DNA of 64,000 nucleotides. It comes from Sulfitobacter sp. M39. Its GTDB lineage: Bacteria > Pseudomonadota > Alphaproteobacteria > Rhodobacterales > Rhodobacteraceae. Below the pieces are notes generated by a model. It did no database searches, had not been told where the DNA came from, and saw nothing but the letters and a program-made list of their open reading frames with translations. Where the stretch lies: positions 2,232,001-2,296,000 of the forward strand of contig NZ_WMDZ01000001.1 of NCBI RefSeq assembly GCF_021735935.1, written 5' to 3'. The translations under genes and the position numbers were made by a program. Of this stretch, positions 1 through 64,000 are shown in pieces; within the stretch, counting starts at the first letter, position 1, and each line of letters opens with the position of its first letter.

Positions 1-946
1 TCAATTCCGGCCACAACTCCGCGACGTAGTCCGAGCCCTTTTTTGCGGTACGCAGATCGACAGTCCAGGTATCCCGTTCAAATGACCTGGTCAGATGTAC
101 GCCTATCTGAAACCGATGCAAGTCGCCGATGCGGAGAGGAATGTTTACAGCCAGGCCGATGGCCAGAGCATCCAGAGTAAGATCCAATCGCGCTATGCTG
201 CCCGACGGCATCGACACGGCCTCCTGTAAAAGCTCCTCTGAGAGCATCCAGCAATCCAAAATCTCAGTCGGGTTCTGGATGAGCCACTCTTCCTTGTGCT
301 TGCGCTGGCGCTGTGCGAGCCGCGCAAGCTGGTTCTTTTTACGGCGCATCGCATCAAGGATGTCTGCGTGGTCGTCTTCGTCGAGCCAGCATGCGAGGAC
401 CATCAGTTCTTTCAAGCGGGAGCAACGCGTTATGGGCTTTGTCCCACGGCCCTTACTCGCGGACAAAAACGCCCCGACGCATACCATGTCCAATGCTGGC
501 TTGCAGTCGGCTTCAATTGCCGCAAACACCAGTTGCCGAGCCGTGAACTTCAGGTTTGCAATGACTTTTGCGCTGGGCGGGATCCGATCATCGAGGGTCA
601 CAATTCCACGATCAACCTGAGCTCGCGCGGCTTCCATTTCCTTGATCGCGTGGTGCCAGGATTTCGGGATCTGCTCGATTGGCACAGACAGCAGGGGCTT
701 ACTGCCTGGGACGCGTGGTTCGACGCCGTACCGCTCCTTCTGCCACCGCTCTGCATTCCGAACACGCAAGGCCTCGCGGAGCTCCGGTGCCCAAAAAGGA
801 TATGCGGATTGCAGAGGGACCATGAGGCTTTCAAGTCGCGACTTGGAACCAAATGCCAAGAACATCTCGCGTGTCGGTGCGGCGTTCCCGGCCAGATGTG
901 TGATGAACCGATCAAGAAGTCGGCTCTGTGCATCAGTGATACTCAT
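1..946 (-). CDS. Tyrosine recombinase / integrase, C-terminus beyond the window
   Basis: The minus strand is open from an ATG at 946 to the window edge, giving 315 residues (MSITDAQSRLLDRF...) with no stop. Near the edge the protein reads NIPLRIGDLHRFQ followed by a basic TAKKGSDY stretch. This matches the catalytic Arg-I box and following beta-hairpin of tyrosine recombinases; the HxxR box and nucleophilic Tyr would lie beyond base 1. The start codon overlaps the stop of the upstream recombinase fragment (ATGA), so the two were co-translated. Tandem recombinase genes of this kind are typical of genomic islands and RIT-like elements and probably drove mobility of this island. The family call is inferred from the Arg box and the neighbour rather than from a full catalytic set. 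Confidence 0.7.
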   Translation of the reverse strand, partial: MSITDAQSRLLDRFITHLAGNAAPTREMFLAFGSKSRLESLMVPLQSAYPFWAPELREALRVRNAERWQKERYGVEPRVPGSKPLLSVPIEQIPKSWHHAIKEMEAARAQVDRGIVTLDDRIPPSAKVIANLKFTARQLVFAAIEADCKPALDMVCVGAFLSASKGRGTKPITRCSRLKELMVLACWLDEDDHADILDAMRRKKNQLARLAQRQRKHKEEWLIQNPTEILDCWMLSEELLQEAVSMPSGSIARLDLTLDALAIGLAVNIPLRIGDLHRFQIGVHLTRSFERDTWTVDLRTAKKGSDYVAELWPEL

Positions 947-1517
947 GTCCGCGCCCTCCCTTGTAGGCGTTTGTTCTTTGCCGCGCGTAGTTTTGCTCTG
1001 GCCGAACGATGCGCCTTGCTTTTGTTGATCCAAGCATAGAATTTCCGGACCGTATCGGGATGGTCATCCAGAAGCTCGGCGGCCTCCTCGATCGCGTTCG
1101 GATCCTCGTCCAGCACGAAGAATGCAACGGCATGGCGCATTTCGTGGGTGTCCAGGTCGAGACCGCAGAATGCCAAGCCTTCCCCGATCAGGGCCGTGAA
1201 GACGCTCTTTTCTGCCGCGCAATCATTCCTGGGTGAATTGAACAGAAATTCAGACTCGGCATAGTTCTTGCCAAACGGGTGCTCGGCGATCAGCTTCTCG
1301 CGAACGGTTTCGTAATAGAACTGCAGGATTGGCATCGCTTCGAGCTCCATCTCGCCAGCGATGGAGTTGCCGTTTTTGGTGATTTCCCCCGGGAGATCAA
1401 GCCGCGCCACGCTTTTGAAACCCTCTGGCAGGATGAGCGTTGGGAGATCGCAGAAAACCCGCAGCTTGCGCAGATTTTGCTCTCGGAGCGGCTTACCGTA
1501 GAGCAAGATAGCCAAGG
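943..1517 (-). pseudogene. Tyrosine recombinase, 5' end removed at the IS21 junction
   Basis: About 190 C-terminal residues of a tyrosine recombinase remain in frame. They include an Arg-I-like segment (GKPLREQNLRKLR) immediately after the IS end, the HEMRH box, and LLDDHPDTVRKFYAWI with the nucleophile Tyr. The DNA-binding N-terminal half is absent. The open frame nominally begins inside the IS terminal repeat (MPGQFSVTIN), which is not a native start. The sequence on the other side of the IS (4016 onward) does not read as the missing half, so DNA was lost or rearranged next to the IS. The stop overlaps the ATG of the next recombinase gene by four bases. The fragment is presumably inactive. 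Confidence 0.75.
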
Positions 1518-1546
1518 TGTTGATTGTCACCGAGAACTGACCCGGC
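1518..1546 (+). repeat. IS21 left terminal inverted repeat
   Basis: This 29-bp end matches the reverse complement of 3987-4015 at about 26 positions; the differences cluster in the CGAG/TTAT segment. An inner copy of the transposase-binding repeat follows at 1557-1577. Confidence 0.85.
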
Positions 1547-1630
1547 AACTGTAGAAATTGTCATTGAGAATTGACCCATGTGCAACCTTGCCCCTGCTTG
1601 AATCAGCTGGGAGCTATTGGAGTGTTAGAC

Positions 1631-3161
1631 ATGGGATTTCTGAGGATTATTCGGAAATGGGCTCTGCGAGACAAGATGCCCATCCGCGAGATTGCGCGCC
1701 GGACAGGGGTGTCTCGCAACACGATCAAGAAGTATCTGCGGACAGGGATAGTTGAGCCCGAGTTCCAGATTTTGAACCGACCGAGCAAGTTGGACCCTTA
1801 TGCTGATAAGCTGACAGGCTGGTTGCTGTCTGAGCAGCGTAAATCACGGAAGGAACGGCGAACGGCCAAGCAGATGCATGCGGATCTGGTTCAGCTCGGT
1901 TTTGATGGTTCATATGAGCGTGTCGCGGCCTTCGTGCGGAACTGGAAGGGCGAACGACAGCGTGCTCAACATACGACTGACCGTGGTGTTTTCGTGCCGT
2001 TGGTCTTTCAGCCAGGCGAGGCGTTCCAATTCGACTGGAGCGAGGACTGGGCCTATGTCGGGGGCGAACGCCTCAAGCTTCAGGTCGCCCATATCAAGCT
2101 GTCTCACAGCCGCGCATTTCTGGTCCGGGCCTATCGGCTGCAAACGCATGAGATGCTGTTCGATGCCCACTGGCATGGCTTTCGAGTGTTTGAGGGTGTT
2201 CCGGGGCGTGGCGTCTATGACAACATGAAGACAGCCGTCGACCGGATTGGCGTCGGAAAGAAGCGCGATGTAAACGCACGGTTCCTTGCGATGACCAGCC
2301 ATTATGTCTTTGACCCTGAGTTCTGCAATCCCGCGGCAGGGTGGGAGAAAGGTCAGGTTGAGAAGAATGTGCGCGACGCCCGCCATCGGCTTTGGCAACT
2401 CATGCCCGCCTTTCCGAACCTCAATGCGCTGAATGAATGGCTGGAGGAGCGCTGCAAGCTTCTGTGGGCCGAGACACCGCATGGCAGATTGCCTGGCAAT
2501 ATTGCGGATGTCTGGGACGCCGAGAAGGCCGCGCTGATGCCACTGCCCACAATGTTTGACGGCTTTGTCGAGCAGAGCAAGCGGGTATCCCCCCACTTGT
2601 CTGATAGCATTCGACCGTAATCGCTACTCAGTGCCTGCCAGCTTTGCGAACCGCCCTGTCAGTCTCCGCATCTATCCTGAACGGCTGGTCATCGTCGCCG
2701 AAGGCCATGTGGTCTGCACGCATGAGCGCATTATTGAACGCTCACACCGTCAGCCAGGGCGCGTTATTTATGACTGGCACCATTATCTGGCGGTGGTTCA
2801 ACGCAAACCCGGCGCGCTGCGCAACGGGGCGCCCTTCGTTGAGATGCCAGAAGGGTTCCGGAAGCTGCAGGATCATATGTTGCGTAGGCCAGGTGGTGAC
2901 CGCGAGATGGTCGACGTTCTGTCCTTGGTGCTCCACCATGACGAACAGGCCGTGCTTTGCGCGGTGGAAATGGCGCTGGATGCGGGCGTACCAACAAAAA
3001 CCCATGTCTTGAACCTACTTCACAGGCTGGTGGATGGCGCACCGATAGACCAGCCCGATGTGACCCCGCCTGCGGCCCTTTCTTTGAATAAGGAGCCCGA
3101 GGCCAATGTCGCACGATATGACGGGCTACGCACTACAGGAGGAACACGTCATGCGTCATGA
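1631..3161 (+). pseudogene. istA: IS21 transposase IstA, frameshifted
   Basis: IstA is the DDE transposase of IS21 elements. The N-terminal part (MGFLRIIRKWALR...) has a helix-turn-helix at about residues 17-37 (IREIARRTGVSRNTIKKYL). It is followed by an RNase H-like core with FQFDWSED, YDNMK and GQVEKNV carrying the D, D and E positions. At 2589-2594 there is a run of six Cs. In the current frame the protein ends shortly after (SPHLSDSIRP, stop at 2618-2620). Removing one C joins it to the next frame, which reads SPTCLIAFDRNRYSVPASF and continues to 3161 with typical IstA C-terminal sequence. The joined product would be about 509 residues, a normal IstA length. The start at 1631 is chosen because homologous IstA proteins begin near this motif; an upstream GTG at 1622 is possible. 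Confidence 0.9.
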
Positions 3162-3942
3162 TCCCGCAGGCGCTGCCATCGTCATTATGATGCGCAGCCT
3201 GAAGATGCCGGGCATGGCACAGGCCGTGCAGGACCTGCATGAGCAGGGATCGCCCGCTTTCGATGCAGCGATCCCCATGTTGTCGCAGCTGCTTAAGGCC
3301 GAAATAGCTGAACGTGAGGTGCGTTCCATCGCCTACCACATGAAGGCAGCACGCTTTCCGGCATACAAAGACATCTCTGGCTTCGACTTTAGCGCCAGCG
3401 AAGTCCGTGAAGCTTTGGTCCGTCAACTTCATCGATGCGAGTTCATGGAGGCGGCTGAGAATGTAGTGCTGATCGGAGGCCCTGGAACGGGAAAATCGCA
3501 TGTCGCTACCGCCCTCGGCATTCAAGCAATCGAGCATCATCGCAAGCGTGTGCGCTTCTTCTCCACGGTCGAGTTGGTCAATGCGTTGGAGCAGGAAAAG
3601 GCCCAAGGCAAGGCAGGAAAGATCGCCGAGGCGCTGGTGAAAGCCGATTTGGTGATCTTGGATGAGCTGGGATATTTGCCGTTCAGCGCTTCGGGTGGCG
3701 CGCTGCTGTTCCACCTTCTGAGTAAACTCTACGAGCGCACCAGCGTCGTTATCACAACCAACCTGAGCTTTAGCGAATGGGCCAGCGTGTTCGGTGATGC
3801 CAAGATGACCACCGCGCTCCTCGACCGCCTCACACATCGTTGCCACATTCTCGAGACCGGCAATGACAGCTATCGGTTCAAGGCCAGCTCGGCGACAGCC
3901 AAACAAAAACGAAAGGAGAAAGCGGCATTGACGCCATCATAA
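3151..3942 (+). CDS. istB: IS21 helper ATPase IstB
   Basis: IstB is the AAA+ ATPase (DnaC/DnaA-like clade) that helps the IS21 transposase select targets and assemble. The 263-residue product from ATG 3151 ([10 protein letters not shown]) has Walker A GGPGTGKS at about residues 109-116, a Walker B-like LVILDELGY, and the sensor region [12 protein letters not shown]. It ends in a basic KQKRKEK tail. An AGGAGG-like ribosome site lies at about 3135-3141, which favours this start over an in-frame ATG at 3106. The istA frame ends inside the first codons of istB (stop 3159-3161), consistent with translational coupling. The gene itself looks intact. Confidence 0.92.
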
Positions 3943-3986
3943 AGCAAAGAACATAACAACTGGGTGGGTCAAGTCTCAGTGACAAT

Positions 3987-4015
3987 GCCGGGTCAGTTAT
4001 AAGTGACAATCAACA
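3987..4015 (-). repeat. IS21 right terminal inverted repeat
   Basis: The complement reads TGTTGATTGTCACTTATAAC and onward, pairing with the left end at 1518-1546. The inner repeat abuts it at 3966-3986, with the same spacing logic as on the left. Confidence 0.85.
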
Positions 4016-4218
4016 TACGGGCCTGAAGTTCAGCACTTTGGTAGTGATAGACGCGCTACGAATCATCGAAGCGGAAATCCGCATAGAAGTCCCGTCAGTA
4101 TCGCGTACTGTAGCCCCAGCTAACGCCAATACAGAAAGATCTCTTTCGTTAATATCGCAACGACTGTGGCTGTTCATTTCACAGCGTACCCGCCCACCAA
4201 ATAGAGTAAACCACAGGT

Positions 4219-4701
4219 ATGAAGAAACAACTTAAACCGAAATGGGAATTCGTGTCGGACACCGTCATGGGCGGTGTATCGAGCGGTTGCATCGCAGAAG
4301 AAAGCGTTGGCGGCCGCGATGCCACGGTTCTTCGCGGTACAGTTTCGCTTGAGAACAACGGTGGCTTTATCCAGATGGCATTTGATCTTCACCAAGGTGG
4401 TGCAGATGTGGACGTGAGCGCGTGGGACGGCATCGAGATTGACGCATATGGCGATGGCGACTCCTACGATGTTCGGCTTCGCACGGCGCAACTAACCAGA
4501 CCTTGGCAATCTTTTCGCGCCGATTTTATGGGCGAGCCACACTGGCAAAAGGTTAAGATTCCTTTTTCTTCATTGGTATCGCATCGGGTGGAAGCAGTAT
4601 TCGACCCAACTTGCCTTAGACGCGTCGGGATATTGGCGATAGGACGCGAACGTGATGCCTGTATAGCAGTATCCAACATCGGGTTTTACTCGGCGAACTA
4701 A
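4219..4701 (+). CDS. CIA30-domain protein
   Basis: The 160-residue protein has the CIA30 signature near its N-terminus (WEFVSDTVMGGVSSG, about residues 9-23). This is followed by a beta-rich jelly-roll-like body with a GGFIQMAF strand and the W-x-K-V-x-I-PFSSL segment. CIA30 (NADH:ubiquinone oxidoreductase complex I intermediate-associated protein 30) is named for a mitochondrial complex I assembly factor; bacterial stand-alone versions have no settled role. No signal peptide or membrane segment is seen. It sits alone just right of the IS21 element, with about 200 bases of non-coding DNA on each side. The family call is firm; the function is unknown. Confidence 0.8.
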   Translation: MKKQLKPKWEFVSDTVMGGVSSGCIAEESVGGRDATVLRGTVSLENNGGFIQMAFDLHQGGADVDVSAWDGIEIDAYGDGDSYDVRLRTAQLTRPWQSFRADFMGEPHWQKVKIPFSSLVSHRVEAVFDPTCLRRVGILAIGRERDACIAVSNIGFYSAN

Positions 4702-4910
4702 GTAAAATTCCTGCGTGCCAACCTATCGGGCTGAAGATTGTATCCAAGTTAGCGGCGCCGCAGGTCAGCCTTCTTAAGGTTCTATCGAGTTACTGGCGCG
4801 ACCTCTTATCGACATTGCTGTGTACGACGGCATCATGCCCGAAGCGTACGGTCAAATTTAGACCTCTACTTCACAAGGAAAACCCAGCCGTTTGGACCGG
4901 TTGGCCTCCC

Positions 4911-6182
4911 CTATCTCACCACCGGCAGGTCTTCCATTCGCGTGGTATAGCGCGGGCTTCGATGATCTGCGCGCAATCGCCACGTTTGGTTCTTACCTTC
5001 GCTGGCCAGAACCATCGTCTTCTTCCCGAACCTATCGTTCACGTCATCCAAAGCCTTCATCAACTCCGGGGATTTCGGACGCGCTTGATCGAAGAGCGTT
5101 TGAGGACGATCTTCGAACCGCACCAGGTCATTCAGCATGATACCAGCCTTTGTGAAGCCATAGCTTTTAACGTCCGACTTAGGCCATGCGGCTTCCGCGC
5201 AGCGTCGTGCGGCCTCAACGAGATCAAAGGTATCCGACGACATCGGGGTCATGCGGGTAGTTCTCGATGCAGTATACTGGGGTCGATCTGGCCGGTGCTT
5301 ATTGGTGTGGAAAAACACAGTCAGCGTACCAGCGACCAAGCCGTGCTGGCGTAGCTTTTCAGCGCCCCGTGATGCGTGCGCGGTAATCGCCTGGAACAGC
5401 GTGTCGAAGCCTGTCATCGGAGTGCCTGCTGACCGTGTTACAGCCATACCTTTGCGCTGTGGCTCTACGTCCTCAAAGGCGAGACACGCCTCACCCTGTA
5501 GCTCCAATACGATCCTCTCCAGCACTACAGTACCAACAGCCCGTGCCTGCCGGATTGGCAGATCACGAAGATCGGCTGCCGTGTGTACACCCAGGGCCTT
5601 CAACTTGTCGGTGGTCTTGCGACCAACGCCCCAGATGTCCCCGACTGGCACGCGTGGCAGCAGCCAGCGCGCAAGGCTCTCATCCATCATATCCAAGACC
5701 CCTGCAAAAATGGGGTTCTTCTTGGCGATATCGTTCGCACATTTCGCAAGCGTCTTGGTGGGCGCGATGCCAATACGTACTGGCACCCCTACTCTCCTTA
5801 GGACCGCTGCACGCAGCGCCATGGCATGTGCAGTGCGGTCCTTGAATCCGACGAAGTCGAGGAAGCATTCATCGATGGAATAGATATCGACGTTTGGCGT
5901 GAAGTCTTCGTAGACCTCAACCACCCGACGAGAGATATCGCCATAGAGGGTGTAGTTCGAGCTGAAGACGCGGATACCATGAGCATCAACCTTTTCGCGA
6001 ATATGATGCAGCGGAGTGCCCATCTTGATCCCCAAGGCCTTGGCCTCATCGCTGCGCGCTATGGCGCAGCCGTCGTTGTTTGATAGCACGATCACCGGGA
6101 CGTTCTTTAGCGTTGGATCAAATATCCTCTCAGCGCTCACGTAGAAGTTCGCACTGTCACTGATCGCAACAGGCCGCTTCAT
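4911..6182 (-). CDS. umuC: Y-family translesion DNA polymerase V catalytic subunit
   Basis: UmuC bypasses replication-blocking lesions as the catalytic subunit of DNA polymerase V, usually with a processed UmuD' dimer. The 423-residue protein is full length. It begins AISDSANFYVSAERIF, with the first catalytic Asp at residue 9. It has VLSNNDGCAIAR, SSNYTLYGDIS, and the second catalytic pair in YSIDECF (Asp104, Glu105). A helix-hairpin-helix-like segment (VGDIWGVGRKTTDKL) and the little-finger region follow. The ATG overlaps the umuD stop by four bases, so translation is coupled. A LexA-type operator upstream of umuD probably controls both genes. All catalytic residues are present, in contrast to umuD. 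Confidence 0.93.
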   Translation of the reverse strand: MKRPVAISDSANFYVSAERIFDPTLKNVPVIVLSNNDGCAIARSDEAKALGIKMGTPLHHIREKVDAHGIRVFSSNYTLYGDISRRVVEVYEDFTPNVDIYSIDECFLDFVGFKDRTAHAMALRAAVLRRVGVPVRIGIAPTKTLAKCANDIAKKNPIFAGVLDMMDESLARWLLPRVPVGDIWGVGRKTTDKLKALGVHTAADLRDLPIRQARAVGTVVLERIVLELQGEACLAFEDVEPQRKGMAVTRSAGTPMTGFDTLFQAITAHASRGAEKLRQHGLVAGTLTVFFHTNKHRPDRPQYTASRTTRMTPMSSDTFDLVEAARRCAEAAWPKSDVKSYGFTKAGIMLNDLVRFEDRPQTLFDQARPKSPELMKALDDVNDRFGKKTMVLASEGKNQTWRLRADHRSPRYTTRMEDLPVVR

Positions 6183-6594
6183 GCCAAGTCGTAACGCCGG
6201 ACAACACCAGCGATGACGCCCCAGATCTCGCTATCCTCAGTTAGCTCGACGTCGGGGAACTGCTGCTGACTATTCGCAGGCGCGAGGTAGTACCTGTCAC
6301 CACGCTTACGCAGGATCTGTGCTGTGACGGCACCTTCCACCACGGCCAGCACGGCTCTCCCGATGCGACGCTTGCCAGCACGGTCTACAGCGATGATGTC
6401 ACCATCACGTATCCCAGCGTCCCACAGGCAGTCCCCTTCTACGCGCCACCAAAATGTCGATGCAGGATGGCGCACGACCCATGCCATAGGGTCAATCTCA
6501 TCTTCGAGGTCGTCCCCAGCTGGCGAAGGAAAACCTGCGCTGACTGGTGTGCTGACAATTCGAACAGATTGAGATGGTATGTGGACGGGTTCAT
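6179..6594 (-). pseudogene. umuD: UmuD-like SOS mutagenesis protein, apparently degraded
   Basis: The clear frame from ATG 6487 covers only 102 residues (MAWVVRHPASTFWW...). The frame stays open upstream and encodes the conserved UmuD N-terminus, including the cleavage-site region SAGFPSPAGDD, but has no ATG, GTG or TTG before a TAG at 6634-6632. An ATG at 6594 lies one base out of frame. Adding one base at the C-run at 6589-6587 would give MNPVHIPSQS..., 138 residues, against 139 in E. coli UmuD. In that numbering the usual GDSM serine is Cys (GDCL, residue 56) and the usual TVK lysine is Gln (TAQ, residue 93). Their spacing is 37, the same as Ser60 to Lys97 in E. coli. Self-cleavage should therefore be lost or altered. 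Confidence 0.75.
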
Positions 6595-6626
6595 CAACTG
6601 GGTAAACTGGCGTGGGAATCCTAACT

Positions 6627-6641
6627 GTTCGCTATTTGTTC
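6627..6641 (-). promoter_or_regulatory. LexA (SOS) operator upstream of umuDC
   Basis: The sequence GTTC-GCTATTT-GTTC is an exact match to the alphaproteobacterial LexA box GTTC-N7-GTTC. It lies about 33 bases upstream of the ATG at 6594 and reads towards umuD-umuC on the minus strand, as expected for an SOS-controlled operon. A match of eight fixed bases at this site is unlikely by chance. Confidence 0.8.
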
Positions 6642-6788
6642 TCAATCTGCGATTCACCTGCCCGATGTCAAGTTTGGTTTGGGGTAATGCGGACAGGAGA
6701 CTGGCATCAGAACGAACCGAGTTTGCAAACTCAACGATGGAGGATAGCGCCCTGACACCCTGCCCTGCTTACAGAAGGTGAAGAGGCC

Positions 6789-7511
6789 TCACTGGAGGTG
6801 CACCGATTGAAGCAAATTGTCAGTGTCTAACTTCAAAACACTGCGCCAGAGCGGGCTTTTAAACACGTGGACAGCGCGCATTTCCGCGCCCTGGTCTTGG
6901 GTCGACATCAGCAATCCGGCCCATTCAAGCGGTCGTAAAACGCAGGCCTTAAAGGCGTATATGTCCCGCCTGGCAGCATTGCGGTCACTCTCCGGTTCAC
7001 CATAGAATTTTTGGTATAGGGCAACGTCGCTGATGCCGTGATCGGCCTCTACGTTGATCACATTCATCCAGACATCCCAATTCCCGAAGGGCTGGTCATC
7101 AAAGCGTGCATAAGAGGCGTGATCTATCTGGTGTACAAAATACGGGATCAATTCGACAAACAGGCGACCAGGGGCTTGTGCTAACTCTTTGCCACGTTTG
7201 GTTAGCTGAAACTCATCCTTGAAGTGGCGACCAAGGCGTAATTCGATCATCAGGAAGTGCAGTACTTCGAGCGGCGCGAAGTCGGTTTCGTTGACCACCT
7301 TATGATAGCGGAACACCTCATCCGCACCTTCTCCGGGCCAGTCAAAATTCTGTACAGCCCAATGAACGAAGGTACGCTTGAACGCTTTGCTTTTGGTGGT
7401 CCCTATCGATCCGTGTTCCTGCGTATATCGCAGCGTTAGAAGAGCTGCCCGCAGGAGCGGTGATCGCATTAGGTCGGGATGGTGGTCAGCGAGAGTTTGG
7501 TATTCGATCAT
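6789..7511 (-). CDS. Uncharacterised 240-aa protein
   Basis: The product starts MIEYQTLADHHPDLMRSPLL and is soluble, with no signal peptide or membrane segment. An N-terminal module (about residues 15-115) contains HGSIGTTKSKAFKRTFVHWA, then a VVNETDFAPLEVLHFLM helix, and ends QLTKRGKELA. Its pattern looks like a small winged-helix or helical domain, and I recall similar domains in hypothetical proteins of mobile regions. The C-terminal half (VWMNVINVEADHG...) is not recognised. It lies upstream of umuDC on the same strand but is separated from it by the LexA box, so it is probably not in that operon. No function is claimed. Confidence 0.65.
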   Translation of the reverse strand: MIEYQTLADHHPDLMRSPLLRAALLTLRYTQEHGSIGTTKSKAFKRTFVHWAVQNFDWPGEGADEVFRYHKVVNETDFAPLEVLHFLMIELRLGRHFKDEFQLTKRGKELAQAPGRLFVELIPYFVHQIDHASYARFDDQPFGNWDVWMNVINVEADHGISDVALYQKFYGEPESDRNAARRDIYAFKACVLRPLEWAGLLMSTQDQGAEMRAVHVFKSPLWRSVLKLDTDNLLQSVHLQ

Positions 7512-7919
7512 ACCTGGAACGTCTCACACACCGCGTGGCTGCGCCATGATATTCGCGGTAGCCGAATGCATAGGGAGCAATACAAGACGGATCCAATAGT
7601 AGCGAAACGTATTTGTGTACGCCCCAGCAGTTCGCGGCATGCTGAACGGACTTTATTGCTTTGGTCAAAACAGCGAAACGAACTGTTAGCCTGAAATTTC
7701 GACATACGAGATCGGCGGGAAGCCAACCTTCGCTGCACACTCAATGAAGAGCTGGTTCAGTCTGCCCCGCTGTATGCGCAAATTACCAACGACATGGCTG
7801 GAGTGGCTGCGCAATCGCGGGAGTTGAATCGACACAAGTATTGAAAATGACTCCAAAGTCGGCTCTCATGACTTAAATGTTTGAGGGCATTTTTTTAGAT
7901 CACTATTATCGGTGGGAAA
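7512..7919. other. Gene-free spacer (408 bp)
   Basis: I see no convincing gene here. Short open frames on both strands have no recognisable protein pattern. A segment near 7719-7741 (AAGCCAACCTTCGCTGC) resembles one near 10240-10262 and may be an eroded repeat. The start region of the SGNH hydrolase gene follows directly. Confidence 0.5.
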
Positions 7920-9977
7920 ATGAGATATTTCAGGATATTCACGTTCGCGGCTGCTACGGTGCTGGCCTGTGCAGTGTCTGCTGAAGAAACTACGCAGATA
8001 ATTGAATGGGAAGTAAAAAACAGGTTCGGCCCCTTTGCCACCCAGAGCGACCCTGCAGGCCTATTCGAAAACTACAAATTGCTTGAGGGGGAAAGCTTCG
8101 AAAGCTGGCACAACCGTCTTTCAAGTGAAGGCCTACCTTCTCCCTATTACGAAGCCCTCAAAGCACGTCAGCACGAAAAGATGCACTGGGATCAGAGCGT
8201 CAGTCGACACCAAGACAAAATTCTCAGCTACGTCAGACATGAAAACGATATCAGCACCACGGTTGCTGTCGCCGCTCACGTGCCTTCAAATGAACAATGT
8301 AGTTGGACGTATCGAGGGCAAGAAATAACGCAGCCATGCGACGAAGACTTCGAGTTTCATGTGCCAATTTCCGGTGCCACAGTGCGAGTTGCTTTCGCAG
8401 GCCATGAAATAGAAAAGCTGATCGAACCAAGTCATATTGTGATCGTAGGTTTGGGGGATAGTTACGCCTCTGGTGAAGGCAATCCGGACTATCCCGGTGA
8501 GTGGAAACCAGACCAAGTCCTTCCAGGGAACAACGAACTCGAATGGCTGGTTGACTATAGGAACCGTCTAATTTCGCCACCTGAGGCCTTTGACGCAAAG
8601 ACCAACCACTGGGTTGATGATACTTGTCATCGCAGTTTTTACAGTCATCAGAGTCTTACTGCGCTTAAAGTCGCCTCAGAAAATAAGCATTCGTACGTTT
8701 CCTTTTTGCACTACGCTTGCACTGGAGCCGAAGCCTTCGACGGCTTGCTTGCCCCACAATATCAGGCCTGGGGTGAAAAAGGGGTTTTTGTACCGTTCTC
8801 GCAAGTCAATTTTGCGATCCGTGAGCTCTGTCAAGACGGGAAACCTCTTGGTGAGGCCGCACCACATTATGAATCTGTTTCACAGAAAGAGACTGCGGGT
8901 ATAAGCATTGCCGCTTTCCATCGACGGGGTGGCCCGGGCAACCTGCCACGGAGCCGCAGCAATCTCATACCTGATCCAAAACTGGACGCGTTTAGCCGAT
9001 TTACGAAAAATCTGCGTGACAAAAACGACGGCCATTTCCCGCAGTCCGGTCTATTGACTTGCGAAACGGGGAAGATGAGAACCCCAGATTATGTGTTTTT
9101 GAATGAAGGTGGGAATAGCATAGGATTTGCTGATATCGTGCAGTACTTTATTGTTCCTTCGCGGTGGAAAATAGAGAAAGTCGGGAGGCGTTTGTTCCCT
9201 GAGGTTTGCCCGAATCCGGCCTATCGTGTTGACAGAAAATACAATAGGCAGCTCCACGATTATTGTGAAGATTTAGATAGAGAGATCAACTATCACTCTG
9301 GCGATTTGATCAGCGGGGCGTCAAAATCATTGGGAATGAAGGACCGATATACATTATTGTTCAATGTATTGGAGTATCGCTTGGGGCTTGAGCCAAGAAA
9401 AATTGTGATGGCTCAATATCCCGATCCTATGCGTGAGACTGGCTCTTCAAGCCCTGCTTGTAAGCCTCTTAACTCAGTGGACTTTGAAGTGCGTGGCGAC
9501 CCTGCTGGCGTTTTCAATCCGCAAAGTGCGTGGAGTGGCTTGAAAGCTGTAGCCCCGAAGGCGCTTATTCGCACGTTGAGTAACATCCCAATTGGGCGAA
9601 ATTTTCGTGAGTGGCAGTTCAACCTAACAGCAAGTGATGCTGGCAATGCTTTGAAACAGTTTGATGATTTGCGAGTAATTTTGGCCAATACAGCTACCAG
9701 TCGAGGAATATCTTTTGTGTGTGAAACACGCGATGCGTTTGTCGGTTATGGGTGGTGGAAGGGAGCTCGCCTCAATCTCCCCAACACCAAACCATATTGG
9801 GCGATTTGGGACTGGAAACCTTATGCCTATGAGGCCGAAACACGTGCGATTCGAACGGGAAATGATACGATTATCACTCAGCCTGGCGAAAAAAGGATAA
9901 CTGGCGCAATTCATCCAAACCTAACTGGACATCGGCTGATTGCTCAAGTCGTCTACGATAGCGTCTGGGGTAACTAA
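7920..9977 (+). CDS. Exported SGNH/GDSL-type hydrolase
   Basis: The 685-residue protein starts with a signal peptide (MRYFRIFTFAAATVLACAVSA, likely cleavage before EET). The SGNH block I motif GLGDSYASGEGNPD is at about residues 177-190, with nucleophile Ser181. HPNLTGHRLIA close to the C-terminus supplies a plausible block V His. These features predict a periplasmic or secreted serine esterase, lipase or acyl hydrolase; the substrate cannot be told. Many cysteines (for example CSWTYRGQEITQPC) suggest disulphides and an exported location. The gene is monocistronic, AT-rich compared with the core region, and much longer than simple GDSL esterases, with large unassigned segments before and inside the hydrolase core. 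It was probably acquired with the island. Confidence 0.8.
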   Translation: MRYFRIFTFAAATVLACAVSAEETTQIIEWEVKNRFGPFATQSDPAGLFENYKLLEGESFESWHNRLSSEGLPSPYYEALKARQHEKMHWDQSVSRHQDKILSYVRHENDISTTVAVAAHVPSNEQCSWTYRGQEITQPCDEDFEFHVPISGATVRVAFAGHEIEKLIEPSHIVIVGLGDSYASGEGNPDYPGEWKPDQVLPGNNELEWLVDYRNRLISPPEAFDAKTNHWVDDTCHRSFYSHQSLTALKVASENKHSYVSFLHYACTGAEAFDGLLAPQYQAWGEKGVFVPFSQVNFAIRELCQDGKPLGEAAPHYESVSQKETAGISIAAFHRRGGPGNLPRSRSNLIPDPKLDAFSRFTKNLRDKNDGHFPQSGLLTCETGKMRTPDYVFLNEGGNSIGFADIVQYFIVPSRWKIEKVGRRLFPEVCPNPAYRVDRKYNRQLHDYCEDLDREINYHSGDLISGASKSLGMKDRYTLLFNVLEYRLGLEPRKIVMAQYPDPMRETGSSSPACKPLNSVDFEVRGDPAGVFNPQSAWSGLKAVAPKALIRTLSNIPIGRNFREWQFNLTASDAGNALKQFDDLRVILANTATSRGISFVCETRDAFVGYGWWKGARLNLPNTKPYWAIWDWKPYAYEAETRAIRTGNDTIITQPGEKRITGAIHPNLTGHRLIAQVVYDSVWGN

Positions 9978-10452
9978 TCAATCATGGAAATCAGACCCCA
10001 ATCGACTATATGTCGATTGGTGCTCAAAGTCGAAATTCTTACTGTTGAAAGACGTTGACGTACGCTGGAAGCGCCAGTTGGCCGCTTGCTGAACAGCAAG
10101 ATTGTCCGCACTGTTGACCGTTGGGCCTTGGATTATGCTGCGCGGTGCCATGAAGGTCCGGTATGGGGAAGCCACGCTGCGGCACTTGTGATCCAGTCCA
10201 GTGACCGCAAAGGGCGGTTCTCGTCGATCTACATACGGGGCGGAAACCAAACCTTCGCCGCGCTCTGGATAGAGGGCTGCTACGCGGACCAAACTGTCGT
10301 CCACAAATTCCGCCCCAATGGCCACTGCCAACCCAAAGCGGACATGAAATCTGTCACATTGTGCGGAAAGCGGGAGCCTGCTGCGAGTTCAGTAACAGGT
10401 TCGTGCAAGATTTATCAAAAGCTCCTGAAAGAAAGCTCGAGGCTAAATATGT
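9978..10452. other. Gene-free spacer (475 bp)
   Basis: Short open frames on both strands overlap each other here, and none shows a protein-family pattern. The stretch around 10060-10340 looks like eroded, formerly GC-richer sequence, with fragments similar to those in other island spacers (CCTTCGCCGC at 10252). I see no terminator with a T-run directly after the SGNH gene. Confidence 0.45.
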
Positions 10453-11388
10453 TCAACAACACAGATTCTTCACTCTTACATAATCTCTAATCAAGTGATG
10501 GCTGACATTATTCCCATCGGATAAGACGGAGTTAGTTAGATCAAGCGCAAACTGACAAAAAGTTAGTGCGCAATTGGTAAACCTGATCAAATCGGTTTGC
10601 CCAACGAGGCATTGAAACCGTCCTTCCAATACACTGAGCGCTATTTCCTCGAACGAGCCAGTAGGGGGAAACCGTTTCCCGCCGTAAGGATACCAGGTTT
10701 GTAATGCAAAGCGGTATTGGACTTGGTTTCGGGTGTAAGAAAGGAAGTTACCAGTCCTAAATTTTTGGTCATCCGTAAGTCGAGCGATATGCTCAGTCAA
10801 GAGTTCAACAGTCGCATCTCGCGAAGCTTTAGGTGCTGCGACAGCTACGGCTCCGGACCGTAATTGGTCCAGGATATCGACAACTGTGGACCATGTGTCT
10901 TCATGAGAGTTTTTAAGCGGAACAAATGTCAGAGCACCTAAATCATTAGATACATCGACACGAAAGAAGCCCTTTTTGGGAAATGTTAGCCCGGTTACTT
11001 TGGCAACTTCCTGTATTCTCGCAAATTCGGTTCCATCTATATTGGAACACATGACACCGAACAATCTGAGAAAAGCGTGCGCACTATAGAAAGCCGCATA
11101 GTAAGCGCGAATTACGAACCAAGCGGTGTTACGAGGCGACCTTGTGTCAGTCACAATTCCTGACAGTGATTCAAGTGCTGCGCGCGCAAATTTACTGCAG
11201 TCACCAGCACAAGCGGATTTCAGTTCGTCTGGCATGTAAGGTCGCAACTTGACCAGTTCTCCCGAGGTTTCAAAAACATACCGTTGCGACGCGACAAAGG
11301 CTTTGAAGTCTTGGAGCTGAGAGCTATGCTCCACCATCAGGTCTCGACGTATCTGCCTCTGGAGTGCTATTGGAATATCTACGTCCAT
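10453..11388 (-). CDS. Unknown partner of the DGQHR protein, possibly HEPN-like
   Basis: The product from ATG 11388 (MDVDIPIALQ) has 311 residues and is predicted soluble and mostly helical. Residues 94-108 (RAYYAAFYSAHAFLR) resemble the YYAAF-x-A-x-x-LL helix of HEPN domains. The canonical R-x4-6-H catalytic spacing is not clear, so ribonuclease activity cannot be claimed. The start sits one base after the TGA of the DGQHR gene (TGAAATG), which implies tight co-translation. A TTG at 11424 is an alternative start. The gene pair is isolated by long spacers on both sides. I do not recognise a named family for the full protein. Position between other nuclease and effector genes suggests a defence or toxin role, which is inference only. 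Confidence 0.65.
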   Translation of the reverse strand: MDVDIPIALQRQIRRDLMVEHSSQLQDFKAFVASQRYVFETSGELVKLRPYMPDELKSACAGDCSKFARAALESLSGIVTDTRSPRNTAWFVIRAYYAAFYSAHAFLRLFGVMCSNIDGTEFARIQEVAKVTGLTFPKKGFFRVDVSNDLGALTFVPLKNSHEDTWSTVVDILDQLRSGAVAVAAPKASRDATVELLTEHIARLTDDQKFRTGNFLSYTRNQVQYRFALQTWYPYGGKRFPPTGSFEEIALSVLEGRFQCLVGQTDLIRFTNCALTFCQFALDLTNSVLSDGNNVSHHLIRDYVRVKNLCC

Positions 11389-11389
11389 T

Positions 11390-12370
11390 TCAGAGCAGAA
11401 AGTCGGAATCCAAGCACTCCTCAAAGTGCTTAACCAATGGTTTGTAAGCGTTTTTCGCTTCCTTCACTTTAGCTGGTCGTAACTTATCACGGGCAGGATC
11501 CAGTATTTCTGAAAAGTAATCGTAAGTATAGACAGACCCGTGTCTGTATTTAGTCCTCCGAGCTACAGTCGGAAAAAAGCCACTTATAGCTTTAAAGACG
11601 GTTGGTTGATAGAATTCCACTGCAAGGCCGCGGGGTTGAAACACCGTATCAAATACCGCCTGATAGTATGAGGCCAGAACCTGATAAACATCTTCATCAG
11701 ACATACCTCCAAACAGCTTTACCAGCGGGCCGACCGCAGAGTTAAAAAGCGTTCTGGTTATTTTCCCACTTACCTTTTTCGCAGATGAAAGTTTTCCATA
11801 GAGTATTGTGGAGGGGTCATCTTTAAACCAGTCGAATATGACTCTCATTCTTGCTTCGGCATCATTTTCATATTCGGCCATCTTTTTAATATCTAACAAA
11901 AGCTCGGTTGGAACACCTTTCTGCTTAGAGTTAATGTCAATGAACAATCGAGACTCTTCGCGCTTGTTCAGATTATCATAGATGACAACCGGTACCCGCA
12001 AATTACTTTTCGCCAACGAGAACCCATAGACTCGGTGTTGACCATCTAAGATAAGAAACGCTTGTTGGATGTCCTTAAAAGAAATGCTTTTCGCTTTCGG
12101 GGAGTAAACGAGATCAGCATCATCCTGTGCAGAGAGCACGATGGAACTTGGTACGGTGCCTAAACCATTGTCGATATAATCGGCAATATCTTGAGCCCTT
12201 TTCCTATCCAAAACTCGCTGGAACCCTGCGATATTATCTTCTTCGCGGCTGATTGCGATACAAGTTCGTGCAAGCACTTCACTTTGAATAGTCGTCGTAT
12301 AAAATTTGTGTTCACCTTGTGTCACCAGACTTACGGTTCCGAAGCTTAGACGGCTGGGCTCTTTTCTCAT
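11390..12370 (-). CDS. DGQHR-domain protein (DndB/ParB-like fold)
   Basis: The 326-residue protein carries LDGQHRVYGF at residues 108-117, preceded by QRVLDRKRAQDIADYI at 51-66 and followed by RLFIDINSKQKGV at 141-153. These three blocks define the DGQHR family, which includes DndB of the phosphorothioation system and has a ParB/sulfiredoxin-like fold. Family members act as regulators or nucleotide-binding parts in DNA modification and defence loci. No dnd, ssp or dpd enzyme genes are present nearby, so this is not a complete system of those types. The gene lies directly upstream of an unknown, possibly HEPN-like gene, and the two form an obvious two-gene unit. Confidence 0.8.
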   Translation of the reverse strand: MRKEPSRLSFGTVSLVTQGEHKFYTTTIQSEVLARTCIAISREEDNIAGFQRVLDRKRAQDIADYIDNGLGTVPSSIVLSAQDDADLVYSPKAKSISFKDIQQAFLILDGQHRVYGFSLAKSNLRVPVVIYDNLNKREESRLFIDINSKQKGVPTELLLDIKKMAEYENDAEARMRVIFDWFKDDPSTILYGKLSSAKKVSGKITRTLFNSAVGPLVKLFGGMSDEDVYQVLASYYQAVFDTVFQPRGLAVEFYQPTVFKAISGFFPTVARRTKYRHGSVYTYDYFSEILDPARDKLRPAKVKEAKNAYKPLVKHFEECLDSDFLL

Positions 12371-12841
12371 TGAAAAATACCATTTCCTAAATTAAATTTG
12401 GCTTTGTATAGAGACAGCTAAGCTTGTCACACCAGAAGTTGTAAACGCAACCCGTGTCTTCACAAACGGACAAAGGCAAGACACGGTGCAGCATCGGATC
12501 ATTTCCCCCAAGTCTGCTACATGCCTCGCGTGAACTTGCAAAGTGTACCAACTGCACATATCCATATCCGCCGCTCGCGCTAACCACGGCATCCGTCATT
12601 GTGGGCTCGAATAAGACGTTAACTGCAACGAGCACCAAGGTCGGCAGAGCGGACCTTTCAGACCTTCGCGGCAAGTGCGCCAATGTCCGGTTCAGCGAAC
12701 TGCTCAATAAACGTCCGTTTCTGGAAGGCTGTGCGGGTAAGGTGAATGTCCGAAAAGATTCACTTTAAGCCAGGCTAAACGAGGCCATAAGATTTTCCTT
12801 GGAATTTTTGAATATGATAAAAGCTCTGCTTCTAAGGCCGA
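12371..12841. other. Gene-free spacer (471 bp)
   Basis: Overlapping short frames occur on both strands without recognisable protein sequence. The part next to 12370 is very AT-rich and probably holds the promoter of the DGQHR operon; a TATACA hexamer reading leftward is at 12411-12406, but I see no clear -35 partner. Confidence 0.45.
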
Positions 12842-14020
12842 TTATTGTTTAATGGCGCTTAGCGTCGTGCCAATATTTACAGAGGATTCCGAAAGAAAAT
12901 CCAAAACTTCGCTGATGGATTTAAGTGTGCGTCTTTTGGCTTGATTTAACTTAGAAGTCATTCTTGGCGTTGCTGATATTGCGCGTTGAAAATTCGCAAT
13001 CTGCGCGTGAACATTATCCAGCGTTGACTTCATATTTTCAAGTTGATCAACAAGTTCGTTGACTTCATCTATACTGCTAATTCCGTCTTGCCGGGAGATC
13101 ATAACGGCATGCTGCATACCACGAAGCGCTGCAGAAAATTCACGCTTTAGATCTGGTGTCGCTTGGTCAAGTATATGAGAGTAACGCTGCATTTCTGCAG
13201 CAACCTTCTCTATAATTGGCTTGATAACCTTATTATCTTGTCGAAACTCACCCGTTAGGTCGATTTTTCTGAGCTCAGTAGTTCGAGTTTCTATCTTGTC
13301 GCCCAGTTTTTTTGTCGCTGTAGTTATTGTTTCCATGGTTTCAGTGGAGTTCTCAAACGCATCCAACACTATGTCCGAAAGCTCCATCAACCCAATATCT
13401 TCATCAAACTCACTAACCTCAATGAGCGCGCTATCAGTGTTGGGCTTCGATGGTATCTCAGCATCGCCTCTATTTTCATTTACGGTAACGCGGCTTTTTA
13501 GGCGTTCGATTGCTTTAATAAGTGCAGCCACCACCATGGTTTTCAGGCTGTCGTGAGTGTCAAACTCACCGTACACACCAAGCCCGCCAAGCTTCTTTTT
13601 GAAGTTGGCAACCTTTAATAGCTGCTCGGCATCAATGATCGTTTCAGATTTTCTTGGATCTTTGAAGTAGAACAATATTTCAGGGCCATTTTCTTTATTT
13701 CTACGCCGTTCATAGGCTCTATAAAACTCCTCCTCCGTACCCGATTCATAGTTTTCAGTTTGCTGTCCAAACCGATTGCAGAGAATTCCGACAAATATAT
13801 CGTACTCATCTCCGACTTCTTCATTTATTACATCTTGCGGCGAGCTGCCGATTTGGGAGGATACATCCTTTTCCCAGCGGATAGGATTGAGCCTAAAACC
13901 TTCTTTTGCACCGCTAATTTGATTAATTTGCTCTATGGCTTCTTGAACAGTATCGCGCTCCGCCATGACATCTGACGGTGATGAGATGAAAACATCGTAG
14001 CTCTTAAAATCTTTTGCCAT
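12842..14020 (-). CDS. DUF4062 protein with long helical C-terminus
   Basis: The N-terminal domain starts SYDVFISSPSDVMAERDTV (about residues 7-25) and continues through GDEYDIFVGILCNRFG (70-85). This is the DUF4062 signature, a TIR-like Rossmann domain commonly fused to NACHT or other signalling modules in defence-type proteins. Here no ATPase follows. Residues about 190-392 are instead a long heptad-rich helical region (METITTATKKLGDKIETRT, QLENMKSTLDNVHAQIANFQ) resembling a coiled-coil signalling stalk without membrane segments. The start at 14020 is chosen for a GAGG six bases upstream; a TTG at 14032 is in frame. The gene stands alone between spacers of 471 and 355 bases. The domain call is good; the function is unknown. 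Confidence 0.75.
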   Translation of the reverse strand: MAKDFKSYDVFISSPSDVMAERDTVQEAIEQINQISGAKEGFRLNPIRWEKDVSSQIGSSPQDVINEEVGDEYDIFVGILCNRFGQQTENYESGTEEEFYRAYERRRNKENGPEILFYFKDPRKSETIIDAEQLLKVANFKKKLGGLGVYGEFDTHDSLKTMVVAALIKAIERLKSRVTVNENRGDAEIPSKPNTDSALIEVSEFDEDIGLMELSDIVLDAFENSTETMETITTATKKLGDKIETRTTELRKIDLTGEFRQDNKVIKPIIEKVAAEMQRYSHILDQATPDLKREFSAALRGMQHAVMISRQDGISSIDEVNELVDQLENMKSTLDNVHAQIANFQRAISATPRMTSKLNQAKRRTLKSISEVLDFLSESSVNIGTTLSAIKQ

Positions 14021-14375
14021 GGGAAACCTCAAATACAGCTCTAACTAACATAACGCTGTTTCACGCAAGTGTATATGGGACCAAGCAAAAAGCTTCATAG
14101 GCCTTTTCCGTTACTGCCGCCATCATTCTCTAATGATCTTAAAGCGAACAAACCTCATTACAGAACTTGCCTGCCAATCACACTCATTATTGGTAGGGCT
14201 GAGAAACGGTCGATTTTCGGCTGCCAGAAACCCCGTTCAAAGCTTAAGCATTTGTTGAAGGTTTTTGACTGCCTCACAACAGCGGACATACGTGGATCGT
14301 GCAGAATTGGTCAATTCGGGCTCGAACCGGACCTTAGCTGCAAAAACCAAGAAGGTCAGCTAAGGGCCGTTTATT
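14021..14375. other. Gene-free spacer (355 bp)
   Basis: AT-rich next to 14021, where the promoter of the DUF4062 gene should lie. The rest shows short open frames without family resemblance. Nothing else supportable is seen. Confidence 0.45.
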
Positions 14376-14831
14376 TTAGGACTTAACGACTTCAACACCA
14401 TAGGCTTCGAGCTTAGATTTAGCAGCTTGCACGGCTTCTGCAGGAAACCTCTCGGCAAATTCGACCACGACGTATTCCCCAGTATATTTAGCTGCGTCGG
14501 CAGCTACCAAGGCCTCGAAACCAGGAGTTACTTTTGGATCAAGTGCCCAATCCGTCAAGGTTTGTAGAGCCCCCTTGGCCGCGATTTTTCGACGGGTGTA
14601 GCTGGCCTGTTGTTTGCGACCGTGTTTCTCTCTAAGGGTTTCCTCATAAGCGGTTACCGCCTGCCATAATCGTCGTTCGATAGGGTCACCGTAGTCACAG
14701 GCAGATAGCTCATATATGCGAATTCTACACGCATTCGCTATATCTTTTCGCTTCAAGCGAACTGCGTTCGTCAGAAGCCTGCGAACTGCCTCGACATCTC
14801 TCATTGCACTTGGATTTGGGTCTTCAGTCAC
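14376..14831 (-). CDS. Uncharacterised small protein
   Basis: About 151 residues from a GTG at 14831, chosen because AAGGGG lies eight bases upstream; a GTG at 14852 is also in frame. The sequence is charged and helical: ERRLWQAVTAYEETLREKHG, then RKQQASYTRRKIAAKGALQTL, a GFEALV segment, and VVVEFAERFPAEAVQAAKSK. I recall similar W-x-A-x-x-x-Y-E-x-x-L-x-x-KHGR blocks in alphaproteobacterial hypothetical proteins but know no function. It is on the same strand as the nuclease gene upstream (ends 14980), with 150 bases between them. Confidence 0.6.
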   Translation of the reverse strand: MTEDPNPSAMRDVEAVRRLLTNAVRLKRKDIANACRIRIYELSACDYGDPIERRLWQAVTAYEETLREKHGRKQQASYTRRKIAAKGALQTLTDWALDPKVTPGFEALVAADAAKYTGEYVVVEFAERFPAEAVQAAKSKLEAYGVEVVKS

Positions 14832-14979
14832 AGATTGATCCCCTTTGCACACTTTTCAAGGTAAAAAAGTTTGCCCTAAAATTAGCGCTGAGTATACGTT
14901 GTTATCCGCTCGCTACCAGTTGAGGTCAAAGACCCAACAACGGCTGCCACACCGCATCAGGCGGACTTGCTGATGGGTG

Positions 14980-15624
14980 TTAGCTTTGGGCCGTTCCTTC
15001 ATTTCCCTTGCTTTGACCATTCTTTTGCGCGTCAAACTTTTCCCAAACATGCATGCGGCCTTTCTGACGTGCATCGGCAAGCCAAAGTTTCTTGCGGACC
15101 CCCGTGATCTCAAGATTACCATATTTACCACCTGAGAACTTCGGCCAGTCGATAGCGAGCCCCAGCTTGACCATTTCCTCGGACAGGTCACGACCATCAG
15201 GAAGGAAGCACTTTGCGACTGTGCGGCCAAATTCGTCTTCATCAGTAATCTCGGCGCGTATACTATGCCCCTTACACAGATTGACCATCGCCCACTTGGC
15301 CTTTTTGCCGTAGGGGTGATGTAGTTCAGGCGCATCTATCCCGTGAAGGCGCACTTGGGTCTTTTGGATCGTAATTGTGTCACCGTCTGTAACGTATGCT
15401 GGCCCTTCCAACACGCGTGGCAGCGTGACCGAGTGAGCGGTCGTTTCATCGAATGCTTCGCCCCATGCTGGCGTATTAGACTGCGGCGCTTTTGGCTGCG
15501 CAGGAGAAGCAGATATGCCGCGAACTGTGTCATCGGCAGACGTCTCTTTAACGGGGTGAGTTTTTGACTTGGACTTCTGCCGATAAGACGGCTTGAACAG
15601 CGCTCTAAAAAGAAATTTCAACAT
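14980..15624 (-). CDS. Thermonuclease-family (SNase-like) nuclease
   Basis: The 214-residue protein has a staphylococcal nuclease fold: VTDGDTITI (about 78-86), VRLHGIDAPE (91-100) and DEFGRTVAKC (130-139). Arg92, Glu100 and Arg134 correspond to the catalytic Arg35, Glu43 and Arg87 of micrococcal nuclease, so the enzyme should be an active Ca2+-dependent nuclease. About 70 residues precede the domain. They begin with a short hydrophobic stretch (MLKFLFRALF) and then a basic, low-complexity linker, so it may be membrane-linked or exported, but a clear signal peptide is not seen. The C-terminal tail is charged. Stand-alone TNase genes of this type are common in alphaproteobacterial mobile regions. 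Confidence 0.85.
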   Translation of the reverse strand: MLKFLFRALFKPSYRQKSKSKTHPVKETSADDTVRGISASPAQPKAPQSNTPAWGEAFDETTAHSVTLPRVLEGPAYVTDGDTITIQKTQVRLHGIDAPELHHPYGKKAKWAMVNLCKGHSIRAEITDEDEFGRTVAKCFLPDGRDLSEEMVKLGLAIDWPKFSGGKYGNLEITGVRKKLWLADARQKGRMHVWEKFDAQKNGQSKGNEGTAQS

Positions 15625-16017
15625 AGCTCAACTATAGGAGGCAGTGCTACTCAGGGCAAACAAATTGAAAACGAAGTAAGAGCCAACATCATCAGTCTCT
15701 CGTTAGATTGAATATGTTTAGTGTTCCAAGCTCGGCGTTCGCCCAGCGATGGAATAGTTTGCCCTCAGCTAAAGTTCGGAATGACTGGCCGCATCGCAGC
15801 ATTGCAGCATTGCAGGTTATTAACGAACGGCAGCAATGGGACGTCCACTACATAAGTGAAGTTTATACAAAGTGTCGGTTTTGCCTAACTTTACTATTAA
15901 GTGCATCAACCGGCCCCACGCTGGGAATGTCTCTTGCGCAAAAGATAAGTTCCTTTCATCATGGAATTCGTGATTTAACTGCTATTTGCATTTCGAATTA
16001 TTGTAGCTGGGGTTGTA
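15625..16017. other. Gene-free divergent spacer (393 bp)
   Basis: This spacer separates the leftward nuclease gene from the rightward GIY-YIG gene, so promoters for both should be here. A small direct repeat (GCATTGCAGCATTGCAG, about 15799-15815) is visible. I see no further gene. Confidence 0.45.
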
Positions 16018-16812
16018 ATGGACGCATTTCCTATTGGCGTTGGTGAAAAGCTTAAATTTTATGTTTACCGTTTGATAGACCCGCGAAACGGTGAAACTTT
16101 TTACATTGGGAAAGGTAAAAATGACCGTATTTTTCAACATGCCAAAGCGACTAAATCTGCGGATGTCACGATAGACGTCGATACAAATTTTGATTTAGAC
16201 GAACTTCAAGACGACGATGAGAGCCTAAAAGTCTCCCGGCTAAACGAGATACATCGCGCGGGACTTGATGTCATCCACGTTGTCCATCGTCACGGCATCG
16301 AAGATCCGAAAACGGCATTTGAGGTCGAAGCTGCGCTTATGGACGCCTTTGCAGGGCTTTCAAATGTTTCAGGCGGCCATCACAGCACTGATCGCGGTCC
16401 AATGCATGCCCTACAAATCGCAGATAAATACGCCCTTCCTGAACTTGCATTACGAGATGAAAAAGTCATTCTGATCAACATAAACTCCGCAGATTATAAC
16501 TCTACAGCTGAGTTATTGGACCGCACAAGGTATGCGTGGCGTATCTCTCGTCAGCGTGCAAAGAAAGCGCAGTATGTCCTCGCGGTCATTCACGGCGTTG
16601 TTCATGGAGTGTTTGTACCGACTAATTGGTATCCAGCTACTGCAGAGTACTTTCCCGCCGAGCGCTTCGGTGCGACGGATCCACTTCGGCACGGGTTCCA
16701 CGGTCAAAGCGCACCTGTTGGTGTATGGGAGCATTATGTCGGGCTACGTGGCAAAAGATTGCCTGAAGGCATGCGACATGGTCAAAATCCAATACGGTAT
16801 TACAACTGTTAA
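16018..16812 (+). CDS. GIY-YIG domain protein (LEM-3-like)
   Basis: The N-terminal domain reads KFYVYRLIDPRNGETFYIGK at about residues 13-32, followed by DRIFQH (36-41). The FYVY and FYIG strands, Arg37, His41, Glu104 in FEVEAAL and Asn116 in LSNVSGG fit the GIY-YIG nuclease layout, particularly the LEM-3-like branch. The protein is 264 residues; the C-terminal half contains TRYAWRISRQRAKKAQYVLA and FVPTNWYPAT and is not recognised. The ATG at 16018 gives a good N-terminus directly before the first strand. It converges with mcrC, leaving 99 bases between the two stops. A role in cutting or repairing DNA is likely; participation in defence is inference from location. Confidence 0.75.
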   Translation: MDAFPIGVGEKLKFYVYRLIDPRNGETFYIGKGKNDRIFQHAKATKSADVTIDVDTNFDLDELQDDDESLKVSRLNEIHRAGLDVIHVVHRHGIEDPKTAFEVEAALMDAFAGLSNVSGGHHSTDRGPMHALQIADKYALPELALRDEKVILININSADYNSTAELLDRTRYAWRISRQRAKKAQYVLAVIHGVVHGVFVPTNWYPATAEYFPAERFGATDPLRHGFHGQSAPVGVWEHYVGLRGKRLPEGMRHGQNPIRYYNC

Positions 16813-16911
16813 AGCTCAAGCATCCGCAATTATGCCTGCCCTCATGCATGTACAAGTAATATGATAACGGAGCCTAATCTTCATAATTTAGTGCGATTGC
16901 ACCAATACCAG

Positions 16912-18195
16912 TTACTTTGTCATCACCAGTTTCGACAAGGATGCTGTGACAGTCGAGTGTCGTCGCGATACGTCAATGGTCGATATTAAGAGCTTTCTGG
17001 AAGCCCCAGCGGTGCCAATTGCATAAGTTTGTTGCGGCGGGGAGTCAGATAGCCCTTGGTGGTAGGGATATAGCAGCATGACGCGATCGCATTCGTAGAG
17101 CTCCGAGTAAGCCATCATTTGGTAAACATCGCTCTGGTTGATCCCATACTTTGCATCCTCAATGCGTGGAGAAATGCGCTTCCATTTAGTGTCAATAACC
17201 GTAACCACTTTATCTTGGTGACGAATTAGGATGTCGGGACGCGTTCCAAACCGGCCCTGATCTCCCTCAAACAAACAGGCTTTCTTGCCTCCTTGCGTAG
17301 AAACACTGAACGAAGATCCTGCAAGCCCGCGTTTGAGCAGCTTAGCGACGTATTCCTCGAAAAGAACATTCATTTCGAACAAGAGCGCGTGGCCGTTACT
17401 GTTCCCCGCATTTGTTGTTTGGTGGCGATTGCCCAAAAGCAATTTCGCAAGTGAAAGTAACTCAAGCCATCGGTCATTGGTCCGATCAAGAGTAATGCGG
17501 TCCCAGCGAACCGCTGATGGTGCCACGTCGGTAATTTCCGCATAGACAAAAGAGAGTTCGCGCAAAGACCGTAGGTTGTCTGCAGCAGTTGAGATCCTTG
17601 AAAGCTTAAGGATTGCAGCTTTCATGACGCGGTTGAGATCAATATCCGGGGATAGTTCATCATACTCGCAGGCCAGATTTTGAGGTTGTGCGGCTAAAAC
17701 AGAAAACTGCCTTGAGACGTCCAGACGCCCGCGTAATGAAGGCAGATCATCTTCGTGGTCAATGTAGCGCCGGGGGATTCCGTGCCGTACCGCTTCGGTC
17801 ATTTTGCGGCAGAAAATCCTTATCAGAATCTCAAGCAAGGTATCACGCTGCCATCCCAAACTCGCTGTCGTCCACGCATCGATGCGAAGATCGCGCGCCA
17901 CAGAAAGCATGTGAATGAGACGCCTACGTAATGTTTCTGGGGCTGCCTCTGCCTCCCCTGAGGCATCAATTTTCGGAAGTATCTCAAGCTGGCAATCTGC
18001 AGCGGCAATTACCCCTACCACACCACGAGCACGTAGGTGTTTTCGCCGGTGTTCCAACACACCTTCACCACTACTGCCTGACAAATTAGAATTGCGTGCG
18101 GCTTGAGCCAAACAGTCGGCCTGACCTTCGGATATAGGAGCGCCATCGGTTCCAAAGGCAACCTTTTCCCATTCTCGGATGCTCAGCTGGATCAT
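16912..18195 (-). CDS. mcrC: McrC, nuclease subunit of McrBC restriction system
   Basis: McrC is the PD-(D/E)xK endonuclease partner of McrB and stimulates its GTPase. The 427-residue protein has an N-terminal beta-rich region (LRARGVVGVIAAADCQLEIL, about 55-73), a helical middle (LPSLRGRLDVSRQF), and a C-terminal nuclease core. In the core, Asp321 in TRPDILI and Asp335-x-Lys337 in VIDTKWK form the catalytic motif, followed by the helix YQMMAYSELY. The ATG overlaps the mcrB stop by one base (TGATG), so the two are co-translated. All key residues are present and the length is normal for the McrC family (LlaJI/McrC type). Confidence 0.9.
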   Translation of the reverse strand: MIQLSIREWEKVAFGTDGAPISEGQADCLAQAARNSNLSGSSGEGVLEHRRKHLRARGVVGVIAAADCQLEILPKIDASGEAEAAPETLRRRLIHMLSVARDLRIDAWTTASLGWQRDTLLEILIRIFCRKMTEAVRHGIPRRYIDHEDDLPSLRGRLDVSRQFSVLAAQPQNLACEYDELSPDIDLNRVMKAAILKLSRISTAADNLRSLRELSFVYAEITDVAPSAVRWDRITLDRTNDRWLELLSLAKLLLGNRHQTTNAGNSNGHALLFEMNVLFEEYVAKLLKRGLAGSSFSVSTQGGKKACLFEGDQGRFGTRPDILIRHQDKVVTVIDTKWKRISPRIEDAKYGINQSDVYQMMAYSELYECDRVMLLYPYHQGLSDSPPQQTYAIGTAGASRKLLISTIDVSRRHSTVTASLSKLVMTK

Positions 18196-20996
18196 CAGTC
18201 GGTCAATCGCGAGTAGTCAAATCTTTCATTTTGATTTTTCACAAGCCAACGGAACCTTGTCGGGCCATCTGCTTCACCTTCCATGCCTGGCGGTACCTCC
18301 AACAGCTCACGCTTCAGAAAGCCGCCTGTGATTGGGCCATCATGTCCCTCTGCATCCCCCAACACTGCGGCCACCTTATGCCAGTCCTCAAAGAAGTATT
18401 CTGCCAGCAGCGGGATCACCTTATGGCGCATAGCTTGGTCAACACTTTCACGTGACGCGCAGCCAATGAAATAGGCATGCCCGATCCGATGCTCGCGATC
18501 ATATAGGTACTCAATACGATCGTTGATTACCCTTAAAATTCTGGGCAGGTCGAGCCCGCAGTGCTGCGCCGCGTCGCGGAGAGTTTCAGGGTCAGGTTCA
18601 ATCTCTTTAAAGTCAAACCTTCGACGCAGCGCTGTGTCGAGAAGTGCAATCGATCGGTCAGCGGTATTCATCGTGCCAAGGATGTGAAGATTGGGTGGCA
18701 ACCCGAAATCTTCACCAGAGTAAGGTAGGCGTACCTTTAACGCATTTTCCATTCCCAACCGTTTGTCCGGTTCGATCAACGTGATCAGTTCACCGAAGAC
18801 TTTAGAGATATTGGCACGATTAATTTCATCGATAATTAGTACATGGGGGAGCTGCTCGAGAACGTCATTTTCATTCACCCCATTGATCAAACGTTTGAGA
18901 CCGGACTTTTTAAGCTTCCTTTCCCCGAGGCGGTAGATCGATCGCATCGTGAAGTTTGTGTCATAAACTTCTGATACCGGAAGCCCCTGACGGTCCACCC
19001 AAAGCCAGTTTACAGCCCTTCTATGGCAGTATCTTCGATTATCTCTTTGTTTATATACGTACTCACCGGTAACTTCCCCGATAGCTCGGAATAGGCTGTT
19101 TCCCTTTGAAACTATTATGATATCTCCGACCTGAACTTGATTGCGGAAGGCGTCGACCAGTGCGACCTGACCAGATTGCATCGTGATAGGTCCCTCACGG
19201 CGTCCCTGCGCTTCGCATATCTCCAAGATTCTTTTTGGATCAGAATATTTTGGATCACTGAAATCGATGTCTTCCCATCCCAATAGAGCGTGCCCTTCGG
19301 CAAGGGCCTCTTCGAACAGATATTCTTCTGAAGTCGCCCCAGCACGTGCGATCGACATCTTAAAAACCTGTCTACCCTCTAAGGAGAAGTCATCCTCCGC
19401 ATTGATGTCGGCTCCCCCAAACTGAGCTTGCTCTGCCATTCGCCGTATAATGCCTGGAACTGATTCTAAGCGAAAACCGGCTGCAGAACCGCCATCTCCT
19501 TCCGCATCGGTGGTAGGTTGTCGCCCTTCAACAAAGTCTTCGTAGGACATCGATTGATGAAACGTTACAAATTGGATCCGCTTTTCCGCTTTCAGACGGT
19601 TGTACACGTCCATAACAGACCCACGGTTTTGAGGGACTTGTTCGCCGCAAAGGCGCAGTGCCTCTGTCGCTGTCGCATGTGTTTTGCCAGTCCCAGGTGG
19701 GCCATACAGGATCAGGTTTTTCGCTTGTTGCATTTTTAATCTCTGTTCTGGCCGTGGTGTCGCTACTGACAGGGTTGCCACGAGAGAACCAGTTAGATCG
19801 TATGTGAATTTGGTTGTACTGCTTAGTTGTGGTTCTGTGTGGGTGGGCTGGGGAAGGCCCGTCATTTGTTGGAGCTTTGGACCCCGAAGTGCGTTGCAAA
19901 TGTTTGCGTGTGCGTTGTGCAGACCTATTTCTTTTGCTAAATCCCCTGCCCTGATCGTAACCGACGTCTGCCCCGCCTTGCGGGCTGGCTCGATGTGATA
20001 GTTTACAGCGCATGCTCGGATCCGGTCGGCATCTCGAATGAGGTGGCTATAGCGCTCTGGCGGCATTAGAGGAGTGTTCTCCTTATCGACGATAATATAG
20101 CCAGCATTGTGAAGGTGTGCTGCTGCTGCACCAGTTGACCATCCACCGTTGAATTTTGTCTTTCTCAAAATGAAACCTACTAAGGGCTTTGTTGGATAAA
20201 GCGCTTTCGGCGTGTCCCTTGTCGAACGGACCCAAAAATCTTTTGGGTTGCCAAACGATGAAAATATTTCGGAATGCGCGCCCGTCTCTTCATATTCATC
20301 GTAAGCCGCCATAGAAGCTTCTATGTTTATGCGAGAAAATAACTCGGTTTGGTCCTGTTCTCGGCCGTGATCGATTAGTTCAAAGCCCAGCTCTTTCAAA
20401 CGTTTAAAAGACTGGCTTTCACCAAATCCGTTGAAGAACTCCTTTGCCGTCAAAGCCAATCTACCTGGCAATTTTGCGATAGCCGCAGCGACGATCGCCT
20501 TAGCTGGATACTGCTTCGGTTCAGCATCGCTTAGTTCTACCTTAGCCACAGGCCGAAGTGTCCAAACTTGTGGCTTTGCAAAGCTGCGGTTCTGCAGAAA
20601 TGCTTCAAGTCCTTCAGCGTCACAGTCGTCCATGGCAGAAACAACTTCTTGTTTCGTCAAATCACGGAGATATTGTGAGTGTTCGAGTTTATTGGGCATA
20701 GATGAACTGTTGCGAATAAAGTCAGCGTAGAGGCTGATCGACTGACGCACGCTTGCCAGCCCGTTCCTCAGATTGCCATCTATCCGAACGGGCGATGGGT
20801 TCGGCGCATTTACTCTCTCGTCTTCTGCGCCGTACTCGAACTGACGCAAAAGGTCTTCTAACTTCTGATTAGTCAGAACCTCATCCAAATCGCCAACTGC
20901 ATTTTCGACGCGGCGCGCCGTGCTAATTCGGGAAATTATTGATCTCTCACTTTGCCCGTTAGCTTCGAGCCACTTCTGGAATTCAGTTTCTTGCAT
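18195..20996 (-). CDS. mcrB: McrB-type GTPase with added reader-like domains
   Basis: McrB proteins recognise modified DNA and translocate by GTP hydrolysis. Here the AAA+ core has Walker A YGPPGTGKT (431-439), Walker B VLIIDEINRA (719-728) and the McrB signature MNTADRS (776-782). Between Walker A and B, residues about 541-670 (VFKMSIARAG, LLGWEDIDFS, VGDIIIVSKG, AIGEVTGEYVY) form an EVE/PUA-like insertion, a fold that can bind modified bases. The N-terminal 400 residues hold two segments resembling the head domain of ScoMcrA-type enzymes (KQYPAKAIVAAAIAK near 161-175 and ALYPTKPLVGFIL near 265-277). With mcrC it forms a two-gene type IV restriction operon. Domain names for the N-terminus are tentative; the GTPase call is firm. 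Confidence 0.88.
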   Translation of the reverse strand: MQETEFQKWLEANGQSERSIISRISTARRVENAVGDLDEVLTNQKLEDLLRQFEYGAEDERVNAPNPSPVRIDGNLRNGLASVRQSISLYADFIRNSSSMPNKLEHSQYLRDLTKQEVVSAMDDCDAEGLEAFLQNRSFAKPQVWTLRPVAKVELSDAEPKQYPAKAIVAAAIAKLPGRLALTAKEFFNGFGESQSFKRLKELGFELIDHGREQDQTELFSRINIEASMAAYDEYEETGAHSEIFSSFGNPKDFWVRSTRDTPKALYPTKPLVGFILRKTKFNGGWSTGAAAAHLHNAGYIIVDKENTPLMPPERYSHLIRDADRIRACAVNYHIEPARKAGQTSVTIRAGDLAKEIGLHNAHANICNALRGPKLQQMTGLPQPTHTEPQLSSTTKFTYDLTGSLVATLSVATPRPEQRLKMQQAKNLILYGPPGTGKTHATATEALRLCGEQVPQNRGSVMDVYNRLKAEKRIQFVTFHQSMSYEDFVEGRQPTTDAEGDGGSAAGFRLESVPGIIRRMAEQAQFGGADINAEDDFSLEGRQVFKMSIARAGATSEEYLFEEALAEGHALLGWEDIDFSDPKYSDPKRILEICEAQGRREGPITMQSGQVALVDAFRNQVQVGDIIIVSKGNSLFRAIGEVTGEYVYKQRDNRRYCHRRAVNWLWVDRQGLPVSEVYDTNFTMRSIYRLGERKLKKSGLKRLINGVNENDVLEQLPHVLIIDEINRANISKVFGELITLIEPDKRLGMENALKVRLPYSGEDFGLPPNLHILGTMNTADRSIALLDTALRRRFDFKEIEPDPETLRDAAQHCGLDLPRILRVINDRIEYLYDREHRIGHAYFIGCASRESVDQAMRHKVIPLLAEYFFEDWHKVAAVLGDAEGHDGPITGGFLKRELLEVPPGMEGEADGPTRFRWLVKNQNERFDYSRLTD

Positions 20997-21755
20997 CTAT
21001 AACTTTCGATATTCTTACTCGGCTTATTGTATTGTTGCCGCCTGCTGCTATTTGACCGCTTTCTTAACGCGACTTTCAGCAAATGCCGTAAATAACCATC
21101 CGCACGTAAGCCTTGCCGGAAAATTTTCAGAACACAATGCGCATTCCGCGTTTCCCCGGCTCTACGACTTCCTGTCAGAGAGAAGCGAGTGTGTACGGAT
21201 CCGCTGGGAATACTCTCTTCGTTCCTATTGCCTGATATCATCCATCGATATTCCGTTTTGATACGTAACCTGCGGATTTTGAGGGACTGCAGAGTAGGAC
21301 GAGTATTCAGAAAAGACTCAAGGTGCGGCAAGACTGCACGACATTCAGTCTGCTCGTATAGCGCCTCCGCCATAATCTCTGGTAGGAAAATGGGTCTTGC
21401 GCAACGAACCCATACCGTACACAGCGACCTTAAACGAACGCGACTTAGAACGTTCAAATTAGATAATTATTTTTGAGAACGTCTGGCAAGTTTGAAAATC
21501 AACATAGCGCTTTCCTATGCCAAACCCTACTTTCATTCATGGTCCACATTCCTTGTAACCCATTGATCTGTATAAGGTCGAAAATGGCTCTGCGTGGTCC
21601 ACCTTAGGCCACGTTTTGTTGGGGATTTTGCTCTTTCTGGTATGCCTGCCGGGCCTACCAAACTTTCAGTGTTCAAGCTGAAACCGCCGCATTCTATTTG
21701 AAAATACAGGGTTACTCCGAGGCTGAACGCCACGATCCCGCTGTTTCGCGTCGCC
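20997..21755. other. Gene-poor junction between island and core (759 bp)
   Basis: No supportable gene is seen in this longest gene-free stretch of the left half. A minus-strand frame over 20936-21457 has poor protein character (basic, low-complexity, overlapping the mcrB start). To the left base composition and content are those of the accessory island, to the right of core genes, so an island edge or old attachment site probably lies here. I could not identify a tRNA or a direct repeat. Confidence 0.5.
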
Positions 21756-23852
21756 TCAGGCGGCGGCGTTTACCTCGACGCTTTGCGCGGCGCGGATGGG
21801 TAGGGTCAGGATAAAGCAGCTGCCCTGCCCGACGACGCTGGACACGCTGAGGCTGCCGCCCTGCATTTCTGCCAGACTGCGCGAAATCGCGAGCCCCATG
21901 CCCGTGCCGCCTGCCCGACGCGTGGCGGTGGAATCGACCTGATAGAAGACCTCGAAAATACTTTGGAGTTCGGCTTCGGGGATGCCGGCACCGCTGTCAT
22001 GCACTTCGAAGCTAACAACATCGCCCACGGGTTTCACCACCAGACGGACGAAACCGGCGTCGGTGAATTTGATCGCGTTGCCGATGAGGTTGAACAGGAT
22101 CTGCCGCGCGCGCACTTTATCGGCAAAGACCATATCCGCCTCTTGCACCACGTCAAAGGCCAGCCCCTTCTTGCTGGAAAGCGTGTTGAGCTGTTCGATC
22201 ACCGGATCGACAATATCCTGCACCGCGCAATGGTTGGGTTCGATCACAAGGCTTCCGGATTCGATCTTGGCCACATCGAGGATCTCGTTGATGAGATGCA
22301 ACAGATGCTCGCCAGATTGCACCAACCGGTTCATCAGGCCGGACAGTTGGTCGTACATCTCATCCAGCAAGCGCTTTGCCTCTGCGTGGCTGATCTCTCC
22401 GTCCTCATAGCCCTTGAGCAGCGCCTTGGAGGACGACAGCATACGCGCGTTGCGGGAAAGCTGCGCCACGCCCATGATCACCGTCAGCGGCGTGCGCAGC
22501 TCGTGGCTGAGGACGCCCATGAAATCCGTCTTGGCCTTGCTGGCAGCTTCGGCGGCATCCTTGGCGTGGCTCAGCTCGGTCACATCCACGCGCAGACCTA
22601 CATAGCTGCCGTCTGCCAAAGGCCGGTCAGAGGCTTTTATCACGCGCCCGTCCGACAGATGCTGTTCTGTCTCGGAGGTTCTGTTTTCGCGGTGAATGGC
22701 CAAGCGGCGTTCGACCCACTCGTCCTCTTCATAGCGCCCCAACGGAAACTGCTTGCTTTTGACACCTGTTCTCAGCAGTTCTTCGAAGGGAGTACCGCGT
22801 TTCAGAACCTCGGCGGGGAGGTCGTACATTTCTTTGTATTTCGAATTACTTAGCAGCAGACGGTCTTGGGCGTCGAACATAACAAAACCATCGTTCAATG
22901 CCTCGATCCCGCGGCTCAGCAGGACCTCGGCGCGTTTGCGTTTCTCGGATACCTGCAGGACATACAGCAGCGTTCCCAACAGCAGCAGCCCAGCCGACGC
23001 AATCAGCGCACGTTTAGCCCATTGATCAGGCGCGTGTTTGGGCCACCCACCCTTGGTACGCGCCTCCAGCATCCATTCCTCGAACGAGAAATCGAATTCC
23101 AGCGTCACCGTATCCGCGTCAAGCAAGGTCGGATCGCCGTATGTGAACATCTGCGGTCCGGGGCCCACTTGTGGGGACACCGAATGTATCAAGATGTCAT
23201 AGCGTTCTTCTGCCTCGCGTATGCCGGAATTGATCAGGAATTGATCATAGTCCAGCACGAGCGATACGATCCCCCACAGCTGGCGGGTGCTGCCATCAAC
23301 ATCACCTTCGGTCGCGAAGTCCGGATCGGGCCAATAGACGGGTGCACGCAGGATCAAACCGCGGCCGCCTTGCACCAGATCGACGGGGCCGGTCATCAGT
23401 TCTGTGCCTAGGCCGAGCATGCGCTCAATGCCCGGAAGCTGATCTTTGTTCGTACGGTAATCGAGCCCAAGCGCCCCCATGTTAGGCTCTAGCGGATGAA
23501 TCAGGGTCACGACCAGCTCGGGGGCCGCCGCGATGTTGATCACGGTCTCGTCAATCTCGCGGATATTTTGCACACGCTGCGCAAAGTCGGTTTGGTTGAT
23601 AAAGGGGGTTTCGCCAATAACCGTCGCAAGTTCACGAAGCGCCAATGACTGGGAATGGATAATCTCTTCAAATTGTTCGCGGACCTCTAGCAGTTCCAGA
23701 TAGGTCTGGGCGCGCAGTTCGTATGCAAACGCTTCTGAGATCAGCCGATCCAGACGTGCTGCTGCATAGGTAATGATGACAGTCGCACTGAAGAAGGCGA
23801 CCAGCGCCCATATACCGCCAATGTGGGTCCTTTTCGATCTGCTAAAAGACAA
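21756..23852 (-). CDS. CHASE-domain sensor histidine kinase
   Basis: The 698-residue membrane kinase has a first transmembrane helix at about 12-31, a periplasmic CHASE-type sensor domain (about 60-270), and a second transmembrane helix at about 281-300. A PAS domain follows (about 315-425; ALNDGFVMFDAQDRLLLSN). HisKA has phospho-acceptor His450 in SHELRTP. HATPase_c has NLIGNAIKF, DSGAGIP and GTGMGLAIS. There is no receiver domain and no adjacent response regulator, so its partner is elsewhere. CHASE domains sense small extracellular ligands; the ligand here cannot be predicted. An unusually long HisKA insertion (LLKGYEDGEISHAEAKRLLD) separates the two dimerisation helices. Confidence 0.9.
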   Translation of the reverse strand: MSFSRSKRTHIGGIWALVAFFSATVIITYAAARLDRLISEAFAYELRAQTYLELLEVREQFEEIIHSQSLALRELATVIGETPFINQTDFAQRVQNIREIDETVINIAAAPELVVTLIHPLEPNMGALGLDYRTNKDQLPGIERMLGLGTELMTGPVDLVQGGRGLILRAPVYWPDPDFATEGDVDGSTRQLWGIVSLVLDYDQFLINSGIREAEERYDILIHSVSPQVGPGPQMFTYGDPTLLDADTVTLEFDFSFEEWMLEARTKGGWPKHAPDQWAKRALIASAGLLLLGTLLYVLQVSEKRKRAEVLLSRGIEALNDGFVMFDAQDRLLLSNSKYKEMYDLPAEVLKRGTPFEELLRTGVKSKQFPLGRYEEDEWVERRLAIHRENRTSETEQHLSDGRVIKASDRPLADGSYVGLRVDVTELSHAKDAAEAASKAKTDFMGVLSHELRTPLTVIMGVAQLSRNARMLSSSKALLKGYEDGEISHAEAKRLLDEMYDQLSGLMNRLVQSGEHLLHLINEILDVAKIESGSLVIEPNHCAVQDIVDPVIEQLNTLSSKKGLAFDVVQEADMVFADKVRARQILFNLIGNAIKFTDAGFVRLVVKPVGDVVSFEVHDSGAGIPEAELQSIFEVFYQVDSTATRRAGGTGMGLAISRSLAEMQGGSLSVSSVVGQGSCFILTLPIRAAQSVEVNAAA

Positions 23853-24029
23853 TCACTGATCCAACTGAAGCACAGCCGAAGCTGCGAATTTCGTGAAAGA
23901 CCAGTTTAAGCATCAACCCTAGCGGTTGTAGCGCGGGATTCCGCCGGTGAAGAGTTAACCGCCCGATGTTGCCAGAGGGTCGCATTCGTTAACTGAGCGT
24001 AAACCTCGGTCACCCAGCTCAAAACGCAG

Positions 24030-24059
24030 GCGCGCGCCGAACGTCTGCTCGGCGCGCGC
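24030..24059 (-). terminator. Hairpin downstream of the aldehyde dehydrogenase gene
   Basis: An 11-bp perfect GC stem (GCGCGCGCCGA with TCGGCGCGCGC) around an 8-base loop lies about 47 bases past the stop. A T-rich stretch follows only at some distance on the minus strand, so terminator strength is uncertain. Confidence 0.5.
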
Positions 24060-24105
24060 GGGCGTGGTAAAAGTCGTAATCATACGACGATGCCGCTTTG
24101 CAGGC

Positions 24106-25482
24106 TTAGGGCAGGAAAATCGCCTTGGCGTTGGCGAATTCCTTCATACCGAATCCGCCGTGCTCACGCCCATAGCCGGAATCTTTCACTCCGCCGAAGG
24201 GCATATTCGGATCGGCAGCCCCGAAGGAGTTGATGCGGATCATCCCTGTGTCAAAATGCTCTTTCGCGAGCTTCAACGCGCGGTCCTCGTCCTTCGAGAA
24301 TATCCCGCCGCCCAGACCATAGCGGCTGTCATTCGCCAGACGCATCGCGTCTTCGTCATCCTTCGCGCGGATGATCGATGCGACGGGCCCGAAGATTTCA
24401 TCGTCAAACGCCGGCATACCGGGCTTGAGGTCAGACAATACCGTCGCGGGATAATAGGCCCCCGTACGGTCAGGCACCTCGCCACCGCAGAGCACCTTGG
24501 CCCCTTTATCGACGCTTTCCTTCACCTGATCGCGCACGGTCTCGAACTGGTCTTGGCTGGACAATGGGCCCAGCTGGACATTTTCGTCGGTCGGATCACC
24601 CATATTGATCTTTTTCATCTCGGTGACGAAGGCATCAACAAAGGCGTCATGCACCTTATCGGCGACAATAAAGCGTTTCGCCGATACACAGGTTTCCCCG
24701 TTGTTATAGAGCCGACCCATAACCGAGAATTTGACCGCTGTCTCAATGTCAGCATCCTCAAGCACCAGATAGGCGTCGTTGGACCCAAGTTCGAGCACGG
24801 TCTTTTTCAGCGACTTCGCGGCGACCGACCCGATATGACGGCCCGCGCCATCGCTGCCCGTCATTGTTACGCCACGCACCTTGGGGTGTTCGATCAGCTT
24901 GTCGCTGGTGTCATGATCGATCAGGATCACTTGGAACAGGTCTTCGGGTAGCCCTGCCTCGATACAAAGTTCGCGCAGTCGCAGACCCGATCCGGTGCAG
25001 ATACTCGCGTGTTTCAGAACACAACCGTTGCCGGTCATCAGGTTCGCCGCAAGCACGCGGGTGGGTTGGTACAGTGGGAAGTTCCACGGCTGGATCGAAT
25101 AGATGACGCCGATGGGCTGATAGGTCACGACCCCGCGCTTGCCGTCGGCACCGTGGGTGCGTTCTTCATCCGCAAGCACGTCGGGGCCGTTCTTGGCGGT
25201 ATATTCAAAGATGGCCGCGCAAATCTCTACCTCGGTCTTGCCGTCTTTCAGCAGCTTACCCGTTTCGCGCGTCATGAGAGCGGCCAGTTCATCCGCATTC
25301 TCGCGCAGCTTGGCGGCGATCTTGGTCAGATAGGGGGCGCGTTCCTTGTGCGACAGCTTGCGCCATTCCAGATGCGCGTCATGACAGGCTTCGACCCGCT
25401 GAATAGCCTCTGCTTCGCTCATCAGATCGTAGGACTGGATCTCTTCTTCGGTGGCGGGATTGATTGTCGTGATCTTGGACAT
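24106..25482 (-). CDS. NAD(P)-dependent aldehyde dehydrogenase (succinate-semialdehyde type)
   Basis: The protein oxidises an aldehyde to the acid; overall sequence resembles short succinate-semialdehyde dehydrogenases (458 residues). Visible motifs are the cofactor-site segment QPWNFPLYQP, catalytic Glu in VLELGSNDAYLV, catalytic Cys in NNGETCVSAKRF, and the C-terminal MPFGGVKDSGYGREHG. The start at 25482 (MSKITTINPATEEE) has GGAG six bases upstream and is preferred over an in-frame start at 25539. It is a single gene, ending in a GC-rich hairpin. The exact aldehyde substrate cannot be fixed; succinate semialdehyde is likeliest. Confidence 0.85.
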   Translation of the reverse strand: MSKITTINPATEEEIQSYDLMSEAEAIQRVEACHDAHLEWRKLSHKERAPYLTKIAAKLRENADELAALMTRETGKLLKDGKTEVEICAAIFEYTAKNGPDVLADEERTHGADGKRGVVTYQPIGVIYSIQPWNFPLYQPTRVLAANLMTGNGCVLKHASICTGSGLRLRELCIEAGLPEDLFQVILIDHDTSDKLIEHPKVRGVTMTGSDGAGRHIGSVAAKSLKKTVLELGSNDAYLVLEDADIETAVKFSVMGRLYNNGETCVSAKRFIVADKVHDAFVDAFVTEMKKINMGDPTDENVQLGPLSSQDQFETVRDQVKESVDKGAKVLCGGEVPDRTGAYYPATVLSDLKPGMPAFDDEIFGPVASIIRAKDDEDAMRLANDSRYGLGGGIFSKDEDRALKLAKEHFDTGMIRINSFGAADPNMPFGGVKDSGYGREHGGFGMKEFANAKAIFLP

Positions 25483-25592
25483 GTCTGCTCCTTCTTCGCT
25501 TATTCGCGTCGAAGGGCAAACACATGGTCGCCGTATCAAGTTCCTGCGGCTGGGGCTGCAGCGGTCACGTCTGCGTGTGCGGTGCCCGTGCC

Positions 25593-26174
25593 CTAGCCGC
25601 CAAAACCGGTGCGCCCGCTGCCTACCTTCCCAAAGCCGCCACGGGATGACGCCGTAGCGCGGGTCATCGGGGTTTTGCCCACGGTCGTCGCGGGGCGGGT
25701 GAATTGCGAGGTGCTGAGCTTGGCGGCCCCCTTGTTGCTGGAATAGGTGCTGGTGCGCGCCGCATTGGTGAACTTGCCATCCGCCGTCTTATACATCGGC
25801 TGGCTTGCGGCCATCCCCGACCGCCCGCCCAGCATGTTCCCGATCAGATAGCCCGCGAGCAACGGCATAAAGATACCGCCCGATCCGCCCTGTGTTTGCT
25901 GCGCCTCTGACCCGCAGGCCCCTTCGCCGTGTTGTTCTTCGCAGACATCCAGACTGTTGTAGCGCGGTGCGGATTCCACATGCAGTGTCTCCGCCTCGGC
26001 AAAGGAGGTTTCACAATCGGCGGCGGTGAATGTGCCCCCAAAGGACGCCTCGTTCTTGCAGCTTTGCACATCGGGAAAAGCCGCGGCATCAATCTTTTCG
26101 TCGCGGCAACCGGCCAGTGTAAAGGCGGTGGCCCCGATGATCGCGATGGCGACGCGTTTTGACCGTTTTGTCAT
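25593..26174 (-). CDS. ygiB: DUF1190 (YgiB-like) lipoprotein
   Basis: The 193-residue product has a lipoprotein signal (AIAIIGATAFTLAGCRDEK; lipobox LAGC). It then has the DUF1190 pattern with paired cysteines (VQSCKNEASFG, ADCETSF, VCEEQHGEGACG), a glycine-rich hydrophobic segment (IFMPLLAGYLIGNMLGG) and a Ser/Thr/Gly-rich tail. The frame stays open far upstream to 26813, but that extension is an out-of-register shadow of ygiC; ATG 26174 is the sensible start. The gene follows ygiC by 43 bases on the same strand, the conserved ygiB/ygiC pairing of Proteobacteria. The biochemical role of YgiB is not established. Confidence 0.85.
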   Translation of the reverse strand: MTKRSKRVAIAIIGATAFTLAGCRDEKIDAAAFPDVQSCKNEASFGGTFTAADCETSFAEAETLHVESAPRYNSLDVCEEQHGEGACGSEAQQTQGGSGGIFMPLLAGYLIGNMLGGRSGMAASQPMYKTADGKFTNAARTSTYSSNKGAAKLSTSQFTRPATTVGKTPMTRATASSRGGFGKVGSGRTGFGG

Positions 26175-26217
26175 GATGATCTGCTTTCTGCTGTGGTGCG
26201 GCGATTGGGCGACGATG

Positions 26218-27453
26218 CTAACCGGAATATGGCGCAATGTAATGGGGTTTGAAACGCGACAGATCCTGCGTGATCCTTGACCGGTCCTCTCGCAGGCAAA
26301 TGCCCGCACAGGTCTGCCCGATGATCCACGCGCCGACCACGGGGCGCATCCCGTCGAACTGCGGCAAGGGCGCATAGGCCTGAAGGATACGCGGGTGTTC
26401 GGCATACTCCGTGTTGCTGGCGCTTTCGATGATCTGGCCGGATTTAACGATCTCGACCGAGGCCCCTTCGCGCGACAGGATCGGTTTGCGCACATGGGCC
26501 CGTGCAAGCCCTGCCCGCGCACGGTCAAAGGCATCCGCCGCACGCCCCGTGACAGAGCCGCGCCCCGCCATCGCCTCGCCCACATCCTGTTCAAAGAACG
26601 CAGGTAGCAGGTTCGGGTGATCCTCGAACATCTCCCACAACACGGGCAGCAGGCCCTTGTTGGACAGCAGCGCTTTCCATGCGGGTTCAAGGAACAGACA
26701 GCCGGAGCCTTCGATGTGGTCCGCGTAATCGTCGCGCAGCAGGTCTTCCCACGGGTAGAGTTTGAACAAGACGGCGATGCGGCGGTCCTCATCATCCAGA
26801 AACTGCCCGTCATCGCTCAGCGCGATTTTATCAAGGTCGCAATAATGCGCGCCCAACCCCGCCTCGCGCGCGGCCCAGCCCATAGCCTCTACCGTGCCGT
26901 AATCTTCGGGATTGCCCGCGACCGCGGTGAAATGCAGATCGCTATCGGTTTCGAACACGTCGGCGAAACGGGCGACAAGTGCCTCGTGGATGCCGTTGAA
27001 CTGATCCGCCCCCTCGGGCAGGTTGCCTGCCTCTAGCTGATCTTCCAACCACTGCCACTGGAAGGCCGCCGATTCATAGAGCGAGGTCGGCGTATCGGCA
27101 TTATACTCAAGCAGTTTGGCGGGCCCCTGCCCGTCATATGCCAGATCGAAGCGGCCATAAATCTCGGGATCGCCTTGCTTCCAGCTGTTCGCAATAAGGT
27201 CACGGTGCGCTTCGGGAATGGCAAGCTTTTCCAACAGCTCTTCGCTGGAAAGGATGTGATCCACCGCCTCGCGGCACATACCATGCAGCGCGGTCGCGGG
27301 GTCTTCGATGTCATTTTCAATCTGGTCAAGCGAGAACGCATAGACAGAGGTTTCGTCCCAATAGGGTTCCCCGTGCATGTCCGCGAAGGAAAAGCCGACC
27401 TCTTTGGCGTGGTCGCGCCAGTGGGGCCGTTCGGCTAGTTCTACTCTATGCAT
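26218..27453 (-). CDS. ygiC: Glutathionylspermidine synthase-family ATP-grasp protein (YgiC-like)
   Basis: The 411-residue protein belongs to the family named for the C-terminal synthetase domain of glutathionylspermidine synthase, an ATP-grasp ligase. Seen motifs are GRFDLAYDGQGPAKLLEYNADTPTS (split here as GRFDLAYDG and KLLEYNADTPTS), LYPWEDLLRDDY, KALLSNKGLLPVLWE, and the C-terminal VVGAWIIGQTCAGICLRED. YgiC is active as an ATPase in E. coli but is not known to make glutathionylspermidine. It leads a two-gene unit with the YgiB lipoprotein, suggesting a shared envelope-related role. Confidence 0.87.
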   Translation of the reverse strand: MHRVELAERPHWRDHAKEVGFSFADMHGEPYWDETSVYAFSLDQIENDIEDPATALHGMCREAVDHILSSEELLEKLAIPEAHRDLIANSWKQGDPEIYGRFDLAYDGQGPAKLLEYNADTPTSLYESAAFQWQWLEDQLEAGNLPEGADQFNGIHEALVARFADVFETDSDLHFTAVAGNPEDYGTVEAMGWAAREAGLGAHYCDLDKIALSDDGQFLDDEDRRIAVLFKLYPWEDLLRDDYADHIEGSGCLFLEPAWKALLSNKGLLPVLWEMFEDHPNLLPAFFEQDVGEAMAGRGSVTGRAADAFDRARAGLARAHVRKPILSREGASVEIVKSGQIIESASNTEYAEHPRILQAYAPLPQFDGMRPVVGAWIIGQTCAGICLREDRSRITQDLSRFKPHYIAPYSG

Positions 27454-27683
27454 CCGGCCGAACCTTTCCCGCGAAAAACTACCGCGGGTTTAATCGCTTT
27501 GCCCCTGTGGTGCCAGAGCATATCCACCATTGCCCTACCCGCACCCGCATCAGTCACAAAAACGTCAGACATATCGCGGAACAACGGGCGGGCCCATTCG
27601 TTGAACGGTCTACGCGGTCTTTACTGCGGCGTCCCCGATGACGCCCTGATCGGTATAAGAAATGAATTGAAAGGCCCAAAAAC

Positions 27684-28358
27684 ATGAAAATTCTCATGGT
27701 ACTCACCTCCCACGACAAGCTGGGCGACACTGGTAACAAAACCGGTTTCTGGCTCGAAGAGTTCGCGGCCCCCTATTACGTGTTCAAAGACGCTGGTGCA
27801 GAGATCACTTTGGCCTCGCCCAAAGGTGGACAGCCGCCGCTTGATCCGTCCAGCGATGCAGATGATGCGCAGACCGAACCTACCAAACGGTTCAAAAGCG
27901 ATGACGCCGCACAGAAAGAGCTGGCCAATACCGAAGTGCTGTCGAGCGTTTCGGCCGACGGTTTCGACGCGATCTTCTACCCCGGCGGCCACGGCCCGCT
28001 GTGGGATCTGGCTGAAGACAAGGCCAGCATCAACCTGATCGAGAGCTTCGCCGCCAGCGACCGCCCCGTCGGGGCCGTCTGCCACGCGCCAGCGGTGTTC
28101 AAGCACACCAAAGGCACCGACGACAAACCGCTGGTATCGGGCAAAACCGTCACCGGTTTCACCAATACCGAGGAAGAGGCCGTGGGCCTGACCGATGTGG
28201 TCCCCTTTCTGGTCGAAGACATGCTCAAGACCAATGGTGGGACCTATAAGAAGGGTGACGACTGGGCATCCTTCGTGGTGACCGATGGCAAGCTTGTCAC
28301 CGGCCAGAACCCCGCGTCTTCGGAAGAAGCCGCCCATAAGCTATTGTCGCTAATGTAA
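27684..28358 (+). CDS. DJ-1/PfpI family protein (Hsp31-like glyoxalase III class)
   Basis: The 224-residue class I glutamine-amidotransferase-like protein begins MKILMVLTSHDKLGDTG. It has an acidic residue in FWLEEF (about 23-28) and the FYPGGHGPLWD segment. The nucleophile elbow GAVCHAPAVF carries Cys133 and His134. This layout matches the Hsp31/YhbO group that detoxifies methylglyoxal or acts as a stress protein. A rho-independent terminator lies eight bases after the stop, although the next gene (an NAD(P)-binding protein) is co-oriented only 76 bases away. The terminator therefore separates or attenuates the two. Confidence 0.85.
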   Translation: MKILMVLTSHDKLGDTGNKTGFWLEEFAAPYYVFKDAGAEITLASPKGGQPPLDPSSDADDAQTEPTKRFKSDDAAQKELANTEVLSSVSADGFDAIFYPGGHGPLWDLAEDKASINLIESFAASDRPVGAVCHAPAVFKHTKGTDDKPLVSGKTVTGFTNTEEEAVGLTDVVPFLVEDMLKTNGGTYKKGDDWASFVVTDGKLVTGQNPASSEEAAHKLLSLM

Positions 28359-28365
28359 AAAAATC

Positions 28366-28404
28366 GCCTGCTGCGCGATGGTCGCGCGGCGGGCAGTTTT
28401 CTTT
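28366..28404 (+). terminator. Rho-independent terminator after the DJ-1 gene
   Basis: A 12-bp GC-rich stem (GCCTGCTGCGCG at 28366-28377 with CGCGCGGCGGGC at 28383-28394, two G-U pairs in RNA) with a five-base loop is followed by AGTTTTCTTTT. Confidence 0.75.
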
Positions 28405-28434
28405 TCCGCGACACGTATAACAAGGATTGTAATC

Positions 28435-29031
28435 ATGAATATTCTCGTCGCCGGCGCGACCGGCAAAACCGGTATCCGCGTCACTGAACAACTCCGCAAA
28501 CAGGGCCACACGCCGATCGCCCTTGTTCGCGATTCCTCTGACACCAGTGCGCTTGCCTCTGACGTGGTACTGCGCAATGGGGACCTGACCAATCTGACCG
28601 CTGACGCCTGCGAAGGCTGCGATGCGGTGATCTTTGCCGCGGGCTCCGGCGGGTCCACGGGGCCAGAGATGACCGACAAGGTTGACCGCGATGGTGCCAA
28701 AGATCTGGTGGATATCGCCGCCAAGGCCGGTATCTCGCGCTTTGTGATGCTCAGCAGCGTCGGCGCGGACAACCCCGACCCAGACAGCGAGCTGGCACAT
28801 TACCTGCAAGCCAAACACGACGCCGACGTGCATTTGCAAAACTCCGGCCTCGAATACGCCATCCTGCGCCCCGTGGCGCTGACGGATGACGCGGGCAACC
28901 GGAACATCATCTTTGGCGACAAGGTGGATGTCAAAGCCGAAGCCGCCCGTGGCGATGTTGCCGCCGCGTTGGTCGATGCCGTTGCCGACCCAGAGTGGGC
29001 GAACCAGGCTTTGCGCATGCAGTCCGCTTGA
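28435..29031 (+). CDS. NAD(P)-binding SDR-like protein
   Basis: The 198-residue protein starts MNILVAGATGKTG, an N-terminal Rossmann dinucleotide-binding motif (GATGKTG), and continues with VVLRNGDL, AVIFAAGSGG, and RFVMLSSVGAD. This is the atypical SDR a5-type (NmrA/YwnB-like) pattern, without a clear catalytic YxxxK. LEYAILRPVALTDD is the usual late segment. Its product is likely a redox-linked or regulatory NAD(P)H-binding protein; the substrate is unknown. The start at 28435 is preferred over the upstream in-frame ATG at 28378, which lies inside the preceding terminator hairpin. A strong terminator follows at 29098. Confidence 0.82.
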   Translation: MNILVAGATGKTGIRVTEQLRKQGHTPIALVRDSSDTSALASDVVLRNGDLTNLTADACEGCDAVIFAAGSGGSTGPEMTDKVDRDGAKDLVDIAAKAGISRFVMLSSVGADNPDPDSELAHYLQAKHDADVHLQNSGLEYAILRPVALTDDAGNRNIIFGDKVDVKAEAARGDVAAALVDAVADPEWANQALRMQSA

Positions 29032-29097
29032 TAGCGGGTTTGCGCCTGATACTGCGCGCGAGCAGGTTTCACCCGTTTGCATAAGCTATGCGCCATG

Positions 29098-29127
29098 CCG
29101 CCAGACCCCACCGGTCTGGCGGTTTTT
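29098..29127 (+). terminator. Rho-independent terminator after the SDR-like gene
   Basis: A perfect 10-bp stem CCGCCAGACC/GGTCTGGCGG with a five-base loop is followed directly by TTTTT. Confidence 0.85.
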
Positions 29128-29218
29128 CTATAAGTGACGCCGCGAAAGCGACATTTCGCGCCAAATTCGCTGCATTCGCCCCCTTGGCAACCCCGATTGC
29201 CTCGTCTATCAGGCGCCT

Positions 29219-29254
29219 TCCCGGTCGCAGCCTACCCGGGTAACAAAACAAGGG
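29219..29254 (+). promoter_or_regulatory. Candidate preQ1-I riboswitch in the queC leader
   Basis: A five-pair stem (CCCGG 29220-29224 with CCGGG 29236-29240) encloses a pyrimidine-rich loop TCGCAGCCTAC. An A-rich strand follows (TAACAAAACA), then AGGG, which is the queC Shine-Dalgarno eight bases before ATG. Pairing of loop CCT (29231-29233) with AGG (29251-29253) would form the H-type pseudoknot of preQ1 class I aptamers and hide the ribosome site. The position upstream of queCDEF, the preQ1 pathway, fits the ligand. Identification is by eye. Confidence 0.6.
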
Positions 29255-29261
29255 TTAAGAA

Positions 29262-29963
29262 ATGAAAACGATTGTCATCTGCTCCGGCGGATTAGATTCT
29301 GTGTCGCTCGCTCATATGGTGGCGGCCAAACGCAAGTTGACGGGGCTGGTGTCTTTTGACTACGGCCAGCGCCACCGCAAGGAACTAGACTATGCCGCGC
29401 TCTGCGCCAAACGTCTGGATGTTCCCCATGACATCATCGACATGCGCGGGATCGGCGCGGCGCTGACCGGATCCGCGCTGACTGATGATGTGGATGTACC
29501 CGACGGGCATTACGCCGAAGAAACGATGCGGGTCACCGTTGTCCCCAACCGGAATGCGATCATGCTGACGGTCGCCTATGGCATTGCCGCCGCACGGGGG
29601 GATCAGGCGGTCGCAACCGCGGTGCATGGGGGCGATCACTTCATCTACCCCGACTGCCGCCCCGATTTCACCCAAGCGTTTGAGTTCATGCAATATATGG
29701 CGCTGGACGGTTATGCCGATGTATCGCTTTACACGCCGTTTGTGCACCGCTCAAAAGCGGATATCGTGACCGAAGGCCAGCGCCATAACACCCCCTTCGC
29801 CGAAACATGGTCTTGCTACAAAGGCGGCGAGCATCACTGCGGGCGCTGTGGCACCTGCGTCGAACGGCGCGAGGCTTTCGATCTGGCGGGGGTTGCCGAC
29901 CCGACCCAATACGACGATCCCGATTTTTGGGCCGAAGCGATCAAGCGGAAGATCCTCGCCTGA
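29262..29963 (+). CDS. queC: 7-cyano-7-deazaguanine (preQ0) synthase
   Basis: QueC converts 7-carboxy-7-deazaguanine to preQ0 using ATP and ammonia, in queuosine tRNA biosynthesis. The 233-residue protein has the PP-loop SGGLDSVS (8-15), VSFDYGQRHRKEL, the VPNRNAIML block, and a C-terminal zinc site in SCYKGGEHHCGRCGTC with four cysteines. It heads the queC-queD-queE-queF operon; its last base is shared with the queD start (TGATG). A candidate preQ1-I riboswitch sits over its ribosome-binding site, implying feedback by the pathway end product. Confidence 0.96.
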   Translation: MKTIVICSGGLDSVSLAHMVAAKRKLTGLVSFDYGQRHRKELDYAALCAKRLDVPHDIIDMRGIGAALTGSALTDDVDVPDGHYAEETMRVTVVPNRNAIMLTVAYGIAAARGDQAVATAVHGGDHFIYPDCRPDFTQAFEFMQYMALDGYADVSLYTPFVHRSKADIVTEGQRHNTPFAETWSCYKGGEHHCGRCGTCVERREAFDLAGVADPTQYDDPDFWAEAIKRKILA

Positions 29964-30316
29964 TGTATACAATCACCAAAGAGTTCCACTTTTCCGCCTC
30001 GCATCAGCTGTCGCATCTGCCAGACGGCCACCAATGCGCCCGCCTGCACGGGCATAACTATGTCGTGGTGGTCGAGCTTCGGGCGAAAGAGCTGAACGCC
30101 GACGGTTTTATTCGCGACTACGGAGAGCTGAAGCCGCTCAAGACCTATATAGACGAGACTTTCGATCACCGTCACCTCAACGACGTGCTGGATTTTGCCT
30201 CCACCGGCGAGAATATGGCGCGTCATCTCTATGAATGGTGCGCGCAGCACTGGCCCGAAACCACCGCCGTCAAGGTCAGCGAGACGCCAAAGACCTGGGC
30301 AGAGTACCGGCCATGA
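29963..30316 (+). CDS. queD: 6-carboxy-5,6,7,8-tetrahydropterin synthase
   Basis: QueD makes 6-carboxytetrahydropterin from dihydroneopterin triphosphate, the step before QueE. The 117-residue product has the zinc-binding histidines of the PTPS fold: [10 protein letters not shown], then [11 protein letters not shown]. It also has FDHRHLND and the C-terminal [15 protein letters not shown] with the conserved Glu. The start shares a base with the queC stop, and its own stop overlaps the queE start by four bases, so translation of the operon is coupled. Confidence 0.95.
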
Positions 30317-31023
30317 GCCAGCTGCGCATCGCCGAGGTATTCGGCCCCACGATACAGGGCGAAGGCGCGCTGATCGGTGAACCCACCGTCTTTGTGCGCA
30401 CGGGCGGCTGTGACTATCGCTGCGCGTGGTGTGACAGTATGCACGCGGTCGACCCCGCATTCCGCCATGACTGGGCCAGCATGTCGACCGACGCGGTCTG
30501 GCAAGAGGTGCAGCGCCTGTCGGACAACACGCCGCTGACCGTATCCCTGTCAGGCGGCAACCCCGCCATTCAGGACTTCGCGCCCCTAATCCAATTGGGT
30601 CAGGCCGCCGGCTACCGTTTTGCCTGCGAGACGCAAGGCTCCATCGCGAAGCCGTGGTTCGGGCAGCTGGATTGCCTTGTGCTTAGCCCGAAACCACCAT
30701 CCAGCGGCGAGACGGTGGATTGGGCCGCTTTCGACCGTTGCGTTGCGGCTGGCGAAACGGCAGCGCAAACGGTGATGAAGATCGTGATATTTGACGACGC
30801 GGATTACGATTGGGCCCGCGACGCCGCCACCCGCTACCCCCAACTGCCGCTTTATCTGCAACCCGGCAATGACGAGGTCGACCCCAGCGTCGCTGTCGAT
30901 CCGCAGCTGCTGGCGGATAAGCTATTGTGGCTGGTGGATAAAACCATGGCAGATCGCTGGTTCACGCCGCGCCTGCTGCCGCAACTACACGTCTTGCTAT
31001 GGGGCAACAAACGCGGGGTCTGA
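30313..31023 (+). CDS. queE: 7-carboxy-7-deazaguanine synthase (radical SAM)
   Basis: QueE is the radical SAM enzyme that rearranges 6-carboxytetrahydropterin to 7-carboxy-7-deazaguanine. The 236-residue protein has the N-terminal [20 protein letters not shown] (9-28) and the iron-sulphur motif CDYRCAWC with Cys33, Cys37 and Cys40. [11 protein letters not shown] follows; many QueE proteins have GGEP here, and this one has GGNP, as do other members. ATG 30313 overlaps the queD stop (ATGA). Third gene of the que operon. Confidence 0.94.
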
Positions 31024-31041
31024 CCCGCCACCGGAGGATTT

Positions 31042-31503
31042 ATGGAAACGATTTACAGCGATTTGCAGCAGCTTGGCGGCAAGACAGAGCTTCCCGCCTC
31101 GCCCGAAGAAGCGATGCTCGAGAAAGTCGCGAACCCTCAGGCCGATGTCGATTATTGCGTGCGCTTCACGGCCCCCGAGTTCACCTCGCTTTGCCCGATG
31201 ACCGGCCAGCCCGACTTTGCGCATCTGGTGATTGACTATGTGCCGGATCAGTATCTGGTCGAGTCCAAATCGCTTAAGCTCTACTTGGGCGCATTTCGCA
31301 ACCACGGTGCCTTTCACGAGGATTGCACCGTCTCTATCGGCCGCCGTCTGGTAGAGCTGCTGTCGCCCCGCTGGCTGCGCATTGGCGGCTATTGGTATCC
31401 GCGCGGGGGTATCCCCATCGACGTGTTCTGGCAAACAGGCGAGACCCCCAAAAGCGTCTGGATTCCCGATCAAGGCGTGCCGCCCTATCGCGGACGCGGG
31501 TGA
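31042..31503 (+). CDS. queF: NADPH-dependent preQ0 reductase
   Basis: QueF reduces the nitrile of preQ0 to preQ1. The 153-residue protein is the short (unimodular) form, with catalytic Cys51 in [10 protein letters not shown], Asp58, and the NADPH-contact motif ESKSLK (74-79) followed by [14 protein letters not shown]. It starts 18 bases after queE, with GGAGG just upstream of the ATG. Together queCDEF cover dihydroneopterin triphosphate to preQ1; tgt and queA are not in the window. Confidence 0.96.
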
Positions 31504-31962
31504 AGCGCTGGCGCGACGCAATTCTAAACCGCACAGAGCCGCGCAGCTCACAGCAATCTAAGCACTCAAGCCGTGTAGTACCCCGTGAATAGCCTGAACA
31601 AGGCATCTAAAGTGGCATTAATAGTTTAGTAACTACTGGCACCCTAGGATGTAGTCTACGCCAACTTTTCTTTTGTATAGAGATATAGGTGCTATATGGT
31701 CTTAGGGCTTTCGCGGGCGCTTTCGCGCGTGTCGTGCAAATTAGGTATTCACAGGTGGCGTGACAGCACGACCATGCCGCAAAAAGTCTGTACGAGGTGC
31801 CACTGTCGGCGACAGACCTACGTTTAAGATCAAAGTCTCTGCTTTATAATGCGCCTTGTTGAAGACCATATATAACGCTCCTGCCCCGCATATATTTTTT
31901 TTGCTGTGGGGACAGAAGTAAGCTCAGCACCGGGGCAGTGGCCTGCCCCGGTGAAGCATTTA
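31504..31962. other. Intergenic spacer between queF and dmdB (459 bp)
   Basis: The two flanking genes converge here. No gene is supportable; the sequence is AT-richer than its neighbours. The only clear structure is the GC hairpin at 31928-31953. Confidence 0.5.
31928..31953 (-). terminator. Hairpin after dmdB
   Basis: A perfect 11-bp stem CACCGGGGCAG/CTGCCCCGGTG with a four-base loop lies ten bases beyond the dmdB stop. There is no T-run on the minus side, so it may stop transcription weakly or protect the 3' end. Confidence 0.55.
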
Positions 31963-33588
31963 TCAGCCGTTGATCAGCACTTCGCCGAAGCTTTCGCGCA
32001 GATCACGTTTCAGCACCTTGCCGGTCGCGTTGCGCGGCAATGCGTCGGTAAAGACAACGCGGTCAGGGATCTGCCATTTGGCGATCTTATCTTCGAAGAT
32101 CGACAGGATCTCTGCCTCGCTCGGGTCCTGGCCTTCGACTTTCACCGCGATCAAGATCGGGCGTTCGTCCCATTTCTCGTGACGGGCCCCGATGACGGCC
32201 GCATCCGCGATGTGCGGGTGACCGATCGCGATGTTTTCAAGCTCGACCGAGCTGATCCATTCGCCGCCCGACTTGATGATATCTTTTGACCGATCGCGGA
32301 TCGTGACGTAGCCGTCGGGGTCCATTGTCGCCACATCGCCCGTGTCGAACCAACCGTCCTTGTTCAGCGTCTCGCTGCGGGTCTTGCGGAAATAGCTGTC
32401 AAGAATCCAGTAGCCTTTGGTGACCAGATCCCCCTGTGTCACGCCGTCATGCGCCACGGGATTGCCGTCGTCATCAAGGATTTCAAGATCCACACCAAAG
32501 ACGGGACGACCCTGATTTTCGCGCAGCTTGTTTTGCGCGTCGGCAGGAAGCTTGGTGTGTTTGGCCAACAGCTGGTTGATACTGCCAACGGGCGACATCT
32601 CTGTCATGCCCCAGGCGTGAATCGTCTCTACCCCGTATTTCTCGCGGAAGGCGGTCATCATTGACGGCGGGCAGGCAGAGCCGCCAACGACCGTACGCTG
32701 CAGACTTTCCAGCTTGCTGCCGATCTTGTCCGCCTCGTTCAGCAGACCCAGCCAGATGGTTGGAACGCCAAGCGCCAGCGACACATCGTTGGTGTCGATC
32801 AATTTCACCAGCGACGGGCCATCCAGACCAGGGCCTGGCATTACCATTGCCGCGCCGACCATAGCGCAGGCATAGGGCGCGCCCCAGGCGTTGACGTGGA
32901 ACATCGGCACAACGGGCAGCACCACATCCTTGGCCGTGATCGCGATACTGTCGGCCAGGTTGATCCCAAAGCTGTGCAACACGGTAGAACGGTGCGAATA
33001 GAGAACGCCCTTGGGGTTGCCCGTGGTGCCCGAGGTATAGCACAGGCTGGAGGCGGTGTTCTCGTCCAGATCCGGCCAGATGAACTCGGGGTCGCCGCTG
33101 GCAATCAGATCGTCATAGAACTTGATCCCGGGCAGTTGCGCGGCGGCTTCTTCATCAGTGCCTTCCATCAGAACGACATGCTCAAGATGTTCAAGCTTGT
33201 CCTGAATGCCTGCAATCAGCGGCACAAACGTCTTGTCGATGAACAGCACCTTATCTTCGGCGTGGTTCAGGATATAGACAAGCTGTTCGGGGAAGAGACG
33301 CGGGTTGATGGTGTGGCAGACGAAGCCGCCGCCCGATGCACCAAAGTAGATTTCAAGGTGACGGCGGTTGTTCCATGCGATGGTGCCGCAGCGCGCCTGC
33401 GGGTCCAGCCCCAGATTGGTCAGCGCAGAAGCCAGCGCTCGGGCGTTGCGCGCGACTTGACCCCAAGAGGTCTGCTCCAACCCGCCGGTGGTTTTGACAG
33501 AGACAATCTCTGTCTCGCCGTGAAAGCGTTGTGCGTGTTCGATCAAGCTCGAAATCAGCAGCGGTTTATTCATCATTTGGCCAAGCAT
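31963..33588 (-). CDS. dmdB: Acyl-CoA ligase, DmdB-like (3-methylmercaptopropionyl-CoA ligase)
   Basis: The N-terminus MLGQMMNKPLLISSLIEHAQ and overall sequence closely resemble DmdB of roseobacters, which charges methylmercaptopropionate with CoA in the DMSP demethylation pathway; DmdB enzymes also use short and medium fatty acids. Adenylate-forming motifs are complete: A3 YTSGTTGNPKG, A5 HAWGMTEMSP, A7 WFDTGDVATMD, A8 IRDRSKDIIKSGGEWIS, and the A10 lysine in RNATGKVLKRDL. The start at 33588 has GGAGG seven bases upstream and is better than the in-frame start at 33603. The gene is monocistronic, diverging from the thioesterase gene. dmdA, dmdC and dmdD are not in the window. Confidence 0.85.
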   Translation of the reverse strand: MLGQMMNKPLLISSLIEHAQRFHGETEIVSVKTTGGLEQTSWGQVARNARALASALTNLGLDPQARCGTIAWNNRRHLEIYFGASGGGFVCHTINPRLFPEQLVYILNHAEDKVLFIDKTFVPLIAGIQDKLEHLEHVVLMEGTDEEAAAQLPGIKFYDDLIASGDPEFIWPDLDENTASSLCYTSGTTGNPKGVLYSHRSTVLHSFGINLADSIAITAKDVVLPVVPMFHVNAWGAPYACAMVGAAMVMPGPGLDGPSLVKLIDTNDVSLALGVPTIWLGLLNEADKIGSKLESLQRTVVGGSACPPSMMTAFREKYGVETIHAWGMTEMSPVGSINQLLAKHTKLPADAQNKLRENQGRPVFGVDLEILDDDGNPVAHDGVTQGDLVTKGYWILDSYFRKTRSETLNKDGWFDTGDVATMDPDGYVTIRDRSKDIIKSGGEWISSVELENIAIGHPHIADAAVIGARHEKWDERPILIAVKVEGQDPSEAEILSIFEDKIAKWQIPDRVVFTDALPRNATGKVLKRDLRESFGEVLING

Positions 33589-33732
33589 GGCGCATCCTCC
33601 CAATTACTCGTTGGGTGCAAAATGGACAAATCACCCCAGTCTTGCAAGCGCCCTCATTGCTGCTTACGCAGGGTTCCATGACAGTTATTTATCACACGCC
33701 CCTTTCCCCCCGATCAGCAACGCGCCGCCGGT

Positions 33733-34158
33733 ATGCCAACACCGCAACCGCTGGCCATGGCAGATCAGGTCCGCTTCTCTGATCTGGACACCAACAACCA
33801 CGTCAATAACACCGTCTATTTCGAATGGTTCGAACGGCTGCGCATCCGCTATACGCAGTCATTGGTGGAGCGCGGGCTGATCGACAGCCCCGGCCCGCGC
33901 GTGGTGATCCGGTCAGGTTCGATACGCTATCTGCAAGAGATGCTGGAGCGCGAGAATTACATCGTGACCTGCCGCTGCACCAGCTTTCGCAACACCTCTT
34001 ACGCTTTGGCGCAAGAGGTTTGGGTGGGCCGCGAGCTGCGCGCGACGTTCGAGTGTATTTTGGTGCTGCTGGAACCGGACGGCTCCGGTCGGTATCCCCT
34101 GCCCGAGCGTTTGAAACAATATTTTGAGCAGACTGAAAACGCCCGCCCCGAGGGGTAA
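33733..34158 (+). CDS. Acyl-CoA thioesterase (4HBT hotdog), N-terminus probably frameshifted
   Basis: The 141-residue frame has the hotdog thioesterase core: FSDLDTNNHVNNTVYFEWFE with the conserved Asp, RYLQEMLERENYIV, and a C-terminal LPERLKQYF. It presumably hydrolyses acyl-CoA esters in the cytoplasm. Homologous roseobacter proteins begin with a YHTPLSP segment before PQPLAMADQV. That segment is present in another frame from ATG 33678 (MTVIYHTPLSP). Reducing the run of six Cs at 33706-33711 to five joins it as MTVIYHTPLSPDQQRAAGMP. Either the gene is frameshifted near its start or it now starts at ATG 33733. It diverges from dmdB and precedes a GNAT gene by 37 bases. Confidence 0.8.
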   Translation: MPTPQPLAMADQVRFSDLDTNNHVNNTVYFEWFERLRIRYTQSLVERGLIDSPGPRVVIRSGSIRYLQEMLERENYIVTCRCTSFRNTSYALAQEVWVGRELRATFECILVLLEPDGSGRYPLPERLKQYFEQTENARPEG

Positions 34159-34195
34159 CCGCCGCGCGCACATGCACCCGAAAGGAACATACGAT

Positions 34196-34648
34196 ATGAC
34201 AATCACCACCCGCCCGATGGACGCCGCGGATCGCAGCGCTTGGGAAACGCTCTTTGCCGGCTACGCCGCTTTCTACAAGGTCGATCAGACGCCGCAGATG
34301 CGTGAAACGGTCTTTGGCTGGCTGATGGACGCCGCTCACGGCAGCAATTGCATCGTGGCACAGGATGACAGCGGCGCACTTGTCGGGTTTACCCATTACC
34401 GTCCCTTTGTAAGCCAGCTGCGCGCGGCGACGAACTGTTTTCTGGATGATCTGTTTGTCAGCGCGCAGGCCCGCGGGACCGGGGCCGCACAGGCGCTGAT
34501 CAAAGCGGTTGAGACGGTGGCGAAAGCCAATGGCTGGGGCACGCTGCGCTGGATCACGGCGGAGGATAACTATCGCGGACGTGGGGCCTACGACAAGCTG
34601 GCGACCCGCACGGGCTGGGTGACCTATGACATCGCGCTGAAGGGGTAA
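34196..34648 (+). CDS. GNAT-family N-acetyltransferase
   Basis: The 150-residue protein starts MTITTRPMDAADRSAW. It has the GNAT acetyl-CoA motif at LDDLFVSAQARGTGAAQALI (the R/Q-x-x-G-x-G/A pattern), followed by WGTLRWITAEDNYRGRGAYD, typical of the small-molecule or spermidine-type GNAT branch. The start has AAAGGA nine bases upstream. It follows the thioesterase gene on the same strand, so the two may be co-transcribed. The acceptor substrate is unknown. Confidence 0.83.
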   Translation: MTITTRPMDAADRSAWETLFAGYAAFYKVDQTPQMRETVFGWLMDAAHGSNCIVAQDDSGALVGFTHYRPFVSQLRAATNCFLDDLFVSAQARGTGAAQALIKAVETVAKANGWGTLRWITAEDNYRGRGAYDKLATRTGWVTYDIALKG

Positions 34649-34700
34649 ACTGCAGCCTTGCGTGTGAGGTTGGGGATGAGGGGCGCTGCCCCTCACACTC

Positions 34701-34727
34701 CCCGGAGTTTATCTGGCAAAATGAAGC
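34701..34727. repeat. Extragenic repeat (GGAGTTTATCTGGCAAAATGAAG type)
   Basis: CCCGGAGTTTATCTGGCAAA followed by ATGAAG lies in the convergent GNAT/pgi spacer. A near-copy is at 57373-57400 and a weaker one at 62220-62252. I recall this motif as a common extragenic repeat in Rhodobacteraceae genomes. Confidence 0.6.
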
Positions 34728-34734
34728 CGTGATC

Positions 34735-36324
34735 CTAATCGGCGTGTTTGGCGATGAAGGCGACAAGGGCGGCGGTTGAGCCGTCTTTGTCGGTGGCAGG
34801 TGCCGCGCCTTCGACGATCGGCTGCAAAGATGTGGCGAGCTCCTTGCCCAGTTCCACACCCCATTGGTCGTAGGAATTGATGCCCAGAATGATCCCCTCC
34901 ACAAAGACGCGATGTTCATACAGCGCGATGATCTGCCCCAGGGTGAACGGGTCGAGCAGAGGGTAGCTGAGCGTGGTCGAGGGGCGGTTGCCGGGGAAGA
35001 CGCGGTGGCGCGCCTGACGGTCCAGCTCGGCACCGGTCAGCCCTTTTGCCGCCATCATCTCTGACGCTTCTTGCAAGGATCGCCCGCGCATCAAAGCTTC
35101 GGATTGCGCAAGGCAATTGGCGATCAGCAGCTTGTGGTGGTGTGTCAGATCCGGCTCGTGCCCATTGGCTGCGATCAGGAATTCGCAAGGAATGACGCGG
35201 GTGCCTTGGTGGATCAGCTGGTAGAACGCGTGCTGGCCATTGGTGCCCGCAGCGCCCCAGACGACGGGACCCGTATTATAGGGCGCGGTGGTGCCGTCCA
35301 TCAGGGTCGACTTGCCGTTGGATTCCATTTCGAGCTGCTGAAGGTAATCGGGCAGTTGCCCCAACCGCTGGTCATAGGGCAGCACGGCGCGGGTGGCATA
35401 GCCGCAGATCTGATTGTGCCAGATGCCGACCAAGGCCAGCAGCATGGGCATGTTCTCGTGAGGGGCGGCAGCGCAGAAGTGACGGTCCATCGCCTGCCCC
35501 CCGCGCAAGAACGCATTGAAGGCGCGTGGGCCGATGGCGATCATCAGCGAGAGGCCGATGGGCCCCCAAACGGAGTAGCGCCCACCGACCCAGTCTTCGA
35601 AGCCAAAGACCTGATCCACATCGATACCGAAATCGCTGGTCTTGTCCTGCGCTGTGCTGAGCGCTGCAAACTGCTTCGCCGGATCGCCGCCATTCTCTGT
35701 CATCCACGCGCGTGCGGTACGGGCGTTGGTCATCGTCTCGATCGTGGTGAAGGTCTTGGAAGCGACGATCACCAGCGTGGTTTTCGCATCAAGCCCGCGG
35801 AGCGTGTCCGAGATATGTGCCCCGTCGACATTCGACACGAAGTGGCAACGCGGCCCGTCATGATAGGGCGAGAGCGCCTGCACCGCCATCGCGGGCCCCA
35901 GATCGGACCCGCCGATACCGATATTCACCACATCCGTGATGTCGCTGCTGCGGATCTGATCCGCGAAACGGCGCATCCGGTCGAGCGTATCATGGACGCC
36001 GGGCATCACATCCGCCCCATCCACCATCACCGCGCCCCCATCAAGGTTGCGCAGCGCGGTGTGCAGTACCGCGCGGTCTTCGGTCTCGTTTATCTTTTCG
36101 CCTGCGAACATCGCATCGCGGCGCGCCGGCACATCGGCGGCATCGATCAGTGCCAGCAGCGCATCCATCGTATCGCGGTCAAGATTGGTTTTGGAGAAAT
36201 CGAACAACATGTCGCCGGTCTGCGCGCTGAATGTCCGGGCGCGATCGGCTGTGTCGAACAACGACAGGATAGAGCGGTCTTGCACCGCCGCCTGCATACG
36301 GATCAAATCATCAAAATGCGTCAT
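34735..36324 (-). CDS. pgi: Glucose-6-phosphate isomerase
   Basis: Pgi interconverts glucose-6-phosphate and fructose-6-phosphate. The 529-residue protein has the sugar-phosphate isomerase blocks [40 protein letters not shown], the Glu segment [11 protein letters not shown], and the C-terminal [12 protein letters not shown] 36324 overlaps the pgl stop by four bases, making it the last gene of zwf-pgl-pgi. This arrangement feeds glucose-6-phosphate into the Entner-Doudoroff route common in roseobacters. A repeat of the extragenic type follows just after its stop. Confidence 0.96.
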
Positions 36325-36992
36325 GGTGCCCAATGTACTGTTGCCTCGTTCAATACTGCGCCGATGGGGGCCTGAAGGGCCGGCAGGCTTTGCGCCTGTT
36401 CCACCGCTGCACGTTTTTCATCGCCAAAGATCACAAGATGTTTTGACATTGCGCCTTCCAGCACCCTGCGCGACAGGGTGATGCGCCCGATGTCCTGCCC
36501 GTCGACATCGATTGGACAAAGCGCCGGCGCGTCCGCGGCCATTGCCGCCTCCAGCCCGTTGGAACCCGGAAAGAGCGAGGCCGTGTGCATATCCGTGCCC
36601 ATGCCCAGCAACAGCACCGACAGCGGCAATTGGGATTCGATCTGGGGGGACAGCGTTTCTGCGGCCTCGGCCGAGGTCAGCCCGTCGATGTAGAAAGGGG
36701 TGAACGCTGCTTCGGCCGCGCGGCCCACCAGCAGGCGATTGCGCAAGAGCCGCGCGTTCGACATCTCGTGGTCGGGGGCGACCCAGCGTTCGTCCCCCAG
36801 CATGACCTGCACCCGCGCCCAATCAAGATTGGCCGCGCTCAGGCTGTCAAAGATCGGCCCCGGGGTTGTCCCGCCCGGCACGGCAAAGCTGACCGTGTCA
36901 TGGGACAAAAGGGCGTTCTTCAGCTCCCCCGCGATCAGATTGGCGAGGTCCATCGCAAGGACTTCGCGGTCAGCATATTCGATCAATCTCAT
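36321..36992 (-). CDS. pgl: 6-phosphogluconolactonase
   Basis: Pgl (DevB type) hydrolyses 6-phosphogluconolactone. The 223-residue protein has [18 protein letters not shown] near residue 38, [19 protein letters not shown] with the conserved Arg-Trp, and a [18 protein letters not shown] block. ATG 36992 ([11 protein letters not shown]) overlaps the zwf stop by four bases and is preferred over an in-frame start at 37010 that would intrude further into zwf. Middle gene of zwf-pgl-pgi. Confidence 0.94.
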
Positions 36993-38458
36993 GCAGAATA
37001 CTCCCGCCATTGGCGCTGGTCACGGCGCATCAGTTCGTTGGCATCTGTCGGGCCGTCGGACCCGCTGTCGTAGGGTTTTGGCACGTCATTGCGCGCTTCC
37101 CAGCCCTGGATGATCGGGTCGGTCCAGGCCCAAGCGGCCTCTACCTCGTCGCCGCGCATGAACAGGGTCTGGTTGCCACGGATCACATCCATGATCAGAC
37201 GTTCATAGGCGTCTACCTGTTCGGAGCCTTCCGGCCCCAAAGCGTCGGCGAATGTCATATCCAAGGGCACGTCCACCAAACGCATGCCGCCCGGGCCCGG
37301 TTCCTTGATCGTCACGCCAAGGGTGATGCCTTCGTTCGGCTGCAAACGGATCGACAGAACATTGCGGTGGCGGCCTGCGTCTTCTGCAAAAATCGAATGG
37401 GGCGTTTCCTTGAAGACGACCGTGATCTCGGAGGACCGCGCCGCCATGCGTTTGCCGGTGCGTAGATAAAAAGGCGTGCCAGCCCACCGCCAGTTACTGA
37501 TGTGGGTTTTCAGCGCGACGAAGCTTTCGGTGCGCGAGCGTGGATCCCCCACAGCGGTACGGTAACCGGGTTGTTCGGCCTCGTTGCAAGGCTCTGCCTG
37601 ATATTGACCGCGGGCGATATGATGCGGCAGCACAGGGTCCAGCGCGCGGATCACCTTGAGCTTTTCATCGCGTACCGCGTCGGGGTCAAACCGCGCCGGC
37701 GGCTCCATCGCGATCAGGCACAAAAGCTGCATCAGGTGGTTTTGCACCATATCGCGCATTGCACCCGATTTGTCGTAATATTCGCCCCTGCCCCCGACGC
37801 CTACGGTTTCGGCCACGGTGATCTGGATGTGATCGACATATTGGCTGTTCCACAGCGGCTCGAACAGCATGTTGCCAAACCGCACAGCCATCAGGTTTTG
37901 CACCGTCTCTTTGCCCAGATAGTGGTCGATCCGGTAGATCTGGCTTTCGTCGAAATACTTGGCGAGCGTGGCGTTGAGCGCCTGCGCAGTTTTCAGGTCG
38001 CGGCCAAAGGGCTTTTCGACGACAATCCGGCTTTGCGCGTCAGCCATGCCCCATTGCTGCAGACGTTCCGCCAGATCACCGAACAAGGCGGGCGAGACGG
38101 AGAAATAATAGGCCTCTACCCGTTCAGTCCCGGCCATGAGCTTTTGCAGCTCGGCCCAGCCGTCTTCACCTTTGGCGTCGATCGCGACATATTCCAGCCG
38201 GTCGATGAACCCGTCCAGCTGCGCCTTCTCGTGCTCGAAGTCGCCGTTGAATTCGGCAATCGCCTCGCGGATCATCTGCTGATAGCCCGCGCGGTCCATT
38301 TCTGTGCGCGCGGCACCAATGACACGGGCGTTTTCGGGCATCTGCCCCGCACAAAAGCGCCGGAACAAGCCCGGCAGGATCTTGCGGCGCGCCAGATCGC
38401 CTGTGCCGCCGAAAATCACCAGATCAAAAGGATCGACCGGAATGACGCGTGATACCAT
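36989..38458 (-). CDS. zwf: Glucose-6-phosphate 1-dehydrogenase
   Basis: Zwf oxidises glucose-6-phosphate with NAD(P)+. The 489-residue protein has the dinucleotide-binding start FGGTGDLARRK (16-26), EKPFGRDL and the active-site signature RIDHYLGKE (176-184), with catalytic His in this block. FYLRTGKRM and FKETPHSIF follow. First gene of the zwf-pgl-pgi operon, with four-base overlaps to pgl. The upstream 177-bp spacer to the divergent radical SAM gene should hold both promoters. Confidence 0.96.
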   Translation of the reverse strand: MVSRVIPVDPFDLVIFGGTGDLARRKILPGLFRRFCAGQMPENARVIGAARTEMDRAGYQQMIREAIAEFNGDFEHEKAQLDGFIDRLEYVAIDAKGEDGWAELQKLMAGTERVEAYYFSVSPALFGDLAERLQQWGMADAQSRIVVEKPFGRDLKTAQALNATLAKYFDESQIYRIDHYLGKETVQNLMAVRFGNMLFEPLWNSQYVDHIQITVAETVGVGGRGEYYDKSGAMRDMVQNHLMQLLCLIAMEPPARFDPDAVRDEKLKVIRALDPVLPHHIARGQYQAEPCNEAEQPGYRTAVGDPRSRTESFVALKTHISNWRWAGTPFYLRTGKRMAARSSEITVVFKETPHSIFAEDAGRHRNVLSIRLQPNEGITLGVTIKEPGPGGMRLVDVPLDMTFADALGPEGSEQVDAYERLIMDVIRGNQTLFMRGDEVEAAWAWTDPIIQGWEARNDVPKPYDSGSDGPTDANELMRRDQRQWREYSA

Positions 38459-38635
38459 GTGGATGCTCCTTGTCGCGAGGCTACGACGTTTGGGTGCCGA
38501 GATGTGATGTTAGCGCAAACATACTGAGATTTCCGTTTTTCACAAGTCTGTGCACCAAATGACACGGGGTTTTATTGCGCATACCATTCGCATAGACAAA
38601 GAAAAGTAATTTATACAGGTGAGGCCCGGTTTCCT

Positions 38636-39583
38636 ATGAAAGACGTTGTCGACGCAAATATCGGTAAATTTCAGGACCCTGCCCTGACGGCCAAGGGTGA
38701 ACCCCGCGCGACTGTCAGCCTGACAAACCCGCAGACGCTTTGGTTCAACACCGGCACCCTGTGTAACATTGAATGTGTTAACTGCTATATCGCGTCCAGC
38801 CCGACGAATGATGCGCTGGTCTATATCACCGCCGACGAGGTGCGCGATTATCTGGGGCAAATCACGCAGCGGAACTGGCCGGTGACAGAGATTGCCTTTA
38901 CCGGCGGCGAGCCGTTCATGAACCCGCAGATGATCGAGATCACCGAAGCGTCGCTGGCCGCCGGATATGACGTGCTGATCCTGACCAACGCCATGCGCCC
39001 GATGATGCGTAAATCCGTGCAAGCGGGGCTGGTGCGCCTGAACGAAGCCTATCCCGGCAAGCTGACATTGCGCATTTCGGTCGATCACTACTGCACCGAT
39101 TTGCATGACGCAGAGCGCGGCGCGGGCGCGCTGGAAAAGACAGTGACCGGCATGAAATGGCTGCGCGACAATAACATCCGCATGGCCGTTGCAGGGCGGT
39201 CGGTTTTTGGCGCGACGGACGAAGACAGCCGCGCTGGATATGGGGCTTTCTACGCTGAGCACAGCTTTGACATCGACCCGCAAGACCCTGGGATGACAGT
39301 GCTTTTCCCTGAAATGGATGAAACCGTCGAAGTGCCCGAAATCACCACCGCTTGCTGGGGAATCCTGGATAAATCCCCCGACGCGGTGATGTGTTCAAGC
39401 TCGCGTATGGTGGTAAAGCGCAAAGGCGCCGCGACCCCAGCCGTGCTGGCCTGCACCCTGCTGCCCTACACCGAAGAGTTCGAACTGGGCCACTCGCTGG
39501 AAGAAGCGGAAAAAGACGTTGCCCTTAACCACCCTCATTGCGCCAAATTCTGCGTCTTGGGCGGGGCAAGCTGTTCTGCCTGA
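38636..39583 (+). CDS. Radical SAM protein of unknown substrate
   Basis: The 315-residue protein has the radical SAM cluster motif CNIECVNC (Cys43, Cys47, Cys50) followed by Y, then EIAFTGGEPFMNPQM (the GGEP SAM-binding motif), and LRISVDHYCTDLHD. Additional cysteines lie near the C-terminus (ACTLLPY, HPHCAKFCVLGGASCS), which could ligate a second cluster as in SPASM or twitch-type enzymes. The gene is monocistronic and divergent from zwf. I recall this as a conserved roseobacter protein, but its reaction is not known. Confidence 0.82.
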   Translation: MKDVVDANIGKFQDPALTAKGEPRATVSLTNPQTLWFNTGTLCNIECVNCYIASSPTNDALVYITADEVRDYLGQITQRNWPVTEIAFTGGEPFMNPQMIEITEASLAAGYDVLILTNAMRPMMRKSVQAGLVRLNEAYPGKLTLRISVDHYCTDLHDAERGAGALEKTVTGMKWLRDNNIRMAVAGRSVFGATDEDSRAGYGAFYAEHSFDIDPQDPGMTVLFPEMDETVEVPEITTACWGILDKSPDAVMCSSSRMVVKRKGAATPAVLACTLLPYTEEFELGHSLEEAEKDVALNHPHCAKFCVLGGASCSA

Positions 39584-39601
39584 CCCCGCGCCCGCACAGC
39601 A

Positions 39602-40663
39602 CTAGGGGCGGATAATCGCGCCGACCTTGGGGTCGGCCTCCCCCCGTGCGAGGGTGGCATAGACCTCTTCCGCATCGGCCACGCCGTCATGCACCCGGAC
39701 CTCCATCCAATCGGATGCGCTGGCCGCGATGCGTTTCCACGCGGCGGTGATCTGCGCCTCGATCTTGCCAGGGCCCCATTCCTCGCGGCGCTTGGCGACC
39801 TGTGAGGGCGCAAAGAAGAATTGCGGTTTAGGGCCATCCAACGGGGCTGTCGGGGTGAACTGATCCCAATGGCTCAGCCCGACAGCCGAGGAATGTTTCA
39901 ACTGATTTTTCAACGTGCTGTGCAGTTTGGCTTTGACCGTACTATTGCCGGACATATCGACGTAGACGGACGGGACATGGGCCAGCGCGTCGATCTGGTC
40001 GTAGGTCAGCACCGTATCGCAATGCCCCAAACCTTCGACAAACGCGCGATTGACGGCAGACGTAAGGCCCACGATCTTGTACCCGCGGCCCTCTGCCTCG
40101 GCGAGGTAGCTGCACAGACCCAATCCGGTCTTGGACGAGGCGCTGCCCACAATAATCTGATTGGCACCGAAGAAGTCATTATCTAGCAGCCAGTCGTAAA
40201 TCAGATAAGACGTCGCCAGCAGCGGTTGCAGCAAGGCGCGCAGGTGATCCTCTGATGCCGGGGCGGGTTTGACGGGCGTGTACTGATTATAGATCAAGGG
40301 CAATTTCGCGCGATGTGCCGCCGCATCCACCAGACCCGCCGCGCCTTTTTCTGGCGTGATCACCAGCTCGGATGCCATTGGATAAAAGCCATAAAGCCGC
40401 GCGCCGACCTCAAGCACATCTGTGCGGCTTTCGACAACTTTTGCAGTCCCCCACACGGGCACGATCCCCCATCCGTTCTCGGATGTCGGGAAAAACTGCC
40501 AATAGCCGATATCGAAACCCGCTGCCGCATAGGTTACATTGTTCGATGTCACCGCGAAGCTTTCGATCGCAAGACGCGCCTGCCCCGGTGCCAGCGGCTC
40601 TCCCTCCGCCTCGACCATGCGGGTTTCGGTGATTGCGTTTTGATTGACCAATATCTGTTGCAC
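39602..40663 (-). CDS. DUF2855 family protein (MDR-like fold)
   Basis: The 353-residue protein resembles medium-chain dehydrogenase/reductase proteins without their zinc ligands: an N-terminal GroES-like part (LAPGQARLAIESFAVTSNNV), then a Rossmann part with IIVGSASSKTGLGLCSYLAE (about 167-186), VVGLTSAVN-like (IVGLTSAVNRAF), and VYVDMSGNSTVKAKLH. This is the DUF2855 pattern, of unknown reaction, possibly acting on a short-chain substrate with NAD(P)H. It converges with the radical SAM gene (18 bases between stops) and diverges from gyrA. Confidence 0.85.
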   Translation of the reverse strand: MQQILVNQNAITETRMVEAEGEPLAPGQARLAIESFAVTSNNVTYAAAGFDIGYWQFFPTSENGWGIVPVWGTAKVVESRTDVLEVGARLYGFYPMASELVITPEKGAAGLVDAAAHRAKLPLIYNQYTPVKPAPASEDHLRALLQPLLATSYLIYDWLLDNDFFGANQIIVGSASSKTGLGLCSYLAEAEGRGYKIVGLTSAVNRAFVEGLGHCDTVLTYDQIDALAHVPSVYVDMSGNSTVKAKLHSTLKNQLKHSSAVGLSHWDQFTPTAPLDGPKPQFFFAPSQVAKRREEWGPGKIEAQITAAWKRIAASASDWMEVRVHDGVADAEEVYATLARGEADPKVGAIIRP

Positions 40664-40902
40664 GTAGATGCCTCCCCCTCGTTTTGCTTTAGCCTACCCC
40701 AAACGCGCGGGCTTGAACCACCAATTGACATTGACGTTACGCCACAAAAATCACGCCGGATTTAGTATCATTACATTTCAATAACTTAGCCTGATGAGCA
40801 AGTGAATCCCCGCCTGCCAAGGCCGCAGGCATTGCACCCGATATGCCCCGTCTGCTATACAAAACCGCAAGATATAGAACCAGCAAGAGCTAGGCAGATT
40901 AC

Positions 40903-43659
40903 GTGAACGACACGCCAGAAACCCCTGAAAACGATGACGAAATCCCGGCTACGCGCCCCGTGTATGATGGCCCATCGGTCAATATCGAACACGAGATGCG
41001 GACATCCTATCTGGATTACGCCATGTCGGTCATCGTTTCGCGCGCCATTCCCGACCTGCGAGACGGGCTGAAACCGGTTCACCGCCGCATCATCTACTCG
41101 ATGTATGAAAAAGGTATTACCCACGATAAGGCCTACCGTAAGTCGGCAAAGTCCGTGGGCGACGTCATGGGCTCCTACCACCCGCATGGGGACAGCGCGA
41201 TCTATGATGCTCTGGTCCGCATGGCGCAGGACTTCTCTATGTCGCTGCCGCTGATTGACGGTCAGGGTAACTTTGGGTCGATGGACGGCGATAGCGCTGC
41301 GGCGATGCGTTATACGGAATCGCGCCTTGATAAGGTCGCGTCCTTCATGACCGGCGATCTGGACAAAGAAACCGTTGATTTCATCGACAACTACGATGGC
41401 AAAGAACGCGAACCTACTGTTTTGCCTGCACGTTTCCCGAACATGCTGGTCAATGGTGCGGGCGGTATCGCCGTTGGTATGGCGACGAACATCCCGCCGC
41501 ACAACTTGGGCGAAGTGATCGACGCCTGTCAGGCCCTGATCGAGAACCCCGATCTGACCTCGGAAGAGCTGATCGAATACATCCCTGGCCCCGACTTCCC
41601 CACCGGCGGGATCATGTTGGGCCGTTCGGGCGCGCGCAAAGCCTATCTTGAGGGGCGCGGCAGCGTGATTATGCGGGCCAAGACCCGTGTCGAAGAGATT
41701 CGCAAAGACCGTTTCGCCATCGTCATCGACGAGATCTGCTATCAGGTGAACAAATCCACCATGATTGAGAAGATTGCCGAGCAGGTGCGCGAGAAGAAGA
41801 TTGACGGCATCGCCCATGTTCAGGACGAATCTGACCGCAACGGCGTGCGCGTTGTGATCGAGCTGAAGCGCGACGCCACCGCCGAAGTGGTGATGAACCA
41901 GCTTTACCGTTTCACACCGATGCAGACCTATTTTGGCTGTAACATGCTGGCGCTCAACGGCGGTCGGCCCGAACAGCTGACCCTGCGCAAGTTCCTGACA
42001 TCATTCATCGATTTCCGCGAAGATGTCGTCGCCCGCCGCACTGCCTATCTGCTGCGCAAGGCGCGTGAACGCAGCCACATCCTTTGTGGTCTGGCCGTCG
42101 CGGTCACCAACATCGACGAGGTTGTGGCGACGATCCGGTCCTCTGCTGATGCTGCGGAAGCGCGCGAAAAGCTGATGACCCGCCGTTGGCCCGCGGAACA
42201 GATCCTGCAATATATCGCACTGATCGACGATCCGACACACACAGCCAACGACGACGGCACCTATAACCTGTCCGAAGCACAGGCCCGCGCCATTCTGGAA
42301 CTGCGTTTGCAGCGTCTGACACAGATCGGGGTGAAAGAGGTCACCGACGAGCTGGAAGAACTGGCCAAGAAGATCAAGGAATACCTTGAAATTCTGGGCA
42401 GCCGCGAACGGATTATGGACATCATCTCGGACGAGCTGGCCGAGGTGAAAGACCAGTTTGCCGTGCCGCGCCGCACAGAAATCGTCGACTGGTCCGGTGA
42501 CATGGACGACGAAGACCTAATCGCGCGCGAAGATATGGTCGTGACCGTAACCTCCGGCGGCTATATCAAACGCACCCCACTGGTCGATTTCCGCAGCCAA
42601 CGCCGCGGCGGCAAAGGTGTTTCGGGCATGCAAACGAAGGAAGAGGATGTCGTCACCACCCTCTTTGTTGCCAATACGCACACGCAGCTGCTGTTCTTTA
42701 CGACCGACGGCATGGTCTACAAGCTCAAGACCTGGCGCTTGCCCCAAGGCGGGCGCACGTCAAAGGGCAAGGCGATCGTTAATATCCTGCCCATCCCGAC
42801 CGGTGTTTCCATTGCGGCGATCATGCCCGTGGACCGCGACGAAAAAGAATGGGACGATTTGCAGGTGGTCTTTGCAACATCCGCCGGCACCGTACGCCGC
42901 AACAAGCTGTCGGATTTCACAAACGTCATGCGCAACGGCAAGATCGCCATGAAGTTCGAGGACGACCACGCCGACACCACGCTGATCAACGCACGCATCG
43001 CGTCGAATGACGATGATGTCATGCTGGTGACCAATTCGGGCCGCGCGATCCGCTTCCCAGCGACGGATGTGCGCGTCTTTAACAGCCGCGCCTCGGTCGG
43101 GGTGCGTGGGATCAAGCTGAACGGCGATGACAAGGTCGTATCCATGTCGATCATCCGCCACTTCGACGCCAGCTCGGAAGAGCGGACGGCTTACCTCAAG
43201 ATGCGCCGCGCGATGGCCGGTCTGGCCGATGATGCGGAAGGCGACGAAGACGAAGCCCCCGCCGATCCGAATTTCTCGCAAGAACGCTACGCCGAAATGT
43301 CTGCGGCAGAGAATCTGCTGCTGACGATCACCGAAAAAGGCGCGGGTAAACTATCCTCCAGCCACGACTATCCCGTGCGCGGGCGTGGTGGCCTCGGCGT
43401 GACCGCGATGGACAAAGCGATGCGCGGTGGCGATATCGTCGCCTCCTTCCCTGTCGAGATGGATGATCAGATCATGCTCGCAACCTCTAAGGGGCAATCG
43501 ATTCGCGTCCCGGTAGAGGGTATTTCCTTCCGGTCGCGCAGTGCTGGTGGCGTCAAAGTCTTTGACACCGGCCGCGGCGAAGTTGTGGTAAGCGTTGCCT
43601 GGATTGCAGACCAAGGCGATGAAACCGACGACGGCGAGATCGCAACGCCCGAGGCGTAA
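40903..43659 (+). CDS. gyrA: DNA gyrase subunit A
   Basis: GyrA breaks and rejoins DNA in type II supercoiling. The 918-residue protein begins at a GTG (40903), followed by an acidic leader not found in E. coli. The breakage-reunion domain carries [11 protein letters not shown], with Ser98 and Asp102 at the positions of E. coli Ser83 and Asp87, hence the quinolone-sensitive form, and catalytic Tyr137 in AMRYTESRL. Six beta-pinwheel repeats follow; the GyrA box reads QRRGGKG (residues about 566-572). An acidic insertion ([15 protein letters not shown]) interrupts the C-terminal domain, as seen in alphaproteobacteria. A strong terminator follows. Confidence 0.97.
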
Positions 43660-43677
43660 ACGCCCCACCATAATTCT

Positions 43678-43714
43678 AAAAGCCGCCCCTCGTACTGAGC
43701 GGGCGGCTTTTTTT
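43678..43714 (+). terminator. Rho-independent terminator of gyrA
   Basis: Stem AAAGCCGCCC (43678-43687) with GGGCGGCTTT (43701-43710), a 13-base loop, then more Ts. Confidence 0.85.
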
Positions 43715-43743
43715 ATCCAGCTACAAAAAGCTCGTAGGCACAA

Positions 43744-43769
43744 AAAAAGCGCCCCAAAGGGCGCTTTTT
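43744..43769 (-). terminator. Bidirectional terminator after the small exported protein gene
   Basis: Stem AAAAAGCGCCC/GGGCGCTTTTT with a four-base loop; A- and T-runs on both sides allow termination in either direction. It is 25 bases past the stop of the minus-strand gene. Confidence 0.85.
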
Positions 43770-43793
43770 ATATTCTAATCACACTAACAGAAA

Positions 43794-44132
43794 TTAGTTA
43801 GTCGAAGTCGTTGTCGACGTGCTATCGTCATCGTTGTTTGCGATAACTGCAACCGCAACGATAACTGCTGCAACGCCACCGGCTGCGGCAGGGCTCAGAC
43901 CCTCAAAACCAACGCCACCGGCGGCACTTGGATCGATGCAACGGCGTGCAAGTACACCATCGATTTCTGTTGGTGCCTGGCAAGCGTAAGTAACGCCGTT
44001 TGCGCCAACAACTGTTGTCGGGTAACCGGCAACGCCGGAATCACCACCAACAGCGGCTTGGGTTGTAACTTGGGCGGAAGCTGCGCCGGCAGTCATCAAA
44101 AGTGCGGCGGCGAATGCTGTAAAGCGTGTCAT
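43794..44132 (-). CDS. Small exported protein of unknown function
   Basis: The 112-residue product has a signal peptide (MTRFTAFAAALLMTAGAASA, likely cut before QVT). The mature part has two cysteines (TYACQAP and RRCIDP), a Gly/Ala-rich hydrophobic segment (AAAGGVAAVIVAVAVIA) that could be a membrane helix, and an acidic Ser/Thr tail (NNDDDSTSTTTSTN). The frame is supported by the signal sequence, its own terminator and an AGGAG-like site (GGAGAAATT) before the ATG. I recall similar short proteins in roseobacters but know no function. Monocistronic, convergent with gyrA. Confidence 0.75.
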   Translation of the reverse strand: MTRFTAFAAALLMTAGAASAQVTTQAAVGGDSGVAGYPTTVVGANGVTYACQAPTEIDGVLARRCIDPSAAGGVGFEGLSPAAAGGVAAVIVAVAVIANNDDDSTSTTTSTN

Positions 44133-44276
44133 AATAATTTCTCCAGTTTGCGAAGGTCAAAAATCTTGGTCATCATATCGCATATTCACGGTGCAATAGC
44201 AAACTTGATCTTAGGTTCGCGCCCAGTTTGATCAAGACAATAACTGCACAACCGACCATTTTAGCACATGGCCAGC

Positions 44277-45752
44277 TTATAGTTTATATAGAGTGCTGAA
44301 TTTCTCAGTCAAATAAGAGAGCAAAGGGGCCTCGCTCGGCTGCTCCCCGGTGGCGCGCGTGATCAGATCCCGCGGGGCGTAAAGCCCGCCATGACGTTGG
44401 ACATTCTCGCGCAGCCAGCCCGTCGCCGCAGAGGTATCGCCCTGCGCCAATTGCGCATCCAGTTCCGGTACATCGCGGCGCAGCGCCGTATTCAGGCACC
44501 CGGCATAGACGTTGCCCAAGGAATATGTCGGGAAATACCCGAACAACCCGACCGACCAATGCACATCCTGCAGCACGCCGTTCGAGGGCCGGTCAACCGC
44601 ATAACCGAAATCGGCCTCGAACCTGTCATTCCATGCGGCTTCCAGATCACCGACCTGCAGATCACCAGCCATAAGGGCGCGTTCCAGATCAAACCGCAGG
44701 AGCACGTGCAGATTGTATTGCAGCTCATCGGCCTCGGTCCGGATATAGCCATCAGAGACACGGTTGACGATGCGGTAGAAGGTTTCTTCGTCCGCCACGC
44801 CAAAATCACCGAAGGCATCGCGCATCTGACCATACAACCAGCCGCTAAACGCACGGCTACGGCCAAGCTGGTTTTCGTAAATACGGCTTTGACTCTCATG
44901 CACCCCCATAGACACACCAGCCCCAAGCGGCGTCAAAAGGTAGTCCTTGTCGATGCCCTGCTCATAGCAGGCATGCCCGACCTCGTGGATGGTCGAATAG
45001 AAACAGTTGAACGGGTCCAACTCGTTGGTGCGTGTGGTGATCCGCACATCAAGCCCGGACCCGCTTGAGAACGGATGCACGGCCTTATCCACGCGCCCCA
45101 TGGACATATCATAGCCGAAGGTGGTGGCGAGCTGACGTGTCAGCTTCATCTGGGTCTCCGCGTCAAAGCGGCCCTCTAGCACCGGCGGTGCTTCGGCGGC
45201 GCGCACGGCTTCGCGCAGGCGCGTCAGCTCGGGGCGCAATGCGCCGAACATCGCCTCCAGCTCGGCAGCACGCGCACCGGGTTCGTAATCATCCAGCATC
45301 GCGTCATAGACATCGCCGCCAGCAGCCAGCGCCTGCCCCTCTTCGCGCTTCAACGCGATCACCTCGGCCAAGGTTGGCGCAAAGGCCGCGACATCATCGG
45401 CGGCGCGCGCCTCGGCCCAGATGCCTTGCGCCTCCGAGGTGACCCGAGCGATGCGCGCGGCAAGGGCTGCGGGCACTTTAGAGCTGCGCGCGTGACTGCG
45501 ACGGATGTCACGCAGCTGCGCTTGTCCGACGGGGTTCAGCGCTGCTTCGTCGATCCTGTCCAGCCATTCGGGGATGCGCGGATCCACACGGCGCGCATGA
45601 AGCACGCCTTCCATCGCCGCCATCTCCTCGCCACGCTGCGGGGCGGCCCCGCGTGGCATGACGGTCTCCTGATCCCAACCCAACCGGCCCGCGACCTGTG
45701 CCAGCGCCTCGGTTTCGCGCTGGAACGCCATCAGCTCATCAAAAGCACTCAT
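44277..45752 (-). CDS. M32 family carboxypeptidase
   Basis: Thermostable carboxypeptidase 1-type metallopeptidase, 491 residues, removing C-terminal residues from peptides in the cytoplasm. The zinc motif HEVGH is at about 256-260, preceded by FNCFYSTI, with downstream MGVHESQSRIYENQLGRS supplying the glutamate ligand and further family blocks. The N-terminus from 45752 (MSAFDELMAFQRETE) matches the family start; an earlier in-frame start at 45824 would lie inside ctaA. Its first base is shared with the last base of the ctaA stop (TGATG), so the two are translated together. Confidence 0.93.
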   Translation of the reverse strand: MSAFDELMAFQRETEALAQVAGRLGWDQETVMPRGAAPQRGEEMAAMEGVLHARRVDPRIPEWLDRIDEAALNPVGQAQLRDIRRSHARSSKVPAALAARIARVTSEAQGIWAEARAADDVAAFAPTLAEVIALKREEGQALAAGGDVYDAMLDDYEPGARAAELEAMFGALRPELTRLREAVRAAEAPPVLEGRFDAETQMKLTRQLATTFGYDMSMGRVDKAVHPFSSGSGLDVRITTRTNELDPFNCFYSTIHEVGHACYEQGIDKDYLLTPLGAGVSMGVHESQSRIYENQLGRSRAFSGWLYGQMRDAFGDFGVADEETFYRIVNRVSDGYIRTEADELQYNLHVLLRFDLERALMAGDLQVGDLEAAWNDRFEADFGYAVDRPSNGVLQDVHWSVGLFGYFPTYSLGNVYAGCLNTALRRDVPELDAQLAQGDTSAATGWLRENVQRHGGLYAPRDLITRATGEQPSEAPLLSYLTEKFSTLYKL

Positions 45753-46903
45753 CAGGATTTTCCTCGTACAGATGTCGGAATGGGATAGGCGCTCAGGAAG
45801 CGGGCGCGCAGGATCAGCACCCACAGCACCACGGCAAGCACCTGATGGAAGATCGCGATATGTACCGGTGCGGCGTTGATCACGGTCACAATGCCCAAGC
45901 CAATCTGCCCCAGCATCGCGATCATCATCAGGTTAAACGCTTTGCGCGTATTGGGATGTGCCGATTTACGGCCCCGCAGCCAGACCACGACAGCAAAGGC
46001 AAACAGCAGATAGCCCGCCATGCGGTGCATGAACTGCACCAGCCCGGGGTTTTCAAAGAAGTTGCGCCAGACCGGCGTGATGCTGAAGGCGTCAGGCGGA
46101 AAGAACTGCCCCTGCATCAGCGGCCAATCAACAAAGAACCGCCCCGCATCGATCCCCGCGACCAGCGCGCCCAACAGGATCTGCAGGAAGGCAAAATGCA
46201 ACAGGCCCGTCGACATGCCGAAAAGTTTCGCCTCCTTGGCGCGTCGCGCCTGCATCAGGTCACGCTCGCTTCGGCCCAAGAGCAACGCATACCAGGTGAT
46301 GAACCCAAGGATGACAAAGGCAAGCCCCAGATGCGTGGCCAAACGGTAGCTGGCGACATCCAGAACCGCCTCTCCGCTGGTGACGCCCGACGACACCATC
46401 CACCAGCCGATCGCACCCTGCAGACCGCCAAGACCGCCCAACACAAGCAAACGCCCGGACCAGCCAACGGGGATCTGGCGACGCAAAAGAAACCACAAGA
46501 ACCCGACAGCCCAGACCAGACCAATCACCCGGCCCAACTGCCGATGGCCCCATTCCCACCAGTAGATTGCTTTGAAATCAGACAGTTCCATCCAGGAGTT
46601 CTGGACCTGGAACTCGTCAATCTCTTGGTATTTGGCGAATTCCGACTGCCAGTCCGCCTCGTTCATCGGCGGCATGGCTCCGGTAAAGGGCTTCCATTCG
46701 GTGATGCTCAGGCCACTGTCGGTCAATCGGGTCAGACCGCCTACGGCGATCATCACAAAGACCAATGCGAATAGGATGAACAGCCAGATACGGATGCCAC
46801 GTCGTGCCCCACCCCGCCCGCGGTCAATGCCGCCAGCCTGTGCCACAGGGCGCGCGGCCTGTGCCTCGCCTACGTCCTCGAACAGCTTTCGTTTTTCGGC
46901 CAT
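45752..46903 (-). CDS. ctaA: Heme A synthase
   Basis: CtaA (Cox15 type) oxidises the C8 methyl of heme O to give heme A for aa3-type cytochrome oxidase. The 383-residue inner-membrane protein has about eight transmembrane helices and the family blocks LTRLTDSGLSITEWKPFTG (about 58-76), EWGHRQLGRVIG, GGLQGAIGWWMV, LATHLGLAF, QFMHRMAGYLL and IAIFHQVLAVV, with the heme-ligand histidines. A basic 35-residue leader precedes the first helix, as in other alphaproteobacteria. Upstream of and translationally coupled to the M32 carboxypeptidase gene. Confidence 0.95.
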   Translation of the reverse strand: MAEKRKLFEDVGEAQAARPVAQAGGIDRGRGGARRGIRIWLFILFALVFVMIAVGGLTRLTDSGLSITEWKPFTGAMPPMNEADWQSEFAKYQEIDEFQVQNSWMELSDFKAIYWWEWGHRQLGRVIGLVWAVGFLWFLLRRQIPVGWSGRLLVLGGLGGLQGAIGWWMVSSGVTSGEAVLDVASYRLATHLGLAFVILGFITWYALLLGRSERDLMQARRAKEAKLFGMSTGLLHFAFLQILLGALVAGIDAGRFFVDWPLMQGQFFPPDAFSITPVWRNFFENPGLVQFMHRMAGYLLFAFAVVVWLRGRKSAHPNTRKAFNLMMIAMLGQIGLGIVTVINAAPVHIAIFHQVLAVVLWVLILRARFLSAYPIPTSVRGKS

Positions 46904-46958
46904 GGTGCCTCTCGTCTGCTAGGGTTTGTGCAGAAGTAGGACACAAGCGCACAAAGGT

Positions 46959-47711
46959 CTAGCCGCGCTCTTTCCAACGTACCATCTGTCGCAGGGTGCC
47001 GTGCAAGGTCTGCACATCGGCACGGGTCAGCGGCAGGCGCGACCACATGTTGCGCAGGTTGATCTTCATGCTGGCGGCCTTGTGCTCGGGGTAGAAGAAG
47101 CCGGCGGTGTCGAGACGTTCCTCGAAATGCCGTGCGAGATGTTCAATCTCGCTGTTGTCGGCCCAGTCGGTGCCCGCCATCTCGACCTGCTCGGACACAA
47201 CATCGCCTTGCGCGCGCATCCACTCATAACCCATCAGCAACACACATTGCGCAAGGTTAAGCGAGGCAAAGGCAGGGTTTACCGGCACCGAGACAATCGC
47301 ATTCGCGCGGCTGATATCGTCATTCTCAAGCCCTGCCCGTTCCGGCCCGAATAGCACCGACACACGGCGGCCCTCGCGGATCATCTGCGCGGCTTTGGCC
47401 ATGGCTGCTTCAGGACTATACACTGGCTTGGTCAGATCACGATCACGCGCCGTGGTGGCAAAAACAAAGGCAGCGTCGCCCACAGCACCGGCGACATCAT
47501 CATAGATCACTGCCTCATCCAGCAACCGCCCTGCACCCGAGGCCATAGCAACGGCCGAAGGGTTCGGCCAGCCGTCACGCGGCGCGACAATGCGCATGCG
47601 ATCAAGGCCAAAGTTCCACATGGCCCGTGCGGCGGCACCGATGTTTTCGCCCATCTGCGGGCGCACAAGCACAAAGGCCGGGATCTGCGGGTGTTCTACT
47701 GTATCATTCAT
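46959..47711 (-). CDS. trmJ: tRNA (cytidine/uridine-2'-O-)-methyltransferase, TrmJ family
   Basis: SPOUT-class SAM methyltransferase that modifies the ribose at position 32 of tRNAs. The 250-residue protein has the N-terminal block LVRPQMGENIGAAARAMWNF, then RDGWPNPSAVAMASGAG, VLFGPERAGLENDDI and the SPOUT knot segment VPVNPAFASLNLAQCVLLMGYEW. The C-terminal extension is typical of TrmJ rather than TrmL. ATG 47711 has GAGG six bases upstream and is preferred to the in-frame start at 47765. It is separated from ctaA by 55 bases on the same strand and is oriented to run into it. Confidence 0.9.
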   Translation of the reverse strand: MNDTVEHPQIPAFVLVRPQMGENIGAAARAMWNFGLDRMRIVAPRDGWPNPSAVAMASGAGRLLDEAVIYDDVAGAVGDAAFVFATTARDRDLTKPVYSPEAAMAKAAQMIREGRRVSVLFGPERAGLENDDISRANAIVSVPVNPAFASLNLAQCVLLMGYEWMRAQGDVVSEQVEMAGTDWADNSEIEHLARHFEERLDTAGFFYPEHKAASMKINLRNMWSRLPLTRADVQTLHGTLRQMVRWKERG

Positions 47712-47867
47712 GGGCACCTCATACGCGCGCTGCGCGCACCTCGCAAGAACGACGGGGCGCTCCATCCGCCTTCCAAATGGGAAAAAATCCTCGCCGAAGG
47801 CATAAAAGTTTTTCTTTCCCCGCGTGATCCGCTAATTGACGCGCAATAACGCAAAGGACAGCAAGCC

Positions 47868-48488
47868 ATGGATACGCCCGAACAGCCGCAGCTTTACCTG
47901 ATTACCCCGCCCGAGCTTGAGCTCTCCAGCTTTCCCGACCAGCTGGCGCGTGTGCTGGATGCGCATGATGTGGCCTGCGTGCGTCTGGCGCTCAGCACCC
48001 GTGACGAAGATCGCGTGATGCGCGCGGCGGATGCGCTGCGGGGCGTCACCGACGCGCGTGACATTGCGCTGGTGATTGCGGATCACACTTTGCTGGCGGA
48101 ACGGTTGGGGCTTGACGGCGTGCATCTGTCGGATGCGGCACGCTCCGTGCGTCATGCGCGCAAGACCTTGGGCGATGACGCCATTGTCGGCAGCTTTTGC
48201 AACGGCTCGCGTCACGACGGCATGGCCGCAGGCGAAGCGGGTGCGGATTACATCAGCTTTGGTCCGGTGAACGCGTCCCTGCTGGACGATGGCACCCACG
48301 CCGAACAAGACCTGTTCCAATGGTGGTCCGAAGTGATTGAAGTGCCGGTCGTCGCCGAAGGCGGGCTCAACACCGATCTGATCCGCGCGCTCACCCCCGT
48401 TACCGACTTTTTCGGCATCGGGGATGAAATCTGGACCAGCGAAACACCCCAGCAGGCGCTCGCTGATCTGATTGCCGCGATGAAGTAA
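47868..48488 (+). CDS. Thiamine-phosphate synthase family protein
   Basis: ThiE-like TIM-barrel protein of 206 residues: LYLITPPELELSSFPDQL at the start, DVACVRLAL, LVIADHTLLAERLGLDGVHL with the conserved Asp and HL, GADYISFGPVNAS, and VPVVAEGGLN. These match the thiamine-phosphate synthase/TenI superfamily. Some strongly conserved ThiE residues look altered (FGPVNAS in place of the usual GPxFPT), so a TenI-like or diverged role is possible. It stands alone, with no other thiamine genes in the window, and converges with the HupE-like gene. Confidence 0.75.
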   Translation: MDTPEQPQLYLITPPELELSSFPDQLARVLDAHDVACVRLALSTRDEDRVMRAADALRGVTDARDIALVIADHTLLAERLGLDGVHLSDAARSVRHARKTLGDDAIVGSFCNGSRHDGMAAGEAGADYISFGPVNASLLDDGTHAEQDLFQWWSEVIEVPVVAEGGLNTDLIRALTPVTDFFGIGDEIWTSETPQQALADLIAAMK

Positions 48489-48497
48489 CCGCGCAGG

Positions 48498-48520
48498 GCG
48501 GGTGTTACAGGAACACCCGC
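48498..48520. terminator. Hairpin between convergent genes
   Basis: GCGGGTGTT/AACACCCGC, nine pairs with a five-base loop, lies between the thiE-like stop (48488) and covers the HupE-like stop (48505). No T-run, so terminator function is uncertain. Confidence 0.45.
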
Positions 48521-49830
48521 TCTACGAACCAATAGGCCCCGATGACCGCAATCGCGACCGAGGCCGGGATGGCGACAAAGCGACGGTAGGGTGCCGCGAC
48601 CTGACGGAACTGCACCGACAGGAAACACCCAGTAAAGACCAGCGCCAGCGGGATCAGGAACACCAGCACCGGTGCCTCCAGCAGCGCGGCCACGGCGGGC
48701 ATCGGCACGATGCACAGCGCCAGCGCAATCACCGTCAGCGCCACATAAAGCCCCTTGGCCGCACGCGGGTCACCCTGCCCGCGCATCACCCGCAACGCTT
48801 GCCAGACACAGAGGAACATGACGGCAATCACGGTGAGCTGCCCGATCTCTACCCCGATGTTGAACCCGATGAGCGCAGGGATGAACTGGTCTTGCGGCAA
48901 GCCGAATTCTCCCAGCACCGACGCAAAACCAAGCCCGTGCAACAGACCAAAGCCAAAGATCACCAGCGGTCTCCACGGGCTGAGCCCTGCAAGAAAGATA
49001 TTCTCGACCGCGACATAGACGATAGAGGCGGCGATCAACGGCTCGACAATGCTACCGGGGACAGTCACCCAGCCAAGCGCGCCAAGCGCCAATGTCACCG
49101 TATGCGCTGCCGTAAATGCCGTAACCTGCCAGATCAGCGGGCGCAGATGCGTCGACAGGAAAAACAGCCCCAGCACAAACAGGATATGATCCAGCCCCTT
49201 GGGCAGGATGTGATCAAACCCGACGGGAATATAGCTGGTAAACGCCTCCCACGCGGATTGCTGTCCGCCGCCCGCAAGTAAAATCTCGGGGCTTTCCGCG
49301 CCACCGTCCAGATAGCCGGTATAGGGGTTTTCTACCCCTTGTTGGCGCAGGACCAGCGCGCCCGACCCATCGGGCCATGACACCACCAGCCCGCGCGTGT
49401 CTTGCGGCACCGTTCCTTGCAGCGACCATTCGGCGATGCGGGGCAGTTCGGGGTTCACATCTTCGGGAAGCGTCAGCGCCACTGCCTCAAGCGCCACAGG
49501 CTCGCCATCGGCACGCAGCAGCGGTAGCGCGTTCCACTGGGCCAGCAATTCCGGCGCACGGGCCGCGACCTCATCGGCGGGCAAGGCACGCAAGCTGTCG
49601 TAATCAATGGCATTTTCGGCATCATTCGTGTCGGCCACCGCGTCCAGATCAATGCCGGACATCAGCGCCTCTAGGTTCACGCGCAGATCAAGCGTGACCT
49701 GACCGTCGCTGCTTTGCATATCGGCGATGGTCGGCACGACTTCATGCGCCTGCGCGAGCCCTGCCATCCCACTTGACAAAACCAGCACATAGGCCAGCTT
49801 GAGTATCAGTTTATAAAAGGTTTTTGTCAT
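48505..49830 (-). CDS. HupE/UreJ-family membrane protein
   Basis: The 441-residue protein has a signal peptide (MTKTFYKLILKLAYVLVLSS...AQA), a periplasmic domain of about 220 residues beginning HEVVPTIADMQ, and a C-terminal membrane domain with about seven helices. The membrane domain contains FDHILPKGLDHILFVLGLFF, TAFTAAHTVTLAL and FGFGLLHGLGFASVLGEFG. The His-rich helices are the HupE/UreJ signature, a family linked to nickel or cobalt transport in hydrogenase and urease loci. No such enzymes are nearby. ATG 49830 has a purine-rich site upstream. It diverges from the DUF4198 gene; the two start codons overlap within CATG. Confidence 0.82.
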   Translation of the reverse strand: MTKTFYKLILKLAYVLVLSSGMAGLAQAHEVVPTIADMQSSDGQVTLDLRVNLEALMSGIDLDAVADTNDAENAIDYDSLRALPADEVAARAPELLAQWNALPLLRADGEPVALEAVALTLPEDVNPELPRIAEWSLQGTVPQDTRGLVVSWPDGSGALVLRQQGVENPYTGYLDGGAESPEILLAGGGQQSAWEAFTSYIPVGFDHILPKGLDHILFVLGLFFLSTHLRPLIWQVTAFTAAHTVTLALGALGWVTVPGSIVEPLIAASIVYVAVENIFLAGLSPWRPLVIFGFGLLHGLGFASVLGEFGLPQDQFIPALIGFNIGVEIGQLTVIAVMFLCVWQALRVMRGQGDPRAAKGLYVALTVIALALCIVPMPAVAALLEAPVLVFLIPLALVFTGCFLSVQFRQVAAPYRRFVAIPASVAIAVIGAYWFVERVFL

Positions 49831-50644
49831 GTTTCTGTCCCGTTTCGTACTCGTACTATCATTCTTATTACCAACTTCGACTGTCACTGCGCATGAATTC
49901 TGGTTGGACGCGCCCGCGTATCAAGTACAGCCCGGCGCCGAAATGACAACCGACATCCGCAACGGTGAGTTGTTCGAAGGCACACGCCTCGCCTATTTCC
50001 CGAACAGCACCGAACGGTTTGACGTGACTTTTGACGGGGAAACCGTGCCGGTCACGGCACGCATGGGCGATATCCCGGCGCTGAAGATGACCGCGCCGGG
50101 TCAGGAAGGGCTGGCAATCGTCGGGCACCAGTCCAAGGCGACAATGCTGACCTATAAAGACTGGCAAACATTCGTCGGATTTACGGTGCATAAGGATTTC
50201 ATGCAGGCATTGGCCGAGCACCGCTCGAAGGGCTATCCCCAAGACAAGGTCCGCGAACGCTATAGCCGCTATTCCAAGGCGCTGATCGCTGTCGGCGACG
50301 GACAAGGCGAAGACAAAGCTCTGGGCCTTGAAACCGAACTGGTCGCGCTCACCAACCCCTACACACTTGAGGCCGATCAGCAGATGGAGGTCGCGCTGAC
50401 CTACCAGCAAGAGCCGCGCCGCGATGTGCAGGTTGAAGTCTATGAACGCGACGCAGACAAGAACGTCACTGTGACCAAATACCGGACGGATGACGCGGGG
50501 CACGTGCAATTTCCGGTTACCGCGGGGATGACCTATCTGGTGGATGCCGTGGTGCTGCGCCCTGCCCCGGACGTGGAAACCACCCCCACCAGCCCCCAAT
50601 GGGAGAGCCTTTGGGCATCGCTGACATTTGCCGTGCCGGAATAG
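49829..50644 (+). CDS. DUF4198 periplasmic protein
   Basis: The 271-residue protein has a signal peptide (MFLSRFVLVLSFLLPTSTVTA, cut before HEFW). Its mature start HEFWLDAPAYQVQPGAEMTTD and the later VVGHQSKATMLTYK-like IVGHQSKATMLTYK are the DUF4198 pattern. These are periplasmic proteins often found next to metal (nickel/cobalt) transport components. The C-terminal half is Ig-like (VEVYERDADKNVTVTKYRTD, VQFPVTAGMTYLVDAV). Its start codon overlaps that of the HupE-like gene on the other strand. The divergent pairing suggests a common metal-uptake role, which is inference. Confidence 0.8.
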   Translation: MFLSRFVLVLSFLLPTSTVTAHEFWLDAPAYQVQPGAEMTTDIRNGELFEGTRLAYFPNSTERFDVTFDGETVPVTARMGDIPALKMTAPGQEGLAIVGHQSKATMLTYKDWQTFVGFTVHKDFMQALAEHRSKGYPQDKVRERYSRYSKALIAVGDGQGEDKALGLETELVALTNPYTLEADQQMEVALTYQQEPRRDVQVEVYERDADKNVTVTKYRTDDAGHVQFPVTAGMTYLVDAVVLRPAPDVETTPTSPQWESLWASLTFAVPE

Positions 50645-50701
50645 GCCTTTTCGCGCCGCCGCGCCTTGCGCCCGCCATAGCGGTTGGGCCATACCGGCGG
50701 C

Positions 50702-51586
50702 ATGACACATACACCTGACATTCTCTGCATCGGTTCCGTGCTTTGGGACATTATCGGCCGTGGCGATACGGTCATGCGGCAGGGCTCTGATATGCCCGGA
50801 CGCATCTCGCGTCTGCCCGGTGGCGTTGCGCTGAATATCGCGATGGCGCTGGCCCGCTTTGGGCTGTCCCCCGCCCTCATCAGCGCCGTCGGCCGCGACC
50901 CTGAAGGGGACGAGCTGATTGCCGCGTGCAAGCTGCGCGGGCTGCATACGGATCACGTGTACCGCTCGGATGATCTGCCCACGGACCGCTATATGGCGGT
51001 TGAGGGCACGAACGGCCTGATCGCCGCCATTGCCGATGCTCATTCGCTTGAGGCTGCGGGCGACAAGATTCTGCGCCCCTTCGAAGACGGATCGCTGCCC
51101 ACCCCGTACCGCGGAGCCGTGGCGCTGGATGGCAATCTGACGCTGGACCTGCTGTCGCACATGGCCCGTAGCCCCCTGCTTGAGCATGCCGATCTGCGCG
51201 TCGCCCCTGCGTCACCGGGCAAGGCGCAGCGGCTCGCGCCATTTTTGCAGGCAGAGCGCGGCACGCTTTACGTCAACCTCGAAGAAGCGGGTCTGCTGTG
51301 TCAGGCGACATTCGACAATTCGCGCGATGCGGCCACAGCGCTGCTGTCACGCGGTGCGGTGCGCGCGGTGGTGACCGATGGCGGCAATCCCGCGACGGTG
51401 GGTGCGCCAAGCGGTCTGATCACCCAGAACCCGCCGCCCGTTTCTGTCACCCGCGTCACCGGTGCTGGTGACACATTCATGGCCGCGCATATCGCTGCTG
51501 AAATCAAAGGGGCGGCACCAGACGCGGCCCTGACCCAAGCGCTTAGTGCCGCTGCCCAATATGTTTCTGGAGAGACCAAAATATGA
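50702..51586 (+). CDS. psuK: PfkB-family kinase, likely pseudouridine kinase
   Basis: The 294-residue protein is a ribokinase/PfkB-type sugar kinase: ILCIGSVLWDIIGRGD at the start, RLPGGVALNIAMALARFG (the first PfkB signature), and VTRVTGAGDTFMAAH with the catalytic Asp. Being directly followed by and overlapping psuG (ATGA), it most likely phosphorylates pseudouridine to pseudouridine-5'-phosphate. ATG 50702 (MTHTPDILC) is chosen over an in-frame ATG at 50684. Confidence 0.88.
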   Translation: MTHTPDILCIGSVLWDIIGRGDTVMRQGSDMPGRISRLPGGVALNIAMALARFGLSPALISAVGRDPEGDELIAACKLRGLHTDHVYRSDDLPTDRYMAVEGTNGLIAAIADAHSLEAAGDKILRPFEDGSLPTPYRGAVALDGNLTLDLLSHMARSPLLEHADLRVAPASPGKAQRLAPFLQAERGTLYVNLEEAGLLCQATFDNSRDAATALLSRGAVRAVVTDGGNPATVGAPSGLITQNPPPVSVTRVTGAGDTFMAAHIAAEIKGAAPDAALTQALSAAAQYVSGETKI

Positions 51587-52497
51587 TTCCCCTGCACCGC
51601 TCTGCCGAAGTCGCCAAAGCCCATGCGAATGGCACCCCCGTTGTTGCGCTGGAAAGCACGATCATCACCCACGGGATGCCCTATCCGCAAAACCTAGAGG
51701 TCGCGCGTCAGGTCGAGGCAGATGTGCGTGAAGCTGGTGCGATCCCCGCCACCATCGCAGTGATCGACGGGCGGTTGCACATCGGGCTGGAGGACGACGA
51801 GCTGACGGCATTGGCGCAGGCCAAGAATGTCGCCAAACTGTCGCGCGCCGATATGGCAGCCTGTATCGCCACGGGCGGCACCGGTGCCACCACGGTTGCC
51901 GCGACGATGATCGCCGCTCATCTGGCCGAGATCGCGGTTTTCGCCACCGGCGGTATCGGCGGCGTGCATAAGGGCGCGGAAGACAGCTTTGATATCTCTG
52001 CCGACCTGATGGAGCTTGCCCAAACGCCGGTGACCGTTGTCGCCGCAGGGGCCAAGGCCATTCTGGATGTGGCCAAAACGCTCGAGGTGCTGGAAACGCA
52101 GGGCGTACCGGTGATCACCGTCGGCCAAGACAGCTTCCCCGCGTTCTGGAGCAGCACCTCCCCGCTGAAATCGCCCCTGCGCATGGATAACGCGGCAGAT
52201 ATCGCCGCCGCCCATAAAATGCGCGGTCATATGGGTCTGCCCGGTGGGCAGCTGGTCGCCAACCCGATCCCAAAAGAGGACGAAATCGCCGCCGCTGATC
52301 TGGCACCGATCATCAAGGCCGCCCAAGCCGATGCCAATACCCACGGCATCAGCGGCAAGGCCGTGACCCCCTATCTGTTGCAGCGCATCTTTGAACTGAC
52401 CGAAGGCCGGTCGCTGACCGCGAACATCGCATTGGTGCGCAACAACGCCCGTTTTGCGTCCAAAATTGCGGCTGCGCTTATGTCAAAAGACGCATAA
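51583..52497 (+). CDS. psuG: Pseudouridine-5'-phosphate glycosidase
   Basis: PsuG reversibly splits pseudouridine-5'-phosphate into uracil and ribose-5-phosphate in pseudouridine catabolism. The 304-residue protein has VALESTIITHGMPYPQN (21-37), SRADMAACIATGGTGATTVA, FATGGIGGVHKGAEDSFDIS, VTVVAAGAKAILDVAKTLE and GGQLVANPIPKEDEI, all family landmarks including the Lys and Asp of the active site. It overlaps psuK by four bases. Confidence 0.95.
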   Translation: MIPLHRSAEVAKAHANGTPVVALESTIITHGMPYPQNLEVARQVEADVREAGAIPATIAVIDGRLHIGLEDDELTALAQAKNVAKLSRADMAACIATGGTGATTVAATMIAAHLAEIAVFATGGIGGVHKGAEDSFDISADLMELAQTPVTVVAAGAKAILDVAKTLEVLETQGVPVITVGQDSFPAFWSSTSPLKSPLRMDNAADIAAAHKMRGHMGLPGGQLVANPIPKEDEIAAADLAPIIKAAQADANTHGISGKAVTPYLLQRIFELTEGRSLTANIALVRNNARFASKIAAALMSKDA

Positions 52498-52516
52498 AGC
52501 TTAATAATTATGCGTC
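52489..52516 (+). terminator. Hairpin at the end of psuG
   Basis: GACGCATAA (containing the psuG stop) pairs with TTATGCGTC across a 10-base loop. No T-run follows, so it is a candidate weak terminator or 3'-end protector. Confidence 0.45.
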
Positions 52517-52583
52517 CTCCATTGTAGCAACGCGTGAAACGCCCTAGCTCTAACGCATTGCTGCAGTGGGATAACCTTCATTC

Positions 52584-53330
52584 ATGAACACACCGTTTAC
52601 GCCGCCTCTTCCTCCCGCACCGCGCCGGACCTTGTTCGCGCGGATCAGGGCTTCGTTCCTGACGGGGCTGGTGGTGATTGCGCCGGTCGGCCTCACGATC
52701 TGGCTGATCTGGACCGTGATCGGCTGGATCGACGGGATCGTGCTGCCGATGGTGCCGCTGGCCTATCACCCTGATCGGCTGATCCAGACGTATTTCGGGT
52801 TGGACCCGTCTGCGCAGATCAACGTGCGCGGCATCGGTGTCGTCATCTTCTTGCTGTTCACGGTCATCGTCGGTTGGCTGGCCAAGGGCATTATCGGCCG
52901 GTCGTTCATCCGTTTCGCCGAAAGTCTGGTAGAGCGTACGCCTGTGGTGCGGACCATTTATTCTGGCATCAAGCAGATTTCGGAAACGATTTTCGCCCAG
53001 TCAGAGCGCAGCTTTGAAACCGCCTGCATGATAGAATACCCGCGTAAGGGTATGTGGGCACTTGGTTTTATCTCTATCCCTGCAAAGGGAGAGGTCGCCG
53101 CCGCAGGAGGTGAAGGGTCGAACCTTGTGGGGGTGTTTGTGCCAACCACGCCCAACCCGACCTCGGGCTTTTTGTTGTTCGTGCCGCAAAAGGATGTGAC
53201 CGAGCTTGACATGTCGGTCGAGGACGCGGCCAAGCTGGTGATCTCTGCCGGTCTGGTCTATCCGCCAAAGAAACCGGTGCCGGTGGACCCATCCGCGTCC
53301 CCGCGGCCCGACCGCATTTCCCCTAGCTGA
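52584..53330 (+). CDS. DUF502 family membrane protein
   Basis: The 248-residue inner-membrane protein has two hydrophobic helices (FLTGLVVIAPVGLTIWLIWT, about 25-44, and GVVIFLLFTVIVGWLAKG, about 85-102). The DUF502 motif then follows: ERTPVVRTIYSGIKQISETI, with GFISIPAKGE and VFVPTTPNPTSGFLLFVPQ. The family is widespread and of unknown function. The C-terminal tail is Pro-rich. Its 3' end overlaps the convergent patatin-like gene by eight bases. Confidence 0.88.
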   Translation: MNTPFTPPLPPAPRRTLFARIRASFLTGLVVIAPVGLTIWLIWTVIGWIDGIVLPMVPLAYHPDRLIQTYFGLDPSAQINVRGIGVVIFLLFTVIVGWLAKGIIGRSFIRFAESLVERTPVVRTIYSGIKQISETIFAQSERSFETACMIEYPRKGMWALGFISIPAKGEVAAAGGEGSNLVGVFVPTTPNPTSGFLLFVPQKDVTELDMSVEDAAKLVISAGLVYPPKKPVPVDPSASPRPDRISPS

Positions 53331-54354
53331 ACATCTTGCGCAGATCCACCGAACTGCGCTTGCCCACACTATCGATATCGGTTTGCAAAAACCGCTCGGC
53401 CGAGGTGCGGCCCGCGGATTTAAGCGCGGTGATCACCGCCCCGTTCGGCACGCTTTTGGTCGCGGTAGACAGCTGCGACATCAGATCATCGTCAGCGATC
53501 ATGTGAATCCGCAACCGTTGCATCTGGCCCTCTTCGACACGCCCCTGATCCAGCAGGTTCTGCACAAAGTGGATCGCACGAAGTTCGCGTAATAGGCTGG
53601 AGTTAAAGCTGATTTCATTCACTCGATTATGGATCATCTGCGGCGTGGTGGGCAGTTCGTCCCGTTCAAGCGGGTTGATATTGATGATGACGATATCCCC
53701 CGGCAGGTCCGAAGAATACAGCGGGAAAAGCGCCGGATTGCCGGTATAGCCCCCGTCCCAGAACGCCTCGCGCCGGCCCGATTTTGGATCCTCCATCTCG
53801 ATCGCCTGAAACAGTGTCGGCAGACAGGCAGAGGCGAGGATCGCGTCCGGCGTGATCTCTTCTTTCTCGAAGACGCGGATCTTGCCGTCGCGCACTTTGG
53901 TCGCGCTGACAAACAGTCGTGGTCCCGCCGCCTCGCATATGTGTTCGTAATCAAACGTCTCGACGATATCGCGCAGCGGGTTGCGATAGAGCGGACCGTA
54001 GACATAAGGCGACACGATCTGCGTCATCGCCGTACTGAGCATGACCGGCCAGCTATAGGCCATCGCCTGACTAAGCGCCCCGACGCCAAAGGGGGCCATC
54101 CAGCCGTTTAGATGCAGGTTCCCGACACCAGCCACCCTGTCCCACAGCCAATCCAGATTATCGCGCGCGGCCTGATGCCCGCCCTTGATCAGCCCCGCCT
54201 TCAACGCAGCGCCGTTCAGTGCGCCAGCTGATGTGCCGGAAATACCGCTGATCTCAAGCTCTGGCTCTTCCAGCAGCCGGTCAAGCACGCCCCAGGTATA
54301 GGCCCCATGCGCGCCGCCGCCCTGTAGAGCAAGGTTGATCTGTTTTTTCTGCAT
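53323..54354 (-). CDS. Patatin-like phospholipase
   Basis: The 343-residue protein has the patatin elements: oxyanion loop GGGAHG (12-17), nucleophile elbow GTSAG with Ser42, and the dyad Asp in WDGGYTGNPAL. It is expected to be a lipid acyl hydrolase. It lies 53 bases after bdhA on the same strand, an arrangement that I recall in rhodobacters and that suggests a role in polyhydroxybutyrate or membrane lipid turnover alongside 3-hydroxybutyrate oxidation. No signal peptide is seen, so it is probably cytoplasmic. Confidence 0.88.
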   Translation of the reverse strand: MQKKQINLALQGGGAHGAYTWGVLDRLLEEPELEISGISGTSAGALNGAALKAGLIKGGHQAARDNLDWLWDRVAGVGNLHLNGWMAPFGVGALSQAMAYSWPVMLSTAMTQIVSPYVYGPLYRNPLRDIVETFDYEHICEAAGPRLFVSATKVRDGKIRVFEKEEITPDAILASACLPTLFQAIEMEDPKSGRREAFWDGGYTGNPALFPLYSSDLPGDIVIININPLERDELPTTPQMIHNRVNEISFNSSLLRELRAIHFVQNLLDQGRVEEGQMQRLRIHMIADDDLMSQLSTATKSVPNGAVITALKSAGRTSAERFLQTDIDSVGKRSSVDLRKMFS

Positions 54355-54407
54355 CTAGATGCTCCGCCAGTCGGCGCGCGCGAGGTATCCCGCGCGCGCG
54401 TGATATA

Positions 54408-55193
54408 TTACAGGGCGGTCCAGCCACCATCGACGCTGATCGTCGTACCAGTGATCTGATCCCCCGCCTCGGAACACAGGAAAGTTGCGGTGCCACCCAG
54501 TTGTTCGACTGTGGCGAACTCTTTCGACGGTTGACGCTTGAGCATGACGTTCTTGATCACCTCTTCGCGCGACATGTCGTATTCTTTCATCGTGTCGGGG
54601 ATCTGCTTTTCTACGATATCGGTCAGCACATAGCCCGGGCAGATGGCATTGCAGGTGATCGGGTCTTCGGCCGTTTCCAGCGCGGTGGTTTTGGACAGCC
54701 CTACGATCCCGTGCTTGGCCGCAATATAGGCGGATTTATAGGGCGAGGCCGTCAGCCCGTGAGCCGAAGCGACGTTGATCACGCGGCCCCAGCCCGCCTC
54801 GCGCATCATCGGCAGGGCCACTGCGGTGGTGTGAAACGCAGAGCTGAGGTTGATGGCGATGATCGCGTCCCATTTCTCGGTCGGGAAGTCGGGGATCGGC
54901 GCGACATGCTGGATGCCCGCGTTGTTCACCAGAATATCGCAGCGCCCTGCATCGATGATCAGCTGGCGGCAGTCTTCGGCTTTCGACATATCCGCCTTGA
55001 TATAGCGCGCGGTAACGCCGGTTTCATCGGCGATGTCTTTGGCGATGGCGTGGTCTTCGTCGCGGTCGGTAAAGGAGTTCAGCACAACATCCGCCCCCGC
55101 CCGCGCCAATGCCCAAGCGATGCCAAGCCCAATACCGGAATTGGACCCCGTGATGACTGCTGTTTTTCCTGAAAGATCGATGCTGTAAGCCAT
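54408..55193 (-). CDS. bdhA: 3-hydroxybutyrate dehydrogenase
   Basis: BdhA oxidises D-3-hydroxybutyrate to acetoacetate with NAD+. The 261-residue classical SDR has ITGSNSGIGLGIAWALA (cofactor loop), LVNNAGIQHVAPI, the catalytic Ser in INVASAHGL, and YIAAKHG with the catalytic Tyr and Lys. The NAICPGYVLTDIVEKQIPD and late IKNVMLKRQPSKEFATV segments are characteristic of 3-hydroxybutyrate dehydrogenases. First gene of a bdhA-patatin unit. A minus-strand terminator lies upstream at 55312-55341 (see the candidate small RNA). Confidence 0.93.
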   Translation of the reverse strand: MAYSIDLSGKTAVITGSNSGIGLGIAWALARAGADVVLNSFTDRDEDHAIAKDIADETGVTARYIKADMSKAEDCRQLIIDAGRCDILVNNAGIQHVAPIPDFPTEKWDAIIAINLSSAFHTTAVALPMMREAGWGRVINVASAHGLTASPYKSAYIAAKHGIVGLSKTTALETAEDPITCNAICPGYVLTDIVEKQIPDTMKEYDMSREEVIKNVMLKRQPSKEFATVEQLGGTATFLCSEAGDQITGTTISVDGGWTAL

Positions 55194-55311
55194 GAAAATC
55201 TCCTAGCGTTTCTGCATGTGCATCATGGCGGGCTGCGAAACGAATGGAAACGGCTAATTCCGCACCCCGGCGGAATGCCCCTGCTGCCCGGACATTTGCC
55301 GGATCACGGGC

Positions 55312-55389
55312 AAAAAAAAACGTCCGCACGAAGCGGACGTTAAGTTATTGAGGCAGGTTTCATACAGGCAAGAAACCTATCGAGCAGTG
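55312..55389 (-). ncRNA. Candidate small RNA (about 78 nt)
   Basis: In the 309-base gap between bdhA and the solute-binding protein gene, the minus strand shows a promoter-like pair, a hairpin (AGGTTTC 55378-55372 with GAAACCT 55361-55355, 10-base loop), and then a classic terminator (AACGTCCGC/GCGGACGTT, five-base loop, followed by nine Ts). No gene lies upstream for this terminator to serve. The transcript would run about 55389 to 55312. It could be a free small RNA or an attenuated leader of bdhA. Not verified by any homology. Confidence 0.5.
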
Positions 55390-55394
55390 AGTTC

Positions 55395-55423
55395 GTTATA
55401 CGCAATTCGCCGCCGTAATCCAA
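55395..55423 (-). promoter_or_regulatory. Promoter-like hexamers for the candidate small RNA
   Basis: On the minus strand TTGGAT (55423-55418) and TATAAC (55400-55395) are separated by 17 bases. The -10 matches the sigma-70 consensus at five of six positions, the -35 at three of six. Confidence 0.4.
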
Positions 55424-55502
55424 GCTTAAAGTTTGAACTGTAGCCGCCGCATCGCTAAGGAATACGCTAATAAAACAAGGGCAGAGCGGGATTGTTGCTA
55501 AA

Positions 55503-57323
55503 ATGGCGTTTAAATTTTTCCAAAGCTGTCGGGCAGTTGCAGCTGTTTCTTCACTGATTCTTCTCAGTGGATTCGCCCGCGCCGAGCCCGCGCATGGTAT
55601 ATCTATGTATGGGGACCCTGCCCTCCCACCTGATTTTGTGTCGCTGCCCTATGCCAACCCGGACGCACCCCAAGGCGGCGCGATTGTTCTGGGCAACACC
55701 GGCGGGTTTGACAGCCTCAATCCCTTCGTGCGCAAGGGCACCTCTCCGTGGCAGTTGCCGTTCTTTACCCATGAAAGCCTGATGGGCCGTTCGTGGGATG
55801 AACCTTTCGCGCTTTACGGGCTTTTGGCCGAATCGATTGATGTGCCAGAGGACCGGTCATGGGTCGAATTCACCCTGCGACCCGAGGCGCGTTTCTCCGA
55901 TGGCAGTCCGGTCACGCCCGAGGATGTGATCTTTAGCTACGAAATGCTCGGCACAGAGGGGCACCCGCGCTACCACGGGCTTTATGCCCAGATCGACAGC
56001 ATCACCCAGACCGGTCCGCGCAGCGTCAAAATGGTTTTCAACACCGATAACCGAGAGCTGGCCCTGCTGGCAGGGATGCGCCCGATTCTAAGCAAGGCGC
56101 AATGGGAGGGCCGCGATTTCGCCAACGCCCCGCTGGCGGAGATACCGTTGGGCTCCGGCCCCTATGTTGTCAGCGACTATAAGGCGGGCAAACAGGTCAC
56201 CCTGACCCGCAACCCTGACTACTGGGGCAAGGATGTGCCGTTTCGCAAAGGCACCCATAACATCGACGAGATAAAGCTCGACTTTTATGGCGACGCGAAT
56301 GTGTTGTTCGAGGCGTTCAAGGCCGGAGAGATTTCCGCCCTGCGCGAATTCAACGCCGAAAGCTGGGCGACGCAATATGACTTCCCCGCCGTGCAGCGCG
56401 GTGATGTGGTTAAATCCACCTTCGCCCATAGCAAACCCTCTGGCATGACTGGATTGGTCATGAACACCCGCCGCGCCCCGTTTGACGACATCCGTGTGCG
56501 CGAGGCGCTGATCGCGGCCTTTAACTTTGAGTATATCAACGAGACGCTGACCGGCGGGGCGCAACCGCGCATAACCTCTTACTTCTCGAACTCTCCGCTG
56601 GCGATGCAAGACGGCCCCGCCACCGGCCGCGTGGCCGAGTTGTTGACCCCCTTTGCCAGCGACCTGCCCGCCGGCGCGCTTGACGGCTATGCGCTGCCCG
56701 TGTCCGACGGATCTGCCCGCAACCGCGCCGGCATCCGCCGCGCCATGCGCGCGTTGGCCGACGCGGGATTCAGCGCCGATGGCGGCACCATGCGGGGGCC
56801 TGACGGGCAGCCCTTGTCGTTCAGCATTCTGCTGTCCAAAGGCAGCAGCGAGAATATCGCCATTGCCGAGCTTTATATCCAGGCCCTTGCCCGTCTGGGC
56901 ATCACCGCCCGCGTGGACGCCGTGGATGACGCGCAATTCGTCGCGCGTAACGCGGCCTTCGACTTTGACATGGCCATCTTCCGCCGCGCCCTCTCGCTTA
57001 GCCCGGGTAACGAGCAACGTTATTACTGGGGGTCGGAAGCTGCCGATCAGGAAGGCAGCCGCAACCTAATGGGCGTGAAATCCCCCGCCATTGACGCGAT
57101 GATCGATACGATGGTCGGGGCCAGCAGCGCCGAGGCGTTCACCGCCGCCACGCGCGCGCTGGATCGCGTGCTGACCGCCGGGCGCTATGTCATCCCGTTC
57201 TGGCAGTTCACCGAAGACCGCATCGCCCATGTCGCAGCGTTGAAATACCCCTCCCACGTGCCGCTCTATGGCGACGGGCCGAACTATATGCCCGAGGTCT
57301 GGTGGATTGAACCGGACCAGTAA
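55503..57323 (+). CDS. ABC transporter solute-binding protein (family 5, YejA-like)
   Basis: The 606-residue periplasmic protein has a signal peptide (SCRAVAAVSSLILLSGFARA, cut before EPAHG). It then has the family 5 peptide-binding pattern: GISMYGDPALPPDFVSLPYA, GGFDSLNPFVRKG, WVEFTLRPEARFSDGSPVTP, ALIAAFNFEYINETL, and a C-terminal VIPFWQF. The early MYGDPALPPDF segment and length are typical of YejA/microcin C-type extracellular binding proteins for oligopeptides. No permease or ATPase genes follow in the window, so it is an orphan or its transporter lies elsewhere. Confidence 0.9.
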   Translation: MAFKFFQSCRAVAAVSSLILLSGFARAEPAHGISMYGDPALPPDFVSLPYANPDAPQGGAIVLGNTGGFDSLNPFVRKGTSPWQLPFFTHESLMGRSWDEPFALYGLLAESIDVPEDRSWVEFTLRPEARFSDGSPVTPEDVIFSYEMLGTEGHPRYHGLYAQIDSITQTGPRSVKMVFNTDNRELALLAGMRPILSKAQWEGRDFANAPLAEIPLGSGPYVVSDYKAGKQVTLTRNPDYWGKDVPFRKGTHNIDEIKLDFYGDANVLFEAFKAGEISALREFNAESWATQYDFPAVQRGDVVKSTFAHSKPSGMTGLVMNTRRAPFDDIRVREALIAAFNFEYINETLTGGAQPRITSYFSNSPLAMQDGPATGRVAELLTPFASDLPAGALDGYALPVSDGSARNRAGIRRAMRALADAGFSADGGTMRGPDGQPLSFSILLSKGSSENIAIAELYIQALARLGITARVDAVDDAQFVARNAAFDFDMAIFRRALSLSPGNEQRYYWGSEAADQEGSRNLMGVKSPAIDAMIDTMVGASSAEAFTAATRALDRVLTAGRYVIPFWQFTEDRIAHVAALKYPSHVPLYGDGPNYMPEVWWIEPDQ

Positions 57324-57372
57324 GCGACGCGTATAGGGATCAGGCGGCGGTGCCTGTGGCGTAGCGGCCCTT

Positions 57373-57400
57373 CGGGGAGAGTTTATTCGGCAAAATGAAG
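57373..57400. repeat. Extragenic repeat (GAGTTTATTCGGCAAAATGAAG type)
   Basis: GGGGAGAGTTTATTCGGCAA followed by AATGAAG, a near-copy of 34701-34727 and again in a convergent spacer. Confidence 0.6.
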
Positions 57401-57414
57401 CGCGGGCCTGTCGG

Positions 57415-58038
57415 TTAGGTGAGCGATGTGACCCAAAGGATCGTGGCGTCCTCATCGCTGGTAGAGACGACGTTATGCCCCATCGTCGCATCATAATAGG
57501 CGCTGTCGCCGCGGCGCATTTCGACGGGTTCGTAGAATTCGGTGTATAGGGTGATGACGCCGGTCAGCACGTAAAGGAACTCTTCCCCGTCATGGCGCAC
57601 CCAGCCGTCGAATTCATCCATCCGGCGGGCCCGGATACGCGCGCGGTAGGGCAGCATCTGCTTTTTGCGCAATGTGTCGGCCAGCATCGTGTGCTCGTAG
57701 GTGGTCGTCGCCTTGGCCGCCCCCTCGCCCGATTTGGTGACCGCCATGCGCCCGTTGATCTGCCCCGCCGAGGGAGGCGTGAAGAGCTGTGGCACCGAGA
57801 TTTCCAACCCCACGGCGAGCTTTTTCAGCGCCTCATAGGTGGGTGACATCTGGCCGTTCTCAATCTTGCTGAGCGTGGAACGGGCCAGTCCGGCCTGATT
57901 GGCGGCTTGCTCAAGCGTCCAGTTGCGCGCCTTGCGCAGCTCGCGCACGCGCGCCCCCAGATCAACGGGCGGGGCGGTTTCCGTCTCGCCGCTTTCGCGG
58001 GCGATCTGGATCATGGATTTCGGGCCGTCTTGCGTCAT
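57415..58038 (-). CDS. XRE-cupin transcriptional regulator
   Basis: The 207-residue protein has an N-terminal XRE helix-turn-helix (LGARVRELRKARNWTLEQAA, then LARSTLSKIENGQMSP, about 27-66). A C-terminal cupin domain follows (DGEEFLYVLTGVITLY, with MGHNVVSTSDEDATILWV). Proteins of this design sense a small ligand through the cupin and control nearby amine, amino acid or acid catabolic genes. It diverges from the acyl ligase operon at 58103, a likely target (inference). ATG 58038 is used; an open frame continues upstream to 58341 only as a shadow of the ligase gene. Confidence 0.88.
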   Translation of the reverse strand: MTQDGPKSMIQIARESGETETAPPVDLGARVRELRKARNWTLEQAANQAGLARSTLSKIENGQMSPTYEALKKLAVGLEISVPQLFTPPSAGQINGRMAVTKSGEGAAKATTTYEHTMLADTLRKKQMLPYRARIRARRMDEFDGWVRHDGEEFLYVLTGVITLYTEFYEPVEMRRGDSAYYDATMGHNVVSTSDEDATILWVTSLT

Positions 58039-58102
58039 GCGCTGGCTATAGCGCCGCGCCGGAGCTCTTGCAACGCTGCTGCGCGCGAGGTAGCGATCGG
58101 GC

Positions 58103-59617
58103 ATGTTGTCCGTCTCTGCGTCCACCGGCTTTGCGCCTTGCCCCGCCCCGTTCAATCTTGCCGCCCATGTTCTGGGCCGCGCCGCCGATTTGGGCGACAA
58201 GACAGCGCTTGCCATTGTCGGGCCCGATCGCGTTGAAGCCTGGCGTTTCGACCAGCTTGAGGCCGCCGTGCGCGGCACCGCGACGGGGTTGCTGGGCATG
58301 GGGCTGCACCCGGGTGACATCGTGCTGATGCGCCTTGGCAATACTGTGGATTTCCCGCTGGCCTATCTGGGCGCGCTGGCCGCAGGCTTGGTGCCTGTCC
58401 CCACCGCCGCCGCGCTGACAGAGCCGGAGGTCGCCGCGATCATCGCCACCCTCGCGCCCAAGGCGATCTTGCGTGATCCCGCCGTGCCCTGCCCGCCAAA
58501 TGACACAACCGTTGATCTGGCCCAGCTCAGGTCCATGCGCGATTTGCCCGCGGCCCCCTGGCATATGGGCGACCCCGACCGGCTGGGCTATATCATCTAT
58601 ACCTCTGGCACGTCGGGCCGGCCGAGCGCGGTGATGCACGCACATCGCGCCATCTGGGCGCGGCAGATGATGGTGCGCGGCTGGTACGATCTGAAGCCCG
58701 AGGATCGGGTGATGCATGCAGGCGCGTTCAATTGGACCTATACGCTGGGGACCGGTCTCATGGACCCTTGGACCGCCGGTGCCACCGCCTTGATCCCGGC
58801 TGCGGGCGTGGCGCCTGCGGATTTACCTGCCTTGATGGCGCGGCATGAGGCGAGCCTTTTTGCAGCCGCACCGGGGGTTTACCGTCAGATCCTGAAACAC
58901 CACGACCGGATCAACGTGCCAAGCCTGCGCCACGGGTTAAGCGCGGGGGAAAAGCTTCCCTCGGCCGTTGCCCGCGCATGGGAGGCCGCCAGCGGCACGC
59001 CGATCTTCGAGGCCTACGGCATGTCGGAGTGTTCGACCTTCCTATCCGCCTCTCCCGACCGTCCGGCGCGGGCGGGCACATTGGGCCAGCCTCAGGACGG
59101 GCGGCGCATCGCGTTGATCGGAACGGAAGGCCCGGTGGAGATCGGCCAAGAGGGCACCATCGCGATCCACAAGAGCGACCCGGGGCTGATGCTCGGCTAT
59201 CTTGGCGCGCCGGATCAAACGGCCCAGAAATATCAGGGTGACTGGTTCCTGACCGGCGATCAAGGTGTCATGGGCACGGATGGGCAGATCACCTATCTGG
59301 GGCGCAATGACGATATGATGAATGCGGGCGGGTTCCGCGTCTCGCCGATCGAGGTGGAACAAACCCTCGCCAAATTCCCCGGCATCCATGCTGTCGGCGC
59401 GGCGGAGGTCGAGGTTAAACCCGACGTGACCGTGATCGCGGCCTTCTATACGGCCGACAGCCCGCTGGACGAGGCCGCGCTGGCGCTTTATGCACAAGAC
59501 AACATGGCGCGCTACAAGCAGCCGCGCCTTTTCATCCACCTGCCAGAGCTCCCGATGGGCGCGAATGGCAAACTGCTGCGCCGGTCCTTGCGTGCAGCCT
59601 ATGAGGCACAACGATGA
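58103..59617 (+). CDS. Class I adenylate-forming enzyme (acyl/aryl-CoA ligase-like)
   Basis: The 504-residue protein belongs to the AMP-binding ligases (benzoate-CoA ligase-like). Motifs are YTSGTSGRPSAVMHAHRA (the A3 loop), LRHGLSAGEKLP, FEAYGMSECSTFL (A5), WFLTGDQGVMGTD (A7), YLGRNDDMMNAGGFRVSP (A8) and the A10 lysine in MGANGKLLRRS. The A3 loop has Ser where these enzymes nearly always have Lys (PKG becomes PSA), which may alter activity. The substrate is unknown. The stop overlaps the next gene (ATGA), a DsbA-like enzyme, forming a two-gene unit opposite the XRE-cupin regulator. Confidence 0.85.
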   Translation: MLSVSASTGFAPCPAPFNLAAHVLGRAADLGDKTALAIVGPDRVEAWRFDQLEAAVRGTATGLLGMGLHPGDIVLMRLGNTVDFPLAYLGALAAGLVPVPTAAALTEPEVAAIIATLAPKAILRDPAVPCPPNDTTVDLAQLRSMRDLPAAPWHMGDPDRLGYIIYTSGTSGRPSAVMHAHRAIWARQMMVRGWYDLKPEDRVMHAGAFNWTYTLGTGLMDPWTAGATALIPAAGVAPADLPALMARHEASLFAAAPGVYRQILKHHDRINVPSLRHGLSAGEKLPSAVARAWEAASGTPIFEAYGMSECSTFLSASPDRPARAGTLGQPQDGRRIALIGTEGPVEIGQEGTIAIHKSDPGLMLGYLGAPDQTAQKYQGDWFLTGDQGVMGTDGQITYLGRNDDMMNAGGFRVSPIEVEQTLAKFPGIHAVGAAEVEVKPDVTVIAAFYTADSPLDEAALALYAQDNMARYKQPRLFIHLPELPMGANGKLLRRSLRAAYEAQR

Positions 59618-60255
59618 CCCAGACGATCAAGCTTGATATCATGTCCGACCCGATTTGCCCTTGGTGCTATATCGGCAAGGCCCATCTGGACCGCGCACTG
59701 GAAAGCGAGCCGGACCACCCTTTCGCGATCGAATGGCACCCGTTCCAGCTGAACCCCGACATGCCTGCCGACGGGATGGACCGCCGTGCCTATCTGGAAG
59801 GCAAATTCGGCGGCAAGGAAGGTGCGGTGCGCGCCTATGCCCCTGTGGTGGAACATGCCGAGAAAGCCGGACTCAAGATCAACTTCGAGGCGATGCAGCG
59901 CACCCCCAACACGCTGAATGCCCACCGGTTGATTCATTGGGCCGGGATCGAGGGGCGCCAGACCGCTGCGGTATCGGCGTTGTTCAAAGCCTATTTTGTC
60001 GATGCGCGCGATATTGGCGATGCCGAGGTGCTTGCCGATATCGCCGACGGGATAGAGATGGATGCCTCTGTCGTGACGCGTCTTCTGGCGACGGATGAGG
60101 ATATGGAAGACATCCGCAAACGCGACGCGCACAGCCGCGAGATGGGCATCAACTCCGTCCCGACCTTTATCGTGGGCGGGCGTCACGCGGTGCCGGGCGC
60201 GCAGCCGCCAGAGCTTTGGAAAAAAGTGCTGGCCGAGCTGCGCAACGAAGGCTGA
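59614..60255 (+). CDS. DsbA-family oxidoreductase (FrnE-like)
   Basis: The 213-residue protein has a thioredoxin-like CPWC active site (Cys15, Cys18 in MSDPICPWCYIGKAHLD). It also has the family blocks IEWHPFQLNPDMP, NTLNAHRLIHWA, and the cis-Pro loop GINSVPTFIVGGRHAVPGAQ. There is no signal peptide, so it is a cytoplasmic FrnE/HCCA-isomerase-type member. It overlaps the ligase gene by four bases and probably acts with it or with its product; the substrate is unknown. Confidence 0.9.
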   Translation: MTQTIKLDIMSDPICPWCYIGKAHLDRALESEPDHPFAIEWHPFQLNPDMPADGMDRRAYLEGKFGGKEGAVRAYAPVVEHAEKAGLKINFEAMQRTPNTLNAHRLIHWAGIEGRQTAAVSALFKAYFVDARDIGDAEVLADIADGIEMDASVVTRLLATDEDMEDIRKRDAHSREMGINSVPTFIVGGRHAVPGAQPPELWKKVLAELRNEG

Positions 60256-60370
60256 GGCCACGCGCCCGGGCTGGAAGTCAGGGGCAGAAAGGCTTTGCCT
60301 TTGTGCTGAAACCCGCCTAGAATCAATCGGATAAAGGGGCAAAGACCCCTATCCAGATCGAGCGGGCAGC

Positions 60371-60853
60371 ATGAAATACGATATCCCCTTTCCCTTTATG
60401 GGACGCGGGCGGGCGACGGTGGTGACACCGGCGGCGCGCCCGTCCAGCTTCACACCCTCCACGCCACTCACGCGGACGATCCTGACCTATGGCGGGTTCG
60501 ACGGGTTCCACACCGGTCACGCCGACTGGCTGCGGCAGCTGGCCCGTATGGGCAGCGATCTGGTCGTCGGCTGCCAGAGCGAACAGTTCTGTCAGCGTGC
60601 GGGGCGTCCGGCGCATCTGGGCTTTGCTGCCCGCCGTGCAGTGCTGGAGCGGTGCCGCTATGTCTCGCGGGTCATTCCGCTTGAGACATGGGATCAGGTG
60701 CGCAGCGATATCGTGAATTACAACGTCTCGGTATTGGCCTTGCCGGCGCATCTTTCCCTGCCGGTGTCGGGACTGGACGAGATCGTTCAGGTATTGCGTT
60801 TGCCGGTGACCGTCCGCGCGACAGAGCAGCGCCAGCGCGCCCAAGCCAGCTGA
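60371..60853 (+). CDS. Nucleotidyltransferase-fold protein (cytidylyltransferase-like)
   Basis: The 160-residue protein contains TYGGFDGFHTGHADWLRQL (about 39-57) with the H-x-G-H motif of the HIGH nucleotidyltransferase superfamily (glycerol-3-phosphate or ethanolamine-phosphate cytidylyltransferase type), then DLVVGCQSEQFCQ. The usual late ISSTxIR motif is not visible; the C-terminus (LALPAHLSLPVSGLDEIVQV) may replace it. An N-terminal 35-residue basic, Pro/Thr-rich leader precedes the domain. The substrate cannot be told. Confidence 0.7.
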   Translation: MKYDIPFPFMGRGRATVVTPAARPSSFTPSTPLTRTILTYGGFDGFHTGHADWLRQLARMGSDLVVGCQSEQFCQRAGRPAHLGFAARRAVLERCRYVSRVIPLETWDQVRSDIVNYNVSVLALPAHLSLPVSGLDEIVQVLRLPVTVRATEQRQRAQAS

Positions 60854-60943
60854 CGGCGCGACGCCGATTGCACTATCTGTAAGGCAGCCTTATGAACACC
60901 ATAGGCTGCGCCCTGCGGCCCACCGTTACGATGGAGCCGATGG

Positions 60944-62179
60944 ATGACCGACGACCGCCCCGACATCAACATGAGCCGCCCCGAGTTTGTGGCGCTGATT
61001 GCGATGATGTTTGCAATCATTGCTTTCTCGACCGATGCGATGCTGCCTGCCCTGCCCGAGATCGGCGCAGAGCTGTCGCCATTGGATATGACCAAAGTCC
61101 CGTTGATCGTGACCGCCTTTATTCTGGGGATGGGGATGGGCACTTTTGTCACCGGCCCGCTGTCGGATGCTTTCGGGCGCAAGAATATCATCTACCTCGG
61201 ATCTGCGATCTATATCGCGGGGGCTATGGTGGCGTGGCTTAGCCAATCGCTTGAGGTGATGCTGATCGCGCGGGTGGTGCAGGGTGTGGGGGCTGCGGGC
61301 CCTCGGGTTGTGGCGCTTGCGGTGATCCGCGACCTTTATTCGGGCCGGCAGATGGCCAAGATCATGTCTTTTGTGATGATGATTTTTGTCGTGGTTCCCG
61401 CCTTTGCCCCTGCGATGGGGGCTGTGATCATCGCCCTGTCCGATTGGCGTGGCGTATTCTTGTCGTTCATCGTTTTCTCGGCAACCTGTGTGGTCTGGGC
61501 CATGCTCCGCCTGCCTGAAACGCTGCCCAAGCCCAAGCGTCGGCCGTTGCAGATTGGCCTGCTGTGGAACGCGGTGAAAGAGATTTTCAGCAACCCGATG
61601 GTGTGTCTGTCGATCACGGTGCAGACGCTGGTGATGGGGTTCTTGTTCTCGACGCTGATGCTGGTGCAGCCCATTTATGACCAAGTCTATGACCGCGCCG
61701 AGAGCTTCCCCTTCTGGTTTGGCGTCGCGGCGCTGATCTCGGGGACGTCGAGCCTGCTGAACGCGCTGCTGGTCGTCCGGTTGGGCATGCAGCGGATCGT
61801 GATCCTTGCGCTTGGCCTGCAGATCGTACTGTCGGGCCTGATGCTGGGTCTTGGTCTGGGCGATCTGCCCGAGCCCTATGGCTTTGTCTTTTTCCTGATG
61901 TGGCAGGCGTCGCTGTTATTTCAGGTGGGGCTGGTGATGGGCAACCTCAACGCGCTGGCGATGGAGCCTTTGGGCCATATCGCCGGCATGGCGGCGTCGG
62001 TCATCGGGGCGGTGTCGACGGTGATGGCGGCTATGCTGGCATCGCCCATCGGGCTGATGTTCAACGGCACGATCACCCCGCTGATCGGCGCGGTACTGAC
62101 GCTGGCGACGCTCGCCTTTGCGCTGATGCTGCTTCTGGCGCGGGTCAACCGGCAGGCGGCAGCAGACCCCGCGGAATAG
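60944..62179 (+). CDS. MFS multidrug efflux transporter (Bcr/CflA type)
   Basis: The 411-residue inner-membrane protein has about 12 hydrophobic helices and the Bcr/CflA features: FSTDAMLPALPEIGAELS after the first helix, GPLSDAFGRKNIIYLGSAIY (loop 2-3 MFS motif), and ARVVQGVGAAGPRVVALAVI (motif C-like antiporter region). It probably expels drugs by proton antiport. Monocistronic, with 90 bases upstream; a bidirectional terminator follows at 62284. Confidence 0.9.
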   Translation: MTDDRPDINMSRPEFVALIAMMFAIIAFSTDAMLPALPEIGAELSPLDMTKVPLIVTAFILGMGMGTFVTGPLSDAFGRKNIIYLGSAIYIAGAMVAWLSQSLEVMLIARVVQGVGAAGPRVVALAVIRDLYSGRQMAKIMSFVMMIFVVVPAFAPAMGAVIIALSDWRGVFLSFIVFSATCVVWAMLRLPETLPKPKRRPLQIGLLWNAVKEIFSNPMVCLSITVQTLVMGFLFSTLMLVQPIYDQVYDRAESFPFWFGVAALISGTSSLLNALLVVRLGMQRIVILALGLQIVLSGLMLGLGLGDLPEPYGFVFFLMWQASLLFQVGLVMGNLNALAMEPLGHIAGMAASVIGAVSTVMAAMLASPIGLMFNGTITPLIGAVLTLATLAFALMLLLARVNRQAAADPAE

Positions 62180-62219
62180 GGCTGAGCGACCACGTGGTGG
62201 CTGGTGGCGCCGGTTTCGC

Positions 62220-62252
62220 CCTTCGGGCGAGGATTTAGAGCCATTTGGAAGC
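62220..62252. repeat. Weak copy of the extragenic repeat
   Basis: CCTTCGGGCGAGGATTTAGA followed by GCCATTTGGAAG resembles the repeats at 34701 and 57373 with several mismatches; again in a convergent spacer. Confidence 0.35.
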
Positions 62253-62283
62253 GCGGACCATGGCGCTTTAGAGAGAGGTAACA

Positions 62284-62316
62284 AAAAGGGGCACCGCTGA
62301 TGGCGGTGCCCCTTTT
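62284..62316. terminator. Bidirectional terminator between the MFS and helicase genes
   Basis: A perfect 14-bp stem AAAAGGGGCACCGC/GCGGTGCCCCTTTT with a five-base loop, flanked by A and T runs, serves both convergent genes. Confidence 0.9.
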
Positions 62317-62340
62317 GATCGTGCGTTGATACCTGCGCGC

Positions 62341-63642
62341 TTATGCGGCGCGCTGCCCGGCTGGCTTGCGACGACGCCGCGCGGCACCGGCGGGTTTACC
62401 CGCACCGCCGCCATTGCCACCGCCCCCGTTGCCGCCACCGCCACCGGGGCGACCACCGCGACCACGACCGCGTCCGCCGCGACCCTTTGGCTTGGCGGGT
62501 TCGTCAATCGCTTCCCACGGACGGCCGGAGGCCACGGGGATCGAGATTTTCATCGTCTTCTGGATATCTTTCAGCTCGCCCATTTCATCCGGTGCGCAGA
62601 AAGCGATCGCCGCCCCGTCTTTGCCCGCGCGTGCGGTCCGGCCGATACGGTGGACATAATTGTCGGGCACATTGGGCAGTTCGTAGTTGTAGACGTGCTT
62701 CACATCGGGTATATCCAGACCGCGGGCGGCGACATCCGTTGCCACCAGCACAGTGACCTCGCCTTTCTTGAAGGATTCGATGGCGCGGTCCCGCTGACCC
62801 TGGCTTTTGTTGCCATGGATCGATGCCGCTTTGAAACCGGCTTTGACCAGATCCTTCATCAGCTTTTCACAGCCGTGTTTGGTCCGCCCGAACACCAGGG
62901 CGCGTTCCTCGGTGTGTTTGCCAAGCAGTTCGATCAGCAGGGATTTCTTTTCCGCCTTGGCGATGAAATGCACCTCTTGAGTGATCTTGTCCGCCGCCTT
63001 GCCCGGAGGCGAGACTTCGATGCGGATCGGGCTGTTGAGGTAGCTGTTGGCGATCTCGTTCATCAGTTTCGGCATGGTTGCCGAAAAGAGCATCGTCTGA
63101 CGCTCTTTCGGCAGCACCGCCGCAATCTTGCGCAGATCGTGGATAAAGCCCATGTCGAGCATCTGGTCCGCTTCATCAAGCACAAGGAAAGTGGTCTTGT
63201 GCAAAAGCACCGCGCGGCGGTCCATCAGGTCCAGCAAGCGCCCGGGTGTGGCCACCAGCAGGTCGACGCCGCGCTCCATCCGTTTGATCTGCGGGTTGAT
63301 CGACTGGCCGCCGACAATCATCATGGTTTTCAGCTGGGTGCCTTCGCAGAACCCCTTGAGGTTTTCCATGATCTGGTTGGCCAGTTCGCGGGTCGGGGCC
63401 AGCACCAGCCCGCGCACGGTGCGCGGCTCGGGGCGGGCTTCGCGTTCCAGCATCTGGGCCACCAGCGGAATACCGAAGGCGGCGGTCTTGCCGGTGCCGG
63501 TCTGCGCCAGCCCCATCACGTCGCGGCCATTCATCCCGTGGGGGATCGCCTGTTTCTGGATCGGGGTCGGATCGGTCATACCCATGTTGGTCAAGGCTTT
63601 GACCAGACGGCGCGGCAGGCCCATCATTTCAAAATCGCTCAT
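62341..63642 (-). CDS. DEAD-box RNA helicase (RhlE-like)
   Basis: ATP-dependent RNA helicase of 433 residues. It has the Q motif TPIQKQAI, motif I AQTGTGKT, APTRELANQI (Ia), ATPGRLLD (Ib), DEAD (II), FSATMPK (III), ATDVAARGLDIP (V) and HRIGRTARAGK (VI). The C-terminus is an Arg/Gly-rich, low-complexity tail (GRGGRGRGRGGRPGGGGG and a basic end), typical of RhlE-type helicases in ribosome assembly and cold response. ATG 63642 (MSDFEMMGLPRRLVKAL) is preferred over an in-frame start at 63696. Confidence 0.93.
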   Translation of the reverse strand: MSDFEMMGLPRRLVKALTNMGMTDPTPIQKQAIPHGMNGRDVMGLAQTGTGKTAAFGIPLVAQMLEREARPEPRTVRGLVLAPTRELANQIMENLKGFCEGTQLKTMMIVGGQSINPQIKRMERGVDLLVATPGRLLDLMDRRAVLLHKTTFLVLDEADQMLDMGFIHDLRKIAAVLPKERQTMLFSATMPKLMNEIANSYLNSPIRIEVSPPGKAADKITQEVHFIAKAEKKSLLIELLGKHTEERALVFGRTKHGCEKLMKDLVKAGFKAASIHGNKSQGQRDRAIESFKKGEVTVLVATDVAARGLDIPDVKHVYNYELPNVPDNYVHRIGRTARAGKDGAAIAFCAPDEMGELKDIQKTMKISIPVASGRPWEAIDEPAKPKGRGGRGRGRGGRPGGGGGNGGGGNGGGAGKPAGAARRRRKPAGQRAA

Positions 63643-64000
63643 CGTTTTGTCGTCTTTCCGCGGGATGCGGGGCAATGCCCCTTCCCGCCATAGCAATCAC
63701 GCGGGCCCTGTCGATGCAGGGAAACCGCGAGGGACGCAAAGCAGATCGCAGGGGGCGGCCTAGTGCCAACACCCTGTCTGTTGCGCTTGGCCCCACGCGT
63801 GATTTTGGGAACATCGGCGGCCTTTTGTTCAACTCTCATAAGACGCGACGATTTTAGGTCGACGGGTCAAGGGCTGGTCTGCTCACGCGGCAGAAGGCAT
63901 CGCTTGCGCCCCAGATGGGCTGTTTGGGCGGCAAAGTCAACGGTGCTGTGAAAGATAGCCTAGCGCGGAGTGCTGCGCGCCAGCATCAAGGGCAGCACAG
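63643..64000. other. Upstream region of the helicase gene to the window edge (358 bp)
   Basis: No supportable gene. Short frames on both strands overlap without family pattern. The helicase promoter should be near 63650-63750. Confidence 0.4.

Follow-up and report, generated by a model that had tools for sequence, protein, structure and literature searches.

A gene for a DGQHR-domain protein and, directly behind it, a gene for a predicted HEPN-fold protein form a two-gene unit that is nearly fixed and co-inherited across distant bacteria, plasmids and phages. We describe the pair from Sulfitobacter sp. M39, where it lies in a stretch of 64,000 nucleotides (the window; positions 2232001-2296000 of contig NZ_WMDZ01000001.1, in a 3.34-Mb genome). 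The chances seem to us about even that it is a small mobile module, in which the DGQHR protein would serve as an NTP-binding switch and the HEPN-fold partner as the effector, with an anti-virus or toxin role. Such a module would connect a HEPN effector with the NTP-switch fold of ParB.

Two adjoining genes in a likely acquired island

The preliminary description of this DNA had drawn two genes joined as TGA-A-ATG and isolated by spacers of about 470 bp on both sides. Order, junction and isolation are all borne out (Table 1): the long ORFs that come next, at 7920-9977 and 12842-14032, are 475 and 471 bp away, and three short ORFs scanned within these spacers gave no Pfam match above cut-off. 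In its own genome, the single match to the DGQHR protein is the protein itself. The GC content of the pair is 45% vs 60% in the window at 32-52 kb, and the genes nearby encode McrC with an AAA protein, an SNase, a GIY-YIG protein, a DUF4062 protein and an IstB-type gene product, the first three agreeing with the McrBC and other nucleases mentioned beforehand. Given this composition and these neighbours, the pair likely sits in an acquired island. An empty-site search of 48 congeneric genomes with a 10.5-kb query returned matches in pieces only.

The two long flanking ORFs were also inspected. That at 12842-14032 has a DUF4062 N-terminal domain and a coiled-coil-like remainder, and it matches the N-terminal part of the candidate defence model PDC-S60 (E 2e-41). 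The 685-aa protein of 7920-9977 gave no Pfam match above cut-off and carries a GLGDSYASGEG motif, which we take to be SGNH-hydrolase like.

Table 1. Features of the gene pair and their positions in the window
Feature	Position	Strand	Remark
DGQHR-domain protein, 326 aa	11390..12370	-	first gene of the pair; predicted ParB/Srx fold
HEPN-fold partner (predicted), 311 aa	10453..11388	-	second gene of the pair; unnamed family
TGA-A-ATG junction of the DGQHR and partner genes	11386..11392	-	read from the sequence
Partner residues 161-166, SHEDTW (H162, W166)	10891..10908	-	candidate alternative catalytic His
Partner residues 220-227, RNQVQYRF	10708..10731	-	R220, N221 and Y225 kept in nearly all partners; 227 is Phe in the window

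A DGQHR protein distant from DndB and DpdB

The three blocks by which the first protein had been assigned to the DGQHR family (QRVLDRKR, LDGQHR and FIDIN) are all present; QR, DGQHR and FIDIN are invariant across 18 aligned sequences, that of the window included. A score of 138.1 bits against TIGR03187 (DGQHR domain; curated cut-off 58.85) confirms the family. With the DndB/DGQHR proteins of Dnd and Dpd systems (PF14072, TIGR03187) the protein shares the domain, the QR/DGQHR/FxxxN blocks and the ParB/Srx fold, but it remains far below the equivalog cut-offs of DndB (TIGR03233, 17.3 vs 328 bits), DpdB (NF041060, 47.3 vs 300) and DGQHR_dnd_1 (78 vs 450), and its partner is HEPN-fold. PADLOC matches of the DGQHR protein are to DpdB/DndB alone, the partner has none, and no PADLOC defence-system model matches both proteins. 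A whole-genome search for DndC (TIGR03183) gave no match in M39. As far as DndC is concerned, the earlier judgement that this is no known DGQHR-containing modification system is supported for M39, but Dnd genes accompany the pair in two of 30 relatives (L024 and L031) and, given these, the family may still be linked to DNA modification.

Fold matches of the DGQHR protein are of the ParB/Srx type, with a free serine kinase and sulfiredoxin among them, and with SspE and BrxU at low Z. GmrSD/BrxU and SspE (DUF262) are described as having a related ParB/Srx domain with DGQQR (PMC4619093); their nuclease domains are of the HNH type, whereas here the motif is DGQHR, the partner is HEPN-fold and Pfam matched no HNH domain in either protein, which places the pair outside the GmrSD type IV systems. 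Binding of ATP and GTP by a DndB-like protein is reported in PMC12704722, and the role of DndB is described as still debated (PMC10853773). DGQHR proteins are numerous and annotated via Dnd: a homolog search gave at least 2340 at E <= 1e-10, the best 120 of which were listed. One homolog search scored the 7997 candidates with most shared words, and its counts are lower bounds. Through a HEPN-fold partner in a fixed place, many of the short DGQHR proteins that stand alone would gain a definite role open to testing.

The pair is co-inherited and carried by mobile elements

A scan of genome contigs gave 30 loci of relatives (identity 45-81%), and the pair stands together in all of them, a recurrence that puts the arrangement beyond chance. 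The partner profile matches directly downstream of the DGQHR gene in 28 of these loci, as in the window; L007 and L028, both cut by contig ends, retain the start of the partner. The gap between the genes ranges from -28 to +29 bp (28 loci measured). Mean identity is 54% for the DGQHR protein vs 29% for the partner, and the distances of the two proteins correlate strongly (Mantel r 0.90 over 24 loci, without five in which the DGQHR gene is split or cut, L013, L023, L027, L029 and L030, and without L007 and L028); none of 5000 permutations reached this value, the highest being 0.39.

When the search started from the partner, 15 loci were obtained (own locus excluded; L002, L038 and L057 apparently represent a single site), with a DGQHR gene in 11, a remnant in one, none in one and a contig end in two. 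The remnant (L060) is 99 aa long, beside an open partner frame. The orphan, on a Tritonibacter plasmid (L036 2240-5783), has the full motif set, and transposase-like genes (IS21-type by eye) stop 127 bp before it. In Limnohabitans (L029) and Comamonas (L030), the DGQHR gene is split and the partner frame is open.

These four loci bear on whether the pair could be a toxin-antitoxin or addiction module, in which the DGQHR protein would act as antitoxin to the partner, a constitutive RNase toxin, by analogy with HEPN-MNT pairs. The latter are likewise two-gene units with the regulator first and HEPN second, and the tight coupling in this order, as stated for MNT-HEPN in PMC3710099, would suit such a module, as would carriage by plasmids and phages; the regulator there, however, is a nucleotidyltransferase, here a ParB/Srx-fold DGQHR protein. 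Partners that are open without an intact DGQHR gene weaken the strict form of this reading, unless such copies are not expressed, not active or the product of draft errors. In addition, the DGQHR protein is of large size and the better conserved of the two. We consider a toxin-antitoxin module unlikely.

In L029 (8240-8372) and L030 (8240-8333) the reading frame shifts by -1 at one shared position immediately ahead of the DGQHR motif, which splits the gene, and in L030 a poly-A/T stretch there resembles a slippery site; a programmed frameshift or a shared lesion is possible.

A short DGQHR protein of Cupriavidus (L122) has no such partner visible behind it; the gene behind DGQHR barely matches the partner profile on a Leptospira plasmid (L119; E 0.0017, no His seen at the place of H162) and falls below significance in an Acinetobacter phage (L118; E 0.06). 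L121 and L124 each have a second DGQHR gene, of about 340 aa, with a radical SAM gene behind it. Other genes also adjoin the long DGQHR proteins (pNL1, Sinorhizobium, Agrobacterium, Rhizobium). That of Novosphingobium pNL1 (L033 3293-5602; 769 aa) contains a Swt1-like HEPN stretch at 639-743, with E 8e-4 and under the Pfam cut-off, and joining both domains in one protein lends independent support to a DGQHR-HEPN link. The N-terminal domain of DndB has been linked to AIPR/HEPN proteins, as described in PMC3506569. On Agrobacterium and Rhizobium plasmids, the long DGQHR gene is followed by a second DGQHR gene and then a radical SAM gene.

The distribution of the pair is patchy: partner hits number 1 in 385 genomes at class level, 5 in 394 at family level and 4 in 398 at phylum level, M39 itself counted each time. 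Thirty-three plasmid or phage records had a match, 13 of which were looked at. Carriers of the pair include the 10-kb Acinetobacter plasmid pTR3_4 (methyltransferase, NotI-type restriction endonuclease, DGQHR and partner in a single gene run), Providencia plasmids (one of 15 looked at), a Burkholderia glumae plasmid (one of 4 looked at), IMG/VR contigs and the Pf phage PfAC19, where ORF3-ORF2 are the pair and adjoin a repressor gene. In the Acinetobacter phage MD-2021a, a DGQHR gene and a weakly related partner lie behind cI and a methyltransferase gene; on a Leptospira plasmid, a weakly related gene follows DGQHR, close to a restriction endonuclease. PMC11878078 connects most accessory genes of Pf phages with anti-phage defence; for PfAC19 its accessible text names TA and PfsE, and DGQHR does not occur there. 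The pair would offer a function for phage-borne cargo adjoining repressor genes.

A predicted HEPN-fold partner with a candidate alternative active site

The partner had been called possibly HEPN-like on account of its helix YYAAFYSAHAFLR. This helix is present, with W90, Y96, Y97 and R108 invariant in 115 aligned partners, and structure prediction gave the helical fold of the HEPN superfamily. The partner profile matches two HEPN proteins at P 1e-4 to 4e-4, compared with 0.03-0.23 for their reversals (L054, L056 and L069 left out of the PF05168 set). Foldseek alone returned nothing significant, sequence searches with P0001 and with the partner profile found no solved structure at E 10, and no Pfam HEPN family, PF05168 included, was matched in any of 30 members. 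Assignment to a known family was rejected, Pfam and PADLOC giving none and NCBIfam a match only at E 0.2. Neither of the two outcomes named beforehand as telling against the proposed unit, a pair not kept together in other genomes or a partner from a housekeeping family, was seen.

The canonical Rx4-6H motif is indeed absent, as first described, and a canonical HEPN RNase was rejected for this clade, position 227 being His in 61 of 113 aligned partners and Phe in the window. That description needs amending in one point: the partner has a conserved candidate for an alternative active site. H162 is kept in 114 and W166 in all 115 of 115 aligned partners, R220 in 114 of 114, N221 in 113 of 114 and Y225 in 113 of 113; H104 is kept in 113 of 115. 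The distant Pf-phage and Providencia partners (profile comparison with the former, probability 95) keep H162, W166, R220, N221 and Y225, and H104 is absent from them.

AF0298-type HEPNs and AbiV are described as typically lacking the motif His and keeping the basic residue, and as having a second conserved His, which comes from the insert separating helices 2 and 3 and could provide an alternative active site (PMC3710099, Anantharaman et al. 2013). HEPN-T, typified by AF_0298 (PF05168, 2hsb), is the best structural match of our partner and resembles it in that the motif His is not conserved, the Arg is kept and another conserved His lies N-terminal; unlike it, the partner has no Pfam HEPN hit, is about 310 aa long and has a neighbour that is not a nucleotidyltransferase. 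With H162 N-terminal to R220, the order of residues fits AF0298-type HEPNs, and the partner has, judging by sequence, a conserved candidate alternative active site.

HEPN domains have been linked to ParB folds before. Saro_3948, MAE_28990 and L-PSP-HEPN are joined to ParB proteins by fusion or share an operon with them (PMC3710099), but belong to other HEPN families, with the canonical motif kept wholly or mostly, and a DGQHR two-gene unit was not found in the accessible part of that account. Nor was a DGQHR-HEPN pair found described in the texts covered by our literature search, to which subscription papers and preprints did not belong. Elsewhere, a plasmid to which CRISPR spacers match is described as carrying a DGQHR gene and a restriction endonuclease gene (PMC12757443), and a DGQHR gene with a DpnIIA methyltransferase is associated with mycobacterial clades (PMC9248903).

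Proposed mechanism

A nucleotide-switch fold, mobile carriers, and a HEPN-fold protein that diverges fast yet keeps a polar site nearly invariant together fit a stand-alone anti-element module. For this module we infer NTP binding, switching, RNase activity and a role in defence. The DGQHR protein, as a ParB/Srx-fold NTP-binding switch, would detect an infection or foreign nucleic acid, or respond to altered NTPs or an altered state of the DNA, and would restrain, or license, its HEPN-fold partner. The partner would act as effector, most likely as a ribonuclease whose alternative active site is formed by H162 with R220, N221 and Y225. Its activation may lead to growth arrest of the infected cell or to destruction of the invader's transcripts, so that the population, or a resident prophage or plasmid, would be protected.

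The presence of a free serine kinase and sulfiredoxin among the fold matches suggests a more specific version, to which we give a slim chance: as a kinase-like or nucleotidyl-transferring enzyme, the DGQHR protein might modify the Tyr/Arg site of the partner and silence it, with release when infection alters the NTP pool. If true, this would be a new class of NTP-gated HEPN immunity: a HEPN toxin would be controlled in a new way, parallel to MNT-HEPN but by an unrelated fold, in several phyla and even on phages.

Neighbouring genes

Mapping of ten neighbours placed restriction-modification or Dnd genes beside the pair in at least 4 of the 30 chromosomal loci: a methyltransferase and a restriction endonuclease in L003, a methyltransferase in L018 and Dnd genes in L024 and L031. 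Together with the gene run on pTR3_4, the methyltransferase before the pair in an Acinetobacter phage and the lack of the canonical HEPN His in the window's partner, they could speak for a non-catalytic HEPN scaffold serving an active ParB/Srx NTPase or nuclease, accessory or back-up to restriction-modification and phosphorothioation. We think this rather unlikely, as such genes are named at so small a share of the loci, and the near-invariance of H162, R220, N221 and Y225 in a fast-evolving protein fits catalysis better than scaffolding.

A PADLOC tally over 146 neighbours (161 ORFs less 15 short ones) gave 159 families, the best 25 of which were listed, so that more restriction-modification or Dnd genes may exist. 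Integrase and transposase domains were the most frequent Pfam hits, each in at most 4 of the 146. At 1e-30, 96 neighbour ORFs from 16 loci hit 62 PADLOC models (overlapping models, best 25 listed) and 96 control ORFs, from hand-picked stretches elsewhere on the same contigs, hit 18. These counts do not show a strong defence-island enrichment, the surplus over controls being modest and concentrated in few loci.

An all-against-all comparison of 345 neighbour ORFs found no conserved third gene; of five clusters, the largest (transposase-like by eye) occurs in 4 loci, and two consist of Dnd genes (DndC and DndD) from L024 and L031. Such a gene would be the possible target of an ordinary transcriptional regulator pair without an effector, as reported for DndB, which according to PMC12704722 represses the dnd operon in an ATP-dependent manner; in the light of these clusters we hold that reading to be very improbable. 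In Psychrosphaera (L031 2497-15050), the pair is surrounded by DndH, DndD and DndC and by a second ORF with a weak match to the DGQHR profile.
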